This document shows positions 1 through 64,000 of a stretch of DNA of 64,000 bases, one piece after another (within the stretch, counting starts at the first letter, position 1; each line of letters opens with the position of its first letter). Source of the DNA: Clostridia bacterium (GTDB taxonomy: Bacteria; Bacillota_A; Clostridia; Oscillospirales; CAG-272). The stretch lies in NCBI GenBank assembly GCA_017466455.1, contig JAFTUD010000013.1, positions 62,001 to 126,000 of the forward strand, given 5' to 3'. The position numbers and the translations under genes were made by a program. Below the pieces are notes generated by a model. The model searched no databases, was not told the DNA's origin, and saw only the letters and a program-made list of their open reading frames with translations.

Positions 1-85
1 GCGTACCGCACATTACGGGCGCAGGCATATTTTCATATGTCAAGGTCGTAATGCAGGAACAACGCAGTATTACGAAGCCATCAAA
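1..85. repeat. left-edge copy of a structured intergenic repeat
   Basis: This stretch matches in order the core of the element at 56267-56352. Shared blocks are GCGYACCG (1-8), ACGGGCG (14-20), AGGTCG (43-48) and GGRRCAACGCAGTATT (56-71), ending in CATCAAA (79-85). It folds as an outer stem CATTACG 11-17 / CGTAATG 47-53 and an inner stem 24-30 / 35-41 with loop TTTC. The stem sequences differ from the other copy but stay paired. The last bases contain the stop codon of the serine hydrolase gene. The left part lies outside the window. I recognise no known RNA family. Confidence 0.6.
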
Positions 86-1559
86 GTTTGTGAGCATTTA
101 CATATCCCTTATATTCCCACAAAAAATCCTCTGCCGTATGGTCGAGCGATACGGTGCAATTATCACCTCGGAAGCAGAAGGACATAAAGGCGTTACCGAG
201 GTATTCGTCTATTATTTGCGCTACTATTACTATTTTATTTTTATCGGTCCAGGCAAGGGAGATGGCGCTATCGTATTTAAAGCCGTCCGTTGTCCTTATT
301 CCGCCTCGCTCTTTAGAATAGCCAAGCTCGGGGAACTTTACAAATCTATTTTTATTTACATAGAACGGAAGGGTCATTACTCCGTTTTCCTTTTCGTAGG
401 TGAGTATTCCCTCGTTTTCGTTCTTGAAATCAAATTTAAAGGATTTCAGTCCGCTACTGCTCTTATCGCACTCGTAGGTAACTCCGTTTATTTCGTTTCT
501 TAACGGGGAGTCGTCCTCGCCCTTAATAGCGAAAAGCTCAAGACTGTCACAAAGCTCGCTAAGGCGCATTGAGTCCTTCTCATTTTCATCAAGAGGCGCG
601 TCCTCAAGATTATCAACCACTATATCAAAGAGATTGTCTATTATATATTCTCTTGCGTTTCCGTTTCCTTGGTTATCGGCGGTGCAAACGAATATAAAAT
701 CCTTTTCGGGCACGCAAATTGCAAGCTGATCTCCCATTCCGACCATAGCGAATGCGCCCTGCTCGGTTATCCAGAACTGATAGCCGTAGCCGTGGTGCGT
801 TGATTGATAGTGTGGGCTTGTGATATTGCATACCTGCTTTGTAGTGGCAAGGCGCAGGTAGTCCTCATTCATCAGGCGCTTACCGTTCCACTCACCGAGG
901 CACTTTACAAAGCGCATAAAGGTAAGAAGGTCGCGCGAGGTGCAAATCATTGCGCTGTCGCCCCAGCTGTCGCCGTTTCTTGTTTGTAGGATTTTTGCGT
1001 CCTTAAAGGCGTCAAGGTGGGTAAAGATACGCTCATTCAGATAATCAAAGAGTCTCTTTTTCGTAACCCTTTCAACAAGGCTTGACAAAACCTGTGAGCC
1101 TGCGCTATCATACCCCCATACTGTGCCTGCGCAGTGTCTTTCTCCTATATCGGTAAAGTAAAAGTGGGTTCTATCGGGGTCAGTTTCGCTAAACCACGAA
1201 ACGCCAAAGCCCGTTGTTGTCATTGTGAGCATCTGACGCACGGTTTGCTCCGCGAGATTTTTGCAGATAGGGGTATCAAGCTTATCCTCAAAATATGATG
1301 CAATAGGCGCATCAAGGTCAATTAGTCCGTCCTGCGCACAAAGGCCTATCGCGACTGACATAAAGCTCTTTGTAACGGAGTACATTCTATGAGGCTTATC
1401 CGCCGAAAAGGGCTTCCAGTACGCCTCACAAAAGAGGTCATTTCCTCTTGCCATAAGCACGCTGTGCATATGGATTTGCCTTTTTTCAAGCCTTGATATA
1501 TATTTTTCAACGAGTGATGAGTGAATTCCTGCCCTCTCGGGGGTGATTTTGTTAAGCAT
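81..1559 (-). CDS. Serine hydrolase, beta-lactamase/PBP-like family
   Basis: Serine hydrolase of the class C beta-lactamase fold. The nucleophile motif is S61-V-T-K64, and Y150 in the GYDSAG stretch fits the second catalytic motif. HHGYGYQFW further on is the usual later family signature. There is no signal peptide, so it should act in the cytoplasm. Relatives include esterases, peptidases and amidases, so the substrate is open. About 150 C-terminal residues form an extra beta-rich region beyond the catalytic core. The ATG overlaps the last 8 bases of the upstream transporter gene and its GAGG ribosome site lies inside that gene, which implies translational coupling. The pair may import and then hydrolyse one compound (inference). 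Confidence 0.85.
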   Translation of the reverse strand: MLNKITPERAGIHSSLVEKYISRLEKRQIHMHSVLMARGNDLFCEAYWKPFSADKPHRMYSVTKSFMSVAIGLCAQDGLIDLDAPIASYFEDKLDTPICKNLAEQTVRQMLTMTTTGFGVSWFSETDPDRTHFYFTDIGERHCAGTVWGYDSAGSQVLSSLVERVTKKRLFDYLNERIFTHLDAFKDAKILQTRNGDSWGDSAMICTSRDLLTFMRFVKCLGEWNGKRLMNEDYLRLATTKQVCNITSPHYQSTHHGYGYQFWITEQGAFAMVGMGDQLAICVPEKDFIFVCTADNQGNGNAREYIIDNLFDIVVDNLEDAPLDENEKDSMRLSELCDSLELFAIKGEDDSPLRNEINGVTYECDKSSSGLKSFKFDFKNENEGILTYEKENGVMTLPFYVNKNRFVKFPELGYSKERGGIRTTDGFKYDSAISLAWTDKNKIVIVAQIIDEYLGNAFMSFCFRGDNCTVSLDHTAEDFLWEYKGYVNAHKL

Positions 1560-2868
1560 CTCGATTTTCCTCTTTATTATTATTTATTAGTCTTTCTCCA
1601 CGGGGGATTTTGGCTTTTCTTGTCATTGCAAGGCTAACATAAATTACTGTTGCCACGGTGATTGCGCAGGATATGAGCGAAAGGAGCTGTTGCGCGTATA
1701 TTTGAATACCGAAGATGGTATCATTATTTGCTTGGATATATGAAACAAGCGGTGAAACGCAAAGCGTTGCCAAAAATCCGCATACGCCCGATATTGCAAG
1801 CGACACGGCAAGAGCGTCGGTGCGCATTTCGGGGGTGACATAGTCATAGCAAAGGTTTATAAGCGCGCTGTTTATTCCGCCCATAGCAATGGCGTAAAGA
1901 ACATAGTAGACTGTGTAAACCACATATCCGTTTTCGGGACAGCAAAAGGCGTTTATTAAAAACGATATGCCTGCTATCGCAAAGCAAATTCTAAGCATTT
2001 TCGCAAAGGAATATTTATCGGCATACCTTCCCCAAACGAAGGAAAATATCGCCCTTGCCACTGCGTAAATTGCGCTAAGAATTGAAATTCCGTAGATGGG
2101 GTCAAGCATTAGCGTGTTGTTCTTATACGCTCCGTAAAACGGCACGGACACGCTTGAGGCGACCTGCCACAAAACGAATACAAGGGTGACCTTTAAAATC
2201 TCCTTATTCTTTAACGCCGTGACAAAGCCAACGCCCCTTTTGCTCGGTGCGGGATTGCTCTGCTCGGGCAATTTCTTTTCCACGGTGAGTATCATCGTTA
2301 CCGTATGAAGAACCATTATGGCGAATATGGAAATTCCGCAGATTATGAAGGCTACGCGAATGTTTCTTTCCTGATAGTAGCTGATTACTGCGCCCATTGC
2401 GAAATTAAAGATAACTCCGCTTGCAAGAGAGATTGCTTCCTTTTTGGCGGTAAAGCGACCTCTTTGTTCATCATCAACGAGTGACATAAACCAGTTTATC
2501 TTTTTGGGGTGCGCTATGTTGTAGAAGAAATACGCAAGCACTATTGCGACAATAAAGATAATTTGCTTTGCCTTATCTTGCCAGCCTGTCAGCGGTATGA
2601 CATACAAGAGCATAAAAAGGAGCTGATTTACAATGCTAAGTGCCATAACAAGGCGCTTTGCGCTGCCCTTATGAATCAGCGTTGTTATAAGCTGGAAAAG
2701 ACAGCCGAGGGAAATTACCGATGACAAAATTCCCGTCACGCTATCGCTTATTCCAAGCTCCTTTGTAAGTGAGGCAAGATACATATCCGCAACAAGGATT
2801 GAAATCAGGTATTCAAGCCCTGCCTCAAGGATATACATAAGTCTGCCCCGTTTATATAAGCGTTCCAT
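1552..2868 (-). CDS. MFS transporter
   Basis: 438-residue integral membrane protein with about 12 hydrophobic segments and a central cytoplasmic loop (near residues 200-220), the usual size and layout of a major facilitator permease. RGRFTAKKEA after the fourth or fifth helix and WGRYADKYS in the second half resemble the charged MFS inter-helix loops. The substrate cannot be told from sequence. It is first in a two-gene operon with the serine hydrolase, which overlaps it by 8 bases. A consensus promoter lies just upstream and AAGGAAG precedes the ATG. Confidence 0.85.
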   Translation of the reverse strand: MERLYKRGRLMYILEAGLEYLISILVADMYLASLTKELGISDSVTGILSSVISLGCLFQLITTLIHKGSAKRLVMALSIVNQLLFMLLYVIPLTGWQDKAKQIIFIVAIVLAYFFYNIAHPKKINWFMSLVDDEQRGRFTAKKEAISLASGVIFNFAMGAVISYYQERNIRVAFIICGISIFAIMVLHTVTMILTVEKKLPEQSNPAPSKRGVGFVTALKNKEILKVTLVFVLWQVASSVSVPFYGAYKNNTLMLDPIYGISILSAIYAVARAIFSFVWGRYADKYSFAKMLRICFAIAGISFLINAFCCPENGYVVYTVYYVLYAIAMGGINSALINLCYDYVTPEMRTDALAVSLAISGVCGFLATLCVSPLVSYIQANNDTIFGIQIYAQQLLSLISCAITVATVIYVSLAMTRKAKIPRGERLINNNKEENRDA

Positions 2869-2905
2869 TGCTTCTTCCTTTTAGTATATTTTTATTAACA
2901 TAAAT

Positions 2906-2934
2906 ATTTTAACAATATTTACTCTCTTTGTCAA
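2906..2934 (-). promoter_or_regulatory. Sigma-70 promoter of the MFS/serine hydrolase operon
   Basis: On the minus strand: TTGACA (2929-2934), 17-bp spacer, TAAAAT (2906-2911), about 38 bases before the ATG. The -35 box is perfect and the -10 has one mismatch. Confidence 0.85.
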
Positions 2935-2935
2935 T

Positions 2936-2974
2936 AAAAAAAGAGATAACTTGCAAAGAAATTTGCAAGTTATC
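2936..2974 (-). terminator. Intrinsic terminator after the zinc-ribbon gene
   Basis: Perfect 13-bp stem GATAACTTGCAAA (2945-2957 / 2962-2974) with a 4-base loop. It is followed on the minus strand by a T-rich run ending at 2936, right after the stop codon at 2982. Confidence 0.85.
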
Positions 2975-2981
2975 ATAATTA

Positions 2982-4148
2982 TTATTTACCTACATTCTTT
3001 AGTGGGTCAAGGGAGTCAAGATATTCCTTATACTTAGTAAAGCCAAGGCTTGCAATATCGGCTCCGACTCTGTTGTCCTCAAGGCACTGAATAAGGTCCG
3101 TAATAAGCTCTCTGATTTGAAGCGATGCCATCTTTGCCGCGGCATTTTCAATAGATTGCTCGGGTGGGAGCATAGGGATTGTTTCGGTTTCGCTCTCGTC
3201 GCCTGTTTCATCGCCATCGGTTTCAGTTTCCGTTTCGGTTTCTGTTTCAGTTTCGGTTTCGCTCTCTGTTTCCGTTTCGGTTTCATCACCCGACTCGCTT
3301 GAGGTTTCATCGCCCTCGGTTTCTTCCTCGGTTTCGCTCTCGGTTTCCTTCTCCGCTACATCAACATCGCCGTAAAGGCTTGTAAACTCGCGCGGGTCAA
3401 AGGTGCCGTGATATTCTCTTACAAAGCTATAATCGGTATTGCTTATGCTGTTATCGGTATATGTTGAGATAAGGCGCCACAGGTACTCGCTCTTGGTGTT
3501 TTCATCAAGCTCAAGAATGATGTCGGTAACAAAGTTATCAACCTCATCGTTATAGACAATGAAGAATCTATGCTCCTCGCCGTCAAGGCATACGAGCTTA
3601 GTTGTCTTCTTTACCTCGTAGACATATCTATCGTACTGCTCAATGTCACAAACAAGGCGCTCAGGCTTCTTTTCCTCGCTTGACTCCTCGGTGCTGTCTG
3701 TTTCATCGCCCGATTCGCTCTCATCCACGCTTTCCTCATCGGTGCTTGACTCCTCGCTCTCTTCCTCGGACACACTCTCATCCTCATCATCCTCGGTGGT
3801 TTCGGTATCCTCGGCGCTTGATTCATCCTCAACGAGTGGCGTACCCTCAACGAATTCGCCCTCCTCCTGAATAAACTCAACGACCCTTAAAAAGTCGCTC
3901 TTGTTTATCTCCTTAAGCACAAAGAATATAGTGAGCCAAATAACAATGCCTATTGCCACGCATACGCCTGAGAAAATTCCAAGCTTTTTGAGTAGCTTAT
4001 TTCTCTTTGCCTTCTTTTCGGCAGCAAATGGGTCCTCCTCGGTATATACCTGTCCGCAATGTAGGCAAAAGTTCTTGTCCTCATCAATAGGCTTACCGCA
4101 GTGGTGACATTTTCTGATTATCACCTTTTCCTTTTTTTCTTTAGCCAT
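2982..4148 (-). CDS. Zinc-ribbon, single-TM protein with acidic repeats
   Basis: An N-terminal zinc ribbon with C14-x2-C17 and C28-x2-C31 is followed by a basic stretch, one membrane segment (about residues 56-78) and a long Asp/Glu/Ser/Thr-rich linker (about 105-160). A folded domain of about 110 residues comes next (LVCDIEQYDRYVYEV to the FDPREFTSLYGDV region), then a second acidic segment made largely of Glu-Thr dipeptides, and a short helical C terminus. The positive-inside rule puts the zinc ribbon inside the cell and the rest outside. The family is not recognised. Its own promoter and terminator make it monocistronic. The acidic linkers are coded by near-repetitive GAAACCGAAACC-type DNA, prone to slippage. 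Confidence 0.8.
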   Translation of the reverse strand: MAKEKKEKVIIRKCHHCGKPIDEDKNFCLHCGQVYTEEDPFAAEKKAKRNKLLKKLGIFSGVCVAIGIVIWLTIFFVLKEINKSDFLRVVEFIQEEGEFVEGTPLVEDESSAEDTETTEDDEDESVSEEESEESSTDEESVDESESGDETDSTEESSEEKKPERLVCDIEQYDRYVYEVKKTTKLVCLDGEEHRFFIVYNDEVDNFVTDIILELDENTKSEYLWRLISTYTDNSISNTDYSFVREYHGTFDPREFTSLYGDVDVAEKETESETEEETEGDETSSESGDETETETESETETETETETETETDGDETGDESETETIPMLPPEQSIENAAAKMASLQIRELITDLIQCLEDNRVGADIASLGFTKYKEYLDSLDPLKNVGK

Positions 4149-4186
4149 TTTATGTATCTCCTAAGAAAAATTTTACATCAAGTATT

Positions 4187-4215
4187 ATTTTAACATACTT
4201 TTGTGTATTTGTCAA
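4187..4215 (-). promoter_or_regulatory. Sigma-70 promoter of the zinc-ribbon gene
   Basis: Minus strand TTGACA (4210-4215), 17 bp, TAAAAT (4187-4192), about 38 bases before the ATG. The -35 box overlaps the T-run of the terminator of the ABC transporter gene. Confidence 0.85.
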
Positions 4216-4253
4216 TAAAAAATGCGTGATGGGCGTTTATTTGCCATCACGCA
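4215..4253 (-). terminator. Intrinsic terminator of the ABC transporter gene
   Basis: Stem TGCGTGATGG (4223-4232) / CCATCACGCA (4244-4253), then a T-run on the minus strand, just after the stop codon at 4259. Confidence 0.85.
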
Positions 4254-4258
4254 AGCTT

Positions 4259-5974
4259 TTATTCCTGCTTGAATTGAGAATTATAGAGCATTGCGTACTC
4301 ACCGTTAAGGGCTAAAAGCTCCTCGTGAGTGCCGATTTCAACAATTCCTCCGTCATCAACGACGGCGATTTTATGCGCGTTTTTAATTGTTGATAGTCTA
4401 TGTGCGACAACTATTGTTGTCCTGCCCTTACAAAGCTCATCAAGTGACTTTTGAATGAGGAACTCGGTTGCGTTGTCAAGCGCGCTTGTAGCCTCATCAA
4501 GAATTAGAATTGGCGGGTCCTTCAGGAACACGCGGGCAATTGAGAGCCTTTGCTTCTGACCGCCCGAGAGCTTAACTCCTCGCTCGCCTATCACGGTATC
4601 ATAGCCGTTTTCAAGGCTCATTACATAGTCGTGAATATTTGCACGCTTGGCAGAGGCGATAACCTCCTCCTCGGTGGCGTCGGGCTTACCGTACAGAATA
4701 TTTTCCCTTATGCTGGCGTTGAACAGATACACATCCTGCTGGACAATTCCGATGCTTTTTCTAAGAGAGTCCATTGTTATTGTGTGAATTTCCCTGTCGT
4801 CAATGAAAATACTGCCCTTTTCCACATCGTAGAAGTGCGGAATCAGGTGGCAAATCGTCGTTTTTCCGCCTCCGCTTGGACCGACGAGCGCAAGCATTTC
4901 GCCCTCGCCTACCTCAAGGCTGAGCGAGCGCAACACATCTTTGTCGTTTTCGTATCCGTAAGACACATTTTCAAAGCGAATATTTCCACGCACGGTGTCG
5001 ATTGGGGTTGCTCCCTCGCTATCCCTCTCGGGGGGCGTGTCAAGAATTTCAATAAAGCGTCTGAAGCCTGTTGCTCCGTTTTGGTATTGCTCCATAAAGC
5101 CGATAAGGGTGTTTACAGGACCTATAAAGAGGTTGACTGACACGATAAAGGCAGTGTAATCGCCGAGCTGAATTGTTCCGCTATAGAGGAAAAGACCGCC
5201 CGCGATAAGAACGATTACATTGAACACATCTGTTATGAAGGTGGTTGTAGAATGGAAAATTCCCATAGCCTTATAGGCCTTTTCCCTCGCCTTTACAAAG
5301 AAGCGGTTGCCAAGCTCAAACTTCTTGCTTTCTTCCTCGGCGTTTGTATATGCCTTGGTGACACGAATACCCGAAATACTGCTTTCGAGCGCGCCGTTTA
5401 TCTCACCTACTGCCTGTCTGCTCTCGGTGAAGGCGTTGCGCATTCTCTTTCTGAGCGCAAGAGAGGCGATAACGAGGAAGGGCACGCACGCAAAAATTAT
5501 GAGCGTGAGCCAAATATTGATAGTCGCCAAGTACACGAATGAGGTAATAATTGAGATTGACGAAATCAGGACATTTTCGGGTCCGTGGTGCGCAAGCTCA
5601 CTAACCTCCCAAAGGTCGCTTGTCATACGGGTCATAAGCTTGCCCGTTTCGTTATCATCGTAAAATTTATACGGTAGGCGTTGCAGGTGGTTAAAGAGGT
5701 CGCTCCTCATCCTTGCCTGCATTTTAACTCCTATTGTATGTCCTTGATATTGAATGAAGTAGTTCAGCATCATTCTTATGACATACAAAAGAAGCAAAAG
5801 AGCGCCAAAAAATATTATCGCGCGGTATTGCTTATTCGGGATAAAGTCGTTTAGCATATACCTTGTTATAATAGGATAGAAAATTCCGACCATTGCCACG
5901 GTAAGCGATGCAAGCAGGTCAAATGTGAGCATCACCTTATGGGGCTTATAGTATGATAAAAATCTTTTCAGCAT
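4259..5974 (-). CDS. ABC transporter, fused permease/ATPase (exporter half)
   Basis: 571-residue half-transporter: an N-terminal six-helix type-1 exporter domain (about residues 1-310) and a C-terminal nucleotide-binding domain. The latter has Walker A GPSGGGKTT, Q-loop, signature LSGGQKQR, Walker B ILILDEATSALD and the H-loop in VVAHRLST. These show an ATP-driven exporter working as a homodimer or with another half. No partner half lies next to it, so a homodimer is likely. Substrates of this family range from lipids and peptides to drugs and cannot be assigned here. It is followed by its own terminator. The 222 bases upstream hold a probable gene relic. Confidence 0.92.
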   Translation of the reverse strand: MLKRFLSYYKPHKVMLTFDLLASLTVAMVGIFYPIITRYMLNDFIPNKQYRAIIFFGALLLLLYVIRMMLNYFIQYQGHTIGVKMQARMRSDLFNHLQRLPYKFYDDNETGKLMTRMTSDLWEVSELAHHGPENVLISSISIITSFVYLATINIWLTLIIFACVPFLVIASLALRKRMRNAFTESRQAVGEINGALESSISGIRVTKAYTNAEEESKKFELGNRFFVKAREKAYKAMGIFHSTTTFITDVFNVIVLIAGGLFLYSGTIQLGDYTAFIVSVNLFIGPVNTLIGFMEQYQNGATGFRRFIEILDTPPERDSEGATPIDTVRGNIRFENVSYGYENDKDVLRSLSLEVGEGEMLALVGPSGGGKTTICHLIPHFYDVEKGSIFIDDREIHTITMDSLRKSIGIVQQDVYLFNASIRENILYGKPDATEEEVIASAKRANIHDYVMSLENGYDTVIGERGVKLSGGQKQRLSIARVFLKDPPILILDEATSALDNATEFLIQKSLDELCKGRTTIVVAHRLSTIKNAHKIAVVDDGGIVEIGTHEELLALNGEYAMLYNSQFKQE

Positions 5975-6003
5975 ACGATTTTTTTGTTCCTTTCTGCCTT
6001 AAA

Positions 6004-6189
6004 TCAACCGTTTCTTTTATGCCTGACGGGAGCGGAAATTTCAGATGCGTACCAGCCGACAACCCCTCTTGGGTCAATTGATACGGCGTAAAAATCGGCT
6101 TTTTTAGCCACACGGTCGCACCTTTTGACACTTACGCCCTTAAATTCCTCTAAGCTCGGGCGCCTTTGCCCTGTGAAGCTACTCTCATT
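6004..6189 (-). pseudogene. Start-less reading frame, possible gene relic
   Basis: A 61-codon frame without a usable start codon lies between ldh and the ABC transporter gene on the same strand. It reads like real protein (…KKADFYAVSIDPRGVVGW… then …SEISAPVRHKRNG). The FYAVSIDPRGVVGW core recalls the N-terminal strand and loop of dihydrofolate-reductase/RibD-C-type domains; this likeness is my judgement and untested. An ATG at 6188-6190 opens only a 12-codon frame in another phase, as after a frameshift. Alternatively it is non-coding leader sequence. Confidence 0.35.
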
Positions 6190-6196
6190 TTACACC

Positions 6197-7156
6197 TCAG
6201 TCTAAGTTAAGCGAATTAAATATTGCTCTTAATTGCTCGGCACTTGCGCGGAGCTTTTCCTGCTCCTCTTTATTGAAGGAGATGGGCACATCAGCCTCAA
6301 TTCCGTCGTCACCGATGATTGCGGGCATGCTAAGGACGACTCCGTCTATTCCATGCTCACCGTGGGTCATATGCGATACGGGAAGGATTGATTTTTCATC
6401 ACGGGTAATTGCCTCGCAAATGCGCTTTACCGCTATTGCAATTCCGTAGTAGGTTGCCCTTTTGCGCTCAATTATCTCGTAGGCGCTGTTTTTTACCTTC
6501 TTCGCGATTTCCTCGTTTGCCTCGGCATGGCGGAAATGTCCTCTCATCTCGCAAAAGCGCTCAAGCGGTATTCCCGAAATATTCGCACTGCTCCAAGCGA
6601 CAACCTCGCTATCTCCATGCTCGCCAACGATGAAGGCATGCACGCTTCGGCTATCTACCATAAGATGCTCGCCAAGCTGATATTTCAGTCTTGCGGTATC
6701 AAGCACGGTGCCCGAGCCGATTACCCTATGCTCGGGGAAGCCCGACAGCCTCAGCGCAACCTGTGTTAGAATATCAACAGGATTTGACACGATAAGAAGC
6801 ACGCCCTGACAGCCTCTTTTTGAGATTTCGGGAATGATTTTTTTGAAGATTTCAACATTTTTATGGACAAGGTCAAGGCGGGTTTCTCCCGGCTTTTGCC
6901 CTGCCCCTGCGGAGATTATGATAATTCCCGCATCAACAATATCATCGTAGTCGCCCGCATAGATTTTCATATGTCTTGTAAAGGGCACTCCGTGGCTGAT
7001 GTCCATAGCCTCGCCATATGCCTTTTCCTTATCGGCATCTATTAAAACGATTTCGGAGTAAAGTCCGCTTTGCATAAGGGCAAACACGCTTGCCGAGCCG
7101 ACATAGCCACAGCCTATCATTGCGACCTTTCTTGAGCTTACACAGCATTCATTCAT
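6197..7156 (-). CDS. ldh: L-lactate dehydrogenase
   Basis: NAD-dependent enzyme reducing pyruvate to L-lactate, regenerating NAD+ in fermentation. The Rossmann motif GCGYVG is at residues 15-20 and the NAD ribose-binding Asp at D40. Catalytic H180 lies in GEHGDSEV. D153 and R156 in VLDTARLKY fit the conserved Asp and the substrate-binding Arg. Q87 in AGAGQKPGETR is the discriminating residue: malate dehydrogenases carry Arg there, so this is LDH. 319 residues is normal. It has its own promoter and GAGGTG before the ATG. Confidence 0.95.
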   Translation of the reverse strand: MNECCVSSRKVAMIGCGYVGSASVFALMQSGLYSEIVLIDADKEKAYGEAMDISHGVPFTRHMKIYAGDYDDIVDAGIIIISAGAGQKPGETRLDLVHKNVEIFKKIIPEISKRGCQGVLLIVSNPVDILTQVALRLSGFPEHRVIGSGTVLDTARLKYQLGEHLMVDSRSVHAFIVGEHGDSEVVAWSSANISGIPLERFCEMRGHFRHAEANEEIAKKVKNSAYEIIERKRATYYGIAIAVKRICEAITRDEKSILPVSHMTHGEHGIDGVVLSMPAIIGDDGIEADVPISFNKEEQEKLRASAEQLRAIFNSLNLD

Positions 7157-7194
7157 ATTTTCACCTCATTTTTGAGTATTTTGTTTATTATTTA

Positions 7195-7223
7195 ATTTTA
7201 CCATAACTTTAAATAAAATTCAA
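7195..7223 (-). promoter_or_regulatory. ldh promoter
   Basis: Minus strand TTGAAT (7218-7223), 17 bp, TAAAAT (7195-7200), about 40 bases before the start. The surrounding DNA is very AT-rich. Confidence 0.75.
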
Positions 7224-7272
7224 TAAAAACATCAAAAGGAATAAAAACAAAAATATCTTGACAAAAACTGTC

Positions 7273-7540
7273 AGGGAAGCCCCCGCGGGCGGTGCGGACC
7301 GCCAACCAATTTCCGCCTTTGTTTAGTACAAGCTGTTTCCGCATTCCGAACTCCGAATTCCGAACTCCGAATTCCGAACTCCGAATTCCGAATTTGCGTC
7401 AGCACCATTCCGAACTCCGCATTCCGCCCGAGTACCTCGGGTCGTAAGCTCCGCCCTTGCGCAGTATGAATTTGTTCCACACACCACGAAGCAATATTCT
7501 AACTTGTCATTCCGAATTCCGCATTCCGCATTCCGCATTA
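7273..7540 (+). repeat. Modular mosaic intergenic repeat, copy 1
   Basis: The region between ldh and the Nudix gene has no credible coding frame. It is built of modules that recur, in the opposite orientation, at 60380-60690. These are TTTGTTTAGTACAAGCTG (7318-7335), heptamer runs of ATTCCGA/ACTCCGA, TTGCGTCAGCACCATTCC (7394-7411), the hairpin CCCGAG-TAC-CTCGGG (7427-7441) with following AAGCTCCGC, and GAAGCAATATTCTAAC (7489-7504). The left end carries the hairpins AAGCCCCCGCGGGC and GGCGGT-GCGG-ACCGCC (7288-7303). The modules occur in different order in the two copies. Confidence 0.8.
7343..7391 (+). repeat. Seven-copy heptamer minisatellite
   Basis: Seven uninterrupted 7-bp units alternate strictly between ATTCCGA and ACTCCGA (7343-7349, 7350-7356 and so on to 7391). 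Shorter runs of the same words occur at 7406-7425 and 7509-7537. Confidence 0.9.
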
Positions 7541-7569
7541 AAAAAATCGGAGCAACGCTCCGATTTTTT
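7541..7569. terminator. Terminator after the Nudix gene
   Basis: Stem TCGGAGC (7547-7553) / GCTCCGA (7557-7563) with A-run on one side and T-run on the other, so it could work in both directions. It overlaps the last codons of the Nudix gene. Confidence 0.8.
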
Positions 7570-8128
7570 ATGGCATAGGCTTATATTCTCTTTTCGGGAG
7601 CTTATCTGCGCCCTCGATTGTGCCTGTATGGGTTCTGAAGAAGAACAGCATTTCGATAAAGCCCTTATTTAAGGAGATAAACTCCTCGGTATCTATCATT
7701 TGCATGATTTCTTCCTTTGTCGCCCATTTTATCGCCTGCACCTCGGTCGGCTGAATAACCACATCGCTAAGGTCAAGCTCGGGCAGGACAAGCACATAGA
7801 CATCGTTGAAGCCGTTTTCATACTTTATTGTCATATGCGGGCGAGTCCTTTCAAAGGAGTGTCGTATTCCAAGCTCCTCAAAAAGCTCTCTTTCTATTCC
7901 CATTTGGCTCGTTTCTCCTGCTACGACACAGCCACCTGCGGAAATGTCCCAAAGATTTGCAAACGCGCGCTTTGTGCTTTGGCGCTGTTGAATGAGCATC
8001 TTGCCCTCACCATTAAAGATTGCTACATGGACCGAAATGCGGTAGCGGTCCTCGGGGATTTTGTAGCCCCTTATCATTGTTTCCCCCGTTTTTTGTCTGT
8101 TCATATCGTAAAGATCCCAAACTTCCAT
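7568..8128 (-). CDS. Nudix hydrolase, isopentenyl-isomerase-like group
   Basis: 186-residue protein with a perfect Nudix box at residues 66-88: G66-x5-E72-x7-R80-E81-L-x-E84-E85-x-G87-I. Such enzymes hydrolyse X-linked nucleoside diphosphates using Mg2+ held by the box glutamates. The N-terminal WDLYDMNRQKTG stretch resembles the IDI-like/YfcD-type Nudix subgroup, whose substrates are mostly unknown. It is the last gene of a minus-strand run. The 145 bases before it contain a short ATGCTTTAAGCAT dyad but no clear promoter. Confidence 0.9.
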   Translation of the reverse strand: MEVWDLYDMNRQKTGETMIRGYKIPEDRYRISVHVAIFNGEGKMLIQQRQSTKRAFANLWDISAGGCVVAGETSQMGIERELFEELGIRHSFERTRPHMTIKYENGFNDVYVLVLPELDLSDVVIQPTEVQAIKWATKEEIMQMIDTEEFISLNKGFIEMLFFFRTHTGTIEGADKLPKREYKPMP

Positions 8129-8273
8129 ACTGCTCTCTCCTTTTCTTTTTTATGCTTTAAGCATACCGTATTCATACCCCCCGTTGGTCACAAAACGGGT
8201 GACGAAATTCAAAGTTAAAACCACATTCTACGGAAGAAAAATTTTAGTTTATGTTAGCTTGAGGCAAAGCGCC

Positions 8274-8651
8274 TTAAACGAGTTTAAAATACCAACCGCC
8301 CTCGGTATCGTAGGCAATCTCGGTCTCTACTCCGTAGGTTTCACCGATTTTGAGCTTTATAACATAGGTATAGTAACGAATGTAGGCAACATCGTCAATG
8401 ACTGCGACAAGTGCGGCTTCACAACCGTTTTTCCATGGCATTAGATAACTTATAGGATCTATCCATTGTATCGGGGCTCCGTCCATTTCACTTAAAACAT
8501 AGCGATGGACAACTCCATCACTCGGTCCGCCCGAATTAGAGCCACCTATTCCGTAATACCAAGTTCTAAATTGAACCTCTTTTGCGTTTTTGTTTCCCCT
8601 AATTAAAACTTTATCAAGCTTTTTGATTTCTTCATCGGTAATTTCTATCAT
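8274..8651 (-). CDS. Hypothetical protein
   Basis: 125-residue protein of no family I recognise. It has aromatic- and Gly-rich stretches (TWYYGIGGSNSGGPS, AYIRYYTYVIKL) and looks like a small soluble beta-rich domain; no signal peptide or membrane helix. I chose the ATG at 8651, ten codons inside the longest frame, because AAAGGAG lies 6 bases before it. It follows the phosphatase-family gene by 56 bases and is probably in the same operon. Confidence 0.7.
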   Translation of the reverse strand: MIEITDEEIKKLDKVLIRGNKNAKEVQFRTWYYGIGGSNSGGPSDGVVHRYVLSEMDGAPIQWIDPISYLMPWKNGCEAALVAVIDDVAYIRYYTYVIKLKIGETYGVETEIAYDTEGGWYFKLV

Positions 8652-8707
8652 CGTTTTCTCCTTTGTGTGTGACTTCAACACGGTTTGGTTTACAATGAAA
8701 TCTTGCT

Positions 8708-9415
8708 TTAAAGCTCTATTATTGCAATATGCGGACGGTGGTCAGATGATATAACTTCGGGAATTTGCGCAAAGCTGACCGCTATATCCTTTGATGATAA
8801 GATGTAGTCGATTTTAATTCTCGGTGCATCGCTTGGGAACGAAGGTGTATTTTCGCAAAAGCCCGTTGCTGTATCGTTAAAGCGGTCAAAAAGCGGTTTT
8901 AATATAGGGCTTGACGGCTCTAAATTGAAATCGCCCATCAAGACACATTTTTCATCTCTTATATGCTTTAAAGCTTCCTTAACTGCGTTTTCCTGTTCAT
9001 CAGCTTCAAGACCGAAGTGGGTAACTATCACTCTTAGCCCGTTTTCAAGGTCGCACACAAGCACGCACCTTGTTTCGTAATATCCCTTTGGGTTTGCTCT
9101 TGGATTTGGGTCGGGGATTATATGCGTTTTAACCTCTTTTATTTTGTAGCGCGACAAAATTCCGTTTCCGTATGGACCGTCGCTATCGTCTATCGCCTTA
9201 GCGAAATAGTGATTTTTAAGATCGGTCAGGTCGCTCAACCTCTTCGTTTGCGCTCCGTATTTTGCGCCCTTGCCCTCATCAAACATTTCATTAAGTCCGA
9301 CAATGTCCGCCCCTTGCTCCATTATAGTCTTTGCCATAAGGTCGTAATCTACCTTTCTTGCAAGATAGCCAAGACAGTGTTGAGTATTAAAGCTCATCAG
9401 CTTGATTTTAGTCAT
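8708..9415 (-). CDS. Endonuclease/exonuclease/phosphatase family protein
   Basis: 235-residue member of the DNase I-like EEP superfamily of metal-dependent phosphodiesterases. Visible motifs in order: LMSFNTQHC, GLNEMF (metal-binding Glu), THFG, LMGDFNLEPSS (catalytic D and N) and SSDHRPHIAI (catalytic DH). There is no signal peptide, so the substrate may be a nucleic acid, phospholipid head group or sugar phosphate in the cell. The start at 9415 is preferred: GGGAGAT precedes it and it overlaps the end of the HAD gene by 8 bases, implying translational coupling. Confidence 0.88.
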   Translation of the reverse strand: MTKIKLMSFNTQHCLGYLARKVDYDLMAKTIMEQGADIVGLNEMFDEGKGAKYGAQTKRLSDLTDLKNHYFAKAIDDSDGPYGNGILSRYKIKEVKTHIIPDPNPRANPKGYYETRCVLVCDLENGLRVIVTHFGLEADEQENAVKEALKHIRDEKCVLMGDFNLEPSSPILKPLFDRFNDTATGFCENTPSFPSDAPRIKIDYILSSKDIAVSFAQIPEVISSDHRPHIAIIEL

Positions 9416-10313
9416 TTTTATCTCCCTTTGCCTCTTTTTTGTTTTCAAAATGAATTCCTTCAAGTCGCTCGTTTGCGACTGTGCGCTCAATTATCGCCTT
9501 TACGAGCTTATCAAGCTCACTGCCCTCGGAATAATCCGCCTCGGCAAAGTATTTTATACGGTTCTCATTCAGCATTTTATAGACACGCCCCTTATCCCTT
9601 GTGTCGGGATTATACACGCCGATTGAGTGCCCGCCGTAGGAGTTTACGAGCTTCATACACGGAATATCGGTTGCACTGTCGCCGAGGTAAACGATGTTTC
9701 TGAACGGCACTCTTATTTGCTCGGGGGCGAAGAAGTCGTTTACCGCGGGGTCGTTTACATCAAGCACGCCCTTTTGAATTCTGAAAAGGAACTGCGTTTT
9801 ATTTGTGTAATTTACGATTTGCGCGGGCCACTCGGCAACGCCCCTGTCGTTATAATAAAAGGAGCTTGCATAAATGCGCTCAAAGGCTCCCTGTCTTGCG
9901 ACAAGCGTGCCCTCAATCATTTCCTTCAGTCCCGATGAGATTATGTAATGCTCAACCGTAACTCCGCGAGCCCTGCCGAACTCCCTTATGCGCTCAAACC
10001 ATGTGTCAACGCCCTTGAAAAGCGCGACCCGTGAGCCGTATTCTGCAAGAGTTTTCTTGGTGAAGACGAGATTTCCCTCAGCCTCCTTAACCATTTTGAG
10101 CATATAGGCGGAGTTGTTGTCCATTTCGTTCTCCTCGGCGAGAATGTTGGTTTCGTGCCAGAAGCGGTCAACATCAAAGCCTACGGACTGAATATAGCCC
10201 TGCGCCTGCATATCATCGGGGGACAGGGTTTTATCAAAATCATAGCAAATTGCCAAAACGGGCGCATCGCCCTTCGTCCTTCTCTCGAATGGGATTTTAT
10301 CAAGCCTTTCCAT
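9408..10313 (-). CDS. HAD-superfamily phosphatase
   Basis: 301-residue haloacid-dehalogenase-type hydrolase. Motif I CYDFDKTL holds the nucleophile Asp, motif II is the Ser in YIISSGLKE, and motif IV is YLGDSATDIPCM. The long cap between motifs I and II and the SSG motif recall phosphoserine-phosphatase-like members, but the substrate is not clear. It lies between the SGNH esterase gene (50 bases upstream) and the EEP gene (8-base overlap), so these are probably co-transcribed. Confidence 0.85.
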   Translation of the reverse strand: MERLDKIPFERRTKGDAPVLAICYDFDKTLSPDDMQAQGYIQSVGFDVDRFWHETNILAEENEMDNNSAYMLKMVKEAEGNLVFTKKTLAEYGSRVALFKGVDTWFERIREFGRARGVTVEHYIISSGLKEMIEGTLVARQGAFERIYASSFYYNDRGVAEWPAQIVNYTNKTQFLFRIQKGVLDVNDPAVNDFFAPEQIRVPFRNIVYLGDSATDIPCMKLVNSYGGHSIGVYNPDTRDKGRVYKMLNENRIKYFAEADYSEGSELDKLVKAIIERTVANERLEGIHFENKKEAKGDKND

Positions 10314-10363
10314 ATTTTCTCCTTAATTTTTTGTAAATCGTGATTTTAGCGACACATCACCCG

Positions 10364-11356
10364 TCAAAAGCCGACTTCCTCTATCCTTTTTATCAGTCCC
10401 TCGGCAAGGGATAGCGTGCCGTTTTCATTTGGATGAACGCCGTCGGCAAAATACGCGTTGTCGTGCGGAACAAGCTCAAAGCCGTCAACGAGAGTAATGT
10501 TATCGTATTTTGCGCATTCTCTTGCGATAATACCACGGCACCAGTCAAGGCGGGCATAGTCGGTATTTCGATCCTTCCACAGCGGAGTTATGCTGATTGT
10601 AGGCACATGTCCGTAGATTTTATTAAATTTCTCGTAAAATTCAACAACTGCCCTTTCGTAGTCATAGCCCATTTCAAGGCATGAGATATCATCATAATTT
10701 GTGCCGAGGAATACGATGATTTTATCGGGGGCAAATTCCTCAAGCGGAAGCATTTCAAGGTCGCACGGCTCATAGCGGTAGCCACCTACGCCCTGCACAA
10801 GCGCATTATAGCCCATTTGACGGCACAGGATATTCGCATACGACATTGAGGAATGCTCGGGCCCTGCGCCCTGTGTGATTGAATCGCCTATTATAAGTAG
10901 CCTTTCTCCCTCGCTCTTGGTTGGGGTGACATCAGCGCTTACGGTGAAGCTCTTTATTGAAAATTCGCTCTCGCAGGGCAGATATATTCTTATGACATTG
11001 CCACCCTTCATACATCTTTCAGAGATTGAGATTTCAATTTTGCCCGTCAGATTTTCGCCTATTTTATAGCTATCAATAAGCCATTCATCAATATATGTAT
11101 CAACCGTATTGCTTCTTTCGTGTGAGCATGATGCCTTATATTCAAACGAAATATCAACCGCCGTGGCTTTAAATTCAAGGTAAATTCCGCCGTCAAAGCG
11201 CGCCCTCATTCTCCAGCCCCAGTCATACTCCTCTCTTGCCATATAGTCAATTTGCGACCTTGTGTAGCGGAAGGGGGTGAAAAAGCCGTCCTTAAAATCA
11301 TAGCATACTGCACCCTTACAAAGGGCGAAAAGCTCCTTTTCGTTTAATGTCTTCAT
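10364..11356 (-). CDS. SGNH/GDSL hydrolase, two-domain carbohydrate-esterase-like
   Basis: 330-residue protein. The first ~150 residues are beta-rich, like the jelly-roll domain of CE2-type esterases. The SGNH domain has LLIIGDSITQGAG (nucleophile Ser), FLGTNYDD (Asn block) and FADGVHPNENG (Asp-His block). CE2 enzymes remove acetyl groups from plant polysaccharides; no signal peptide is seen, so it may act on imported oligosaccharides (inference). The ATG at 11356 is chosen over one 14 codons upstream because ACGGAG lies just before it. Confidence 0.85.
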   Translation of the reverse strand: MKTLNEKELFALCKGAVCYDFKDGFFTPFRYTRSQIDYMAREEYDWGWRMRARFDGGIYLEFKATAVDISFEYKASCSHERSNTVDTYIDEWLIDSYKIGENLTGKIEISISERCMKGGNVIRIYLPCESEFSIKSFTVSADVTPTKSEGERLLIIGDSITQGAGPEHSSMSYANILCRQMGYNALVQGVGGYRYEPCDLEMLPLEEFAPDKIIVFLGTNYDDISCLEMGYDYERAVVEFYEKFNKIYGHVPTISITPLWKDRNTDYARLDWCRGIIARECAKYDNITLVDGFELVPHDNAYFADGVHPNENGTLSLAEGLIKRIEEVGF

Positions 11357-11415
11357 TTTTGTTCTCCGTTTTCTTGAATTGATTTTGTGCTTTTGCATTA
11401 CAATTTGCTAATCTT

Positions 11416-11445
11416 AGTATACCATACGCCCCTTAAAAAAGTCAA
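11416..11445 (-). promoter_or_regulatory. Promoter of the SGNH-HAD-EEP operon
   Basis: Minus strand TTGACT (11440-11445), 18 bp, TATACT (11416-11421), about 60 bases before the SGNH start. Divergent to the transglutaminase promoter. Confidence 0.75.
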
Positions 11446-11473
11446 CCGATACGCGCGCATTTATGTATTTATA

Positions 11474-11502
11474 TTGACATTTTTTGACCTTAGTGATAAA
11501 AT
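11474..11502 (+). promoter_or_regulatory. Promoter of the transglutaminase-like gene
   Basis: TTGACA (11474-11479), 17 bp, TAAAAT (11497-11502). Transcription should start near 11509, which favours the ATG at 11538 over the one at 11520. Confidence 0.8.
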
Positions 11503-11537
11503 TGTCTTAACAGCGAATTATGCCTTGGGGGTGGGTT

Positions 11538-12632
11538 ATGATGGATTTACTGCTTGATACAAGATATTTTTACAATAATACTCTAAGCGATCAGGAAAAA
11601 CGGCTTTACCGCTTTATGGCATCTCTGCTTCTTGAGCGCAGGTACAAATTTTACTATGTCATTGACCCTGCGCTTCTTCCCGATGACAAAAGCCCCGAGA
11701 TTCCGAGGTTTTTTCTCTCCTTCGGTCCGAGCGATGAGTCCTGCGACCTTGAAAAAACGATTGAGGCGCTACACTGGGATTTCCCCGAAATATTTTACGC
11801 AAACGCGCTATTTTTTGAGGTAGACTCCGACTATCTTGTTCATCTTGGCGGTAAGAGAATGCCCGTTTACACAGATAAGGAGATTGATGAAATCAGCAGG
11901 GCGCTACACGCGCTTTCGCACCGCTTTGACTTGATTTCCGATGAATTTGAGCTTGAGCTTGCGGTGCATGATTACATCACGCGCGAGTTTGATTATGATG
12001 ACCTTGTCGATGAGCGCACGGGGCGTGAGTATAAGGAGTGCTTTAATGTTGTTGGGCTTATCAAAAGGGGCGTTGGCGTATGCGGTGCGCTATCGTTTCT
12101 TATGCAGTTTATTTTGCAGCAGCACGGCATTACGGTTGCGAATATCGTTAAAGCGCTTGCCGATGATGATGAGATTTACCACTCTTGGCTTGCGGTGCGA
12201 ATTGACGGAAAATTTTATCATGTTGATATAACCTTTGATGAGGCGGAATCGACCTCGCCCGATGAACCGCAATACACGAGCTTTAATATCACCGATGATG
12301 AGATTTTTGAAACGCACGGCGCGCTCGGCGATGCTTATCCGAATATCGTTTGTAACAGCATTGACGCAAATTACTATGTAAGGAAGGGGCTTTATTTTAA
12401 GACGGCTGAGGCTCTTATTCAAGCGATGAAGGACTTTATTTTCAGATACAGGGACTCATCAAGGGATACGCTATACTTCTACTTCCGCACTCCGCACATT
12501 ACAGAGGCAAGAGAGATTACCGCTAAGCTTAAAGAGGTTGCGGAGTATGCCAAGGAGCTTGGAATTACATTCCGTGATATTGAGGTGGGAGTCAACTCGC
12601 ACGGATACGGGGCAGTTTCCTTTTTGATGTAA
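11538..12632 (+). CDS. Transglutaminase-like protease-fold protein
   Basis: 364-residue protein with a complete transglutaminase-like catalytic triad: C182 in GVGVCGALS, H215 in YHSWLAV, D230 in FYHVDITFD. In bacteria this papain-like core usually works as a peptidase or amidase rather than a cross-linker. About 140 residues precede the core and about 100 follow. There is no signal peptide or membrane segment, so it should be cytoplasmic. The start is set by GGGGGTGG just before 11538. It stands alone between its promoter and that of the sugar kinase gene. Confidence 0.85.
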   Translation: MMDLLLDTRYFYNNTLSDQEKRLYRFMASLLLERRYKFYYVIDPALLPDDKSPEIPRFFLSFGPSDESCDLEKTIEALHWDFPEIFYANALFFEVDSDYLVHLGGKRMPVYTDKEIDEISRALHALSHRFDLISDEFELELAVHDYITREFDYDDLVDERTGREYKECFNVVGLIKRGVGVCGALSFLMQFILQQHGITVANIVKALADDDEIYHSWLAVRIDGKFYHVDITFDEAESTSPDEPQYTSFNITDDEIFETHGALGDAYPNIVCNSIDANYYVRKGLYFKTAEALIQAMKDFIFRYRDSSRDTLYFYFRTPHITEAREITAKLKEVAEYAKELGITFRDIEVGVNSHGYGAVSFLM

Positions 12633-12639
12633 ATATGAC

Positions 12640-12668
12640 TTGAAATAATTTTTATTGTGTGATAAAAT
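12640..12668 (+). promoter_or_regulatory. Promoter of the FGGY kinase gene
   Basis: TTGAAA (12640-12645), 17 bp, TAAAAT (12663-12668), about 50 bases before the ATG, followed by AGAGGAC as ribosome site. Confidence 0.8.
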
Positions 12669-12719
12669 AGGAATAGTTAAAAAATCAGCACCTGCTGTTA
12701 AGTAAAAGAGGACAAAAAT

Positions 12720-14255
12720 ATGAAGAAGATTTTGGGAATTGAGCTTGGCTCAACGAGAATTAAGTCGGTTTTGATTGATGAGAGCGCGGGCGTTATCGCT
12801 CAGGGCGCCTTCGACTGGGAAAATAAGCTTGAAAACGGGCTTTGGACCTACTCGCTTGATGATGTTTGGAACGGTATTCAAGCGTCATACAGGGCTCTTT
12901 GCGACAATTTCGGCACGCCTATTGAGTCGCTTGACGCGATAGGAATTTCCGCAATGATGCACGGATATCTTGCGTTTGACAAGGACGACAATTTGCTCGT
13001 TCCGTTCAGAACCTGGAGAAATACGAACACTGCGCAGGCATCAAGCGAGCTTACCGAGGCTATCGGCTTTAATATGCCTCAAAGATGGAGTGGCTCACAC
13101 TTCTATCAAGCGGTGCTGAATAAAGAGGAGCATGTAGATAAGGTTACCTTCCTTACAACTCTTGCCGGCTATGTTCACTGGAAGCTAACAGGCGAAAGAG
13201 TGCTTGGCGTTGGCGATGCGTCGGGAATGTTCCCTGTTATAAACGGCGATTACGACAAGGACAGAATTAAGATTTACAATGAGTGCCTTAAGAAGCACGG
13301 TGTTGACAAGGACCTTTATGCTTTGCTTCCGAAATCGTTAAAGGCAGGACAGGACGCAGGCAGGCTTACCGAGGCGGGAGCAAGGCTTCTTGACCCAACG
13401 GGCACGCTTAAGGCAGGCTGTCCGCTTTGCCCACCCGAGGGTGATGCGGGAACAGGCATGACCGCGACTAATGCGGTGCGCCCACGCACGGGAAATGTAA
13501 GCGCAGGAACAAGCGCGTTTGCAATGGTGGTGCTTGAAAAGCCACTTTCAAGAGTTAATTCAATGATAGATGTCGTTGCAACTCCGTCGGGTGATACGGT
13601 TGCTATGGTACACGCAAACAACTTCACCTGCGAAATCAACGCTTGGACTAACCTCTTTGAGGAGCTTCTCGTTCTTGCAGGGGTGAATATGCACAAGGGC
13701 AAGCTTTTTGATATGCTTTATGAAATCTCGGCAAAGAGCGATGATGACATAGGCGGACTTGTTGGCTACAACTTCCTTTCGGGCGAGCCTATTGTTGAGC
13801 TTGAAACGGGTGTGCCTATGATTGCAAGAATGCCAAGCGGTAAGCTGACGCTTGCGAACTTTATGCAGATGCAGCTCTACTCCGCACTCGGCGCTATGAG
13901 CATCGGTATGGAAATTCTTGATGAGGAAAATGTCCAAATTGAGGAAATTTGCGGTCACGGCGGATTTTTCAAAACTCCGTTTATCGGCGCAAATGCAATG
14001 AGCGCAGCGCTCGGTTGTCCTATCACCGTTATGAAAAATGCGGGAGAGGGTGGCGCTTGGGGCGTGGCACTGCTCGCGCTTTATATGACAAAATCGGGCG
14101 TATCGCTTGAAAAATTCCTTGATGAAATCTTTGCAAGCGCCGAAAAGGAGCGCACGGTTGCTTCAAGTGAGGAAAAGGCGAAGTTTGCTACCTTTATGAA
14201 ATCATACAAGGCAGGTCTTGCGGTTGAGAAAAGGGCGACCGAGGCATTTAACTAA
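12720..14255 (+). CDS. FGGY-family carbohydrate kinase
   Basis: 511-residue sugar kinase of the FGGY/ASKHA fold. The N-terminal phosphate loop is GIELGSTRIKSV, SAMMHGYL matches the sugar-binding MHG region of xylulokinase-like members, and the second half has the NVSAGTSAFAMV phosphate-2 and GHGGFFKTPF adenosine motifs. It would phosphorylate a pentulose or related sugar. Xylulose is plausible given the GH43 xylosidase nearby, but gluconate, ribulose or fuculose cannot be excluded. It is a single gene with its own promoter and terminator; no isomerase lies next to it. Confidence 0.9.
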   Translation: MKKILGIELGSTRIKSVLIDESAGVIAQGAFDWENKLENGLWTYSLDDVWNGIQASYRALCDNFGTPIESLDAIGISAMMHGYLAFDKDDNLLVPFRTWRNTNTAQASSELTEAIGFNMPQRWSGSHFYQAVLNKEEHVDKVTFLTTLAGYVHWKLTGERVLGVGDASGMFPVINGDYDKDRIKIYNECLKKHGVDKDLYALLPKSLKAGQDAGRLTEAGARLLDPTGTLKAGCPLCPPEGDAGTGMTATNAVRPRTGNVSAGTSAFAMVVLEKPLSRVNSMIDVVATPSGDTVAMVHANNFTCEINAWTNLFEELLVLAGVNMHKGKLFDMLYEISAKSDDDIGGLVGYNFLSGEPIVELETGVPMIARMPSGKLTLANFMQMQLYSALGAMSIGMEILDEENVQIEEICGHGGFFKTPFIGANAMSAALGCPITVMKNAGEGGAWGVALLALYMTKSGVSLEKFLDEIFASAEKERTVASSEEKAKFATFMKSYKAGLAVEKRATEAFN

Positions 14256-14276
14256 GCAATAATATTTTTACAAAGC

Positions 14277-14303
14277 AAAAGGATAGCGTTTCGCTATCCT
14301 TTT
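14277..14303. terminator. Bidirectional terminator
   Basis: Stem GGATAGCG (14281-14288) / CGCTATCC (14292-14299) with AAAA and TTTT flanks, between the convergent kinase and activase genes. Confidence 0.88.
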
Positions 14304-14307
14304 CTTT

Positions 14308-15198
14308 TTATTTAGTTAAAAATTCCCTTATTTGCTCAAATTTTTCCTTGGGGAGCTTTTCAAAGAGGCATGGCTCTTTTCCGAGTGCTTCGTATTTATG
14401 CAGTCCCATTTCGTGGTATGGAAGTACCTCAATTTTTGAGTAGCTTATTTTGGTAAGGATTGCCTTTATTTTTTCAAGCTCCTCTATATCATCGTTTACT
14501 CCCGAAATTATCGGAATGCGAATGCAAATATCCTTACCTGTGTCGCTAAGCCTTCTTAAATTTTCAAGAATTAGCGTATTTTTTGCGCCTGTGAAGATTT
14601 CGTGGCGCTCGGGGCTTGCGCATTTTATATCATAAAGGAAGGTATCGGTATAGGGCAAGACGCGCTCAATGCTCTGCCACGGTACATTACCTGCTGTGTC
14701 AATGGCGGTATTTATTCCTACCCTTTTACATAGCTTCAGAAGCTCACAAACGAAATCAATTTGCAAAAGTGGCTCGCCACCGCTGAGGGTAACTCCACCG
14801 CCCATTAGCTCAAAGGCTTGCTTTTCGTGAAGGATTTTGGCAAAAAGCCCCTCAACCGAGTAGCGCCTTCCGCACACATCTCTTGCTTGCTCGGGGCAAA
14901 AAATGCTACAAGTATCACACAGATTGCACCTTTTTGTAAGAGTGACGGGCATCGGCTTATCGGGATTTACCTCGGGGATTATGCGCATTTTAATCGCGTC
15001 TTTTGAGCAAAGCTCGGCGCATTTTCCGCACGAAATACACTTGCTCGGATAAAAAAGCAATTCCCTTTGCGCGCTTATGCCCTCGGGGTTGTGACACCAT
15101 TTGCAATCAAGGTTACAACCTTTGAAGAAAATCGCCATTCGCACTCCGTCGCCATCGACAAATGAACCGCTTTGAATATCAAACACTGTCGCTGTCAT
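14308..15198 (-). CDS. Glycyl-radical-enzyme activating protein (PflA-like)
   Basis: 296-residue radical SAM enzyme. The S-adenosylmethionine iron-sulfur motif is C28-x3-C32-x2-C35 (GCNLDCKWC), and GGGVTLSGGEPL is the activase signature. Two extra 4Fe-4S ferredoxin-like clusters are inserted: C54/C57/C60/C64 and C91/C94/C97/C101. That insert marks activases of glycyl-radical enzymes such as glycerol/diol dehydratases or amino-acid decarboxylases rather than plain pyruvate formate-lyase activase. No glycyl-radical enzyme is encoded in this window. The start overlaps the dipeptidase gene by 20 bases. Confidence 0.9.
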   Translation of the reverse strand: MTATVFDIQSGSFVDGDGVRMAIFFKGCNLDCKWCHNPEGISAQRELLFYPSKCISCGKCAELCSKDAIKMRIIPEVNPDKPMPVTLTKRCNLCDTCSIFCPEQARDVCGRRYSVEGLFAKILHEKQAFELMGGGVTLSGGEPLLQIDFVCELLKLCKRVGINTAIDTAGNVPWQSIERVLPYTDTFLYDIKCASPERHEIFTGAKNTLILENLRRLSDTGKDICIRIPIISGVNDDIEELEKIKAILTKISYSKIEVLPYHEMGLHKYEALGKEPCLFEKLPKEKFEQIREFLTK

Positions 15199-16576
15199 AT
15201 CTTATTACCATACGCGAGACTAATTCAAGCGCCTTTAAAAATCCGTTTATGCTTATGTTTTCATCGGGTTTGTGACAACCGCCGTGACCTGATGGCAAAT
15301 TGTGGTTTGTGTGTTCAAGTGTCATTCCGACCTCAATCGCATTTGGCAAGTATCTTGAATATGTCCCACCTGCGCTAATTCTCGGCTCGGCACTCATATT
15401 GCCCGTATATTCTCTATACTCCGCCATTGTGGAAAGGACAATTTGCGCGTCCTTATCAATCGCGTTTGGCTCTCCGTCCTTTATAACTTCGTAGGAAATT
15501 TGATGTTTTTCAAACACAGGGGCTATTGTATTGAGGATTTTTTCCTTGTTCAATGATTTTCCGTATCTCATATCAAGGGTGAAACCGAGTTTATTATTCT
15601 TTACCCAAACCATTCCGTTTGTGAGTGTTGTTTTGCCGAAAACACTATCCTCACTTTTAAGTCCTACGCATGATGCGTCGTGAGTTGTAAGAAGGTCGCA
15701 AATTAGGGAAAGCGAATTTTTATCCTCGCTATCAAAACCATTCGCACCGAGAAGTGCTGACAAAATTATTCCGCCACCGTTTTTTGTTCCCTCGGGATTT
15801 GCTCCGTGGGCGGAAATTCCCTTTGCATAAATTACAATTTCATCACCCTGTCTTTGTGCGCTTATCTCACCGTTAGCCAAAAGACTTTCATATAGGTCGG
15901 GATTATACTTCACCCTTGCGCTTGCACATTCAAGAATAATATTCACCGCATCACCGCCATTTAAGTCGTAGACGGTGTTTAATTTTTTGTTCAGCGTGCA
16001 AACGAGCCAAAGCATACCTTTATCGCCAAGATGTGTAGGAAATCCCGAGTCGATAACGATTGATGCGCTTGGGGGAGTGTGCGTTTTTAAGTAGTTTCGA
16101 ACATCTTGCATACTCGTTTCCTCATTTGCTCCCGTAAAGGCGACAACGGTTGACTTTGTCGGCAAGTTAAGTTCCTTTATCATTTTCATAATGTAAAGTG
16201 CGATAACTACCGCGCCCTTATCATCACTTGAACCTCTACCGAAAAGCGCACCGTCTTTTATAAGCGGACAAAACGGCTCTGTAACAATCCATTCTCCAAG
16301 CGGTGGGACAACATCGGCATGAGCGAAAAGACCGATACTATTCTCGCTCTTCCCTACAAGGGTGCTAATGGCGTAATCCTCGTATTTTTGCGACTTAAAT
16401 CCGTTTTTCTCGAACAAATCGCACACATAGTCAAGGATTTCATCATTTTTCTCGCCCGAAATTGACGGGATTTTAACAAGGTCGCAAAGGGTGTTTATGA
16501 TTTCTTCCCTGTGTGACTCAATATAGTCCTTGATTTTTGACTTTATTTCCTTGAATTCTTCACTCGATATTCTCAT
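15179..16576 (-). CDS. M20-family dipeptidase (PepV/Sapep-like)
   Basis: 465-residue metallopeptidase. FAHADVVPP supplies the first metal ligands (H, then D), GRGSSDDKGA the bridging Asp, ANEETS the catalytic and ligand glutamates, and LPSGHGGCHKPDE the C-terminal His. GGTYSRYLPNA before it is typical of PepV-like dipeptidases, which release amino acids from peptides in the cytosol. Length fits the PepV/Sapep group (about 450-470). It is translationally linked to the activase through a 20-base overlap, an odd pairing with no obvious pathway link. A weak GGAG lies about 14 bases before the ATG. Confidence 0.88.
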   Translation of the reverse strand: MRISSEEFKEIKSKIKDYIESHREEIINTLCDLVKIPSISGEKNDEILDYVCDLFEKNGFKSQKYEDYAISTLVGKSENSIGLFAHADVVPPLGEWIVTEPFCPLIKDGALFGRGSSDDKGAVVIALYIMKMIKELNLPTKSTVVAFTGANEETSMQDVRNYLKTHTPPSASIVIDSGFPTHLGDKGMLWLVCTLNKKLNTVYDLNGGDAVNIILECASARVKYNPDLYESLLANGEISAQRQGDEIVIYAKGISAHGANPEGTKNGGGIILSALLGANGFDSEDKNSLSLICDLLTTHDASCVGLKSEDSVFGKTTLTNGMVWVKNNKLGFTLDMRYGKSLNKEKILNTIAPVFEKHQISYEVIKDGEPNAIDKDAQIVLSTMAEYREYTGNMSAEPRISAGGTYSRYLPNAIEVGMTLEHTNHNLPSGHGGCHKPDENISINGFLKALELVSRMVIRYDSDSV

Positions 16577-16680
16577 TTCTATTTTTTATGCTCCGTTCTC
16601 CCTATGATATCGTTTTGAATGCTCTTTTTACTATTGTAACACAAAAGGATTTGCTTGTGTTGGTTTTTTTGAAAATAGTA

Positions 16681-16709
16681 TTGAAAAGCCCTTGGCTTTT
16701 TTGTATAAT
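16681..16709 (+). promoter_or_regulatory. Promoter of the GH5-like gene
   Basis: TTGAAA (16681-16686), 17 bp, TATAAT (16704-16709), about 30 bases before the ATG. Confidence 0.8.
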
Positions 16710-16739
16710 GAAATTATAAAGGATTACTTGGGGGTAATT

Positions 16740-17831
16740 ATGGAAAGATGGAGTAAGGAAAGGGCGTGGGAGTGGTACAACGCTCGCCCTTGGATAAGAG
16801 GCTGTAACTACATGTGCGCTGATGCTGTAAACAGGGTTGATATGTGGCAGGCACTGCACTTTGACGAATATTTAAAGTCCACCGAAAACGAGCTTGCTTT
16901 AATGCGTGAGCTTGGGTTTAACAGCGTGAGGGTTATTCTTGAATTTGTCGTTTGGCAAAAGGAGCATGACTCGTTTCTTGAGCGATTTGAGAGGTACATT
17001 TCCCTGCTTGACAAGTACGGAATTTCATGTATGGTAACGCTTGCAAATGACTGTATGCCACCAAAATCACCCGAATGGAAGATGCCCGATATAGGTGAGC
17101 AGGAGTATGCGCTCGGCTATCACGGTGGGCGCAAGCGCTCACAGCATGGAAATCATTCCGAGCCTGCTCCGCACTACTATTTTGATGATAGCGAGCTTTG
17201 TGAGCAGTACTTTGATATGGTGCGCGAGATTGTGACGCTTTACAAGGACGACCCCCGTATTCTTATGTGGGATTTGTTTAACGAGCCGGGCAATTCAAGG
17301 CGCGAAAATATCACTATGCCATATCTTGTGCGAATGTTTGAAACGGTGCGCAAGATAAATCCGTCACAACCGCTAACTGTCGGTGCGTGGTGGTTTGACA
17401 CCGAGGATTTTCACACGAGCGAGCTTAATACCTACGCACTTGAAAACTCGGACATTATCTCCTACCATTGCTATGCTACGTATGAGGAGCATGTGCGCAT
17501 TATCAAGCACTTAAAGCGACTTGAGCGCCCTTTAATCAACACAGAGTGGCTTGCAAGGTGTACGGGAAACACGGTATTTGAGAATTTTCCGCTATTCTAT
17601 CTTGAAAATATCGGTTGCTACAACTGGGGCTTTGTCGCAGGCAAGTATCAAACATACGAGCCATATGAGGCGCATTGGGATTGGTACGAAAGCGACAAAA
17701 GAGCGCCTATTGACTTTACAAAGTGGTTTCACGACCTATATCGCCCGAGCTTAAAGCCATACGACCCGAGGGAAACGGAGCTTATTTCTCGCTTTTGTCA
17801 CCTTGCGGATAAGGATTTTTCGGGTAAATAA
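16740..17831 (+). CDS. Glycoside hydrolase, GH5/clan A-like
   Basis: 363-residue TIM-barrel glycosidase. MWDLFNEPGN carries the Asn-Glu pair (acid/base) of clan GH-A, and LINTEWLAR late in the barrel offers the nucleophile Glu; FNSVRVILEFVVW is the usual strand-2 Arg motif. Clan A covers cellulases, mannanases and xylan-active enzymes, so the exact substrate is open. There is no signal peptide, so it should act on imported oligosaccharides. GGGGGTAATT right before the ATG at 16740 fixes the start, 16 codons inside the longest frame. Confidence 0.85.
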   Translation: MERWSKERAWEWYNARPWIRGCNYMCADAVNRVDMWQALHFDEYLKSTENELALMRELGFNSVRVILEFVVWQKEHDSFLERFERYISLLDKYGISCMVTLANDCMPPKSPEWKMPDIGEQEYALGYHGGRKRSQHGNHSEPAPHYYFDDSELCEQYFDMVREIVTLYKDDPRILMWDLFNEPGNSRRENITMPYLVRMFETVRKINPSQPLTVGAWWFDTEDFHTSELNTYALENSDIISYHCYATYEEHVRIIKHLKRLERPLINTEWLARCTGNTVFENFPLFYLENIGCYNWGFVAGKYQTYEPYEAHWDWYESDKRAPIDFTKWFHDLYRPSLKPYDPRETELISRFCHLADKDFSGK

Positions 17832-17846
17832 CATCTTAAAAACAAA

Positions 17847-17882
17847 CACAGGGTGCTAAATTTAGCACCCTGTGGCTTTTTT
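17847..17882 (+). terminator. Terminator of the GH5-like gene
   Basis: Perfect 14-bp inverted repeat CACAGGGTGCTAAA (17847-17860 / 17861-17874), then GCTTTTTT. Confidence 0.85.
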
Positions 17883-17951
17883 GAGCGATTTTAAAGTGAT
17901 TTTTTGAGCGATTTTCAAGTGATTTTTTGAGCGATTTTCAAGTGATTTTTT
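17883..17951 (+). repeat. 23-bp tandem repeat, three copies
   Basis: Units GAGCGATTTTMAAGTGATTT plus TTT at 17883-17905, 17906-17928 and 17929-17951, differing at one base. A degenerate fourth copy (GAGTGGCTTTTAGTAGCC) follows at 17952. It lies in the convergent space between the GH5-like and YjbR genes, directly after the terminator. No coding frame runs through it. Confidence 0.9.
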
Positions 17952-18009
17952 GAGTGGCTTTTAGTAGCCTTGTGCGATTTTAGCGACCCTGCGAGTGACC
18001 CTTACGGGG

Positions 18010-18666
18010 CTATTTTTTCGTTAGATTATAGCTCCTATCAACGAGGGCGAAAAGGTCGGCATCATCAAGCGTGCCATTTAGCAAAACGCTGACCCAGTGT
18101 CGCTTATTCATATGATATGCTCGGAAAATTGTGCGATTATCTATGCTTTTCTCAATCAAGTCGGGCTCGAGCTTCAAATTCACAACCTCGCACATCTTCT
18201 CGGAGTCAATTCCAAGCCTGTTCAGTGTGATTTTAAGAAGGGCGAGGAACCATTTTCCGTTATCACCGTGCCTTGCAATTCCGTTACCGTCACCAAACGG
18301 AAAATCAAGCTCCGCTTCGTATTTTTCCTTGACATAGCGAGCAAGCCTGTTTGACTGCTCAAAATCAAAGGGCTCTCCTCCTTTTTCAAGCGCGGATACG
18401 GTGCGCGCCTCTATCGCTTTATACCCGTTTCTTACTCTTGCTACAAAATCTCCGTCGCTTGCGGTGTTATGCAGGACATATTCCTCTCCGTATTCATCAT
18501 AGACCGCGCCGAAAAGCGCGCTTGATTTATAAATCAGCCTAACCGTCATATTCGTATCGTTAAGCGCCTCGCTATACTCATAAGCATCAGTGCCCGTGTG
18601 GCAAAAGCCGAGGGCTATAAGTGAGGATTTTTCTATTTTTTTAGAGTTTACCTCTATACGCTTCAT
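18010..18666 (-). CDS. MmcQ/YjbR-family protein
   Basis: 218-residue protein. The C-terminal ~110 residues carry the YjbR fold signature: EVVNLKLEPDL, AYHMNKRHWVSV and LVDRSYNLT. The N-terminal ~100 residues form the extra region (EEYVLHNTASDGDFVARVRN) seen in the longer Firmicutes members. The fold is CyaY-like and often annotated as DNA-binding, but no member has a settled function. It is monocistronic with its own promoter at 18693-18721. Confidence 0.88.
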   Translation of the reverse strand: MKRIEVNSKKIEKSSLIALGFCHTGTDAYEYSEALNDTNMTVRLIYKSSALFGAVYDEYGEEYVLHNTASDGDFVARVRNGYKAIEARTVSALEKGGEPFDFEQSNRLARYVKEKYEAELDFPFGDGNGIARHGDNGKWFLALLKITLNRLGIDSEKMCEVVNLKLEPDLIEKSIDNRTIFRAYHMNKRHWVSVLLNGTLDDADLFALVDRSYNLTKK

Positions 18667-18692
18667 TTTTTACCCCCTGTGGCTTTTTCTTA

Positions 18693-18721
18693 ATTTTACC
18701 ACCTATTTGGAGAAAAATCAA
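18693..18721 (-). promoter_or_regulatory. Promoter of the YjbR gene
   Basis: Minus strand TTGATT (18716-18721), 17 bp, TAAAAT (18693-18698); GGGGGT acts as ribosome site before the ATG. Confidence 0.78.
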
Positions 18722-18737
18722 CCGTTTGGAAAATTTT

Positions 18738-18813
18738 AGCGCATGATGCGCTTGTCGTGCTTGACTTCTATACGGAAGTATGTTAAAATTACCTTAATGA
18801 GGACTTTGTCCTC
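18738..18813 (+). promoter_or_regulatory. Promoter, operator-like palindrome and leader hairpin of the GH43 operon
   Basis: TTGACT (18761-18766), 17 bp, TAAAAT (18784-18789). Just upstream is a 15-bp palindrome AGCGCATGATGCGCT (18738-18752), a possible binding site for a sugar-responsive regulator. The transcript should begin with a GAGGAC-TTT-GTCCTC-type hairpin (18799-18813), which could shield its 5' end. Confidence 0.7.
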
Positions 18814-18836
18814 AAATCTTAAAATAAGGATATGCT

Positions 18837-20432
18837 ATGATTACTGCTACTAACCCTATTATCCCGGGCTTTCACCCCGACCCGTCAATTTTAAGAGTTG
18901 GCGAGGACTATTTTATTGCGACCTCAACCTTTCAGTGGTTTGCGGGCGTACAGCTTTATCACTCACGCGACCTTGTGAATTGGGAAGCGCTTCCCTCACC
19001 CTTAAACCGTGTATCTCAGCTTGATATGCAGGGAAATCCGAACTCGGGCGGTGTTTGGGGTCCTTGCCTTTCCTACTGTGACGGAATTTTCTATCTCGTT
19101 TACACGAACACAAGGAATTTCCACGGAATTTTCAAGGACACGCCTAACTATGTCGTGACAACGAGGGATATTTTCTCGGGTGAGTGGAGTGAGCCGATTT
19201 ATCTAAATTCAAGCGGATTTGACCCGTCAATGTTCCACGACATAGACGGTAAAAAATATCTTCTCAATATGCGTTGGGACCACCGAATGGAGAAAAACGA
19301 TTTTTCTGGTATTCTTATGCAGGAGTTTGACCCTGTGGCTGGGTGTCTTGTCGGCGAGGTAAGACAAATTTTTGACGGCACGCCTATCGGCGCGACCGAG
19401 GCTCCGCACCTTTACAGGCACGGTGAGTATTACTATCTTATGCTTGCCGAGGGCGGAACGATGTATAACCACGGAGTTCAGCTTGCGCGCTCAAGGAGCA
19501 TTTGGGGACCCTATGAAGCCGACCCTATGCCACTTCTGACAACGAGAAACAACCCCGAAAGTCCGCTTCAAAGAACGGGACACGCCTCGCTAATCGATAC
19601 GCCAAGGGGCGAGTGGTATGTGGCTTACCTTTCCTGCCGACCTATCACCGAAAAAAGCCGTTCTATTCTCGGCAGAGAAACATCAATTGCTCCTGTCGTT
19701 TGGGACAGTGACGGCTGGCTTCGCCTAAAAGATGGCGGAGTTGTTCCGCCTGTTTGCGTTGATATTGACCTTGATGAGGTCAAATACGCACCGCTTCCGA
19801 GCCGTGACTACTTCAAATGCGACACACTCCCCCACCATTATAAGAGCCTCAGGCTTCCGCTTGACAGAATAGGCTCTCTTAGCGAAAGGGCGGGATATCT
19901 GCGACTTTACGGTCAAGAGGCGATTACCTCTTGGAATAATCAGAGCCTTGTCGCAAGGCGCTTACAGCACTTTGATGCGCAGGCGACGACACGCTTTGAG
20001 TTTGACCCTAAGACATTTCAGCAAATGGCGGGTCTTACCGTAATTTACGACACATATAATTTCTTCTACCTCTATATGTCAAGAGATGAGGAGAGTGGCG
20101 AAAATTGCCTTAGAATTATCGTGCGTGACAACCTCAAATTCTACAACCCCATAGAGGGCGGACGCGTGCTGATTGGCGACGCTAAGAGCGTTTACCTTCG
20201 CGCGCACATTCACGGGCTTTTGCTTGATTTTTCATACTCGCTTGACGGAAAGGAATTTACCCCTCTTGCAAGCGACCTTGACGCAAGCGACCTTAGCGAT
20301 GAGGCGTATGGCGAAATCGGTCACGAGGGACATACGGGTACATTTGTCGGCATGGCGTGCCAAGACCTTAGCGGACTTCGCGCGTGCGCTGATTTTGAGT
20401 TTTTTGAATACATTCAAGGAGATGAAAAATAA
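18837..20432 (+). CDS. xynB: GH43 beta-xylosidase (subfamily 11-like)
   Basis: 531-residue inverting glycosidase with a five-bladed propeller (about 1-310) and a C-terminal jelly-roll. The three catalytic acids are visible: D15 in GFHPDPS (base), D129 in SGFDPSMF (pKa modulator), E188 in GATEAPHLY (acid). Length and the C-terminal domain match GH43_11 beta-xylosidases, which release xylose from xylo-oligosaccharides; alpha-arabinofuranosidase side activity is common. No signal peptide, hence intracellular. Its stop and the ATG of the esterase gene share a base (TAATG), so the two are translationally coupled. Confidence 0.92.
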   Translation: MITATNPIIPGFHPDPSILRVGEDYFIATSTFQWFAGVQLYHSRDLVNWEALPSPLNRVSQLDMQGNPNSGGVWGPCLSYCDGIFYLVYTNTRNFHGIFKDTPNYVVTTRDIFSGEWSEPIYLNSSGFDPSMFHDIDGKKYLLNMRWDHRMEKNDFSGILMQEFDPVAGCLVGEVRQIFDGTPIGATEAPHLYRHGEYYYLMLAEGGTMYNHGVQLARSRSIWGPYEADPMPLLTTRNNPESPLQRTGHASLIDTPRGEWYVAYLSCRPITEKSRSILGRETSIAPVVWDSDGWLRLKDGGVVPPVCVDIDLDEVKYAPLPSRDYFKCDTLPHHYKSLRLPLDRIGSLSERAGYLRLYGQEAITSWNNQSLVARRLQHFDAQATTRFEFDPKTFQQMAGLTVIYDTYNFFYLYMSRDEESGENCLRIIVRDNLKFYNPIEGGRVLIGDAKSVYLRAHIHGLLLDFSYSLDGKEFTPLASDLDASDLSDEAYGEIGHEGHTGTFVGMACQDLSGLRACADFEFFEYIQGDEK

Positions 20433-21175
20433 TGGAAATCAAATACATCACCCCCGAAATTACGCCCGATACGCTTAGCTCCTATGCATATACCAACTTT
20501 TCAAAAATCGAGGGCGAGATACGGGCTATCGCGCTTGATTTCCACGGGCTTGGCTCGTGCGGAATGAAGAAGGACGACAGCGATTTTGACCTTGAAATGG
20601 CAAAGCACGGAATTTTGGTAATTTTTCCATACTACGGTCCTTGGAGCTGGATGAACTCCGTTGCTGTAAAATTCGTTGACAAAGTTGTTGAGGTGGCGTG
20701 CGAAAAATACTCGCTTGACCTTGATAAAATAAGACTGCTTTCCACAGGCGGTTCAATGGGCGGACATAGCGCGCTGATTTACACGGTGTACGCAAATCGC
20801 ACGCCCGATGCCTGCATTACGAACTGCCCTGTGTGCGATTTTAAGTTCCACGCGACCGAGCGTGAGGACCTGCCCCGTACGGTTTATCTTGCCTTTTCGG
20901 GTGAGGGCACGGACCTTGAAACGGCTATTGAGCTACACTCGGCATATCACCTTGCGGGTAAGATGCCCGATATTCCTTATGTGGTTTTGCACGGAACAAG
21001 GGACGGCGCGGTGAACAAGGAAATGCACTCCGACAGATTTGTTGCGCGTATGCGTGAGCTTGGCAAGAGAGTTGAGTATATGGAGATTGAGGGCATGGAG
21101 CATTGCTGGCTTAATCCGTTTCCCGAGGCGAAGCGCGCATATTACGACAAGTTCATTGAACTTGCTACAAAATGA
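20432..21175 (+). CDS. Alpha/beta-hydrolase, putative esterase
   Basis: 247-residue alpha/beta-hydrolase. The nucleophile elbow is G-G-S108-M-G-G, the acid is probably Asp in LHGTRDGAV, and the His is in GMEHCWLN. The fold resembles prolyl-oligopeptidase/acetyl-xylan-esterase relatives. Coupling by TAATG to the GH43 xylosidase makes removal of acetyl or other esters from xylo-oligosaccharides a reasonable inference. No signal peptide. Confidence 0.85.
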   Translation: MEIKYITPEITPDTLSSYAYTNFSKIEGEIRAIALDFHGLGSCGMKKDDSDFDLEMAKHGILVIFPYYGPWSWMNSVAVKFVDKVVEVACEKYSLDLDKIRLLSTGGSMGGHSALIYTVYANRTPDACITNCPVCDFKFHATEREDLPRTVYLAFSGEGTDLETAIELHSAYHLAGKMPDIPYVVLHGTRDGAVNKEMHSDRFVARMRELGKRVEYMEIEGMEHCWLNPFPEAKRAYYDKFIELATK

Positions 21176-21186
21176 ATACAAACAAA

Positions 21187-21215
21187 AAAATCACCGATTT
21201 ACATCGGTGATTTTT
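21187..21215. terminator. Bidirectional terminator
   Basis: Stem TCACCGAT (21191-21198) / ATCGGTGA (21203-21210) with A- and T-runs, between the convergent esterase and LRR-protein genes. Confidence 0.88.
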
Positions 21216-21236
21216 ATTATTTATTTGGGGTGGCAA

Positions 21237-23147
21237 TTAGTCCTTTTTGGAAAGATATGCCTTTATTTTTTCAAGTGTGAGTGTGTAGAGTGAAACGCCT
21301 GGGGTTACCTCAACAAGTTCGTCCTCACTACTGTCAATTCCGTGTTGAATATACTTAATGGTGTTTGCAGTTTCGCTATCGTTATCGTAATCGGCAATTA
21401 CATATGCGCAAATAACGAGATTGAGGTTTGATGCGCTTTCGGGAGTGAAGCCGTTTAATGCCATGTTGAACGAGCTATACTCTCTGCTTGAAAGTTCAAC
21501 CATTATTCCTTTTTCCGTTGCCAAAACATACTCACCATTTTCAACTTTTGTAAGTGAGCCGACATTTTCCGCATTCGCGATTATGATACCGATTTTAGCA
21601 TTGGAAACAAGTGATTCGTAAAGCTCAAGCGCACCGAGGTTGATGATATATCCACCGTCAATTCCTGTGCCGTCGTTCTTTACGGAATAGCCCTTTGTGG
21701 TGATAATCGGTGTTGCTCCGTTATCGGTTGATGTTTCGGTGCATCTTGCACACTTGATTGTTCTTGTTCCGTTTTTATCAAATGATACATACTGAACGCC
21801 GACAACTATTGCGCTTTTATCAGTGTCAAATTCGTGAATGGTTGAGTCAGTTTCACCATCGGCGATGCCCATTTTTGCTCCACAGAAGCAATATTCTTGA
21901 ACTGTGCCTGCCTCGGTGCAGTTTCCGTGGGTGATTTCCTCGGATTTTCTAACATCGGCAAAGTGTTTAAAGAGGTCGCTTGACCAAGAGGTTTGATATG
22001 CTCTTCCCGCTTGACCCGATGCGCAGGAATACATGATTATATCATCGTGTGAACCATCGAAGGTAAATGTTGGATTAAAATTGCCAACAGTATCATTCGG
22101 ATTTGCGAAAACAAAGTTCGTATAACTACTTGATGAGTCGGCATATCCCTTGAAATCGGTCATATTACCAAGGAAAATAATTGTCCTTGGGTTTTCAACA
22201 GTTCCGCCTATGCTAAGGAACGACCTATTATCCGCAACCGCTGTATAGGTAGTTGGGAATACGACAATGTCGTTTATGTTTGACAAGCCTCTAAACAATT
22301 GGTCACCGCAAGATGCGAACTTTGATGGCATATAGTAAACTTCCGGCTTTTCCACCTCATCGGGGTTGTCAAATCTTTCGTTGGTGAAGAAAAGTTTAGT
22401 TAGTTTTGTTCCGTTTCCATATGCTCCGCATTGGAATGTGTTCCAGTCCGTGCCTGTTCCAAAGCTTACCAAGTTATTAGGCAAGTGAACAGGACCAAGG
22501 TTAACGCAACCGATAAATGTTGCATTATACATATGTGTAATGGAGTCGGGTAGGCAAATTCCTTTAAGAGATGTGCAACCGTTAAATGCGGAGTTGTTAA
22601 GAGAGGTAATCATATTATTTTCTCCAAACTCAACCCATTCAAGTTTAGTGCATCCTCTAAACGCATTTACATGTAGGTCATCAAGTGAAAGAGGAATTTT
22701 TACATAAACGAGGTTTGTGTGGCCGGAAAATGTTCCCGTTTCACCACTGCCCCAAAAGTCTGTGCATCCCTCGGGAACTTCAACTGCGACAAAACTTGTT
22801 TTATCATAAGTAGCGCCACAGGGGTTGTTATCGTTTATTGTTTTGTAATCCCTGGAGAATAGAGTTTTAAGGCTTGAGTTGATTGACATAAAGTAGTAGG
22901 TCGGGTATGTGTGAATTCCCTTTTCGCAAGAACAAAGAACGGTTGCTCTTGACTCCTTACTTGTCGCTTGTGGGGAATACATTACGGTTGTGATGTAATC
23001 CTTACCATTGTTTTCGGCGTATTTTTCAAAGTAGTCGATGTGTTCAACTTCTCCAAAATCGTAGGTATACGCCTCAGCGCTTACCGCTACTGCAAGTGTC
23101 AAGCACACAAGAGTAGCAAGCATTAAGACTAAAAATAATTTTTTCAT
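21237..23147 (-). CDS. Secreted LRR (BspA-type) surface protein with C-terminal KGYS domain
   Basis: 636-residue protein with an N-terminal signal peptide (MKKLFLVLMLATLVCLTLA… cut near VSAEA). The middle has irregular BspA/LRR_5-type repeats (AFRGCTKLEWVEF, AFNGCTSLKGICLPDSIT, TFIGCVNLGPVHLP). A Cys-rich segment follows (NCTEAGTVQEYCFCGAKMG … IKCARC), then a ~150-residue C-terminal domain starting at TKGYSVKNDG. That domain is shared with the protein at 58629-60245 and I do not recognise it. No sortase motif is seen. I chose the ATG at 23147 (GGAGAG before it, and it opens the signal peptide). It has a poly-G promoter element and a leader hairpin. Confidence 0.88.
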   Translation of the reverse strand: MKKLFLVLMLATLVCLTLAVAVSAEAYTYDFGEVEHIDYFEKYAENNGKDYITTVMYSPQATSKESRATVLCSCEKGIHTYPTYYFMSINSSLKTLFSRDYKTINDNNPCGATYDKTSFVAVEVPEGCTDFWGSGETGTFSGHTNLVYVKIPLSLDDLHVNAFRGCTKLEWVEFGENNMITSLNNSAFNGCTSLKGICLPDSITHMYNATFIGCVNLGPVHLPNNLVSFGTGTDWNTFQCGAYGNGTKLTKLFFTNERFDNPDEVEKPEVYYMPSKFASCGDQLFRGLSNINDIVVFPTTYTAVADNRSFLSIGGTVENPRTIIFLGNMTDFKGYADSSSSYTNFVFANPNDTVGNFNPTFTFDGSHDDIIMYSCASGQAGRAYQTSWSSDLFKHFADVRKSEEITHGNCTEAGTVQEYCFCGAKMGIADGETDSTIHEFDTDKSAIVVGVQYVSFDKNGTRTIKCARCTETSTDNGATPIITTKGYSVKNDGTGIDGGYIINLGALELYESLVSNAKIGIIIANAENVGSLTKVENGEYVLATEKGIMVELSSREYSSFNMALNGFTPESASNLNLVICAYVIADYDNDSETANTIKYIQHGIDSSEDELVEVTPGVSLYTLTLEKIKAYLSKKD

Positions 23148-23161
23148 GATTTTCTCTCCTT

Positions 23162-23289
23162 GCAGGGAAGCCCCTGCGGGCATATAATGTTATTAAACAT
23201 ATATTACCATATGACACGCAGTATGTCAAGACAATTTGCACAAAATATTCTACCCCCCCCCCCGATTTTTGTGCAATATGCACAAAAAT
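23162..23289 (-). promoter_or_regulatory. Promoter with poly-G/TGCACAAAA upstream element, copy A
   Basis: Minus strand TTGACA (23224-23229), 17 bp, TAATAT (23201-23206). Upstream at 23231-23289 are three half-palindromic TTTTGTGCA/TGCACAAAA words around a run of 11 C (23253-23263; G on the coding strand). The same layout precedes the gene at 58629-60245. Between promoter and start a hairpin GCAGGG-AAGC-CCCTGC (23162-23177) ends right before the ribosome site. Confidence 0.75.
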
Positions 23290-23292
23290 GCC

Positions 23293-23389
23293 CATCTCGA
23301 CCAAGGGGAGAGATGGCATAGAGTCAAGGCAATGCCTTGTATATCATCAACACGAATGTGTTGTATCTCATCAATCCGCATAATTTATA
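23293..23389 (+). repeat. Short hairpin array, linker TATMTCATCAA
   Basis: Intergenic stretch of small stem-loops: CATCTC/GAGATG (within 23293-23318), CAAGGCAATGCCTTG (23325-23339) and AACACGAATGTGTT (23349-23362). The last two are each followed by a near-constant linker (TATATCATCAA, TATCTCATCAA). No coding frame is credible here. It is the same style of array as at 37.7, 43.1, 54.6 and 60.7 kb but with another linker. Confidence 0.65.
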
Positions 23390-23410
23390 CCTCCACGGCA
23401 AAAGCAAACA

Positions 23411-23438
23411 AAAACCGCCACAGTGTGGCGGATTTTCT
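23411..23438 (-). terminator. Terminator after the Fic cassette
   Basis: GC-rich inverted repeat CCGCCACA-G-TGTGGCGG (23415-23431) followed on the minus strand by a T-rich tract. An almost identical hairpin ends addA at 54.53 kb. Confidence 0.8.
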
Positions 23439-23441
23439 TTT

Positions 23442-23879
23442 TTATGCGATTGCTATGAGGATTTTCTCCATAAGCGCAAGATTGCCCTCGTAGTTATTAT
23501 CAAGGATTGCCTCTACGATTTCGTGGAGCAGATCCTTATTTATTTTTCCTGCGGCTACATGGTAGGTAATGTTCTCGGTTTGCTTGAAGAAGCGGTTTGC
23601 AAGCTCACCGTATCCGTTTATTTGAAGGAGTGCGACGGGCAAGGTGATTGCAATGCGCTTGTTTCCGTCCTCAAAGGCGTGAAATTTGCACGCGCAGAAG
23701 AACAAATGAGTGATTTTATCGGCACAGGTGGGGTAATAATCATCATTTTGGATATTTTGAAGCACGCTATCAAGCTTGCCAAGGTCTATTTTGCCATACG
23801 CTCCGCCACCGCTATGAATTACGGTCAGGCGGTGAATTTGCTCGGCAATTTCAAGAGAAAAATACTTTTTTAGCTCCAT
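23442..23879 (-). CDS. Fic/Doc-family protein
   Basis: 145-residue protein with the Fic-core motif H67-A-F69-E-D71-G-N73-K-R75, followed by ITLPVALLQINGY. The DGNKR form matches Doc-type proteins, known to transfer phosphate to EF-Tu, rather than the HPFxxGNGRxxR form of AMP-transferases. The N-terminal IHSGGGAYGK stretch fits the flap region of Doc-like proteins. There is no C-terminal self-inhibitory helix motif, so inhibition would have to come from a partner. Its start (GGAGAGG before it) overlaps the stop of the next gene upstream (TAATG). It is the last gene of a three-gene cassette. Confidence 0.85.
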   Translation of the reverse strand: MELKKYFSLEIAEQIHRLTVIHSGGGAYGKIDLGKLDSVLQNIQNDDYYPTCADKITHLFFCACKFHAFEDGNKRIAITLPVALLQINGYGELANRFFKQTENITYHVAAGKINKDLLHEIVEAILDNNYEGNLALMEKILIAIA

Positions 23880-24256
23880 TATCCCCTCTCCTTCAGCCTT
23901 ACAAGGCACGCCTCATTTTCTATCATTAGCTCCTCTACCGCCACAAGGCAGGGCTGTGTTGTTTCTATCTCGGTGTAGCGACGCTCATACTCCTGCTCAA
24001 GAACGACGCTTGCGCCACCCGTTTCAAGGTTTATAAAATCAAGCGCAAGGCGGACAAGAAGCATTTTCTTCTCCTCATTGTCGTTATCATATACATCGCT
24101 TACATAATCATCTAAAATAGTGCTGAAATCAGACACACTATCCGCCATTTTGGCAAATTCGCTATCTCTTATATAGAGCTGTTCAAATGCCATATCGCAA
24201 AGCTCCTCACGGTTGAAAACGGATAGAAGCGCGCTTTTTACAAGCTCCTTTTGCAT
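23879..24256 (-). CDS. Hypothetical protein of the Fic cassette (candidate antitoxin)
   Basis: 125-residue, mainly helical, acidic protein (FSTILDDYVSDVYDNDNEEK). I recognise no Phd, AbrB, RHH or HTH domain and no clear S/TxxxE(G/N) Fic-inhibitory motif. The ATG at 24256 is chosen because GGAGGA lies right before it and it starts one base after the upstream stop. Tight coupling (TAATG) to the Fic gene makes it the best candidate partner, but this is inference from position. Confidence 0.7.
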   Translation of the reverse strand: MQKELVKSALLSVFNREELCDMAFEQLYIRDSEFAKMADSVSDFSTILDDYVSDVYDNDNEEKKMLLVRLALDFINLETGGASVVLEQEYERRYTEIETTQPCLVAVEELMIENEACLVRLKERG

Positions 24257-24257
24257 A

Positions 24258-24887
24258 TTATTCCTCCTCCATCGCCCTTTTCCACGGGTCGGTGAAAATT
24301 TTCTTAAAGTATTTTTCCATGGTGTTTGACTCCATCCATGCGTCATTTGTTTCATCATACGGTACGGAGCTGACAAGGCTGTCGCCGTCTATTTCTGCGA
24401 GTGCGAAGAAAATGTGGCTTGCATTTTCGCAAATTTTCTTTAGCGCGTTACCGCCGTTTTTCTTATCGCGCTTTGCATAATTCTCAATAAATTCATTTAG
24501 GTCATCGGAAATAAGCTCCTCGCAAAAGTCAAGGATTTCGTTTGCTCTTTCCTCATCTGCATCCATTAGCATATCGCACAGCGTTTCGGCATTTAGCCTG
24601 TTATCAAGCATCGCCTCAAGCTCTATCGCCTTGGCGTTTATATAAGATGCGAGCGCACCGTGGCAAACGCCCGTGATAAATTCCTTTTCAATGAAGTAAA
24701 CTCCGCCGTCTGCCACCGCGCCCCTTAGGAGCGTTAGCTCAAGCGCGAGAAAAAAGCGCTTTGAAATGCTGGTGACATAAATTACATTTTTCTCGGTTAT
24801 ATCGGGCGCCATTATATGCAGCACCGCACGAATACCGCTTGCCTTTTCCTTTGCTAAATCAAATCTTCTTTGCTCGTTTTCGTTCAT
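24258..24887 (-). CDS. Hypothetical protein, first gene of the Fic cassette
   Basis: 209-residue, largely helical soluble protein of no family I recognise (e.g. VTSISKRFFLALELTLLRGA, ILDFCEELISDDLNEF). No membrane helix, no DNA-binding motif seen. A promoter lies directly upstream. The downstream genes follow with a 1-base gap and a TAATG overlap, so all three are made from one transcript. Confidence 0.75.
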   Translation of the reverse strand: MNENEQRRFDLAKEKASGIRAVLHIMAPDITEKNVIYVTSISKRFFLALELTLLRGAVADGGVYFIEKEFITGVCHGALASYINAKAIELEAMLDNRLNAETLCDMLMDADEERANEILDFCEELISDDLNEFIENYAKRDKKNGGNALKKICENASHIFFALAEIDGDSLVSSVPYDETNDAWMESNTMEKYFKKIFTDPWKRAMEEE

Positions 24888-24919
24888 GTCTTCCCTCTTT
24901 TTAGCTTAGCTTTTCTTAA

Positions 24920-24948
24920 ATTTTACCACACTTTTCTTCCTTTGTCTA
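24920..24948 (-). promoter_or_regulatory. Promoter of the Fic cassette
   Basis: Minus strand TAGACA (24943-24948), 17 bp, TAAAAT (24920-24925). No obvious autoregulatory palindrome overlaps it, unlike typical toxin-antitoxin operons. Confidence 0.7.
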
Positions 24949-25112
24949 TATTTTTAGTAAACTTTTCGCGCTTGAATATATAATTAAGGGGGTTGCCTGT
25001 CAAGCGATCCTTGCGGTGGCGATTTTGTGATATATGCAAGAGGCATATGTGTGCCCTTTGATTGGTTTTTTGAAGGTTTTGTGACGGAATGATGAATGTT
25101 TTGTGTATATTG

Positions 25113-25141
25113 TTGACAATGTCAAAATATCGTGCTACTCT
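25113..25141 (+). promoter_or_regulatory. Serpin promoter with overlapping palindrome
   Basis: TTGACA (25113-25118) is part of a perfect dyad TTGACA-A-TGTCAA (25113-25125), a possible repressor site. 17 bp further is TACTCT (25136-25141), a weak -10. The rest of the roughly 290 bases between the divergent genes shows only a TATGC-AAGAG-GCATA dyad near 25035-25050. Confidence 0.55.
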
Positions 25142-25181
25142 AAAATTAGGAGAACAAATGTTATGATGGAGGTACTAATCT

Positions 25182-26597
25182 ATGAAAAAATCATTAGCAA
25201 TTTTACTAACCGTGTGCTTACTGCTTGGCGCTTTTTGCTCGTGTGCAGGAAACGAGGCTCAGAGTGGGTCAAGTGAGGCTCAGAGTGGGTCAAGCGAGAG
25301 TAGTTCTCTTGGCACACAGGACACCGAAAAGAAGCCTGCCGACACGCAGGGCGGTGATGAGGAGTCATCCTCGCTTGGCGGTGAGGAATCGTCATCTACC
25401 ACAGAGCCACCTCTTAAGCAGCTTGATGACAGTGTTGTTGACCTGATGAGTGGCATAAGCTCAAACCTGCTCACGCAGGACAGGGTGATTGATGAAGAAT
25501 TTATCCTTTCTCAAATGAACTTTTCCCTCGACCTTTTTAAAGGCTCGGTTAAAAAGAGCGTGAACGAGAATGTTTTCATTTCTCCCTTATCGGTTCAAAT
25601 CGCCCTTGCTATGAATGCAAACGGTGCAAACGGACAAACGAGGAGCGAAATGGAGAGCGTGCTTGCAAACGGTATTTCTCTTGAAGACTTAAACGAATAT
25701 CTTAGCACCTACACCTCAAATCTGCCGTCAAGCGAAAACGCCAAACTTGAAATCGCAAATTCCATATGGTTTAGAGATAGAAACGGATTTGAGGTAAAGC
25801 GTGACTTTTTGCAAAAGAACGCAAACTACTTCCGCGCGGAAATTTACAAGGCAAAATTTGATGATAGCACGGTAAATAGCATAAACGACTGGGTTGACAA
25901 AAACACCGACTCAATGATTAAGGAAATCTTAAAGGAAATTCCGCCAGATGCTATGATGTATCTGATAAACGCGATAGTTTTTGACGCAGAGTGGCAAAAT
26001 CAGTTCTACGAGGACGCTGTATACGACGCTGAATTTACCAACATTTTTGGAGATAAAAAGAGCGTTGAAATGATGTATCGTAACTCCGAATATATGTATA
26101 TTGAAGCAGACAATGCAACAGGCTTTAAAAAGAACTATTCGGGTGGCGGTTACGGCTTTGTCGCACTGCTTCCAAACGAAGATGTATCTATAAATGACTA
26201 TATTGCATCGCTTGATGAGAGCGCACTGCTTGACACCTTGAAAGGCATTCGCGCCTCGGGTGAGGGCATAATTAAAATTCCTAAATTTGAGCTTGAATAC
26301 ACTCTTAATATGAACGAACTTTTAAGTGAACTTGGAATGAGTAGTGCCTTTGGCGAAAGCGCCGATTTTAGCGGTATATCGAACGAAAGCTTATATATAA
26401 GCCAGGTTCTACACAAGACCTTTATCTCGCTTGACAACCTCGGCACAAGGGCGGGGGCTGTTACAATGATTGAGAACAAAGCGGAGAGCGAATCCAAAAT
26501 CGCTTGGACGGTAACGCTTGACAGACCGTTTGTGTATATGATTGTTGATAACGCAACAAATCTTCCGATTTTCATAGGCGCGGTAATGGATATATAA
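25182..26597 (+). CDS. Serpin lipoprotein (serine protease inhibitor)
   Basis: 471 residues: signal peptide with Cys near residue 20 (LLGAFCSCAG, probable lipobox), a Ser/Gly/Glu linker (to about 80) containing a duplicated EAQSGSS unit, then a serpin domain. Serpin marks include NVFISPLSVQIALAMNANGA, NAIVFDAEWQNQF and the C-terminal DRPFVYMIVDNATNLPIFIG. The reactive loop follows VLHKTFISLDNLGTRAGAVT; it is short on the small residues that let inhibitory serpins insert the loop, so inhibitory action is likely but not certain. Membrane-anchored bacterial serpins can protect surface enzymes from proteases (host or community). Confidence 0.92.
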   Translation: MKKSLAILLTVCLLLGAFCSCAGNEAQSGSSEAQSGSSESSSLGTQDTEKKPADTQGGDEESSSLGGEESSSTTEPPLKQLDDSVVDLMSGISSNLLTQDRVIDEEFILSQMNFSLDLFKGSVKKSVNENVFISPLSVQIALAMNANGANGQTRSEMESVLANGISLEDLNEYLSTYTSNLPSSENAKLEIANSIWFRDRNGFEVKRDFLQKNANYFRAEIYKAKFDDSTVNSINDWVDKNTDSMIKEILKEIPPDAMMYLINAIVFDAEWQNQFYEDAVYDAEFTNIFGDKKSVEMMYRNSEYMYIEADNATGFKKNYSGGGYGFVALLPNEDVSINDYIASLDESALLDTLKGIRASGEGIIKIPKFELEYTLNMNELLSELGMSSAFGESADFSGISNESLYISQVLHKTFISLDNLGTRAGAVTMIENKAESESKIAWTVTLDRPFVYMIVDNATNLPIFIGAVMDI

Positions 26598-26620
26598 CTC
26601 AACTGCAATAATACTAAACA

Positions 26621-26644
26621 AAAAATCCCCTTTTGGGGATTTTT
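26621..26644. terminator. Bidirectional terminator
   Basis: AAAAATCCCC (26621-26630), TTTT loop, GGGGATTTTT (26635-26644), between the convergent serpin and HAD genes. Confidence 0.88.
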
Positions 26645-26655
26645 GTTATTTTATG

Positions 26656-27381
26656 TTAGTCAAAAAGGTCCTTTAGGTATGAAATAAGGTCGTCAAAATC
26701 GCCGTTTGGGTAGGCGCAAATGTCCTCATTATTCTTATTTATCAGACACGGGGTGAGCAAAAACACGCTCATACCGAGGTCCTTGGCTATCATATCCTCA
26801 CCTACATCATTACCTACCATCAAGCACTCGCTTGGGTCACGGTCAAGGCGTGAGAGGATTTCCCTATAATAATCGGGGTTGGGCTTGCAGAAATGGGAGT
26901 TTGAATAATTTGTCACAAGTGAAAAATCACTCTCATCAAGACCTGCCCACGAAATTCTCTTTCTTGTCGCTATAGGTGGGAAAATCGGGTTGGTGGCAAG
27001 CACCCTTGAAATATTCCTTTCCTTTAGAAAATCAATCACATCACGCGCCCTTTTATCGTATCCGCAGGATTTTTGAACGAGGTCAAATTCATTTTCGTAA
27101 AAATCCGCAAGGATTTTTTCATCATTTCGTGCCCTTTCTCCGTAAATTTCGGAAAAGGCGTCCCAAAAGCGCTCCTCATTAAGCACTGAGCCGTCATTTT
27201 TTACCATCATAGCCGTGCCCTGCCATATTGCGCCAACAAGCTCCTTACTATCATAGCCATAGGGTGCAAGCTTCCTTGCAAGACCGCCGAAATATGCTTT
27301 TATAAACACATCCTGATCCATAGGGAGCAGTGTGCCGTCAAGGTCAAAAAGCACCGTGCTTATCTTTTTTGCGTTTTCCAT
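26656..27381 (-). CDS. HAD-family hydrolase
   Basis: 241-residue haloacid-dehalogenase-like phosphatase: FDLDGTLLP (nucleophile Asp and acid Asp), ATNPIF (motif II region), CKPNPDYY (motif III Lys) and VGNDVGEDMIA (motif IV). A helical cap between motifs I and II places it in class IA. Substrate unknown. Single gene with its own promoter, and GGGGG as ribosome site. Confidence 0.88.
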   Translation of the reverse strand: MENAKKISTVLFDLDGTLLPMDQDVFIKAYFGGLARKLAPYGYDSKELVGAIWQGTAMMVKNDGSVLNEERFWDAFSEIYGERARNDEKILADFYENEFDLVQKSCGYDKRARDVIDFLKERNISRVLATNPIFPPIATRKRISWAGLDESDFSLVTNYSNSHFCKPNPDYYREILSRLDRDPSECLMVGNDVGEDMIAKDLGMSVFLLTPCLINKNNEDICAYPNGDFDDLISYLKDLFD

Positions 27382-27421
27382 ATCGTTCCCCCTTAATTAA
27401 GTCTATTTATAACTATGAAGA

Positions 27422-27450
27422 ATTTTATCATAACAGGAGCGCATTTTCAA
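27422..27450 (-). promoter_or_regulatory. Promoter of the HAD gene
   Basis: Minus strand TTGAAA (27445-27450), 17 bp, TAAAAT (27422-27427). Confidence 0.75.
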
Positions 27451-27468
27451 GATTTTTCTGGTATTTTC

Positions 27469-27512
27469 TTAAAAATATACGGTGCGGTATGCGGTGAAAA
27501 GTATATTTTTAA
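27469..27512. promoter_or_regulatory. 12-bp inverted repeat in a divergent promoter region
   Basis: TTAAAAATATAC (27469-27480) and GTATATTTTTAA (27501-27512) are perfect inverted copies 20 bases apart. They lie between the two divergent promoters and 26 bp upstream of the alpha-galactosidase -35. It is a plausible regulator site (inference). Confidence 0.5.
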
Positions 27513-27538
27513 AACGCACGCAAAAATAATCAAAGTGC

Positions 27539-27567
27539 TTGATTTTCGCGCCTGCATATTGTAAAAT
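27539..27567 (+). promoter_or_regulatory. Promoter of the alpha-galactosidase operon
   Basis: TTGATT (27539-27544), 17 bp, TAAAAT (27562-27567). A hairpin AGCCGA/TCGGCT (about 27576-27592) follows in the leader. Confidence 0.75.
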
Positions 27568-27615
27568 AATATATGAGCCGACACGCTCGGCTAAAACAAA
27601 AATCAAGGAGAAATT

Positions 27616-29493
27616 ATGAGATTTAAAAATAGCACGCTTAGCGATATGCTTACGCTTTTTTCAGATGCGCCCGACTCGCCAAGCACGGTTGTGCGAAACG
27701 GGGACTGCTACACTATTAAAAACGACCATTTTCTTGTGGAATGTGTCTTTAAAAAGCATAAAACGGGCATTATTTCAAGGCAGGACACAATAACGAATAT
27801 ATCGGGCAAGCGCCTTACCATTAACACCGCGCGCTCAAAATTCACGCTCAACGGCGGTGAATATGAGGTATATACACAGTACAGTGAGCATATAAGCGAG
27901 GGCATGGGCGCATGGCATACACTGTCAAGCGGTGTATTCGGCGCAAGCGATGAGGTGCGCACAAATCAAGATGTATGCCCCTTTGTCGCTATCTATAACA
28001 ATCAAAGCTCGCGCGGAACAGCCTTTCATATTATGGCAAAAAGCGCGTTTGAATACAGGGTTTCGCGCCACTGTGAGTTCCTTTCCCCCCGTGTGGTGAC
28101 GGTGGAGCTTGGCTTCAGGGGTGATGATTTTATCTATGCGCTAAACGACGGCGAGTCGCTTATCCTGCCCGAGATTTTATACTACGATTTTGAAAACAAG
28201 CTTGACCTTGATGCATACAAGCTACATAGATATTTCAACGAGAAATTCAAAAAGCCCCTTCCTATCATTTACAACTCGTGGATGAGCCATTTTGACGATA
28301 TGAGCTACGACTCGCTTATGCTTCAGCTTGAGCGCGCTAAGGCTATTGGCTGTGAATACTTTACCGTTGATGCGGGTTGGTTTGGCGAAACGCAAAAATG
28401 GTGGGATGTTGTCGGCGACTGGAGTGAGCCGAGCGAGTGCGGAATGTGCGGTCGCCTTAAGGATTTTGCCGACAGGGTGCATGAGTGCGGTCTTGGCTTC
28501 GGCTTATGGTTTGAGATTGAGCGCGCCTCGTTTGAGTCAAGCAATTTCAAGGCACACAGTGAGCTTTACACCGTTTGTGGCAATCATGCGTATATTGATT
28601 TTGCAAATCCCGCAGCGGTTGACTTTATTTACTCTGTTTTAAAGGAAAATATTGACAAATACGGAATTGATTTTATAAAATTTGACCTCAATGCTCCGCT
28701 TACATACAGCAGGGGCGGATGTGCGTTTATAAAATACTACGAGGGCTGGTGCGATTTCCTTGGCAGGATTAAGCGCGATTTCCCCTTACTCCACCTTGAA
28801 TGCTGTGCAAGCGGTGGCGGCAGAATGTCGCTTTCAAATGTGCCATACTTTGATAGCTTCTGGATGAGCGACAACCACGGAATTTACGAGCAGCTTGATA
28901 TTTTCAAATCAACGCTTATCCGTATGCCGTCAAGCATTTTGGAGCATTGGGCTACTATTCGCTCGCTTGAGGGCTTTACTCCTACCTACCCCGTCGGTGG
29001 CACGACCGAGAAGATTTTGCTAAGCGCCGATTGTAGCTGGATACATCTTGAGGAAGCGAATATGGAGTACATTAAAAACGCGCTTGTCGGCGGTCCTGTG
29101 GGGGTTAGCTGTGACCTTACGCAGGTTTCGGACAAGACCCTTTCAGAGCTTGGTGACTTTATTTCCGAATACAAGGCGGACAGGGAATTTTGGAGAAATA
29201 GCGAGTGCCGTATTCTTTGTAGCACGGACTCACTTACTATTTTGCAGTTTAACGACCCCGATTTTAACGATGTGCGTATATTTGCGTACACAGACAAATA
29301 TCATCAAGAGGAAACGACCGTTTACCCCGTGCTTGATACGGACGCATGCTACTCCGTCACCAAAGCAGAGCGCGAGGGCGTAATGTCGCTTGAGGAAACG
29401 GTGCTTTCCGCTAAGGAAATAAGGAGCGAGGGCATTGACCTTTGCACATGGGGGCTCAGATGCTCATATAAAATGAACCTTAAAAGGCAATAA
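27616..29493 (+). CDS. GH36-like alpha-galactosidase
   Basis: 625-residue retaining glycosidase of clan GH-D. TVDAGWFG opens the barrel, the nucleophile is D357 in IKFDLNAPL, ECCASGGGRMS is the conserved Cys-Gly loop, and the acid is D419 in WMSDNHG. An N-terminal beta-sandwich and a C-terminal beta domain flank the barrel. It is shorter and more divergent than the GH36 enzyme encoded 17 bases downstream (IKFDLN for VKWDYN, SDNHG for SDDTD), so its substrate may differ. No signal peptide. Confidence 0.88.
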   Translation: MRFKNSTLSDMLTLFSDAPDSPSTVVRNGDCYTIKNDHFLVECVFKKHKTGIISRQDTITNISGKRLTINTARSKFTLNGGEYEVYTQYSEHISEGMGAWHTLSSGVFGASDEVRTNQDVCPFVAIYNNQSSRGTAFHIMAKSAFEYRVSRHCEFLSPRVVTVELGFRGDDFIYALNDGESLILPEILYYDFENKLDLDAYKLHRYFNEKFKKPLPIIYNSWMSHFDDMSYDSLMLQLERAKAIGCEYFTVDAGWFGETQKWWDVVGDWSEPSECGMCGRLKDFADRVHECGLGFGLWFEIERASFESSNFKAHSELYTVCGNHAYIDFANPAAVDFIYSVLKENIDKYGIDFIKFDLNAPLTYSRGGCAFIKYYEGWCDFLGRIKRDFPLLHLECCASGGGRMSLSNVPYFDSFWMSDNHGIYEQLDIFKSTLIRMPSSILEHWATIRSLEGFTPTYPVGGTTEKILLSADCSWIHLEEANMEYIKNALVGGPVGVSCDLTQVSDKTLSELGDFISEYKADREFWRNSECRILCSTDSLTILQFNDPDFNDVRIFAYTDKYHQEETTVYPVLDTDACYSVTKAEREGVMSLEETVLSAKEIRSEGIDLCTWGLRCSYKMNLKRQ

Positions 29494-29510
29494 GCAAAAG
29501 GAGATAAAAA

Positions 29511-31703
29511 ATGATAAAAATTGACAAGGAAAAGGGGCTTTATACCCTATCAACAAAGGGCTCAACCTATCAAATGAAGGTAAATCCCTACGGTGTTTTG
29601 CTTCATACCTATTACGGCAAGCGCGTGGGCGAGCAGGATATGTCGTACACAATTCACGATGATATGCCAAAGGACCATAAGGTTCTTAACGATAAGGTTT
29701 TAGGTGATGATATTTACGGAAGAGTTGACCATCTTCCGCTTGAAATCTCCTGCTATGGCTGTGGAGATTACCGTGAAAGCACCCTCTCTATAAGAAATGC
29801 CGATGGCACGCTCGGTCTTCAGCCCGTATTTCATAGCGCGCGAGTTGAGAGTGGCAAATACTCAATCCCCTCTCTTCCTGCCTTTTACGGTGATACAGCC
29901 GAAACGCTGATTATTACGCTGAAGGACAGGGTTTACGACATTTATATTCATCTTTACTATGGCGTTTTTGAGGAATACGACCTAATTTGTCGCTCTATCA
30001 GAATTGAAAACAAGACGGACAAGAAAATCACTGTTGAAAAGGCGCTTTCGCTAAATCTTGACCTTCCCTTCGGTAGCTACGACCTCGTTTCATTCAGAGG
30101 TAAGTGGGCACAGGAGAGAATTTTCCAGCGCACCCCTATTATGTACGGTAAAAATCAGGTGTTCTCCACCCGCGGAGCATCGGGTCATATGATGAACCCC
30201 TTCTGCATTGTTTGCGACAAGGCTACAACAGAGGTAAGCGGTGATGCCTATGGCGTTGCGCTCGTTTACAGTGGAAGCTTTCTTATGTCGGCAAGCAAGG
30301 GCTTTTCCGATGCTACTCGCCTTGTTGCCGGAATAAACCCCGAAAGCTTCAGCTTCGCGCTTGAGGCAGGAGAGGTATTTTGCACGCCCGAGGCATGTAT
30401 GTGTTATAGCTCAAACGGCTTTGGAGAGATGTCAAGGAGCTTACACAGGGCTATAAGGAACAACCTTTGCCGTGGCAAGTTCAAAAACGCGCGCCGTCCT
30501 ATCCTTATTAACAACTGGGAAGGCACTTACTTCGATTTTAATGCCGACAAGCTCGTTTCAATGGCGAAGGACGCGCAGAAGCTCGGCGTTGAGCTTTTCG
30601 TTATGGACGATGGTTGGTTTGGCAAGCGTGACAACGACTGGAGTGGACTTGGCGACTGGTATCCCAACGAGAAAAAGCTCGGCTGTACTCTTGGCGAGCT
30701 TTCAAGGAGAATAAACGATGCAGGACTTAAGTTCGGTATTTGGTTTGAGCCTGAGTGCGTGAGCGAGGACAGCGACCTTTTCCGCGCGCACCCCGATTAT
30801 GCCTTTAGAATGCCGAACAGACAACCTACGCTTGCAAGGCATCAGCTAATTCTTGACTTCTCACGCAAGGAAGTAAGGGATAATATTTACAATCAAATCA
30901 AGGCGGTGCTTGACGGCGCTAATATTTCCTATGTAAAGTGGGATTACAACCGCAATATAACCGACCTTTACTCCGCAGATATTCCTGCCGAAAGACAGGG
31001 TGAGGTGCTACATAGATATATGCTCGGTCTTTATGAGCTTCTTGAAAGGCTCACAAGCGAATATCCCGATGTCCTCTTTGAGAGTTGCTCGGGCGGTGGC
31101 GGTCGCTTTGACCTCGGTATGCACCATTATATGCCACAGGCTTGGACAAGTGACGACACGGACCCCATTGAGCGCCTTAAAATTCAATACGGCACATCCT
31201 TCTGCTATCCGATTTCCACAATGGGTGCGCATGTTTCCGCATCTCCCAACCATCAGACAGGCAGGGTAACTCCGCTTAAAACCCGCGGAACGGTTGCGTA
31301 CTTCGGCACATACGGTCTTGAGCTTGATGTAAACAAAATGACAGATGAGGAAAAGGAAGAAATCAAGCGTCAGATTTGTGAATTTAAGGAGCATTACGAG
31401 CTTATTCAAAGAGGTGACTACTATCGCCTTATCTCTCCGTTTGATGAAAACAGCCTTTACTGCGCTTGGTCCTGCGTTTCAAGCGATAAAAGCGAGGCTA
31501 TTGTCGCATGCGTAAGGCACAAAAATGTCGCAAGCTTCTCCCGTGAGGCGGTAAGGCTTCAGGGTCTTGATGAGAATAAGCGATACACAATAAACGGTGG
31601 CACAGCCGTGCTTGGCAGTGCGCTTATGAGCCATGGTCTGCTCCTTGACGGCGGTTGGGGCGATTATCCGTCGTTTATATACCACCTTCAAGCTATTGAC
31701 TAA
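29511..31703 (+). CDS. Alpha-galactosidase, GH36
   Basis: 730-residue alpha-galactosidase cutting terminal alpha-1,6-galactose from raffinose-type sugars or galactomannan oligomers. Nucleophile D478 lies in VKWDYNRNI and acid/base D548 in TSDDTDPIE; both residue numbers agree with the characterised Geobacillus AgaA, as does the length. FVMDDGWFGKRD, GIWFEPECVS and ESCSGGGGRFD are further GH36 marks. No signal peptide, so intracellular; the family usually forms tetramers. AAAGGAG precedes the ATG, 17 bases after the first GH36 gene, so they form an operon. Confidence 0.95.
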   Translation: MIKIDKEKGLYTLSTKGSTYQMKVNPYGVLLHTYYGKRVGEQDMSYTIHDDMPKDHKVLNDKVLGDDIYGRVDHLPLEISCYGCGDYRESTLSIRNADGTLGLQPVFHSARVESGKYSIPSLPAFYGDTAETLIITLKDRVYDIYIHLYYGVFEEYDLICRSIRIENKTDKKITVEKALSLNLDLPFGSYDLVSFRGKWAQERIFQRTPIMYGKNQVFSTRGASGHMMNPFCIVCDKATTEVSGDAYGVALVYSGSFLMSASKGFSDATRLVAGINPESFSFALEAGEVFCTPEACMCYSSNGFGEMSRSLHRAIRNNLCRGKFKNARRPILINNWEGTYFDFNADKLVSMAKDAQKLGVELFVMDDGWFGKRDNDWSGLGDWYPNEKKLGCTLGELSRRINDAGLKFGIWFEPECVSEDSDLFRAHPDYAFRMPNRQPTLARHQLILDFSRKEVRDNIYNQIKAVLDGANISYVKWDYNRNITDLYSADIPAERQGEVLHRYMLGLYELLERLTSEYPDVLFESCSGGGGRFDLGMHHYMPQAWTSDDTDPIERLKIQYGTSFCYPISTMGAHVSASPNHQTGRVTPLKTRGTVAYFGTYGLELDVNKMTDEEKEEIKRQICEFKEHYELIQRGDYYRLISPFDENSLYCAWSCVSSDKSEAIVACVRHKNVASFSREAVRLQGLDENKRYTINGGTAVLGSALMSHGLLLDGGWGDYPSFIYHLQAID

Positions 31704-31764
31704 CAAAAAGCCATCAGCCAAAGCGCGACGATATCAATAAAAAATCACACTAACCGAATGAGAT

Positions 31765-31810
31765 AAAAAAATCATCACAGACAAAAAATCTGCGATGATT
31801 TTTTCTTTTT
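31765..31810 (+). terminator. Terminator of the alpha-galactosidase operon
   Basis: Stem AAAATCATC-A-CAGA / TCTG-C-GATGATTTT around 31767-31803, followed by CTTTTT. Confidence 0.85.
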
Positions 31811-31852
31811 GCAAAAATAAAAACGCCTTTATTTGCCATTTTTAAAAAAATG

Positions 31853-31881
31853 TTGATTTTGGTAAATAGATATGCTATAAT
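31853..31881 (+). promoter_or_regulatory. Promoter of the DUF4143-type ATPase gene
   Basis: TTGATT (31853-31858), 17 bp, TATAAT (31876-31881), 20 bases before the ATG. Confidence 0.78.
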
Positions 31882-31901
31882 ATTAGCAAGAGGTGATGAT
31901 T

Positions 31902-33092
31902 ATGAAGCTCATTCAACGCAATCAATATTTAGAAAAAATAATAAGTGTTATGGGAACGCCGGATATTAAGGTAATCACAGGCGTGCGCCGTAGCGGTAAA
32001 TCAAAATTATTAGAAGCATTTAAAGCACACATTCAAAAAAGCAATACAAATGCAAATATCATACACATCAATTTCAATTTACCTGAGTACGATGTCCTTG
32101 CGGACGGTAAAGCACTATACGACTATATCAATTCAAAATATATAGACGGTTGTGAGAACTTTGTTCTTATTGATGAAGTGCAAATGTGCAAGTGCTTTGA
32201 AAGAGCAATCAACGGACTTCACGCAACAGAAAAATTTGATATCTATATCACAGGCTCAAACGCTTTCCTTTTAAGCTCGGATTTGGCTACCTTATTTACC
32301 GGACGAACCTTTGAAATCAAGGTATACCCATTTTCGTTCGGAGAGTATATGCAATACTTTGAGTTACAGGACAAATATAATGCCTTTGATAAATATATGA
32401 TTGAAGGTGGTATGGCAGGCTCATACCTTTATAAGGAGCAAGAATCGAAATACGACTATATCGCAGAGGTTTTTAATACACTTATTATTAGAGATATTCG
32501 CAAAAAGTACAAAATCAGAAACACGCAGCTTATGGATAGGGTCGTTGACTTTTTAATGGACAACATATCAAACCTATCTTCTGCAAGAAGCATTACAAAT
32601 ACCTTGACGGGTGTGAAAGAAAAGGTCAATCACAACACGATAGGCTCCTATATGCAGTACCTTTGCAATGCTTTCGCATTTTATAAGATTCGCAGATACG
32701 ACATAAAGGGCAAAAAATATCTGTCGAGTAATGATAAGTATTATTTGAGCGATCATGCCTTCCGTTACGCAAAGCTCGGCACAAAAAATATGGATTACGG
32801 CAGAATCCTTGAAAACATCGTAGCGATAGAGCTTTTGCGCAGAGGCTACGAGGTCTACATTGGAGTGCTGTACAAAAAAGAGATAGATTTCGTTGCCATT
32901 AAGCGTAACGAAAAAATATATATTCAGGTAGCCGATAATATAAGCGATGAAAAAACCTTTGAAAGAGAAATATCTCCCCTATTGCAAATAAAAGACGCTT
33001 ATCCCAAAATGGTAATTGCAAGAACCTGTCACGATGAATATCAACACGAGGGTGTGCGGATTGTAGACATTGCAGATTGGCTGTTAAAGTAA
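31902..33092 (+). CDS. AAA ATPase with DUF4143 (nuclease-fold) C terminus
   Basis: 396-residue protein: Walker A G27-V-R-R-S-G-K-S34, Walker B FVLIDEVQM, sensor YITGSNAFLLS, arginine stretch TGRTFEIKVYPFSF, then a winged-helix-like region and a C-terminal DUF4143 domain. The latter's KKEIDFVAIKRNEKIYIQV resembles the ExD-(x)K core of restriction-like nucleases. These proteins are widespread accessory genes in anaerobes; a defence or mobile role is often assumed but unproven. AGAGGTG lies 6 bases before the ATG at 31902, preferred to 31893. The gene and its neighbours to 34.2 kb are visibly AT-richer than the rest, suggesting transfer. Confidence 0.88.
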   Translation: MKLIQRNQYLEKIISVMGTPDIKVITGVRRSGKSKLLEAFKAHIQKSNTNANIIHINFNLPEYDVLADGKALYDYINSKYIDGCENFVLIDEVQMCKCFERAINGLHATEKFDIYITGSNAFLLSSDLATLFTGRTFEIKVYPFSFGEYMQYFELQDKYNAFDKYMIEGGMAGSYLYKEQESKYDYIAEVFNTLIIRDIRKKYKIRNTQLMDRVVDFLMDNISNLSSARSITNTLTGVKEKVNHNTIGSYMQYLCNAFAFYKIRRYDIKGKKYLSSNDKYYLSDHAFRYAKLGTKNMDYGRILENIVAIELLRRGYEVYIGVLYKKEIDFVAIKRNEKIYIQVADNISDEKTFEREISPLLQIKDAYPKMVIARTCHDEYQHEGVRIVDIADWLLK

Positions 33093-33202
33093 TAGACAAA
33101 AATGAATTTTTTTCAAAAATGGTAAACAGAGGAGAATAAATCAATAAAAATTAACCAAGAAGGCATTTTGAAAAAGCATCTTGAATAATTTATTAAAAAA
33201 AC

Positions 33203-33242
33203 AAAAAGCGTCTTGTGCCGACTTGGCATAAGACGCTTTTTT
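33203..33242. terminator. Bidirectional terminator
   Basis: AAAGCGTCTT-GTGCC / GGCAT-AAGACGCTTT hairpin with A- and T-runs, between the convergent ATPase and XRE genes. Confidence 0.85.
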
Positions 33243-33571
33243 TATTTCTTTTTCTCAAATTTAATCATCGCATTTACAACACTATAAACTCTATCTCTTT
33301 CAAGAGGAGTTAAGGAAGCAATTTCCTCGGTGATTTCAGATGATTTAACGCTATATCCTGTTGAAAGCACATCAGCGAGCAACAAATCCGCAGACACATT
33401 TAGCGTGTTTGCAATAGTGATGAATGTTTCCAGCTTGGGAACCTTTTCGCCACGCTCAATCATTCCCGTATAGGTAACGCTCAAGCCTGTTTTCTCGGCA
33501 AAATCCTCTTGTCGCCACCCCTTTGCCTCTCTAAATTTTCTTATCCGTCTTCCGATAGATGAAATATCCAT
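33242..33571 (-). CDS. XRE-family transcriptional regulator
   Basis: 109 residues. The N-terminal helix-turn-helix of the Cro/C1 type is IGRRIRKFREAKGWRQEDFA then TGLSVTYTGMIERGEKVP, followed by a C-terminal helical tail (TPLERDRVYSVVNAMIKF), probably for dimerisation. It is divergent to the SLOG-like gene, with an inverted repeat at 33587-33611 in its leader that could be its own operator. Confidence 0.9.
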   Translation of the reverse strand: MDISSIGRRIRKFREAKGWRQEDFAEKTGLSVTYTGMIERGEKVPKLETFITIANTLNVSADLLLADVLSTGYSVKSSEITEEIASLTPLERDRVYSVVNAMIKFEKKK

Positions 33572-33586
33572 AATATACCTCTAAAA

Positions 33587-33611
33587 TATTAGTTATTCTC
33601 TCTTACTAATA
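33587..33611. promoter_or_regulatory. Inverted repeat, possible XRE operator
   Basis: TATTAGT (33587-33593) and ACTAATA (33605-33611) are perfect inverted copies 11 bases apart, just upstream of the regulator start, next to a TATACT -10-like box on the minus strand. Confidence 0.45.
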
Positions 33612-33670
33612 GTATAGATTGTTATTTGGTAATAATACAGTATATATTCGGAAGACATCATAACTGATGG

Positions 33671-33699
33671 TTGATATTTTTGAAATTTTATGGTATAAT
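33671..33699 (+). promoter_or_regulatory. Promoter of the SLOG-like gene
   Basis: TTGATA (33671-33676), 17 bp, TATAAT (33694-33699). Confidence 0.7.
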
Positions 33700-33756
33700 A
33701 TGTGAAGTATAGACTATAAAAATAAAAAACTCAACGAGGTTATTATCAAACACAAA

Positions 33757-34158
33757 ATGATTTGGATAGACAATACATTTAAAGTTGCGCTTTTCGGTCA
33801 CCGTAGATTCAACGAGCATTGGGTGCTTGACAAGCATCTTATTCCTCTATTAAGGGACTTGATACGCACAAAGCCCTTTGTGGAATTTTACATTGGTCGC
33901 AACGGCGAGTTTGACATCTACGCTTCTGCGGTGATAAAGCGTATTCAAGCTATGACGGGCAAGGAAAATAGCTCGTTAATTTGCGTTCTTCCGTATCCCG
34001 AAAAGGACATAGAATATTATGAAAAATATTACGATAGCGTAATAATTCCAGAATGTGCCGAAAATGCTCACCCAAAGGTCGCCATAACAAGGCGCAATCG
34101 TTGGATGGTGGAGCAATCCGACCTTGTTGTTTGCTATATAGAGCGAGAAAGCAAATAA
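33757..34158 (+). CDS. SLOG-superfamily (DUF1273/YpsA-like) protein, truncated
   Basis: 133 residues matching the Rossmann-like YpsA/DUF1273 group. VALFGHRRF is the nucleotide-loop start, IGRNGEFDIYASAV follows, then VLPYP, RNRWMVEQSDLVVCYI. The frame ends in ERESK where family members usually continue with a Gly-rich segment and two more elements, so the C terminus is missing. The start is also odd: GAGGTTATT is a good ribosome site for a codon at 33745, which is now ATC, and the first ATG lies 12 bases further on. It may be a decaying gene. SLOG proteins bind nucleotide-derived ligands; some serve in defence. Confidence 0.65.
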   Translation: MIWIDNTFKVALFGHRRFNEHWVLDKHLIPLLRDLIRTKPFVEFYIGRNGEFDIYASAVIKRIQAMTGKENSSLICVLPYPEKDIEYYEKYYDSVIIPECAENAHPKVAITRRNRWMVEQSDLVVCYIERESK

Positions 34159-34187
34159 TAAATCTCGCAAATATCAATCAAGATGAA

Positions 34188-34215
34188 TAAAAGCTCGGCA
34201 AATGCCGAGCTTTTA
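34188..34215 (+). terminator. Terminator after the SLOG-like gene
   Basis: AAAGCTCGGCA / TGCCGAGCTTT hairpin (34190-34213) followed by T-rich sequence. Confidence 0.85.
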
Positions 34216-34243
34216 TTGTGTCGTGATTTCACTATCCCCTGAC

Positions 34244-34277
34244 AAAAAAGGCTATCGCAGTAGCGATAGCCTTTTTT
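34244..34277 (-). terminator. Terminator of the DUF4091 gene
   Basis: GGCTATCGC-AGTA-GCGATAGCC (34250-34271 region) with A-run and T-run on the two sides, just after the DUF4091 stop at 34289. Confidence 0.85.
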
Positions 34278-34288
34278 ATTTATTGTTT

Positions 34289-35941
34289 TTATTTAGCGAT
34301 TTTTTCAAGGCACTTTTTGGTAAGGGCTTCAAAAAGCTCCTCGGTCATGGGGTATTTTTTGAAGGTGAGGTCCTTGCCTGCAAGGGAGTCAAGAAGCCTT
34401 GATGTGCGCGCTTTACCGATACACTCCTCGGTTTTTTGGAGCAGGCGGATATCGTTTAGCGCTTCCTTAAACACCTTTTGGCGAAGTGAGGGGATTACCG
34501 AGTCGCCATAGGGGTAAACGCTAAAGGCGTCGCCCGACGGGAAGCCCTCGTTTTCCTTTTCCACGCCCGCATCGGTTTCCTCATACGGGTTTAGCTCCTT
34601 GCGCTTTGACAGGCGTGTATAGTAGAAATTATAGCCCCAGTGAAGGAAGCCGACAATGTCGTATTTCCAAATTTGCGCGCCGATTATACGGTTTCGTGTG
34701 CTTGGCATTGCGATAAAGCGGTTAGATACATCCCAGCCCTGCGCACAGCAATAGTAGCACCAAAGCGGATTTGCCTTTATCTTGAAAAATTCTTCGAGGT
34801 CGTTCGTTCCGCAAACGGGAGTTTTAACGAGTCCTTGCTCATAAAATGCGGTCTTTGAAAGTGCGTCAATTTGCTCACAACCATTGATAAGCGGTAAAAG
34901 GATTTCGCTAACCGCCTTATACTGCTCAAGGTCCTTTTCGCCCGGCTCATCGGAAACATGGAAGAAGATATTGCTCTTTTCCACTCCGCAGTCGCTAATT
35001 GCCCTTATAACCGCGGGCACGAATGCGCCAAGGAATTTTTTATACTCCTCGCCCGTTGCATCGGTATCCCAGCCGAAAATGCGCTTTTTCTCACCGTTTA
35101 CGGTAGCAATTACCTTTGGCGCGTGCTTTGCGCCCCATTGGGTAAACAGGTGGCTTACCTCTATTTGCTTTATACCGCACTCGAGCGCCATTTTTACATA
35201 CCGTTCAAGATTTTTTGTATCAAATTTATACTCGCCGTTATCAAGCGTAATGTCCACCAGCTGAACGGTAGGGCGCTCCTCACCGATGTCGGTATCAAGC
35301 GGTGGGGTAAGCACGGGGGTAAGGAGCATTGTCATTCCGTGGGTTGATGCAAGGCGGATATATTTCTCAATAAGCTCCCAGTGCTTAGGCGAGAGGATTT
35401 CAACCTTATGCACGCTTGCGATGCAGTCGTTATGGAACCATTGGGTAAAGAGCGTTTTTTGCTCATCAAGCATGGCATCATAAACTCTGATATTTATTCT
35501 TCTTGTGACACATTCGTCACCCCTTCTAAGGGTGATTTCTATATAGGCGTTGCCGTCCTGTTGCTCACAGGGGGACTCGGTACATAGCCACAGGGTCGTG
35601 TTTTTGCCCCTTTCAAGAGTGATTTTGTTACCCTCAAACGGGAAAAGAGGGTCGGGATAGCTTCCCCTTTCGTTCTTCAAATACTTACCGTCATCACAGC
35701 CCTCGTAAAGCGGTAGCCCTACATGGGCGTAGCCAACCCTATACACCTTAAGCCCCTTCAGGCTTGTGCTTATTTCAAGGGTATATTCTCCGCTTCCGCC
35801 AAGCACCGCCTGAGCGTTTATTTCTTGATTTTTTGCTACTCTTATCACCTTATTGCCAAGCGATTTTCCGTATATCTCGCTTGATTTTTCAAACACCTTT
35901 GCAAGTGATGAGTAGAATTTGATTTTTGGTAATGTGCTCAT
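34289..35941 (-). CDS. DUF4091 glycoside-hydrolase-like protein
   Basis: 550-residue protein with an N-terminal beta-sandwich (about 1-155), a TIM-barrel-like middle (MTMLLTPVLTPP, FFHVSDEPGE with a likely acid Glu, and the Trp-rich LWCYYCCAQGW) and a C-terminal DUF4091 block (FLHWGYNFYYT, YPYGDSVIPSLRQKVFKEAL). DUF4091 proteins are believed to be carbohydrate-active, but I know no characterised reaction to assign. No signal peptide. Its start shares a base with the stop of the esterase lipoprotein gene (TAATG), so the two are made together. Confidence 0.85.
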   Translation of the reverse strand: MSTLPKIKFYSSLAKVFEKSSEIYGKSLGNKVIRVAKNQEINAQAVLGGSGEYTLEISTSLKGLKVYRVGYAHVGLPLYEGCDDGKYLKNERGSYPDPLFPFEGNKITLERGKNTTLWLCTESPCEQQDGNAYIEITLRRGDECVTRRINIRVYDAMLDEQKTLFTQWFHNDCIASVHKVEILSPKHWELIEKYIRLASTHGMTMLLTPVLTPPLDTDIGEERPTVQLVDITLDNGEYKFDTKNLERYVKMALECGIKQIEVSHLFTQWGAKHAPKVIATVNGEKKRIFGWDTDATGEEYKKFLGAFVPAVIRAISDCGVEKSNIFFHVSDEPGEKDLEQYKAVSEILLPLINGCEQIDALSKTAFYEQGLVKTPVCGTNDLEEFFKIKANPLWCYYCCAQGWDVSNRFIAMPSTRNRIIGAQIWKYDIVGFLHWGYNFYYTRLSKRKELNPYEETDAGVEKENEGFPSGDAFSVYPYGDSVIPSLRQKVFKEALNDIRLLQKTEECIGKARTSRLLDSLAGKDLTFKKYPMTEELFEALTKKCLEKIAK

Positions 35942-37428
35942 TATTTTCTATCCTCTAAAGTTTGTTCAAAGAGCCATTTTGAATATGTTGCCATATTGCC
36001 TGTGTATTCCCAAATATTATGGTCGTAGCCCGCAAGAGGCTTAAATTTATGCACAGGGTCAAGTCCAAGCTCGGTGCATGCCTCTGTCATTGCGTCAATC
36101 ATACTCTTTGTTCCTTGGTATTTGACAACACTGTCGCTTCCGCCGTGAAGGGCATAAACGGGAAATCTCTTTTCAACAAGAGTCTTAGCCATAGACTCAT
36201 CTGCGCCGCCGCACATAGCAATCGCCCCTGCAAAGAGGTCGGGGTGGCGTATTATAATGTCCCAAGTGCCGTAACCGCCCATTGAAAGCCCTGCTACATA
36301 GTAGCGGTTTGTGTCGGTTTCAAATTCTTCCTTAATTTCATCAAGGATTTCAAGCACGGCGGTGATTTCGTTTGACTGTTTAACCGTAGCGGTGCTATAA
36401 TTTCCTATTGACCAACTTGTATCTACCCATTGATTTCCACCCGGACACTGAGGGCAAATAACTATTGCGTTCCAATACGGCGAGTTGTCCTGTGAGAAGA
36501 TATTTGGAACGAAGTTTAAAAGCTGTCTTGCATTATCGTTTCCGCGCTCGCCTGCACCGTGCAAAATTGTGACAACGGGCGGTGGGTTTTCGGGATCGTA
36601 GTTTGACGGAATATAAATTCTATATGGCATTGTGGTATTGTCCTTCGCCTTGTAGGTGCGCGCCTCAAAAAGTGTATTTACGAGTGTTTCATAGGTTATA
36701 GAGCCGAGTTTCTTATCAAGGTAGCCTGCATAGGCGATATCCTTATACTCGCTCTTATGGTAAATTATGCTTTGCTCGGGTGTCATTTGTCCGCTTTCGC
36801 CGTCAAAAAGTTCGCCAAAAAGGTCAAGGGCGTATGGATAAAGGCGGTAATCGGTTGCGTAAATAACGAGGTCGTCACCGCATACGCTGATTGCAAAATC
36901 GTTTACCGTATAGAGCCGTTTTGTTACATACTGCGCATCGCCCGCGCCCGAGCCGAAGATGATTTTATGTTCTGTGCCTGAGCCGAAAATGTTTCTTGTT
37001 TCAAGTTGAATTCCGTATTCGGTCTTTACATAATTCAAAAACTGTGTAACATACTTTTCAAGTTCGCTATCGTCAGTATCATAATAAACGACATAGTCAC
37101 TCTCCCCATCAACGAAAAGGTTAAGCGTTTCGTTTTCGGGGGCATTCGGGTCAACAATGTCGGCAGGGTCGGTTGTTGACTCCTCGCTTGACTCTTCACT
37201 TGAACTTGAAGAACTTGATGCGGAAGACGAACTCGAAGAACTTTCGCTCTCTTTCGAAGAAGCTGATGAGCTTTCCACCTCGCCCTTTGAACTTTCACTT
37301 TGAGTTGTTGATGAACTTTCGCTCACACTTGACTCGCTTGAACTACTGCTTGACTCCTCATTTCCACAAGATGCGAAAACACCAAGTAGCAAAACAAGGA
37401 CAAGCATAATGCTAATTAACCTTTTCAT
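35941..37428 (-). CDS. Lipoprotein esterase (PHB-depolymerase/feruloyl-esterase-like)
   Basis: 495 residues: signal peptide with lipobox ending at C21 (GVFASC), a Ser/Glu linker to about residue 90, an all-beta/alpha domain of about 110 residues (YYDTDDSELEKYV … ATDYRLYPYALDLF) like the N-terminal modules of some glycosidases, and an alpha/beta-hydrolase domain. The nucleophile is S382 in GLSMGGYG, ILHGAGERG gives the oxyanion region and GYDHNIWE the His. Related enzymes release ferulic or acetyl groups from plant cell walls. It sits on the outer face of the membrane and is first in an operon with the DUF4091 gene. Confidence 0.88.
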   Translation of the reverse strand: MKRLISIMLVLVLLLGVFASCGNEESSSSSSESSVSESSSTTQSESSKGEVESSSASSKESESSSSSSSASSSSSSSEESSEESTTDPADIVDPNAPENETLNLFVDGESDYVVYYDTDDSELEKYVTQFLNYVKTEYGIQLETRNIFGSGTEHKIIFGSGAGDAQYVTKRLYTVNDFAISVCGDDLVIYATDYRLYPYALDLFGELFDGESGQMTPEQSIIYHKSEYKDIAYAGYLDKKLGSITYETLVNTLFEARTYKAKDNTTMPYRIYIPSNYDPENPPPVVTILHGAGERGNDNARQLLNFVPNIFSQDNSPYWNAIVICPQCPGGNQWVDTSWSIGNYSTATVKQSNEITAVLEILDEIKEEFETDTNRYYVAGLSMGGYGTWDIIIRHPDLFAGAIAMCGGADESMAKTLVEKRFPVYALHGGSDSVVKYQGTKSMIDAMTEACTELGLDPVHKFKPLAGYDHNIWEYTGNMATYSKWLFEQTLEDRK

Positions 37429-37467
37429 ATTTTTCTCCTTAACATACTTAATATATTTGCTAATTAC

Positions 37468-37496
37468 ATTCTAACATATATTATTTATAAATTCAA
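37468..37496 (-). promoter_or_regulatory. Promoter of the esterase-DUF4091 operon
   Basis: Minus strand TTGAAT (37491-37496), 17 bp, TAGAAT (37468-37473), about 40 bases before the ATG. Confidence 0.75.
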
Positions 37497-37509
37497 TAGA
37501 AAAAGTGCG

Positions 37510-37672
37510 AGTATCGCATTTGGTCGGTCAAATGCAAATGGGCTAAGCCCAAACCCATATACGAGAACCCCCTACACGCGAATTCTTCGCTTCGGGGAAC
37601 CCCTACACAAGCAGAAAGAGCAAGAGTAAAAGGATAAAATTCCTTCTATTCTTGCTCTTGTTTTTTATTCTA
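37510..37672 (+). other. Stem-loop-rich stretch ending in an orphan terminator
   Basis: No coding frame. Hairpins: GCATTTG/CAAATGC (37516-37535), TGGGC-TAA-GCCCA (37539-37551), GCGAA-TTC-TTCGC (37578-37590). The phrase GAACCCCCTACAC/GAACCCCTACAC occurs twice around the third. An imperfect long hairpin AGAGCAAGA…TCTTGCTCT (about 37616-37661) then ends in TTTTTT on the plus strand, although no plus-strand gene lies upstream. It could end a small RNA; I see no strong promoter for one. Confidence 0.45.
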
Positions 37673-37888
37673 TCGATATGTGGGCTTCGCCCACTCGATA
37701 TGTTCTCACTTTGCTCGAACTCGATATATTGTCGCTACGCGCCAATTCGATATGAGATAAATCCCTCGTTTGCGAAGCAAACATATCGAGTGCGTCAGCA
37801 CATATCGTTCGCCACAGGCGAATATCGAAAATCCCGTGAGGGATTTATCTCGATGCGTGATACTCCGTTAAGAGTATCACGCTATGCG
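37673..37888 (+). repeat. Hairpin array with TCGATATG linkers, locus 1
   Basis: Eight or nine different small hairpins are separated by a constant linker. In the left half TCGATATG-type linkers separate GTGGGC-TTC-GCCCAC (37680-37694), GTTC…GAAC (37702-37720) and ATTG-CGC-TAC-GCG-CAAT (37728-37746). In the right half the linker appears as its complement CATATCGA between GTTTGC-GAA-GCAAAC (37768-37782), GTGC-GTCA-GCAC (37790-37801), TTCGCC-ACA-GGCGAA (37808-37822) and ATCCC-GTGA-GGGAT (37831-37844). Perfect 14-bp arms (37754-37767 / 37838-37851) enclose the right half. A last hairpin, GCGTGATACTC/GAGTATCACGC (37855-37882), closes the array. Confidence 0.85.
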
Positions 37889-37900
37889 ATAGCCCTTTTT

Positions 37901-39349
37901 TTATTTGGTTATTGAAATGCAATCCTCAGTGATAAGGAACGAAAGGGTGATTTCCTTTTCCACGCCCTCAACCTCTCTTATTACGGTGACCTCTACCGTA
38001 TCGCCGACGAAGGCGCTAAGCACTGCGTCAATTACATGATATTGACGGCTCACTAAATGCTCGGTATCTCTTACCTTTATCTTTGTTACGACATCGCCAA
38101 CCATCATTCCGTCAGTGCCGTTACCGTAGGCGAGAGAGCCCTCGGCAACTGATGAAATTACGCTGTATTCCTTCTTTGTGAGGAGTCCTGTCGTCGGGTC
38201 AAGCTCTACCCATTTTTCCTCAAGCAATACCGTTACGCCAAGGAGTGGGCGCATAACGCTCTCGTTTTCGGTGTCATAGCAATAGTGGATTATATTATCC
38301 GCAACCGCCTTAGCAACGGACAACGGAATTGCGTATCCGATATTATCAACATCGGAGCTTATGATTTTTGCGTTTACAATACCGACAAGCTCACCCTTGG
38401 AATTATAAAGACCGCCACCCGAGTTTCCTTGATTTATTGCCGCCTCGGTACGGATTACTCTGAAGTTGACATTTGTTACTCCGTCAGCGCCGAGCATGGT
38501 AATTTCCTCTGAATCAACGCTTACAACGCCTGTTGTTGCGGAAATTCCGTCATCCTCGGGGTTTCCTATCGCTATTACGGTTTCACCTACTGTAACCTCT
38601 TTCTCGGCAAGGGTAATGGCGGACACGACGCCTCTTTCAATAGCCTTATCAAGACGGTCGTTTTTAGGAATATAAAGCACCGCAATATCGTAATTCATTG
38701 AACCGCCTACATAGACAGCGTCCATTTCGTGGTCAACATATTCCATGCCATAGAGATACACGCTGATTTTATCGCTAATCCTGTTCGGCGTAATTGAGTC
38801 AACATCGTAAACAACATGGTAGTTTGTTATCGCAAGCGCGCTTCCGTCCTCGTTGATTTTATAGATAACGCCTGCGCCTGCCGTGCCGTAGACCTCTGCT
38901 CCGTCAAGGGGTGAGCCACCGCCCGAGGTGAACTCGCAGTGAATGCTGAGTGCGCTCATAAGTCCCTTTTGAACCGCGCCTGTTACATCGATACTCTCAC
39001 CGTTTACGATGATTTCATTTTTTATTATTTCCTGCGTTATGTTCTGGTTGATTGTCGTTTGCTCAATCACCGTGGTGCAGACATGCTCGCTTTCGCTCTC
39101 ACTCTCACTGCTTGACTCCTCGCTTGACGACTCACTGCTCTCGCTCTCCATTTGTGTGGGTATAAAGACAGTTTCGCCCTTTAGGCTATCAAGCCACTCC
39201 TGCTCCGAGCCCTCAAAGCCGTTTTTTACCGCAATTTCGTATGCGCTTAGTCCGTTTTCGCCTCTTAGCTGTGAGATATCACACGAGCAAAGCACCGCTA
39301 CAAGCATAGCGAGGCACAAAACAATTACAAGTATTTTGCTCTTTTTCAT
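37901..39349 (-). CDS. HtrA-like trypsin-family protease lipoprotein
   Basis: 482 residues: lipoprotein signal peptide (VLCSC, Cys23), a short ENGLSAYEIAVKNGFEGSEQ segment common in Firmicutes surface proteins, a Ser/Glu linker (about 67-90), then a chymotrypsin-fold domain. Its triad is H178 (TNYHVV), D221 (NYDIAV) and S310 (QGNSGGG). A C-terminal PDZ-like domain follows (RPLLGVTV…MMVGDVVTKI). This is the HtrA/DegP layout, here anchored by lipid rather than a transmembrane helix; such enzymes degrade misfolded or exported proteins. No clear promoter is seen upstream (39350-39528 is AT-rich without a matched -35/-10 pair). Confidence 0.9.
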   Translation of the reverse strand: MKKSKILVIVLCLAMLVAVLCSCDISQLRGENGLSAYEIAVKNGFEGSEQEWLDSLKGETVFIPTQMESESSESSSEESSSESESESEHVCTTVIEQTTINQNITQEIIKNEIIVNGESIDVTGAVQKGLMSALSIHCEFTSGGGSPLDGAEVYGTAGAGVIYKINEDGSALAITNYHVVYDVDSITPNRISDKISVYLYGMEYVDHEMDAVYVGGSMNYDIAVLYIPKNDRLDKAIERGVVSAITLAEKEVTVGETVIAIGNPEDDGISATTGVVSVDSEEITMLGADGVTNVNFRVIRTEAAINQGNSGGGLYNSKGELVGIVNAKIISSDVDNIGYAIPLSVAKAVADNIIHYCYDTENESVMRPLLGVTVLLEEKWVELDPTTGLLTKKEYSVISSVAEGSLAYGNGTDGMMVGDVVTKIKVRDTEHLVSRQYHVIDAVLSAFVGDTVEVTVIREVEGVEKEITLSFLITEDCISITK

Positions 39350-39528
39350 AAAAATCCTTTCTGACTTATGTTAATTTAATATGTTCCCTCGTAATATAAG
39401 ACAGCTGAGCGCTTATTTCGGTTGGTAAAATATTAAATTTTTTATAATTTCGTAATTTTAATGCTTTTTACGGTGAAAAATGCGACCGTACTACTGATTT
39501 TTTGGGGGAATGTGTCGCTTTTTGGCGC

Positions 39529-40182
39529 TTATGCCTCAAAATCAAAGCGATATTTGTCGTCCTCGCTAAGATATAGGTCGCATAGCCTTTTCATTTCATC
39601 TATCGGCTCATATGCGTTTTTGTCGTAGATGCAAACAGTCTTAAAGCCTGCCTCGTGTGCGGTTTTAAGTGCGTAGTGTGCGTCCTCAAACACATAGGTC
39701 GTTTCCTTATCCGTGCCAAGATGCTCAAGAGCTAAGTTGTATATAAGTGGCTCGCGCTTGCCCACGCCAACCTCACCGCAGGTAAAGGCTCTGTCAAAAT
39801 ATTTGCCGAGGCTTAGCCTTTCAAGAATCATTTCAACCGTTGGGCGGTTGGTTGCGGTTGCAAGGCACATTTTAACGCCTGCGCTATGGAGCCTTTCAAG
39901 CATTTCGCGCGCGCCTTCCTTATCCTTCACCACCGTGCGGTAGCGTTGATTCATAAACTCGTAAATCCACGCCTTGGCAGCCTCAAACGGCTCACCGAGT
40001 GCGTATTTTTCCACGCAGTAGTCGTACCACTCGCGAATTCCCTGTTCAAGGAAATATTTATCTATATTTTCACTTACCTCAATGCCGAGATGCTTTAAAT
40101 ACTCGCCTGCGGCAATGCCCCAGTAGTCCATTGAGTCAAGGAGTGTTCCGTCCATATCAAAAATTGCGCCTGTGATTTTCAT
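39529..40182 (-). CDS. HAD-family phosphatase (beta-phosphoglucomutase-like)
   Basis: 217-residue HAD class IA enzyme: FDMDGTLLDS (motif I), ATATNRP (motif II), KREPLIYNLAL (motif III Lys) and VFEDAHYALKTA (motif IV). It resembles the beta-phosphoglucomutase/pyrophosphatase group; the substrate is unknown. The ATG at 40182 overlaps the stop of the GIY-YIG gene (ATGA) and follows AGAGGAAC. Last gene of a six-gene operon. Confidence 0.88.
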   Translation of the reverse strand: MKITGAIFDMDGTLLDSMDYWGIAAGEYLKHLGIEVSENIDKYFLEQGIREWYDYCVEKYALGEPFEAAKAWIYEFMNQRYRTVVKDKEGAREMLERLHSAGVKMCLATATNRPTVEMILERLSLGKYFDRAFTCGEVGVGKREPLIYNLALEHLGTDKETTYVFEDAHYALKTAHEAGFKTVCIYDKNAYEPIDEMKRLCDLYLSEDDKYRFDFEA

Positions 40183-40439
40183 TTTTTGTTCCTCTGCCAT
40201 TTATGTATTAGCTCAAGCTTTTGCGCCCTTGTGAGCTGTTTTATATGCCACTCTCGGCTTTGCGCCGTTTCCTTTGTGTCAAGCTCCTCGAAGTAAACGA
40301 GCTTGACGGGCAGGCGTGGGCGCGTGTATTTTGCGCCGTGACCGCTGTTGTGAGCATTTATTCTCTTTTCAAGATCGTTTGTGTAGCCGGTATACAATGT
40401 GCCGTCGCTACACTCGACTATGTATGCGTAATTTGCCAT
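40179..40439 (-). CDS. GIY-YIG nuclease-family protein
   Basis: 86-residue stand-alone GIY-YIG domain of the YhbQ/UPF0213 type: YAYIVECSDGTLYTGYTND supplies the YIV…YTG pair, then R26, the H30-N-S-G-HGAKYT stretch and Glu in REWHIKQL. Related proteins may act on damaged DNA, but their role is poorly known. The ATG directly abuts the stop of the LRR lipoprotein gene and its stop overlaps the HAD start. Confidence 0.9.
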   Translation of the reverse strand: MANYAYIVECSDGTLYTGYTNDLEKRINAHNSGHGAKYTRPRLPVKLVYFEELDTKETAQSREWHIKQLTRAQKLELIHKWQRNKK

Positions 40440-41546
40440 TTACTCGCCTGTATATCCCCAATTTACCGTTGCAGAGCAACCGCCTTTCCACTCGCTATCC
40501 CAACCGCTCGGCATAGATGCCACCTCGCAGTTGATTATTGTGAGCTGGTCGCAACCCCAGAACGCCTGGGCTCCTATTGATGTTACGCTGTCGGGAATTG
40601 TAACGCTTGTAAGCAATGCGCACTCCCTGAACGCCTTGTCACCTATTGATATTACGCTATCGGGAATTGTCACGCTTTTAAGCGACGTGCAACCATCAAA
40701 CGCCTGTTCTGATATTGAGGTTACGCCATAGGGAATTGTCACGCTTTCAAGCGATGTGCAACCATCGAACACCCTGTAACCTATTGATGTTACGCTATCG
40801 GAAATTGTCACGCTTTTAAGCGCGGTGCAACCATCGAACGCACGGTCACCTATTGAGGTTACGCTATCGGGAATTGTTATGCTTGTAAGCGATGTGCAAT
40901 CACAGAACGCAATGCCACCTATCGAGGTTACGCTATCGGGAATTGTCACGCTTGTAAGCGATGTGCAACCATCGAACGCACCGTCACCTATTGAGGCTAC
41001 GCCATTGGAAATTATCACGCTTTTAAGCGCGGTGCAATCCCTGAACGCATCATCAAGAATTTTACTAACGCCCTTTCCTTTATGCGTTGACGGAATTACG
41101 ATTTCTTCAAGATACATTGTAGTTCCCACACTGACAGCGTAAGTGCCGTCGGGCAAGGGATAATATTCAAGGCCGTCAGTGCCTTCTTCATCTTGCGATA
41201 CAATTTTGCCGAGATTATCGGTTGTACCATCGGTATAGGTGATGATTAGCTCACCGTTTACAAGCTCCGCCTTGCTTATTCCAACACCCTTGTCGCCCTT
41301 TTCACCTTGTATTCCTTGTTCACCCTTTTCACCTTGAATTCCTTGTTCACCTTGGGCTCCTTGTTCGCCCTTTTGGTTTATCTTACCAAGGTTTAGCGTT
41401 GAGCCGTCGCTGTATTCAAGTATCAGGTTGTTATCTGTGTCGTAGCCTGCACCAACGACACAAGGCACGCTCTCTTCCTCACACGATACGAGGGCAAAAG
41501 AAAACGCTATCAAAAGTGCCACTAAAATCAAAAGTATTTTCTTCAT
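40440..41546 (-). CDS. LRR (BspA-type) lipoprotein with collagen-like segment
   Basis: 368 residues: lipoprotein signal peptide (LVSC, Cys22), then a collagen-like run of Gly-x-y triplets (GEQGAQGEQGIQGEKGEQG onward, about 61-86). Copies of a short strand motif flank it (YSDGSTLNLGKI before, YTDGTTDNLGKI after). The rest is about seven 23-residue BspA/LRR_5 repeats of the AFDGCTSLTSVTIPDSVTSIG type, coded by near-identical 69-bp DNA units. Such proteins mediate adhesion or interaction at the surface. It is odd to find it inside an operon with tadA and a GIY-YIG gene. Confidence 0.9.
   Translation of the reverse strand: MKKILLILVALLIAFSFALVSCEEESVPCVVGAGYDTDNNLILEYSDGSTLNLGKINQKGEQGAQGEQGIQGEKGEQGIQGEKGDKGVGISKAELVNGELIITYTDGTTDNLGKIVSQDEEGTDGLEYYPLPDGTYAVSVGTTMYLEEIVIPSTHKGKGVSKILDDAFRDCTALKSVIISNGVASIGDGAFDGCTSLTSVTIPDSVTSIGGIAFCDCTSLTSITIPDSVTSIGDRAFDGCTALKSVTISDSVTSIGYRVFDGCTSLESVTIPYGVTSISEQAFDGCTSLKSVTIPDSVISIGDKAFRECALLTSVTIPDSVTSIGAQAFWGCDQLTIINCEVASMPSGWDSEWKGGCSATVNWGYTGE
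40566..41050 (-). repeat. 69-bp tandem coding repeats
   Basis: Seven or so copies of a 69-bp unit (23 codons) encode the LRR_5 repeats; for example, the word GGGAATTGT recurs at 40593, 40662 and 40731. The high DNA identity suggests recent duplication and makes copy number prone to change. Confidence 0.88.
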
Positions 41547-41556
41547 TTTACTTTTC

Positions 41557-42183
41557 TCACTTATCTATTTTTGAGTAGTCAATTTTTCTGTTTTTGAAGT
41601 AGTATTCCTTATCGCGGTCGCCTATTTCACGCACAACTCTGCACGGTGTGCCGAAGGCAACGACATTTGGGGGAATATCCTTTGTTACAACGCTACCTGC
41701 GCCGATAACGCTATTATCGCCTATTGTGACGCCCGGCATTACGATAACGCCTGCGCCAAGCCATACATTATTACCGATATGAATAGGTGCATTGAATTGA
41801 TAGCCCGAGGCACGAAGGCTCGGCTCTATCGGGTGTCCTGCGGTTGATAGAATTACATTAGGCGCGAAAAGCACATTATTTCCTACATATACATGCGTAT
41901 CATCAACGACTGTAAGATTGAAGTTTGCGTACACATTGTCGCCAAAATGAAGGTTGTGTCCGCCCCAGTTTGCGTGCAGGGGTGGCTCAACATAACAGCC
42001 CTCTCCGCAATCGGCAAGCATTTTTTTCAAAAGCTCCTTACGCCTTGCCCCCTCGCTTGGACGGGTGTTATTATATTCATATTGAAGCTCAAGGCATCTT
42101 GCCTGCTCCGCCAAAAGCTCCTCATCCATACAGTTGTAGAGGTCGCTGTTATGTATGCTTTCTATTAGCTCCTTAAGTTCCAT
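41557..42183 (-). CDS. maa: Sugar O-acetyltransferase (maltose/galactoside type)
   Basis: 208-residue acetyl-CoA-dependent transferase with an N-terminal Mac domain (about 1-60) and a left-handed beta-helix of hexapeptide repeats. The catalytic His is in LSTAGHPIEPSLR, and GNNVWLGAGVIVMPGVTIGD is the typical repeat run. It acetylates maltose, galactosides or related sugars. It overlaps tadA by 11 bases and is followed 10 bases later by the LRR lipoprotein gene. Confidence 0.92.
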   Translation of the reverse strand: MELKELIESIHNSDLYNCMDEELLAEQARCLELQYEYNNTRPSEGARRKELLKKMLADCGEGCYVEPPLHANWGGHNLHFGDNVYANFNLTVVDDTHVYVGNNVLFAPNVILSTAGHPIEPSLRASGYQFNAPIHIGNNVWLGAGVIVMPGVTIGDNSVIGAGSVVTKDIPPNVVAFGTPCRVVREIGDRDKEYYFKNRKIDYSKIDK

Positions 42184-42637
42184 TTTTCTTCCTCTTTGCT
42201 TTGAAAAAGTCGGTCAAAAGCTGTGCGCATTCATCACGCATAACGCCCATGGTAATATCGGGCTTGAATACGGGATAATCGTTCAGGTTGAAAACCGTGC
42301 CAAGCGCTCCTGCCTTAAAATCGCTTGCGCCGTACACGACCCTTTCAAGGTGCGCATTTGAAATTGCGCCTGCGCACATAGGACAGGGCTCAAGCGTGAC
42401 ATAGAGCGTACAGCCGACAAGTCGCCAACCGCCAAGTGCTCTGCACGCCTCGTCTATTGCCTTAATTTCGGCATGGCAAAGCGCATTTTTATCTCGCTCC
42501 CTCGTGTTGTGTGCGCGGGCAATCACCTTGCCCTCTCGGACAATTATAGCGCCGACAGGCACCTCATCAATCTCTTTTGCCCTCTTTGCCTCTTCAATGG
42601 CAAGGAGCATATATTGTTCGTGAATTGATTCTTGCAT
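42173..42637 (-). CDS. tadA: tRNA-specific adenosine deaminase
   Basis: 154-residue zinc deaminase converting adenosine 34 of tRNA-Arg(ACG) to inosine. Zinc and catalytic motif H55-A-E57 and P84-C85-P-M-C88 are intact; VPVGAIIVREGKVIARAHN is the family N-terminal signature. Length is normal. In many Firmicutes tadA stands near other tRNA or DNA-processing genes; here it is second in an operon after a four-helix-bundle gene, one base after that stop. Confidence 0.95.
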   Translation of the reverse strand: MQESIHEQYMLLAIEEAKRAKEIDEVPVGAIIVREGKVIARAHNTRERDKNALCHAEIKAIDEACRALGGWRLVGCTLYVTLEPCPMCAGAISNAHLERVVYGASDFKAGALGTVFNLNDYPVFKPDITMGVMRDECAQLLTDFFKAKRKKNGT

Positions 42638-42638
42638 T

Positions 42639-42992
42639 TTATTTTATGCCTTTGACTGTTTTTACTGATGCAATTATTCTTGCTCTAATAGAACCACAAG
42701 AATTTTTTAATGTCTGATGCTTTTCTGAGGATATTTTTCCTTTTCTGTATAGCAGTTCCAGCCAATACTCCGTTTCGTAGGATTCCTTTAAAGCGATTTC
42801 GAACTTGTTTACAAAATCCAATTCGCTTTGAGAATATTTCGCTTCAAAAATGTTCGCTCCAATGGAAGATGAGCATCTTAAAAGTTGGTTAGTATACACA
42901 CTGCACCCTTTTATTTCATCGCATATATCCGAAACTGCTACGGCAAACGAAAGCGCATCCTCTCTCAATGCATTTTTGTCTTGGTTCCCCAT
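42639..42992 (-). CDS. Four-helix bundle protein (S23/IVP family)
   Basis: 117-residue helical protein of the S23 family: LREDALSFAVAVSDICDEIKG, QLLRCSSSIGANIFEAKYSQ, EYWLELL and a C-terminal helix. Relatives occur in 23S rRNA intervening sequences and, as Avd, next to diversity-generating retroelements. Neither a reverse transcriptase nor rRNA is nearby here. I chose the ATG at 42992, preceded by AGAGGAA, because the longer frame upstream runs through the hairpin array. First gene of the tadA operon; I see no clear promoter between it and the array. Confidence 0.88.
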   Translation of the reverse strand: MGNQDKNALREDALSFAVAVSDICDEIKGCSVYTNQLLRCSSSIGANIFEAKYSQSELDFVNKFEIALKESYETEYWLELLYRKGKISSEKHQTLKNSCGSIRARIIASVKTVKGIK

Positions 42993-43020
42993 TTTTATTC
43001 CTCTAATACATTTGTTTTTT

Positions 43021-43228
43021 GTCGATATTCGGCAAGCCGATCGATATGCCTCACTTCGCTCGGCTCGATTGTTGCTATGCAACTCGATATGATATGCTCC
43101 TTTTTCTATCCTCTCGCTTTGCAGAGGCAAAGCATATCGTGTCCGCAGGACATATCGTGCCCCTTGGGGCTATCGTGCGACCTTGGGAGCATATCGACGC
43201 TGACATATAGCCTGTGGCTATATGTCAG
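43021..43228 (+). repeat. Hairpin array with TCGATAT linkers, locus 2
   Basis: The left half has TCGATAT linkers between TCGGC-AA-GCCGA (43029-43040), GCC…GGC (43048-43064) and GTTGC-TAT-GCAAC (43071-43083). The right half has the reversed linker (CATATCGT/A) between GTCC-GCA-GGAC (43141-43151), GCCCC-TT-GGGGC (43159-43170) and an imperfect GCGACC…GGGAGC. It ends in a long 13-bp stem CTGACATATAGCC/GGCTATATGTCAG (43200-43228) that contains the stop codon of the topoisomerase gene. Confidence 0.85.
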
Positions 43229-45206
43229 CTATGTCCATATACTTGTATCCATTCTCCGCAATAAACTGCTTTCTTGCCACTATATCATCGCCAAGAAGGG
43301 TTTCAAAGATTACTCTTGTTCTTTCCTCATCGGTTGGGTTTACTTGAATTAGGCGACGGGTTGCAGGGTTCATTGTCGTTTTGGACATCATATCCGCATC
43401 GTTTTCACCAAGTCCCTTTGACCTTTGGATTGTATATTTCTTTCCTGCCCTTTCAAGCCTTTCAAGGATTTGCGTCTTTTCGCCCTCGTTATAGGCGAAC
43501 TCAATCTCGCCCTTGCCCGAGGTAATTTCGTAAAGAGGTGACTCCGCAATATAAATCTTACCCTCTCTTATAAGAGTTGGGAGAAGGCGATAGAACATTG
43601 TTAAAATAAGCGTTCTGATCTGGAAGCCGTCCTCATCGGCATCGGTACATATGATGATTTTACTCCATTTGAGGTTTTCAAGCTTGAAGGCAGAAACATC
43701 GCCCTTTGACTTAACCTCAACGCCACAGCCGATAACCTTAAGAAGGTCAACGATAATATCGCTCTTGAAGATTTTATCATATGTGCTTTTCAGACAGTTA
43801 AGCGTCTTACCGCGCACGGGGATAATCGCTTGAAATTCGGGGTTTCTTGCGAGCTTACACGAGGTTAGCGCCGAGTCACCCTCAACTATATAAATCTCAC
43901 GCTTTTCCACATCCTTTGAGCGACAGGCAACGAACTTTTCAACCCTTTGGGTGATGTCGTTTGACACAGCGAGCTTCTTTTTGATGTCAACACGGGTGCT
44001 TTCCGCCTTTTCACGGGAGCGCTTGTTTATCAAAACCTGCTCGGCGAAAATCTTTGCCTGCTGATGGTTTTCCGCAAAGTAAACCTCAAGCTCCTGCTTT
44101 ATGGAGTCATAAAGTGCGCTTTCAATGAACTTATTCGTGATTGATTTCTTTGTTTGGTTTTCGTACGAGGTTTGAGTCGAGAAGCTGTTGATTACAAGCA
44201 CAAGGCAATCCTGAATGTCAACGAAGGCAATCTTTTCTTCCTTTTTGAGGTACATTCCGTTGTCGTTCAAATACTTATCAACGCTTGCAAGGAATGCCCT
44301 TCTGACCGCCGAGGCAGGTGAGCCACCGTGCTCAAGGAAGCTTGAGTTATGGTAATATTCAAGGCGACTGACTGTGTTTGAAACGCAGAAGCAAATCTCT
44401 GCCTTAAGGTCGTACTCATCCTTATCCTCTCTGTCCTTACCCCTTGCGCTCATTTCCCATTGGTGAGGGGCGGTAAGCGACTTTTCCTCCGTGATTTCGC
44501 CGATATAGTCGGCAATACCGCGCTCATAGAAAAACTCGCTCTCGCTAAGTGAGCCGTCCTCCTCCTCATAAACGAGAACAAGGCGAAGCCCCTTATTTAC
44601 CACCGCCTGCTTATGAAGGGTGGTAAGGAAATATTCCTTTGGAATTTTCGTATCGGTAAATACATCAAGGTCGGGACGCCATCTTGTAAGCGTTCCTGTC
44701 CTCTTTTGCTTTTTAGCAAGCGGAGAAACGGTAAGCTCCGAAACAGGCTCACCCTTCTTGAAGTGCATTTCGTAAAGCGTATCGCCCTTGAAGGAGTATA
44801 CATCCATAAACTCCGAGGAATACTGTGTTGCGCACGCGCCGAGTCCGTTAAGACCGAGAGAGTATTTATAGGCTCCCTTTTCGCTGTTATTTTCGTATTT
44901 TCCGCCTGCGTAAAGCTCGCAGTACACAAGCTCCCAGTTATAGCGGTTCTCCTTTTTGTTAAAATCAAGCGGAACTCCGCGTCCGTGGTCGTCAACCTCT
45001 ATTGTCCTGTCCTGGTATACGGTTACGACAATTTCCTTTCCGTAGCCCTCTCTTGACTCGTCTATGGAGTTTGATAGTATCTCAAAAAACGAATGCTGAC
45101 AGCCCTCAAGTCCCTCAGAGCCGAAAATAACCGCAGGTCTTTTCCTTACTCTGTCAGCTCCCTTAAGTGATGAAATCGTTTGGTCGTTGTACTGTTCCCT
45201 TGCCAT
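43218..45206 (-). CDS. Type II topoisomerase B subunit (ParE/GyrB-like, divergent)
   Basis: 662 residues. The GHKL ATPase has ILSNSIDES (N-box), DDHGRGVP and LNGLGA; a transducer domain follows. The TOPRIM domain has EIYIVEGDSALTS and CTDADEDGFQIRTL, and the C-terminal QRSKGLGENDADM. The TOPRIM loop reads EGDSALTSCKLARN where GyrB/ParE proteins have EGDSAGGSAKxxRD, so it belongs to a divergent branch. No A subunit (ParC/GyrA) lies next to it, on the downstream side at least, where the hairpin array begins inside its stop codon. Own promoter. Confidence 0.9.
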   Translation of the reverse strand: MAREQYNDQTISSLKGADRVRKRPAVIFGSEGLEGCQHSFFEILSNSIDESREGYGKEIVVTVYQDRTIEVDDHGRGVPLDFNKKENRYNWELVYCELYAGGKYENNSEKGAYKYSLGLNGLGACATQYSSEFMDVYSFKGDTLYEMHFKKGEPVSELTVSPLAKKQKRTGTLTRWRPDLDVFTDTKIPKEYFLTTLHKQAVVNKGLRLVLVYEEEDGSLSESEFFYERGIADYIGEITEEKSLTAPHQWEMSARGKDREDKDEYDLKAEICFCVSNTVSRLEYYHNSSFLEHGGSPASAVRRAFLASVDKYLNDNGMYLKKEEKIAFVDIQDCLVLVINSFSTQTSYENQTKKSITNKFIESALYDSIKQELEVYFAENHQQAKIFAEQVLINKRSREKAESTRVDIKKKLAVSNDITQRVEKFVACRSKDVEKREIYIVEGDSALTSCKLARNPEFQAIIPVRGKTLNCLKSTYDKIFKSDIIVDLLKVIGCGVEVKSKGDVSAFKLENLKWSKIIICTDADEDGFQIRTLILTMFYRLLPTLIREGKIYIAESPLYEITSGKGEIEFAYNEGEKTQILERLERAGKKYTIQRSKGLGENDADMMSKTTMNPATRRLIQVNPTDEERTRVIFETLLGDDIVARKQFIAENGYKYMDIADI

Positions 45207-45291
45207 GTCCTTCTCCTTGCGTGTTTTCTCATGCGCTTTGCTTTTTCCTCGGTTTTAGCCGATTTTAAAGCCTATACGCCCTTAATTATAT

Positions 45292-45320
45292 ATTCTAACA
45301 CACATTTTTTATTATTTCAA
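45292..45320 (-). promoter_or_regulatory. Promoter of the topoisomerase B gene
   Basis: Minus strand TTGAAA (45315-45320), 17 bp, TAGAAT (45292-45297), giving a leader of about 80 bases. Confidence 0.75.
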
Positions 45321-45396
45321 GAGTAATATTTTTAAAATTCTTTGTTAGCACGCCTAAGATGTGCATAAAATATGACTATGCGCTATGTATCTTCAC

Positions 45397-45425
45397 TTGA
45401 CAAAGCACCGCTTAGGTGGTAAAAT
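45397..45425 (+). promoter_or_regulatory. Promoter of gtrA-like/queG-like genes
   Basis: TTGACA (45397-45402), 17 bp, TAAAAT (45420-45425); AGGAG follows before the ATG. Confidence 0.82.
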
Positions 45426-45488
45426 AAAATAGACAAGCTATGCTTGGCTTACAAATCACTCTTACAGGAGAAAAGAGGTTCTTGATAT

Positions 45489-45917
45489 ATGAAAAAAATT
45501 ATTGAGCTTATGAAAAAGCACCGCCAAATTATCCTTTATCTGATTTTCGGCGTGCTTACAACGCTTATAAATATTGTGGCATACTGGCTATTTGCCCATC
45601 CGCTATCCCTTGGCACGCTTGCCTCGACCGTTCTTGCCTGGCTCACCTCGGTATTCTTTGCGTTTTTCACAAACAAGAGCATCGTTTTTGAGTCAAGGGG
45701 CAAAAAGAGGTTTTTATTTGAGCTGTTCACCTTTCTTGCCTCAAGGGTGCTGACGGGTGTTATTGACCTTGCGATAATGTTCGTATTCGTTGATGTGCTT
45801 TTACTGAACGATATGGTAATCAAGATTGTATCCAACATCATTGTAATCGTGCTGAACTATGTGCTTTCTAAATTCATCGTGTTCAGAAAAAAGAGCGAGG
45901 ACAAGGAGCGCAAATGA
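45489..45917 (+). CDS. GtrA-like membrane protein
   Basis: 142-residue protein with four membrane helices of the GtrA family: YLIFGVLTTLINIVAYWLF is the typical first helix, FFTNKSIVFES and FLASRVLTGVIDLAIMF follow, and a basic tail ends it. The family is linked to flipping or export of polyprenyl-linked sugars for cell-surface glycans. It overlaps the queG-like gene by 4 bases (ATGA). Confidence 0.9.
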   Translation: MKKIIELMKKHRQIILYLIFGVLTTLINIVAYWLFAHPLSLGTLASTVLAWLTSVFFAFFTNKSIVFESRGKKRFLFELFTFLASRVLTGVIDLAIMFVFVDVLLLNDMVIKIVSNIIVIVLNYVLSKFIVFRKKSEDKERK

Positions 45918-46744
45918 AGGAAATTTTAAAAAGCTACGGAATTGAGCTTTACGGCGCTATCAGGCTTAGCAAATGCAAGATAACTAAAAAATACCTTTTG
46001 GAGAAGCAGGGGATTTCGGGTGATGCGACGGTGGTGATGATGCTACTGCCCTACCGAAGCGAAATTTCGCCCGTGAATTTATCGGTTTACGCCTCGGTTG
46101 CCGACTATCACGCATTTGTCGACTCACTGAGGGACAAGCTTATCCCTTATCTTTCATCAAAATTTGAGGGTGAGAAATTCGCCCTCTTTGCCGACCACTC
46201 GCCTATTGATGAGGTAAACGGCGCATGCCTTGCGGGTCTTGGCTTTATCGGCGATAACGGCTTGCTGATTAACGAAAAATACTCGTCGTTTGTGTTCCTT
46301 TGCGAGCTTATAACGACGCTTCCGCCCGAGGCATTAGGGCTTGATTTTGCGGATGATGTATCTGTAAAGCGGTGTATCGGCTGTGGTGCGTGCATGCGTG
46401 CGTGTCCGTCACACTGCATGGACAAGGACGACCCTCGCCCAAAGAGCGAGTGCTTGTCCGCAATCACTCAAAAAAAGGGTGAGCTTTCGCCCGATGAAGT
46501 AAGGCTGATGCTTGACAGTGGATGTATTTGGGGCTGTGATGTGTGCCAAAATGTGTGTCCGTACACCAAAAACGCGTCGTACACGCCTATTGAGTATTTT
46601 AAGAAAAACACAATTACGCTTCTTACAAGCGAGCTGATTAACGAGATGAGCGATGATGAATTTCTCTCTCGCCCGTTTTCGTGGAGAGGCCGTGGCGTAA
46701 TCCTCAGAAATACCGCGCTGTACGAGGGCGGTGGCAAGGACTGA
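45914..46744 (+). CDS. Short QueG-like epoxyqueuosine reductase homologue
   Basis: 276-residue iron-sulfur protein. The cobalamin-binding core has VNGACLAGLGFIGDNGLLI, and two 4Fe-4S clusters are carried by CIGCGACMRACPSHC and CDVCQNVCPYTK. QueG reduces epoxyqueuosine to queuosine in tRNA. Canonical QueG is about 350-390 residues with C-terminal HEAT-like repeats; those are absent, so this is the short Firmicutes type whose activity is not certain. Coupled by ATGA overlap to the GtrA-like gene. Confidence 0.85.
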   Translation: MKEILKSYGIELYGAIRLSKCKITKKYLLEKQGISGDATVVMMLLPYRSEISPVNLSVYASVADYHAFVDSLRDKLIPYLSSKFEGEKFALFADHSPIDEVNGACLAGLGFIGDNGLLINEKYSSFVFLCELITTLPPEALGLDFADDVSVKRCIGCGACMRACPSHCMDKDDPRPKSECLSAITQKKGELSPDEVRLMLDSGCIWGCDVCQNVCPYTKNASYTPIEYFKKNTITLLTSELINEMSDDEFLSRPFSWRGRGVILRNTALYEGGGKD

Positions 46745-46874
46745 GCTTTGCTGATTACGCACACAGGTGCTGGGATTTTTAATTTTCGGTTGCTTATTCG
46801 GTTAAGCGCCCGACACGACCTGCTTTAAACACATAACCTATTTCAAATAAACTTATTTCAAATAAGGAGAAAAA

Positions 46875-49800
46875 ATGGCAACGGTTGAATTTATTTACGA
46901 TTCCTACGGAACTGAAAAAACCGAATACATAAGGGCTTGTATTGAGGAAAACGCCTCAATGGGCAAGCGCACCTTCTGGCTTGTGCCCGAGCAAAACGCC
47001 CTTGAATGTGAGCGCATTGTCGCCGAAATGAACGGACAGCTATATATTGAGGTGCTTAACTTCACAAGGCTTTGCGACAAGGCGTTTCGCCTTTGGGGCG
47101 GTCTTAAAAGCAACTATATAGACACAAGCGCAAAAAATCTTGTGATGTACTGCGCCCTTTGCACTGCAAGGGAGAGGGGTCTGCTCTCGGAGTATAGCAA
47201 AATCTCAGAGGGCAAGGAGCGTGGCTGTGTTGAGCTTTTTCTTGACGCGGTGAGCGAGCTGAAGTCCTATGCAATTACCCCCGATATGCTCTCAAAGGCA
47301 TGTGAGGATCTTGGCGAAAACGAGAGGCTTAGGGCAAGGACGAAGGACCTTGTGGCTGTTTTTAACCTTTATGACGAGATTTTGAAAAGGAGCTACTCCG
47401 ACCCGTACGATGACCTTGAGGCGCTTTCAAGAAAGCTGATTGAAAACAGTGAGAACAGCTTTTTTAACGGTGCAAGCGTATACATAAGCTCGTTTTACGG
47501 CTTTACGGGCGCGCAAATCAAGGTCTTAGACATTATTTTGTCGCAGGCAAGCCATGTCAGCTTCGCCTTTGATATTGATGAGAACGATTTCGGCAAAATT
47601 CAGTATGACAAGCTTACAACAACGGTAAAGCGCCTCAGCTCAATGTGCAAGGCGCATGGTATTCGCCCGAAAAAAACAGTATTTAATAAGGATAGCTTCC
47701 ATAAGAGCGAGGCGATTAAGTATCTTGTTAAGAATATCTGGCGCTTGGACGCCCCCGCTACTCACCTGTGCGAGGGTGTTTCCGTTATGCGACCGCGCGA
47801 TGAGTTTGAGGAATGTGAGCTTGCCGCGTCAAAAATACGGGAGCTTATAATGAACGGTGCGCGCTTTTCCGACATTGCGATAATTGTGCGAAATACGGAC
47901 ACATATCGCGGTATAATTGACACGGCACTCAAAAAATACAATATAAATTACTTCATTTCGGCAAGCACTGACGCAACCTCAAAGCCACTTGTAAAGATGC
48001 TCTATTCGGCAATCAGCGCATCAAGCTATTGGAGCGTGCGTGATGTTGCTACCTTTATGCGTAGCCGTTATGCAGGTGTTTCCGCTAAGGACGCCGATCT
48101 GCTTGAGGATTATATGTATAGGTGGGGAATTTACGGCTCACGCTTTGAGAGTGAGTGGAAAAGCAACCCCGACGGATATTCAACCGAGCCGATGAGCGAG
48201 GAGCAACGCGCCCGTCTTAAGCGAATTAACGACACGCGTGCCTATGTTTTTGATAAAATTTCAATTTTAAAGAGGGCGTTTTCGCCCGTAAGCGACGGCG
48301 GTAGTGCCCGTGGGGCAAGCGCTAAGGAGCTTTGCAGGGCGGTACACGAGCTTTTGGTGAGCCTTGATATTAAGAAATCGCTTTTAGAGGAGTTTAAAGC
48401 CACAAGCGACAAGAACGAAAAGCTCCAGCTTTCTCAGCTTTACAGTGCGGTTTTAGAGGCGCTTAATGCGATTTGCACAATTATGCCCGATGAAATTCTT
48501 GACCAAGAGTCATTTATCAGCGCGCTCTCCTACTCCCTTGACGGGGTTGAAATCGGCGCGCTTCCCACAGGTGAGGACAATGTAATAATCGGCGAGGCTG
48601 ACTCGCTTCGCGCCTCGGGAATAAAGCACGCCATTGTGCTTGGCGTTTGCGAGGGCTCGTTCCCTGCAAGCATCAGCGCAATTCCCTTCTTCTCCGATGA
48701 GGAAAAGAGCGAGCTTGAGAGCGCATTTGAGCGTAGCGCATTTTTTGGCGCGACGCTTTCCGAGAATACAAGAACCCGTGCGGACAGTGAGCTTCTTATG
48801 TTTAAAAACAGCATAGCCTTTCCGTCACATACGCTGACAGTAAGCTCTCCGCTTTCCGATATAAAGGGGGCGAAGAAGGAGCCGAGCCTTGCGTTTACAA
48901 GAATTATCACTCTGCTCCCTGCTCTGACGGAGTCAAGGGGCCGTTTCTTGGAGCTGTTCTTCATGTCTGTGGAGTCGCGTGTCAGGGTGCTGAGCAAAGC
49001 GGAAATTTCTGACCTACCGCAGTACAAGTCACGGTTTGCCGAGGGTCTTAGCTTCTCGCTTCCGCCAAGGGTCAAGCTCTACCGTAGCATTGCCTCACGA
49101 ATTTACACAAGGGAAATCGCCTCGGAGTTTGCCTCGGGCAGCTCCCTTGCCTCTGTCGCTGTAAGAGAGCTTCTTAATCAAAAGAAAAAAATTGCCGATA
49201 TGTCAAACGAGGGTCTTAAAATCCCCTCGGAGCTTGCGGAAGCGCAGGGCGTGCTTTGCTCGGTAAACGAAAGCGGCGAGAAAACGCTTCGCCTTTCGCA
49301 GTCGCAGATTGAGAAGTTTGTAAAATGCGAGCTTCAGTATTACTGCGACAAAATCCTCGGTCTAAGAGATGATGAGGTAATCTCCTTCGGTGCGGCGCAG
49401 GTCGGTGAGCTTGCTCATAAGATATTTGAGGAGTTTTTGACGGGCGCGGGACTCGGCGAGGGTAAGCGCCTTTCCGACATTTCAAGCGAGAACAAGCGCG
49501 CGCTGATTGACAAAATAACGGATGATTACATAAAGAAGCTTTGTCCCGACGGGGTCAGCGACCAACGGCTCATTCATCTTTTTGACAGACTCAGAGCCAA
49601 CATTATTTATTATATTGATGACCTTGCAAGCGAGCTTGACCAAAGCGACTTTAAGCCTGCGTTCTTTGAATTTGACTTCTCCGATAAGAAAAACGAATGT
49701 CCGCCTCTTGAATTTAAAATAGGCGATAAGACTACTGTTTCAATGTCGGGAATTGTTGACCGCGTTGACCTTTATGCCCCCGATGACGAGGATGCGCTCT

Positions 49801-50435
49801 ACTTAAGGGTTGTTGACTACAAGACGGGGTCAAAGACCTTTAAAATGGACGACTTTAAGAACGGACTTGAAATTCAGCTTCCGCTTTATCTTATGACCCT
49901 TTGTCAGCCGAACACTAATTTTTCCAAGAAATTACTTGAAAAATACGGCAAAAGCGAGCTAAAGCCCGCAAGCGTTGTGTACCTGCCCTTACAAATAGGT
50001 AAATCAAGCGTCAGCGCCCCTGCTGAGGGAGTTGACTCCTCTGCCGCGCAGGATACGGAGAGGAAGGAGCTTATCAGCAACGCAAGGCGCAACGGGCTTT
50101 TCCTATACAATGAAAAAATCCTGCTCGCGCAGGATAAGGGCTTTAAAATTCCAAGCGATGACAGCACTAAAAAGGGCAAGGGCGCAAAGGGCTCTGCTCC
50201 TAAGCCCAAGCTACGGGCGTTTTTGCCATCAAAAACGGTGAAAAACGAGCATTTGTTCCTGCCCGAGGACAGCTTTAAGGACACAGTTGACGATCAGCTA
50301 AGGCAAACTATTGCGCAAATTACCGACAGGCTTCTTAGCGGAAGCGCATGCGCTAAGCCACTAAACGGCGATACGGAGAATATTTGTAAATATTGCTCCC
50401 GACTTGCCGTGTGTAGAAAAAGGAGGAAGATATGA
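46875..50435 (+). CDS. addB: ATP-dependent helicase/nuclease subunit B
   Basis: 1186-residue AddB, partner of AddA in double-strand break resection for recombination. The C-terminal RecB-like nuclease has GIVDRVDLY and D981-Y-K983-T-G. The iron-sulfur cysteines are C818 in FVKCELQYYC and C1171-x2-C1174-x5-C1180 at the very end. The N-terminal nucleotide motif is degenerate: FIYDSYGTEKTEY stands where the family has GRxGSGKT. Two TTATTTCAAATAA-like direct repeats sit right before the ribosome site (46848-46866). The ATGA at its end is the start of addA. Confidence 0.95.
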   Translation: MATVEFIYDSYGTEKTEYIRACIEENASMGKRTFWLVPEQNALECERIVAEMNGQLYIEVLNFTRLCDKAFRLWGGLKSNYIDTSAKNLVMYCALCTARERGLLSEYSKISEGKERGCVELFLDAVSELKSYAITPDMLSKACEDLGENERLRARTKDLVAVFNLYDEILKRSYSDPYDDLEALSRKLIENSENSFFNGASVYISSFYGFTGAQIKVLDIILSQASHVSFAFDIDENDFGKIQYDKLTTTVKRLSSMCKAHGIRPKKTVFNKDSFHKSEAIKYLVKNIWRLDAPATHLCEGVSVMRPRDEFEECELAASKIRELIMNGARFSDIAIIVRNTDTYRGIIDTALKKYNINYFISASTDATSKPLVKMLYSAISASSYWSVRDVATFMRSRYAGVSAKDADLLEDYMYRWGIYGSRFESEWKSNPDGYSTEPMSEEQRARLKRINDTRAYVFDKISILKRAFSPVSDGGSARGASAKELCRAVHELLVSLDIKKSLLEEFKATSDKNEKLQLSQLYSAVLEALNAICTIMPDEILDQESFISALSYSLDGVEIGALPTGEDNVIIGEADSLRASGIKHAIVLGVCEGSFPASISAIPFFSDEEKSELESAFERSAFFGATLSENTRTRADSELLMFKNSIAFPSHTLTVSSPLSDIKGAKKEPSLAFTRIITLLPALTESRGRFLELFFMSVESRVRVLSKAEISDLPQYKSRFAEGLSFSLPPRVKLYRSIASRIYTREIASEFASGSSLASVAVRELLNQKKKIADMSNEGLKIPSELAEAQGVLCSVNESGEKTLRLSQSQIEKFVKCELQYYCDKILGLRDDEVISFGAAQVGELAHKIFEEFLTGAGLGEGKRLSDISSENKRALIDKITDDYIKKLCPDGVSDQRLIHLFDRLRANIIYYIDDLASELDQSDFKPAFFEFDFSDKKNECPPLEFKIGDKTTVSMSGIVDRVDLYAPDDEDALYLRVVDYKTGSKTFKMDDFKNGLEIQLPLYLMTLCQPNTNFSKKLLEKYGKSELKPASVVYLPLQIGKSSVSAPAEGVDSSAAQDTERKELISNARRNGLFLYNEKILLAQDKGFKIPSDDSTKKGKGAKGSAPKPKLRAFLPSKTVKNEHLFLPEDSFKDTVDDQLRQTIAQITDRLLSGSACAKPLNGDTENICKYCSRLAVCRKRRKI

Positions 50436-53400
50436 GCTATATTGACGAGCTACTGAGAGCGCACCCCGAGCATACGGAGCTGCTGCTCAAAATCTTAAAA
50501 ATAAATAAGCTCACTCCTGCGCAGGCTTGTGCCGTGTTCTTCGGTGATGACGGCGTGCGTAAGGACCTTCTTATCTCGGCAGGCGCCGGAAGCGGTAAGA
50601 CATTTACGCTTACCAAGCGACTCGTAAAGCGCGTTATCGTTGACAGAGATGACATTTCAAGAAAGCTGATTGTTACCTTTACAAGGGAAGCGTCAAATGA
50701 GCTTAAGGTAAGAATTGCTGACGGAATTTCCGACGCGATAAGCAAGCTTGGTGAGCTTGAAATCGATAAGAGCGAGAAAGCCTCTTTAAAAGAGCATCTT
50801 GAGGGGCAAATTATAAGCCTTGGCGCCACGCAAATCTCAACCATTGACGCCTTTTGCCTTAAAATCGTAAGGGAGAGCTTTGCCTCGCTCGGTCTTGAGG
50901 CGGGTTTTAGGGTTTCCGATGAGAGCGAAAACGAGATGCTTTGCAATGACTCAATCTCCGAGGTGCTTGATGAATTCTTTGAGGGTAAGCATCTTGGCGG
51001 TAGGGATAGCGATGAATACAGGGACTTTTTGAGCCTTGCAGACACGCTCTCCACCTTTTCGGGTGATACAAATCTAAGAAAAGCCCTGCTCGGCTTGTAC
51101 CAAAGGCTGTCAAGCACAAGAGATGGGCTTGAAACACTGCTTTCGGTTGATAAAATTGATGAAAACGGCGACTTTATGAAAACGCCGTACGGTATGGCGC
51201 TTCGTGAGGCTCTTATCTGCGGACTGCGCCACTTTATCGGCTTTTGCGACTACGGGCTAAGGCTTTGCGATTACAGTGAGGATTGTAGCGCATACCTAAG
51301 GGGCATATTCGAGGACGATAAAAGAATCCTTACCGAGCTTCTTGATGTCGCAACGCATACCTCGTACCCCGTGTATCCAAAAATCAAGGAAATGCTAAGC
51401 ACCATTAAGTTCAAGCAAGGGCAAAGGGGCTATAAAGAGATTGTAATTTCCACGCCCGAGGGTGATGATATAACGGGTGCGTGGCTTTGCGCCGAAGCGT
51501 CACCGAGGCAGGACCTTAAGGACTTCCTTAAGAAAATGAAGACGGGGTATTTTTGCCTGTCCGACGATGCCCTAAGGCAGGAAATTCTTAAGACAAGGCG
51601 TGTTTGTCGCTCGCTTTACACGGTACTAAAATGCTTTGACAAGCGCTACTCCGAGAAGAAAAGACAGCTTGGAGTGTGCGATTTTAACGATATTTCCCGC
51701 TTTGCGCTTTCGCTTTTATATAATGATGACGGCACTCCCTCTGCACTTGCGAACGAGATTTCCGAGAGGTATGATGAGGTTTATGTTGATGAATATCAGG
51801 ACACAAACTTCGTGCAGGACGCGGTTTTCTCCGCTATTGCGAGAGGCAAGCGCTTCCTCGTTGGTGATATAAAGCAAAGCATTTACCGCTTCCGTTCGGC
51901 TGAGCCCGAGATTTTCTCCGATTACAGACGGAAATTTTCATCTATTGAATTTGACTCGGAAAATAAGCCGATTTTAGACACATCAAGCGACATTATCGGA
52001 TATTCTCTGTTTATGAACGAGAATTTCAGATGCGATAAGTCGGTAATTGACTTTGCAAACACCGTTTCGGACTTTATGTTTACCGCCTCGCTTCCAACCG
52101 AGGACGAGGCACGGTTTTGCATGTCGCAAAGCATCGCCTACGAAAAGAGGGACAGCCTCGTATTTGCAAAAGACAAGGCAGGCGTGCCACCCCACGATGC
52201 CGAGGTGCTTTTAATTGACAGAAACGCTCAGGGTGATGACAATAGCGATGATGCCGATGATGCCGATGATGAAAGCGACACTGCCGAGGGCGAGGGAGAT
52301 GGCGAGGAAAAGGACCTGAAGGGTCACTACATAGAGGCGGAAACGGTGGCAAGCAAGATTTCCGAGCTTCTTGCGCACGGTTACCTTGCTAACGGTCAGA
52401 AGATTACCGCCGACAAGATTGCAATTCTGCTTTACAGCTTCAATACCCCTGCCGAATTTTATATAAATGCCCTGCGCCGCCGAGGTATTCCGTGCGAATA
52501 TAAGGGTAATGAGCATTTCTTTGAAAAGAGCGAGGTGCTTCTCGCCCTTGACATACTCCACGCGATTAACAACCCCCTTCGTGACACATATCTTGCAGGC
52601 GCTATGCTTTCAAGCGTATTCGGCTTTGAGCTTGCGGAGCTTGTAAGAATCAAGACATATTCAAGGGACTCGGTAAGCCTTTTTGAGGCTATTGAGAAAT
52701 ACGATAACGATGATGAGCTTTGTGAAAAGGCAAGGGGCTTTTTAAAGAGGCTTAACGACTACCGTGAAAGATCAAGGAAAATGACCTCATATGAGGTGAT
52801 TTCCATGATACTTGCCGACACATCTCTGCTACTTAATATAAACGAGAGCGAAAGGGCGAGCCTTTACAAGCTATACGAGCTTGCCCGTGGCTTTGAAAGA
52901 GGAAAATATAAGGGGCTGTATTCGTTTTTACGCCATATTGAGGGCTTTTCCGCAAAGGAGAGTAAGGTGCGCCTCGGAAGCATTGATGAGCCGAGCGTCA
53001 AGGTGATGACCGTACACGCCTCTAAGGGTCTTGAATTCGAGGTTTGCTTCGTTTGCTCCTGTGGCTCGGACCTTAGTTGCAAGGATTCGGGCGATAGCGT
53101 GCTATACCACCGCGACCTTGGCGTTTCCTCTTACATTTACCGTGACGGCGGAGTTGTCAAATTTGACTCGCTTTTGCGCCGTTGCTCTACGCTTGCGATA
53201 AAGAAAGCCTACTATGAGGAGCAAATGCGCCTGCTCTATGTCGCTATGACAAGGGCAAGAAGTAAGCTTTATATCACTGCTATTCTGCCGAGGAAAAGTA
53301 AGCTTTCCTGCAAGGAAAGGCTTGACGGAATGAAAAGACTGTCACAGCTTGCCTCAAGGTATTCCGTGCTTCACACAAGGAGCTTTATTGAGCTTGTGAC

Positions 53401-54517
53401 ACACGCGCTTTGTAAAAGCGGTAAGGGGGATACGGTGCAAATTATTCCGCCGTGCCTTGATGTTACAAAGAAAAAGAATACGACGGATAACGACCTTGCG
53501 CGTGAGCGCGAGGCAAGACGCCTAAGACTGGAAGAAAAAGCGCTTGACGCACTTAAGAGCGAGATACAGCATCGCTTTGACTTTGAATATCCGTATGATT
53601 ACCTTAGCAAGCTCCCCGCAAAGCTGTCTATTTCCGAGCTTAAGCCACTTTTGCTTGACAAAAATGACGAGAAAAAGGATATGGACAAGGACAAGGCGCA
53701 AAATACTGCTCTTGATACAGGCTTGGGCGAAAATTCGGGTGAGGTGCGCGACAGTTCGGCTCAAATCAGCGATGATTTTAGTGGATTTAGCGATACATCA
53801 AGCGATAAAGAGGAAATTTCCGCCCTTGGCAAGGACGATTACGAAAAGAGCATTTTATCTTCTCTTTCTAAGGACGAGCGAGATATTTTCTCCTCGGTTA
53901 AGTATTCTATCGCCACGCTTCCCGACTTTGCCATTGAGGGCAAGGACAAGACGGAGTTTTCACCTGCGGAGCGCGGTACTGCAACGCATATGTTCATGCA
54001 GTTTTGCAGGCTTGACCTGCTTAAGGAAAACGGAGTTGATGCCGAGCTAAACAGGCTGCGCGATAAGGACAACAGATACATCTCGGACACAGTTGCCACT
54101 CTTGTAAATACGGAGCAAATTGAAAAATTTGTTTCCGACCCGAATGGCACAGGGCTTTTTGAGGAGCTTCTCGATGCCGAGCGAAGGGGCGAGATTTGGC
54201 GTGAGTTCAGATTTAATGTATTTTTGCCCGCAAGTGAATTTACAGCCGAGCCAAGGCTACAAAACGAGCGTATTCTCGTACAGGGAGTTACGGACTGTAT
54301 TTATAAGGATAAGGACGGAAATCTCGTGCTTGTTGACTATAAAACCGATAGCGTGACCGAGGAAAACTATGCGTATAAGCTCATACGCAGATATAAGGAC
54401 CAGCTTATGTACTATAAGGAAGCGGTAAAGCTAATCTTCGGTGCGTACCCCGATGAAACGCTACTCTACTCCGTTAAGCTCAATAGAATTGTAAGGGTCA
54501 ATGCAAGGCTAAAATGA
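50432..54517 (+). CDS. addA: ATP-dependent helicase/nuclease subunit A
   Basis: 1361-residue UvrD-like helicase plus RecB nuclease. Walker A SAGAGSGKT is at about 49-57, Walker B VYVDEYQDT follows with motif III GDIKQSIYRFRSAEPEIF, motif V VKVMTVHASKGLEFE and motif VI LLYVAMTRAR. The nuclease core is VQGVTDCIYKD then D1302-Y-K1304-T-D. An acidic insert (DDNSDDADDADDESDTAEGE, about 597-616) and a second charged, Ser-rich stretch near 1100-1135 look disordered. Longer than typical (about 1200-1250) mainly because of these. Starts inside the addB stop (ATGA) and ends in a strong terminator. Confidence 0.96.
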   Translation: MSYIDELLRAHPEHTELLLKILKINKLTPAQACAVFFGDDGVRKDLLISAGAGSGKTFTLTKRLVKRVIVDRDDISRKLIVTFTREASNELKVRIADGISDAISKLGELEIDKSEKASLKEHLEGQIISLGATQISTIDAFCLKIVRESFASLGLEAGFRVSDESENEMLCNDSISEVLDEFFEGKHLGGRDSDEYRDFLSLADTLSTFSGDTNLRKALLGLYQRLSSTRDGLETLLSVDKIDENGDFMKTPYGMALREALICGLRHFIGFCDYGLRLCDYSEDCSAYLRGIFEDDKRILTELLDVATHTSYPVYPKIKEMLSTIKFKQGQRGYKEIVISTPEGDDITGAWLCAEASPRQDLKDFLKKMKTGYFCLSDDALRQEILKTRRVCRSLYTVLKCFDKRYSEKKRQLGVCDFNDISRFALSLLYNDDGTPSALANEISERYDEVYVDEYQDTNFVQDAVFSAIARGKRFLVGDIKQSIYRFRSAEPEIFSDYRRKFSSIEFDSENKPILDTSSDIIGYSLFMNENFRCDKSVIDFANTVSDFMFTASLPTEDEARFCMSQSIAYEKRDSLVFAKDKAGVPPHDAEVLLIDRNAQGDDNSDDADDADDESDTAEGEGDGEEKDLKGHYIEAETVASKISELLAHGYLANGQKITADKIAILLYSFNTPAEFYINALRRRGIPCEYKGNEHFFEKSEVLLALDILHAINNPLRDTYLAGAMLSSVFGFELAELVRIKTYSRDSVSLFEAIEKYDNDDELCEKARGFLKRLNDYRERSRKMTSYEVISMILADTSLLLNINESERASLYKLYELARGFERGKYKGLYSFLRHIEGFSAKESKVRLGSIDEPSVKVMTVHASKGLEFEVCFVCSCGSDLSCKDSGDSVLYHRDLGVSSYIYRDGGVVKFDSLLRRCSTLAIKKAYYEEQMRLLYVAMTRARSKLYITAILPRKSKLSCKERLDGMKRLSQLASRYSVLHTRSFIELVTHALCKSGKGDTVQIIPPCLDVTKKKNTTDNDLAREREARRLRLEEKALDALKSEIQHRFDFEYPYDYLSKLPAKLSISELKPLLLDKNDEKKDMDKDKAQNTALDTGLGENSGEVRDSSAQISDDFSGFSDTSSDKEEISALGKDDYEKSILSSLSKDERDIFSSVKYSIATLPDFAIEGKDKTEFSPAERGTATHMFMQFCRLDLLKENGVDAELNRLRDKDNRYISDTVATLVNTEQIEKFVSDPNGTGLFEELLDAERRGEIWREFRFNVFLPASEFTAEPRLQNERILVQGVTDCIYKDKDGNLVLVDYKTDSVTEENYAYKLIRRYKDQLMYYKEAVKLIFGAYPDETLLYSVKLNRIVRVNARLK

Positions 54518-54527
54518 CAATAACATA

Positions 54528-54555
54528 AAAAATCCGCCACAATGTGGCGGATTTT
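54528..54555 (+). terminator. Terminator of the addBA operon
   Basis: AATCCGCCACA / TGTGGCGGATT hairpin (54531-54553 region) followed by TTCC; the A-run before it could serve the opposite strand. Nearly identical to the hairpin after the Fic cassette. Confidence 0.85.
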
Positions 54556-54596
54556 CCTTAATGTAATATGAATTATTTCGTGGCAATATCTACTGC

Positions 54597-54726
54597 TCGA
54601 AGGCGATATATCCTAAAGGATTCGATATGTCTCGCTATGCTCGACTCGATATGTTGCTTGCGCAACACGATATTCACCTGCGGTGAGATTTGCCAGCGGG
54701 GGCTTCCCCGCCCCGAGGCTCTCGGG
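54597..54726 (+). repeat. Hairpin array with TCGATATG linkers, locus 3
   Basis: ATCC-TAAA-GGAT (54610-54621), TCGATATG, GTC…GAC (54629-54645), TCGATATG, GTTGC-TTGC-GCAAC (54653-54666), ACGATAT, TCACC-TGC-GGTGA (54674-54686). Two GC-rich hairpins without linker follow: GCGGGG-GCTT-CCCCGC (54696-54711) and CCCGAG-GCT-CTCGGG (54712-54726), which abuts the oadA stop codon. The array fills the space between the convergent addA and oadA genes. Confidence 0.85.
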
Positions 54727-56121
54727 TTAGTTGCCGGTGTCCTCAATGAATAGCTCGCGAACAGCGCTTTCCTCTTGCTTTGGAGCATCTCTGAACGCAA
54801 GGAACTTTGGAGCAACCTGTGGGAACATAGCGCAGGATAGCACATCCTCATCGCTCTTTACAATGTCCTTAAATTCCTCACGGTATTTCTCAAGCTCGGG
54901 AGCGATAAGGTCCGCAGGACGGCAGGTAATAACTTCCGCATCACCGATTGCGAGTTTTCTTACCTCTTCGTTTACAACGCCCGGAAGCTGACCGTATTCA
55001 CCGCGAAGGAGTCCCTTTGATTCCTTGGAAATCATCTTATATCTTCCCATAAGAACATTAAGAACTGCCTGTGTACCAACGATTTGGCTTGTAGGAGTTA
55101 CAAGCGGTGGATAACCAAAGTCCTCACGAACTCTCGGAACCTCGGCAAGCACCTCATAGAGCTTGTTTTCCGCCTTTTGTTGCTTTAGCTGTGAAATAAG
55201 GTTGGAGAGCATTCCGCCCGGAACCTGATAAAGAAGGGTGTTAGGGTCAACATTAAGCACCTTGGGGTCAAGTGAGCCTGCCTCCTTAAGCTTTGTAGCA
55301 ACTCCGCGGAAGTGTGTTGCGATGTCGCTAAGCTGATTCAGGTCAAGACCTGTGTCGTATTTTGTGCCCTTAAGAGTTGCAACCATAGCCTCAGTTGAGG
55401 GCTGTGATGTACCGTTTGCAAGCGGAGAAAGCGCAGTGTCAATGATGTCAACGCCTGCCTCGATTGCCTTAAGGTATGTCATATCACCTGTACCTGTGGT
55501 GTTGTGTGTGTGAAGGTGGATAGGCACATTTACTCTCTTCTTAAGAGCCTTTACAAGGCTTTCTGCCTCGTAAGGAAGAAGAAGGTTTGCCATATCCTTA
55601 ATACAAATTGTGTCAGCACCCATTTCCTCAAGCTTTACAGCGAGGTCAACGAAATATTCCTCATTGTGAACAGGGCTGATGGTGTATGAGAGCGCCGCCT
55701 CAACATGGCCACCGTATTTCTTTGTAGCCTTGATAGCGGTTTCCATATTTCTGACATCGTTAAGAGCGTCAAAAATACGAATAACATCTATACCGTTTTC
55801 AATAGCCTTTTGGATAAACGCCTCAACAACATCGTCAGCATAGTGCTTGTAGCCGAGAAGGTTTTGTCCGCGAAGGAGCATTTGAAGCTTGGTGTTTGGC
55901 ATCGCCTTTTTAAGAGCGCGAAGCCTTTCCCACGGGTCCTCATTAAGAAAACGCATGCAGGAATCAAATGTCGCACCGCCCCAGCACTCAAGTGACCAGT
56001 AGCCAACCTTGTCAAGTGCCTCGCAGGCAGGTAGCATATCCTCAAGACGCATTCTTGTCGCAGCCTGCGACTGATGTGCATCACGAAGAATTGTATCTGT
56101 AATTAAAACTTTTTTAGCCAT
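54727..56121 (-). CDS. oadA: Oxaloacetate decarboxylase alpha subunit (carboxyltransferase)
   Basis: 464-residue carboxyltransferase of the 5S/OadA/pyruvate-carboxylase-B type. TDTILRDAHQS holds the metal ligand Asp, LHTHNTTG the His-x-His, IKDMANLL the carboxylated Lys region, and FGYPPLVTPTSQIVG marks the end of the barrel. It moves carboxyl from oxaloacetate to biotin. Full-length OadA (about 590) ends in a biotin domain; here that domain is a separate protein (57777-58133), as in methylmalonyl-CoA-type systems. Separated from oadB by a structured repeat and a leader hairpin. Confidence 0.9.
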   Translation of the reverse strand: MAKKVLITDTILRDAHQSQAATRMRLEDMLPACEALDKVGYWSLECWGGATFDSCMRFLNEDPWERLRALKKAMPNTKLQMLLRGQNLLGYKHYADDVVEAFIQKAIENGIDVIRIFDALNDVRNMETAIKATKKYGGHVEAALSYTISPVHNEEYFVDLAVKLEEMGADTICIKDMANLLLPYEAESLVKALKKRVNVPIHLHTHNTTGTGDMTYLKAIEAGVDIIDTALSPLANGTSQPSTEAMVATLKGTKYDTGLDLNQLSDIATHFRGVATKLKEAGSLDPKVLNVDPNTLLYQVPGGMLSNLISQLKQQKAENKLYEVLAEVPRVREDFGYPPLVTPTSQIVGTQAVLNVLMGRYKMISKESKGLLRGEYGQLPGVVNEEVRKLAIGDAEVITCRPADLIAPELEKYREEFKDIVKSDEDVLSCAMFPQVAPKFLAFRDAPKQEESAVRELFIEDTGN

Positions 56122-56145
56122 TTTAATTTATCCTTTTTAATTTAT

Positions 56146-56171
56146 CCTACCCACCCTCTCGGGTGAGTAGG
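56146..56171 (-). other. Leader hairpin upstream of oadA
   Basis: CCTACCCACCC (56146-56156) / GGGTGAGTAGG (56161-56171), loop TCTC, one mismatch, about 25 bases before the oadA start. In plus-strand orientation it is followed by a T-rich run like a terminator, although no plus-strand gene precedes it. On the oadA strand it is a stable leader structure. Confidence 0.55.
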
Positions 56172-56236
56172 TCTTTTTGTTTATTTTTGTCGTGTTGTCT
56201 TTTTGCAAAAAACGAATTTAATATTTAATATCTAAT

Positions 56237-56361
56237 ATTTAATGGTTTTAGGCTAAACAAGACAAGGCGCACCGGAAGAATGACGGGCGACGGTGTACAA
56301 TCGTACTCCGAGGTCGGCATTCGGGAGCAACGCAGTATTGTGACGCATCAAACCATTAAAT
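56237..56361. repeat. Structured intergenic element between oadB and oadA
   Basis: A 125-bp element enclosed by a perfect 12-bp inverted repeat ATTTAATGGTTT (56237-56248) / AAACCATTAAAT (56350-56361), the latter touching the oadB stop codon. Inside are a stem GAATG-A-CG / CG-G-CATTC (56278-56285 / 56315-56322), an inner stem GG-T-GTAC / GTAC-T-CC (56292-56298 / 56303-56309), and the conserved words GCGCACCG, ACGGGCG, AGGTCG and GGAGCAACGCAGTATT shared with the left edge of the window. Confidence 0.75.
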
Positions 56362-57761
56362 TAGCCAAGAAGGGCGATAAGTACGCCGGCGGCAATGCCT
56401 GACCCTATTACTCCTGCTACATTCGGTCCCATAGCGTGCATAAGCAGGAAGTTGCCTGGGTCGTCCTCTTGTCCTACCTTTTGAGATACACGAGCTGCCA
56501 TTGGTACGGCACTAACTCCTGCACTTCCGATAAGTGGGTTGATTTTCTTTCCCTCGGGCAAGAATACATTCATAAGCTTTGCGATAAGCACTCCGCTTGC
56601 GGTTGCAACGCCGAATGCCACAACGCCCATTATTATGATGATTATTGTCTTTGGTGAGAGGAAGGTTGATGCGGTTGCGGTTGCACCAACGGATACACCG
56701 AGGAATACTGTTACTATGTTCATAAGCTCGTTTTGAACTGTCTTTGACAGACGGTCGCAAACGCCACATTCCTTAAGAAGGTTACCAAACATCAAGCATC
56801 CAACGAGGATTGCCGCGCTTGGAACGATAAGAGCAACTACGATTGATACCATGATTGGGAACAAAATCTTTTGCTTCTTAGATACAGGACGGAGTGCGTC
56901 CATTCTGATTTGTCTTTCCTTCTTAGTTGTAAGAGCCCTCATAATAGGTGGCTGAATTACAGGAACGAGTGCCATATATGAATATGCGGCAACTGCGATA
57001 GGTCCGAGGAGCTGAGGTGCTAAGAGCGATGTGGTATAAATTGCGGTAGGACCGTCTGCTCCACCGATAATACCGATTGATGCAGCCTCTTGAAGGGTAA
57101 ATTCAATCTCACCCCAGCCAAATGCTGTGCCAAGCGCGCTAACACCCATAACGCCTGCAACTGTTGCGAAAATACCAACCTGTGCGGCAGCGCCGAGGAT
57201 AAGGCTCTTTGGATTTGCAAGGAGTGGACCGAAGTCGGTCATTGCGCCAACGCCTATAAAGATAAGGCAAGGATATATACCGAGCTTTACGCCGAGGTAA
57301 AGAACATCTATAAGACCGACATCAATCTTTGCTACTGCTCCGACTGCCTCTGCGCTCTCAAACATATTTATCATTGAGTTAAGAACGGGGTAGCCCTCGG
57401 CAATACCTGATTCAACGAGTGATGTATAGTCAAGGAAGTGTGCGTTTGTAAGTGGGTTGATTATGTTTAGCTCATGAGCTATTTCCAGGATCTTATTTGC
57501 GTCGATTGCCGCGCCGCCGAAAAGATCCCATTGGATATGTCCTGCTGCAAACAGCTCCTCATGATACGCGCCTGCAAAGGGCAGGTTTGTAAGGAGCATA
57601 CCGATTGCAATAGGGAGAAGCAGAAGCGGCTCAAACTTCTTACCGATTGCGAGGTAGCAAAGCACGCAGGCAATTCCTATCATGACGATGTTTTTCCAGC
57701 CACCGTCACCGAAGAAGCCGTAGACACCTGTCTGCTTCAAAAATTCAATTATTCCGTCCAT
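56361..57761 (-). CDS. oadB: Sodium-translocating decarboxylase beta subunit
   Basis: 466-residue membrane protein with about ten to eleven helices, the Na+ channel and carboxybiotin decarboxylase of the pump. Family marks: [29 protein letters not shown] (ion-binding region with the key Asp), GLLIAKLMN-type late helix and the C-terminal [15 protein letters not shown]. The beta subunits of oxaloacetate, methylmalonyl-CoA and glutaconyl-CoA decarboxylases are nearly interchangeable in sequence; the assignment to oxaloacetate rests on the alpha subunit. It is 15 bases downstream of the biotin carrier gene. Confidence 0.92.
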
Positions 57762-57776
57762 TTGTGGCCTCCGCTA

Positions 57777-58133
57777 TTACGCGATTGTGCAAAGAGTTGT
57801 GCCTGTTTCAACATTCGCGCCTTGATTTACGCTAACGCCTGTTACTGTTCCGTCGCAGTCAGCCATGATTTCATTTTCCATCTTCATAGCCTCAAGCACG
57901 AAAAGCACATCGCCCTTCTTTACTGCCTGTCCGTTTGCTACATTTACCTTAAGAATTGTGCCGGGCATTGGAGCGCTAACGGTCTTTCCGCCTGCGGGAG
58001 CCTGTGCTACGGGTGCGGCTGCAGGTGCTGCCTCTTGTGCAGGAGCTGCCTTAATATCCGCCTTGTCAATTTGTTCAATTACGATTTCGTATGCTGTTCC
58101 GTTTACTGTTACCTTGTAAGCTTTCATTTTCAT
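57777..58133 (-). CDS. Biotin carrier protein of the decarboxylase
   Basis: 118 residues: a short N-terminal beta region, an Ala/Pro/Gln hinge (about 28-48) and a biotinyl domain with K84 in EAMKMEN. The biotin arm carries carboxyl from the alpha to the beta subunit. Two possible starts, ATG at 58133 and two codons later; GAGGT lies 2 bases before the first and 8 before the second, so the second (58127) may be the true one. Confidence 0.92.
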
Positions 58134-58149
58134 ATACCTCTTTCTTATT

Positions 58150-58443
58150 TTAAAGTTTTTTTAGTGACACAACGCGAATTGCGGATATGTCGGTGCCCTC
58201 TGCCTCTGCAATTGCTGAGCAAATTGCCGCAACAAGCTCGGGGCGGTTTTGAATTGGCGCATTAGATACCACGGGTGCGCTTGGCTTTTCTTCCTTTTTC
58301 GGTGCTTCCTTTGCGAACCTGTCACAAAACCAGTTCAAAAGGTATACAAGACCGATTAGAATTACGAGTCCCGAAAAGACTACTGCAACTCCGAAGAAGC
58401 AAACGAACGCAAGCGACGGTGCTTCCAAAACGATATTCGTCAT
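58150..58443 (-). CDS. Decarboxylase small membrane subunit (OadG-like)
   Basis: 97 residues: one N-terminal membrane helix ([20 protein letters not shown]), a charged KEEKPSAPV hinge and a C-terminal segment ([12 protein letters not shown]…IRVVSLKK) typical of OadG/MmdD subunits, which anchor the complex and help assemble alpha and beta. First gene of the operon oadG-biotin carrier-oadB-(element)-oadA. Confidence 0.88.
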
Positions 58444-58488
58444 AACCTCACTCCTTATATATTTTATTTTTATTTTTTACATATTTTA

Positions 58489-58550
58489 ATCGGGCATTTA
58501 GCCCGATGCAAAATTTTTTATATTTTAACACATTTTACATAAAATGTAAA
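58489..58550 (-). promoter_or_regulatory. Decarboxylase promoter with palindrome and leader hairpin
   Basis: Minus strand TTTACA (58545-58550), 17 bp, TAAAAT (58522-58527). A dyad TTTACAT-3-ATGTAAA (58534-58550) covers the -35 and spacer, a likely operator. Downstream a 7-bp leader hairpin ATCGGGC/GCCCGAT (58489-58507) precedes the oadG start by about 45 bases. Confidence 0.7.
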
Positions 58551-58591
58551 TAGGGTTTTTATATTTTACAATAATTATTTTTTGCGAGCGC

Positions 58592-58622
58592 AAAAAAGGA
58601 GCAAGCCGAGGCTTACTCCTTT
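58592..58622 (-). terminator. Terminator of the secreted KGYS-domain gene
   Basis: AAAGGAG-C-AAGCC / GGCTT-A-CTCCTTT hairpin (58595-58607 / 58610-58622) followed on the minus strand by a run of T. Confidence 0.85.
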
Positions 58623-58628
58623 AATTGT

Positions 58629-60245
58629 TTAATATTCCTTGGTAGTAGCCGGTTGAAGTGCGACAACCGTGTCAAGTGTAACGAACTTAAAGCTACCGCC
58701 TGCGATAGCGCCCTGCGCTACTGATTCGCCTGTTGTGTGCTGAACGAATCCTGCCGAGCCGTCACTGCCGATTACATATGCGCAAATTACGAGCTTTAAG
58801 GTGCTATTTGAGGTTGTGTCAAAGTAAAGCGCACAGTCAAATACACTGTACTGTCTGTCAATGTCAACCTGTACGGACTTTTCGGTGTTTACCTTGTTGC
58901 TTTCATCAAAGAATGTCTTACCCTCAAACGCATCGGCATTTGCGATTACAATACCGTATGAGGTAGCGCCCATTATCTCCTCGTAGATAGCAAGGCTATT
59001 GTGATTTACAGTATATCCCGCACTAATTGCCTTTCCGTCAGGGCTAAGTGAATATCCCTTTGCGGTGAAGATTTTTTCAACCGTTGTTGCATCCTGCGAG
59101 CTTCCGCAGTTAGGGCAATAGAGATTTACCGAGAAATCGGTTGCGAAGTCTACAAATTCCGCCAAGGTCTTTTCATATTCACATTCCTTGCAAACAATAT
59201 TGAAGGATAACTCGTTTATATAATTTGCCTTCTTTTCGCTATTTATGGCATTTACAAATGTAGGCATTGCGTTAGCGTCAGTGAATGTGAACGATCCGCC
59301 TTGAATATCCATACTAAATCTTGAAAGGTCAGCACCGTCAGCAAACATAGACGATCTTGTGAAGGTGTATGTTCCACCATATATTACCACATTAGCAATA
59401 GGAGATGTAGCTGTTGCAATAAGGCGTCCGCCACCCTGATTGCTTGGGAGATTAAGTGTACAACCATCGTGCAAATAGATGTTGTATGAGCCTGATGCAG
59501 GTGTTGAGTTTTGAGCAACGAGCTGTCCTGATGTATATGAGCCATAGAAATGGAAATCAAGCTTTGATGTTGTCTTATAATCGTTTATTCTTAGAAGGCA
59601 ACACTTTTGAGTCCAGTCGCTCTTTGCGCTAATGCCCTTACCAACAACTATTTTGCAATCAGATGTCGCGGTGCATTTGACATTCAGGAAATTTCCGCCC
59701 CAGTATCCATCAAGCTTTCCGTCGCCAAGCAAATAAATGCTTATATCTGTACTGTCAAACAAGGTGCAGTTTCCAGTAGCGATTGTATGACCGTTAAAGA
59801 AAACTCTTGTTGTTGTGCCATTTGCCGGCTTCATCGGTCCGCCCGCATTGTGACGAGTTCCTGTTCCTTGACCGCCATTGGGATTTACAAATTCAAAGTT
59901 AAAGTCCATATCCGCCGTAAGGATGTAGTTTCCAGCGGAAGCGTTTTTCCACTCTGTGTAATTTGAAATCTTCGCACATTCGATGGTGTAGAGGTTTGTG
60001 TCCTTGGTGAATGAAACGGTTTCGCCTGCCTTCCATGCTCTGCCGTCGTCGGTGAAGTAAACGGTTACTGTTTCGTTTGCCTCGGTGTTTCCTGTTAGGG
60101 TGAGTGCGCCATTATGCGTTGTTGACTCGCTTGTATTGTCAGCGCCACTGTATAGAGTGATAGTTGCGGCATATGAGCTAATAGCAAGTGCAAGCATAAG
60201 AGCAAGTGCCATAACGAGGGTGATGATAATTCTCTTGCTTTTCAT
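58629..60245 (-). CDS. Secreted beta-helix-like protein with C-terminal KGYS domain
   Basis: 538 residues: signal peptide (ITLVMALALMLALAISSYAA), a long beta-rich region of short strands with Gly/Asn turns (GKLDGYWGGNFLNV, SPIANVVIYGGTYTF, SMDIQGGSFTF) like a right-handed beta-helix, a zinc-ribbon-like C-x2-C … C-x2-C (VCKECEYEK, YCPNCGSS), and a ~140-residue C-terminal domain beginning AKGYSLSPDGKAISAGY. That domain aligns with the end of the LRR protein at 21237-23147 (YGIVIANAD / IGIIIANAE; LKLVICAYVI / LNLVICAYVI). Function unknown; no membrane anchor or sortase motif is visible. Controlled by the second poly-G promoter element. Confidence 0.85.
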   Translation of the reverse strand: MKSKRIIITLVMALALMLALAISSYAATITLYSGADNTSESTTHNGALTLTGNTEANETVTVYFTDDGRAWKAGETVSFTKDTNLYTIECAKISNYTEWKNASAGNYILTADMDFNFEFVNPNGGQGTGTRHNAGGPMKPANGTTTRVFFNGHTIATGNCTLFDSTDISIYLLGDGKLDGYWGGNFLNVKCTATSDCKIVVGKGISAKSDWTQKCCLLRINDYKTTSKLDFHFYGSYTSGQLVAQNSTPASGSYNIYLHDGCTLNLPSNQGGGRLIATATSPIANVVIYGGTYTFTRSSMFADGADLSRFSMDIQGGSFTFTDANAMPTFVNAINSEKKANYINELSFNIVCKECEYEKTLAEFVDFATDFSVNLYCPNCGSSQDATTVEKIFTAKGYSLSPDGKAISAGYTVNHNSLAIYEEIMGATSYGIVIANADAFEGKTFFDESNKVNTEKSVQVDIDRQYSVFDCALYFDTTSNSTLKLVICAYVIGSDGSAGFVQHTTGESVAQGAIAGGSFKFVTLDTVVALQPATTKEY

Positions 60246-60302
60246 AAAATTTCTCTCCTTTTAGATTCGCCTCACGGGCGTATGATATATTTTGGTAGTT
60301 TT

Positions 60303-60391
60303 AGTATATCATAGCAATGTTGACCTTGTCAAGGCATTTTGCACAAAAAACTACGCCCCCCCCCCGATTTTTGTGCAAATTGCACAAAAAT
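60303..60391 (-). promoter_or_regulatory. Promoter with poly-G/TGCACAAAA upstream element, copy B
   Basis: Minus strand TTGACA (60327-60332), 18 bp, TATACT (60303-60308). At 60333-60391 the same upstream layout as at 23231-23289: a TTTTGCACAAAA word, a run of 10 C (60356-60365) and GATTTTTGTGCAAATTGCACAAAAAT-type double dyad. A CGCC/GGCG hairpin lies in the leader before AAGGAGAG. Confidence 0.75.
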
Positions 60392-60658
60392 AAATGCGGA
60401 ATTCGGAGTGCGAAATGCGGAATGGTGCTGACGCAAGTTCGGAATTCGGAGTTCGGATGTGCGCACACCCCAAGAACACGAGCCTCGGCGAAGTGCGATT
60501 GGCTGGTGGTAGCCATGCACGCGACCGTAGGGAGTCGCAGTGAGGAATGGTGCTATCGCAAATAAGGAGTTCGGAATTCGGAGTTCGGAGTGATAGGTTA
60601 GAATATTGCTTCGGGGCGAGTGGAAACAGCTTGTACTAAACAAAAGCGGAGCTTGCGA
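60392..60658 (-). repeat. Modular mosaic intergenic repeat, copy 2
   Basis: No coding frame. On the minus strand it carries the modules of copy 1 (7273-7540): AAGCTCCGCTTTTGTTTAGT with ACAAGCTGTTTCC (about 60620-60656), GAAGCAATATTCTAACC (about 60597-60613), heptamer words, and two copies of the TTGCG…AGCACCATTCC module (about 60420-60437 and 60545-60562). A 110-bp insert with no match in copy 1 (about 60455-60540) separates the two halves. Confidence 0.8.
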
Positions 60659-60763
60659 CCCGAGGTACTCGGGCATGAATTGACGGCAAGCCGTCATGAA
60701 TCTCACCTTTGGTGCATGAATTGTTCCTACGGAACATGAATTGCCCTTACGGGCATGAAATTA
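60659..60763 (+). repeat. Hairpin array with CATGAATT linkers
   Basis: After CCCGAG-GTA-CTCGGG (60659-60673), four hairpins are separated by CATGAATT: GACGGC-AA-GCCGTC (60682-60695), CACC-TTT-GGTG (about 60704-60714), GTTCC-TAC-GGAAC (60723-60735) and GCCC-TTAC-GGGC (about 60743-60754), closing with CATGAAATT. 60786-60819 adds a weak ATATGG/CCATAT dyad and 60824-60838 repeats CCCGAG-GCT-CTCGGG. Confidence 0.85.
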
Positions 60764-60845
60764 TTAAATGATATGGGCGCGTTTTGATATGGCTACACAC
60801 TTATTATCATTCCCCATATGCCACCCGAGGCTCTCGGGGCAAAAC

Positions 60846-60871
60846 AAAAAGCCGAGAAATCTCGGCTTTTT
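60846..60871. terminator. Terminator after the beta-propeller-like gene
   Basis: GCCGAG (60851-60856), AAAT, CTCGGC (60861-60866) with A- and T-runs on both sides, 37 bases after the stop codon of the minus-strand gene. Confidence 0.82.
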
Positions 60872-60907
60872 GAGGTATTTGATTTAGTATGTTAATTAGT
60901 CTTAAAA

Positions 60908-61903
60908 TCATTTCTCATACTGATATGAGTAGACATAGTTACCGCCTGTGAGCTTACCAAAGAGGTATTTCATTGACGCGCTTTCGCCTATTATGTAAAC
61001 TTTTCCGTCCTTACAAACGATTTCCTCTGCCATAGGCGGAGATACGATGTTCTTTTCCAAGCATTTGCTATCAAGGAAGGTAAGCGGAATCACATCACCC
61101 CTTGGAGTTGTAAATTCGCCCTTGCTTGCCTGTGCCACATCGTACATATAGATATGCGACTTTGAAAGTCCCCACGATGATGAAAGAAGGATTTTTCCGT
61201 TTTCATCAACGGTCATGCCCTGAATTGCATCGGTAATTGAGTATGCGCTATTTGGATATATAGACACAGGGTACGAGGTTTCGGGGTTTAGCTCATATTG
61301 ATAGATTATTGCCGTGTTCTTATCTCCGTTTGGTGTGGTGATATGATGTGAGGCGGGTGTTTCGTAATCTACCGCACGGTAGAAGTTTCCTGCATAGAGG
61401 GTATTTCCTATCGCCTCAACGAAGGCAACGCCGAAATCAACCTCTATTGTATCATACTGCTTTGCCTTGTTATCGTTATCAAGAATATCCGAAAGCTCAA
61501 AGAGCGCAAGGCTCTTTCCGTCGGCTATGTATGCGTAATCGCCATAAACGGTAATACCGCCGACATGGCTTGTAAAGGGGGAGCCGTCCTTTTCATAAAG
61601 GTCGATTTTCCTTGCCTTGCCATCGCCATCTCTTGGGATAACATAGACCATTGAGGGGCTTTGTTTATCCTTATGATAGCCTGTATAGAGATACAGTCCG
61701 CTTTCCTCAATATATTCAAAGCCCTGTGGAACGCTTCCGTCCCAAAGACCGGGGATTTTAAACTCCTTATCGGCATCCTTATAGAAGTCGGCGAACACGA
61801 TATTCTCACCTATTGAGAAGCCTGCAAGGACGAGAAATATGAACGCAAGGAAGCCACCTACCGCAATAAGCGTAATTTTTGTCGCTTTATTCATTTTTTT
61901 CAT
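60908..61903 (-). CDS. Membrane-anchored beta-propeller-like protein
   Basis: 331 residues: one N-terminal membrane helix (LIAVGGFLAFIFLVLAGF, uncleaved anchor likely) and an extracellular domain of repeated strand blocks (GLYLYTGYHKDKQSPSMVYV, GGITVYGDYAYIADGKSLAL, GNTLYAGNFYR, GKILLSSSWGLS, GKVYIIGES) like a six- or seven-bladed propeller. No catalytic residues can be named. It starts 42 bases after the stop of the large surface protein gene, with CGGAG before the ATG, so it is likely co-transcribed with it. Confidence 0.78.
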   Translation of the reverse strand: MKKMNKATKITLIAVGGFLAFIFLVLAGFSIGENIVFADFYKDADKEFKIPGLWDGSVPQGFEYIEESGLYLYTGYHKDKQSPSMVYVIPRDGDGKARKIDLYEKDGSPFTSHVGGITVYGDYAYIADGKSLALFELSDILDNDNKAKQYDTIEVDFGVAFVEAIGNTLYAGNFYRAVDYETPASHHITTPNGDKNTAIIYQYELNPETSYPVSIYPNSAYSITDAIQGMTVDENGKILLSSSWGLSKSHIYMYDVAQASKGEFTTPRGDVIPLTFLDSKCLEKNIVSPPMAEEIVCKDGKVYIIGESASMKYLFGKLTGGNYVYSYQYEK

Positions 61904-61945
61904 TTTTTGTCTCCGTTTTTTTGCCTGTTTATGAAAATTTTCGCC

Positions 61946-64000
61946 TTACTCCGCTACGATTGGTGCGGGAATGTGTACGAATTTAGGGGTTGCTGTCGCA
62001 TTTACGCTAACGAAGCCCTCGTTTGAGGCAACATCGGACCTTACTCCGTCACCATACTCGTTTGTAAGCTCTATAACGGTTGCGCCGTTGCTTGACGGAA
62101 TGAGTACATTTTCAATCACGCCGTCACCGTCGGTTGCATTCCATACTGCGTAAATTTTATTATCGCTTGCGTCCTTAAATTCATAAATCATCGCACCCTG
62201 TGCGTTTTCTACGACTGAACTAAAGGTGTAGCCCGTTAAGGTCTTTCTTGCGATTTGCAGGTAATAGTTAGCAAGCTTTGCGCTATTATCGGCAGTAATT
62301 GTGCCGAAGCCGTTATACTCCGAGCCCTCTATGTCCTTTAGCTGGCAAATTGACGCATTGTCAACTCCTATGCCCGCAAAGATGAGCATTGAGCGCACGA
62401 GGTAGTCAGCCTGCCTTTGCTCGGTTGCGTAATATTCGCTTTCGCTATCAAGGGTATTATAGCCGAAGGCGCTTACGAAAAGCTCAACATGGCTGTAATT
62501 TTCATCTCTGTATTTTGCTATTTTAAGTAGCTCACTATCCTCGGCAAGATATACGCTTTCGGGTGTTACGCTTGACGGTACAAATGCCTCGGTATTAAAC
62601 GCGCCTACAAACACAGGCTGTTCATCTGCGCGAAGGAGAGCAAGCTCCTCCATAAACGACTGAATATATGCAAGGCTTGGGGTCTTTAGCGCGCCCATTA
62701 CGAGCTTTGCGTCCTCATTCGCCTTGATAACGCCTATGTCGCTATCCTCACTTCCCTCGCCGTCATAGGCAAGGCTGAAGATTTTTGCGTAATCCCTTGC
62801 GCTGATTCCAAGCTCGGGGTGTCTTCCTATCTCAATCAAGCGAAGGTTGCCGAGCATTTGGTTTTCGTATGCGCTTTCATACTTGAAGATTGCTTTCGCA
62901 AGGTCTCGGTATGTCTTTTTTTGCTCGGGGAGTGGCTTGAATGCGGTATCCTCAAGCTCGGTAAGAAGCGGAGCGATGTCCGCCTTTAATGTGTCAATAG
63001 CACCGTCAACCGCTACGATAAGCTGTGCATCGGTAAGCTCCTCACCGTTTCCGTCATCACCCTCGCCCTCAAGCTCGGCAAGCGGTTCTGCCTCGGTGGT
63101 TGCCTCGGTATTTTCCTCGGTGGTAAGCTCGCTCTCGGTGCTTCCCTCACCCTCATCGGGGCTTGGCGCACCCTCGCTCCTTGGAATTATTTCATCAAGC
63201 GTCAGAGCAAGATTTACAAAAAGCTCACAGAACGGATTTTCCATATCGTTATCCTGAAGGGCGAGCGCCTCGGTCTTAATTTCGGTAGCCTTGGCAATAA
63301 GATCCTCACCCTCAAGGTCCGCGTAGGTCGCCTTCAGATTTTCAATAGAGTTATTAAGCTCGGTTATTGCATCGGTAAGCTCGCCTTCATTTGTTGCCTC
63401 GCTCACAAGCACGAATGCGCTCTTTAGCTCGGCGAAAAGCACGCTATCTCCTATTGCAAGGGCGATTTTTTCCGCGTCCTCAAGGTATACTGACGGAAGT
63501 GGCTCGTTACTCTCAACAAAATTAGCGAATTTTATGTCAAGAAGGAGTGATGTCCTGCTCTTATAAACCGTTGAAGCACGGGTAAGGGCAAGCTGTTCAT
63601 AGTCCTCATCCATTTCATCCTCAAAGTCCTTATACACACGAACAAGGGAGAAATATCCGTTTGTCCTTGCGTGAACAACGAGTGGGTTTGTCGCCGGGAT
63701 TGGGTTTGGCAATACGAAGTCAACATTTGTTCCCATTAGCTTGTCAAAGGTAGCGGGATTTCGCTCGGGCAGGGGCTTTGGCTCGGGCTCGGGCTCGGCA
63801 GGTGGCTCACTTCCCGTATCGGTGCTTACCTCGGTGTCGGTATTTGTAATTTCCTCAGAGCTTGTCGGCTCCTCACTCGGCACGCTGTCGCTCTCGCTTG
63901 GCTCTGCCTCGCTTGGCGGTGTCGACTCGCTCGGCTTTTCGCTCGTTGAGGACTGCTCCTCAAGAAAGCTTCCGCCCATTCCTGTCGCCATGTCGTAAAT
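61946..64000 (-). CDS. Large secreted glycosidase-like protein, N terminus outside the window
   Basis: At least 681 residues, open to the right edge (codons before the first visible Met are also open), so the signal peptide and start lie beyond 64000. A Ser/Glu/Pro/Thr linker (about the first 75 visible residues) leads to a barrel-like domain interrupted by an acidic Glu/Thr-rich insert (SPDEGEGSTESELTTEEN onward). The C-terminal part has VFVGAFNTEAFV, VELFVSAFGYNT, QRQADYLVRSMLIFAGIGVD and a final beta domain. It resembles glycosidases of the GH39/clan A type in which that segment reads (S/T)EFGYDT with a catalytic Glu; here the Glu is Ala. So it may be a non-catalytic glycan-binding relative. 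Confidence 0.7.
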   Translation of the reverse strand: MYDMATGMGGSFLEEQSSTSEKPSESTPPSEAEPSESDSVPSEEPTSSEEITNTDTEVSTDTGSEPPAEPEPEPKPLPERNPATFDKLMGTNVDFVLPNPIPATNPLVVHARTNGYFSLVRVYKDFEDEMDEDYEQLALTRASTVYKSRTSLLLDIKFANFVESNEPLPSVYLEDAEKIALAIGDSVLFAELKSAFVLVSEATNEGELTDAITELNNSIENLKATYADLEGEDLIAKATEIKTEALALQDNDMENPFCELFVNLALTLDEIIPRSEGAPSPDEGEGSTESELTTEENTEATTEAEPLAELEGEGDDGNGEELTDAQLIVAVDGAIDTLKADIAPLLTELEDTAFKPLPEQKKTYRDLAKAIFKYESAYENQMLGNLRLIEIGRHPELGISARDYAKIFSLAYDGEGSEDSDIGVIKANEDAKLVMGALKTPSLAYIQSFMEELALLRADEQPVFVGAFNTEAFVPSSVTPESVYLAEDSELLKIAKYRDENYSHVELFVSAFGYNTLDSESEYYATEQRQADYLVRSMLIFAGIGVDNASICQLKDIEGSEYNGFGTITADNSAKLANYYLQIARKTLTGYTFSSVVENAQGAMIYEFKDASDNKIYAVWNATDGDGVIENVLIPSSNGATVIELTNEYGDGVRSDVASNEGFVSVNATATPKFVHIPAPIVAE

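Follow-up and report, generated by a model that had tools for sequence, protein, structure and literature searches.

Arrays of variable hairpins strung on a constant linker word recur through the genomes of gut Clostridia, and they belong with an S23/Avd-like protein of the IVP family (PF05635). We read the arrays as belonging to a family of small mobile DNA elements, in which they would act in cis as the body of the element, a reading to which we give a probability of roughly 0.6. The window analysed here, a 64,000 nt stretch of a Clostridia bacterium contig, contains three copies: A2, which together with the adjoining IVP gene would represent a gene-bearing copy of the element, and A1 and A3, which would be array-only copies. 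Array-only copies are commoner than gene-bearing ones.

Structure of the arrays in the window

The core of A1, a full element core of about 180 nt (37673-37853, minus strand), comprises four copies of TCGATAT (at 37673, 37695, 37721 and 37747 in the window sequence), four inverted linkers reading ATATCGA or a one-base variant of it (37783; 37802, ATATCGT; 37822; and 37847, ATCTCGA) and the seven hairpins between them. Read along the minus strand, its parts follow in the order L1 (37847-37853), hp1 (37829-37846), L2 (37822-37828), hp2 (37809-37821), L3 (37802-37808), hp3 (37790-37801), L4 (37783-37789), hp4 (37768-37782), a second copy of the hp1 arm (37754-37767), R1 (37747-37753), hp5 (37728-37746), R2 (37721-37727), hp6 (37702-37720), R3 (37695-37701), hp7 (37680-37694) and R4 (37673-37679); the left linkers then read TCGATAT and the right ones ATATCGA, and the single-base variants are L1 and L3. 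An eighth hairpin, hp0 (37855-37882, minus strand), has 11-bp arms and abuts L1. A first-pass annotation of this DNA had described at least eight hairpins with unrelated stems, joined by a constant word and arranged in complementary halves as a dyad, and the sequence confirms that description. The 14-bp arms that it reported (37754-37767 / 37838-37851) are perfect, but they do not close the array: they are formed by the outer linker L1 with the 5' arm of hp1, and by the second, complementary copy of that arm after hp4, near the centre. With two complementary copies present, the hp1 arm can therefore pair either locally or at long range.

The word TCGATATG occurs nine times in the window against 2.1 expected, a number reached in none of 100 shuffles, and all nine occurrences lie inside A1, A2 and A3. 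A2 (43022-43197, minus strand) is a diverged element with TCGATAT or ACGATAT as left linkers and inverted right linkers, and stands directly 5' of the IVP gene; its hp0 (43199-43229, minus strand) overlaps the end and the stop codon (43218-43220) of the upstream ORF, which is topoisomerase-like by eye (43218-45206, minus strand). A3 (54603-54673, minus strand) is a half copy between convergent genes, of the right-half type as judged by eye from its loops and its tandem G.A hairpin. The tandem G.A mismatch hairpin keeps its place in the right half, as hp6 (37702-37720) in the window and as hp5 in many other copies, and the AGCTAAAT family treated below has, by eye, a similar purine-mismatched hairpin. 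A terminator-like hairpin also occurs twice in the window, at 54529-54555 and 23399-23445.

Constant linkers between variable, mostly paired inserts in a dyad set the array apart from CRISPR, REP and terminators, as the first-pass annotation had argued. Each insert pairs with itself and the orientation reverses midway through the array, which speaks against a CRISPR array; plain REP and terminator readings are likewise rejected, and a scan of the window with the Rfam covariance models at gathering score gave no match to any structured RNA family, rRNA and introns included. Among the matches listed in searches of open-licence papers we recognised no described class that fits such arrays, and the titles listed for TCGATATG are on other subjects.

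Conservation and abundance

One genome for each of 84,980 species was scanned for three spaced occurrences of TCGATATG, which gave at least 119 stretches; by title, 97 of these 119 belong to Clostridia or to clostridial families and genera and 22 to others. Many of the Clostridia stretches come from the guts of deer, goat, sheep, yak and buffalo; those of the 22 others that were listed are near-identical or coding repeats, and we read them as chance matches. Homologues of A1 align with it at 80-84% over 192-264 nt (L117, L020, L084, L045 and L099) and at 75% over 317 nt (L058), and a chance origin of the array is therefore unlikely. An hp0 similar to that of A1 travels with this subfamily (L117, L020, L084, L058 and L099), and a hairpin downstream of A1 (37616-37659, minus strand) is common to L045 and L058 and partly to L020, where the contig ends.

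The HMM scores A1 at E=2.8e-40, A1 itself being among the sequences from which it was built. There are 46 distinct HMM matches of full length; 39 of them divide into a common set of 15 segments, and the seven that do not are absent from the counts on the 39. The linkers are nearly invariant among the segmented copies, partly because the search patterns required them, and the stems vary between copies while the linkers stay constant. An outer stem of at least 4 bp was scored for each distinct insert, with chimeras of different inserts as the control (11-46% pass), and was present in 22/24 inserts of hp1, 21/29 of hp2, 12/24 of hp3, 27/30 of hp5, 27/30 of hp6 and 22/26 of hp7; stems thus remain paired across genomes as their sequence changes, the opposite of a refuting outcome named in the first-pass annotation, hp3 being the weakest of those tested and the least clear. 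At long range the hp1 arm has a match of at least 9 nt in 28 of 38 copies; among swapped pairs, 18% reach that length. Hairpins at a given position stay related from genome to genome inside a subfamily, so the whole array is passed on together. The earlier suggestion of a mini-element fits the evidence, but its stepwise construction by insertion of hairpins at ATAT sites finds no support here.

Matches to the linker-insert-linker unit number 4-182 per genome in the 19 genomes behind 20 chosen loci, in which at least one match is present by construction but the copy number is not, and these counts lie far above the 0-1 of the reversed-pattern control; the genome-wide recurrence in relatives that had been anticipated is thereby borne out. 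All 19 are Clostridia, Oscillospiraceae or Ruminococcaceae bacteria, with G009 at the top of the range (182). We also drew a class sample of 291 genomes from the class to which G001 belongs (G001 is the L117 genome and is included although it had been chosen as an array genome): 40 of these have a TCGATAT unit match, and hairpin inserts were seen by eye in 21 of the 40, G062 being left aside. Presence is patchy, in that G001 alone has units among the three genomes of its genus. On viral contigs, 116 candidate stretches match the pattern of three TCGATAT words, with real copies in a few (L128/L232, L134 and L139/L197), and six further candidates match the AGCTAAATT pattern.

Some copies depart from the standard arrangement. 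Many arrays of G009 consist of the left half only, followed by a second hairpin array with the linker AATTCATG (L006, L063, L066, L236, L240, L241, L242, L244, L245 and L251). Two element copies lie close together in L086 (7307-7711), L094 (3528-3916) and L034 (4686-5259), those in L086 and L094 being head to tail with an extra hairpin.

The IVP partner gene

The gene at 42639-42992 (minus strand, 117 aa), which adjoins A2 and on which the first-pass annotation is silent, encodes a member of the PF05635/S23-IVP family. Its profile scores exceed the curated cut-offs both for PF05635 (23S_rRNA_IVP; E=3.2e-19, 69.5 bits against 33.8) and for TIGR02436 (four helix bundle protein; E=7.8e-23, 80.8 against 24), and its AlphaFold model (pLDDT 92.9) has the four-helix fold. 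The nearest structures in Foldseek are the S23 proteins 2rld (E=1.5e-7) and 2gsc; the DGR protein Avd (4dwl) follows at rank 14 (TM 0.80, with a weak E of about 0.03), and chains of the DGR RNP 8ub7 also match. To judge from the dates of the structure matches, solved S23/IVP structures have been released since 2006-2007; the function of S23 proteins is given as unknown in an excerpt of PMC4990558, and a catalytic domain is absent from the IVP.

The IVP coding start lies 29 nt after R4 of A2, and the gap from array end to IVP coding start is 16-30 nt in the window, L010, L097, L098, L243 (where the ATG seen is not in frame) and L272; L237 has linkers on both sides of the IVP gene and L030 has them behind it. 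Unguided clustering of 1029 ORFs from array-bearing genome loci and the window, 371 of which lie within 600 nt of an array, gave the 117-aa IVP as the family with the most near-array members among the 25 largest clusters (8/8 within 600 nt), followed by RlmD, so named by eye (5/6), and by short ORFs that may not be genes (5/5).

The association extends to whole genomes. PF05635 is present in 19/19 array genomes and in 0/2 genus mates without arrays, and in the class sample, where 90/291 genomes have it, IVP is found in 16/18 genomes with at least two TCGATAT unit matches against 74/273 others (p=2e-7), a rule-based table free of by-eye judgement in which the matches of the two genomes without IVP are non-hairpin. 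The corresponding by-eye table gives 20/21 array genomes against 70/270 others; G062 was left out of the by-eye tables because its match had been counted through the adjoining IVP gene and would have been circular. IVPs of the TCGATAT clade (at least 68% identity) occur in 6/21 array genomes against 1/270 others of the class sample, the lone exception being G062, with its diverged array adjoining, and in 8/17 further array genomes; those array genomes without a clade IVP may have lost the gene or may be incomplete. G026 has arrays of both words, TCGATAT and AGCTAAAT, and an IVP was not found in that genome. Only 32 of the 90 IVP genomes of the class sample have at least two matches of TCGATAT or AGCTAAAT. 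Broken IVP copies with an internal stop codon were seen near arrays at G001:C1:97639-97797 and G276:C24:340-636.

Linker words and IVP clades

When the stretches upstream of IVP genes were tested automatically, a dyad word was detected in 23/70 upstream stretches, against 3/420 control windows and 0/1400 shuffles; among loci fetched by the protein alone, ignoring arrays, the figure is 17/61 IVP ORFs. The detector misses some arrays visible by eye, and found no dyad word upstream of IVPs with a VWQK-like motif. The words at IVP-fetched loci are AGCTAAAT, GTGAAGT, ATGAATT, ATGAAAT, ATGATG and ATGATAT; the array-selected locus L028 has the word GTATGTAA, and L268, which is counted among the 23 dyad-word rows and omitted from the tree comparison below, has ATTATTCA in 2+2 copies. 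By eye, short AT-rich tandem words such as TGCAGAATGCAGAATGC, which are not hairpin arrays, precede the IVP genes in L257, L278 and L310.

The word follows the protein closely. Twenty-two proteins with eight words require seven word changes on the IVP tree, the minimum possible, against a shuffled mean of 14.5; the nearest-neighbour IVP has the same word in 19/19 cases, and IVP identity is 0.62-0.99 within a word and 0.35-0.60 between words, three of the eight words being represented by one row each. Several IVP clades, each with its own word, coexist in single genomes (G001, G009 and G014). Units of the AGCTAAAT family occur in 41/291 class genomes, at up to 81 per genome, and PF05635 is present in 22/23 genomes with at least two AGCTAAAT matches against 68/268 others (p=1.5e-11). 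This concordance could arise with no recognition involved if array and gene are simply inherited together; the keeping of linkers while stems change is an argument for recognition by the IVP, and the finding that each tested IVP branch has its own spacer word points to an undescribed kind of mobile DNA. A protein-binding scaffold, one of the roles that the first-pass annotation had put forward, fits the evidence.

Strand polarity of the hairpin loops

The loops were surveyed in the ATATCGA orientation in 285 distinct inserts with a stem of at least 4 bp, taken from 633 distinct inserts that include chance ones. GN(N)A loops outnumber TN(N)C loops 104:2 (GNA 56, GNRA 19 and GNYA 29 against TNC 1, TYNC 1 and TRNC 0), and 179 of the 285 have other or longer loops of neither kind. 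Background hairpins at the same loci (stem at least 5) are even, with GNA and TNC at 120 and 121, GNRA and TYNC at 83 and 71, and GNYA and TRNC at 50 and 37. A C-G pair closes 92 of the 104 GN(N)A loops of the arrays against 88/253 in the background, and the ratio of GNRA to GNYA is 19:29 in arrays against 154:87 in the background (p=0.002). Sixteen arrays with seven other words have the same polarity, with TN(N)C exceeding GN(N)A 24:1 in the left half and GN(N)A exceeding TN(N)C 11:1 in the right (15 and 16 other loops, respectively).

The GN(N)A loops of each array half therefore sit on the outward-running strand. No single transcript shows GN(N)A in both halves, and GNYA is commoner than GNRA, which points to DNA hairpins; we infer that the working form is DNA rather than RNA. 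Hairpins of the type d(cGNAg) and d(cGNNAg) are unusually stable. A tandem G.A mismatch is kept in hp5 or hp6, and such mismatches are stable in both RNA and DNA. The polarity disfavours the role in RNA processing or decay that had been among the first-pass suggestions.

Genomic setting and target sites

The ORF upstream of the 39 copies is co-directional in 26, opposite in nine and absent in four, and that downstream is co-directional in 19, opposite in 15 and absent in five; 21 of the 39 overlap a mechanically called, putative ORF of at least 90 aa. By eye, a promoter-like TATAAT stands directly before hp0 in L036 and L073 and in the similar copies L068, L074, L101 and L252, and in L036 and L073 TTGAAA lies 17 nt upstream of it.

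The hairpin hp0 abuts L1 (score at least 8) in 20/38 copies, against 2/380 random positions. On the 5' side of 8/17 IVP-fetched loci with a dyad word there is a tRNA or tmRNA gene, at 31-89 nt from the first word or, in L270, where a second array lies between, at 345 nt; the hairpin between gene and array looks by eye like the terminator of that gene. The end of the upstream tRNA or tmRNA recurs downstream in 1/11 loci (L279, 23 nt), so that no general target duplication is seen. In L279 (2070-2232, minus strand) the last 23 nt of tRNA-Arg come again 134 nt downstream, before a hairpin and an array-like stretch. Tandem arrays lie behind tRNA-Trp in L270 (1780-2408, minus strand), the second preceded by the same hairpin and by what appears by eye to be the 3' end of a different tRNA, as if it had moved in with a piece of another locus.

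Arrays also lie at the 3' end of rlmD, both in IVP-fetched loci (L269, L280 and L283) and in L097, L010, L098 and L243. A search of 40 relatives of G005 yielded 30 rlmD-like loci, 26 of them readable at the 3' end. Four of the 26 are occupied, with the words ATGAAT (the survey query's own locus), GTGAAGT, GCGATAT and TCGATAT, the last two being variants of one word; elements of three words, one of them present as two variants, have thus used this single site. The other 22 readable loci are empty, with no inverted arm of at least 14 nt, and a few of the empty loci have short hairpins (L323, L326 and L335). The rlmD ORFs of L322, L324, L328 and L330 run dozens of residues past the usual end.

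At the occupied site the junction arm is an inverted copy of the preceding host sequence, of 19 bp in L315, 14 in L316, 18 in L317 and 14 in L098, and in L317 host sequence and arm differ from those of L315 together. There the stop codon of rlmD comes from the inverted arm; L097, L010, L269, L283 and L338 have a less exact inverted copy, and their reading frame runs on to a later stop. The inverted arm may either be made on insertion or act as a guide.

Discussion

In the mobile-element reading, a full gene-bearing copy would consist of hp0, then the linker-hairpin dyad, then the S23/Avd-like IVP gene. The IVP, a pentamer in a solved relative, would recognise the family-specific linker word together with hairpins carrying c-GN(N)A-g loops, which would form on the outward-running strand wherever the DNA becomes single-stranded or is extruded, as at a replication fork. 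Host enzymes would then copy the bound array to a position immediately after a hairpin, which could be a terminator already present or a hairpin newly formed there; the latter is suggested because, at rlmD, the final 14-19 nt of the target recur in inverted form at the junction. Such elements may be active at the present day. A bolder version is tentative and in our view somewhat doubtful: PF05635/S23 proteins at large may be the specificity factors of nuclease-less mobile elements, each clade reading its own word on hairpin DNA and bringing in replication enzymes of the host, which copy the array to sites behind hairpins, with the inverted target copy as the junction and the array-only copies parasitising the gene-bearing form.

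That the array might instead be a structured 5' leader of the IVP mRNA, serving autoregulation or stability, with array-only copies as solo leaders spread to other genes, is unlikely, though the short gap (16-30 nt) from array to adopted IVP start in six gene-bearing copies of the TCGATAT type, the promoter-like -10 box before and ribosome-binding site after some copies (by eye), and the kept G.A mismatch, stable in RNA too, would all suit a leader. On the transcript strand, however, the left-half loops are TN(N)C, with GN(N)A on the other strand only, the downstream ORF points the opposite way in 15 of the 34 copies with a known downstream ORF, and the window has no Rfam match. It is very improbable that the palindromes grew and were kept perfect by template switching at forks, with no partner, and that IVP genes lie near through a shared tendency to collect behind terminators. 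Mutation is known to correct quasi-palindromes, and fold-back copying would give just such an inverted copy of adjacent host DNA as the hp0 at rlmD; but linker words that are constant between unrelated stems and track IVP clades argue against this passive origin, and strand-polar loops and kept G.A mismatches are not what it predicts.

Two candidate enzymes were considered as common movers and rejected. Reverse transcriptase (RT, PF00078) is present in only 10/34 array genomes, which may be incomplete, and was not found in G009 despite its 182 unit matches; a Y1 transposase is present in 17/34, so neither explains all copies. REPs and REPINs consist of palindromic units scattered through a genome in inverted pairs, which share a short constant word and have RAYT as their partner protein, and the arrays resemble them in this; yet a Y1 (IS200/RAYT-type) transposase moving arrays with the IVP gene as passenger is hardly credible, since half of the array genomes have no Y1 match, the word tracks IVP clades, which a passenger would not require, and here stems vary freely between copies and linkers are constant, the opposite of REP, with a partner that is not a Y1 transposase. 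We consider it quite unlikely, if less so, that the IVP acts like Avd with an RT in trans, the array passing through an RNA copy and entering hairpin sites by target-primed synthesis. The fold match to Avd favours this, a likeness of Avd to the IVP fold also being noted in excerpted text of PMC10053308, as does DGR homing, which according to an excerpt of PMC3240598 needs a hairpin or cruciform with a GC-rich stem of any sequence and a 5'GRNA loop, a parallel to the array hairpins. The position of the elements behind tRNA genes and terminator-like hairpins likewise recalls group IIC introns, which insert just behind terminator hairpins (PMC3240598, in part). Against both comparisons stands the lack of an RT match in most of the array genomes tested; an array has 7-8 hairpins per element rather than the one of a DGR, and loops that include GNA and GNYA, and the window has no Rfam intron match.

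The array can be compared with two further systems. Like the arrays, MITEs are short and non-coding, occur in many copies, have inverted symmetry and are related to a form that bears a gene; in contrast to MITEs, no transposase with terminal repeats was identified and the symmetry lies in linker words between different hairpins. As to the terminal inverted repeats and target-site duplication of MITEs, what the arrays show is inverted linkers at both ends, hp0 abutting L1 in 20/38 copies and a tRNA-end repeat in 1/11 loci. The intervening sequences (IVS) of 23S rRNA that carry an S23p ORF are also small, have an ORF of the same family and a base-paired structure, and are, in excerpts of PMC4990558, called selfish and possibly horizontally acquired, interrupting 23S rRNA and being cut out by RNase III. 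The window copies are not IVS of this kind, A2 lying between protein genes with no rRNA match in the window; unlike IVS, the arrays stand behind protein, tRNA and tmRNA genes, consist of constant-word hairpin dyads and are mostly array-only.

The element family explains the dense repeats of hairpins seen in the genomes of these Clostridia. It ties S23/IVP clades, word by word, to DNA that they may read, which makes their function directly testable, and it offers at least eight naturally occurring pairs of protein and word that could be studied. If these elements do move without a nuclease or polymerase of their own, they would be DNA that spreads through hairpins and replication alone.
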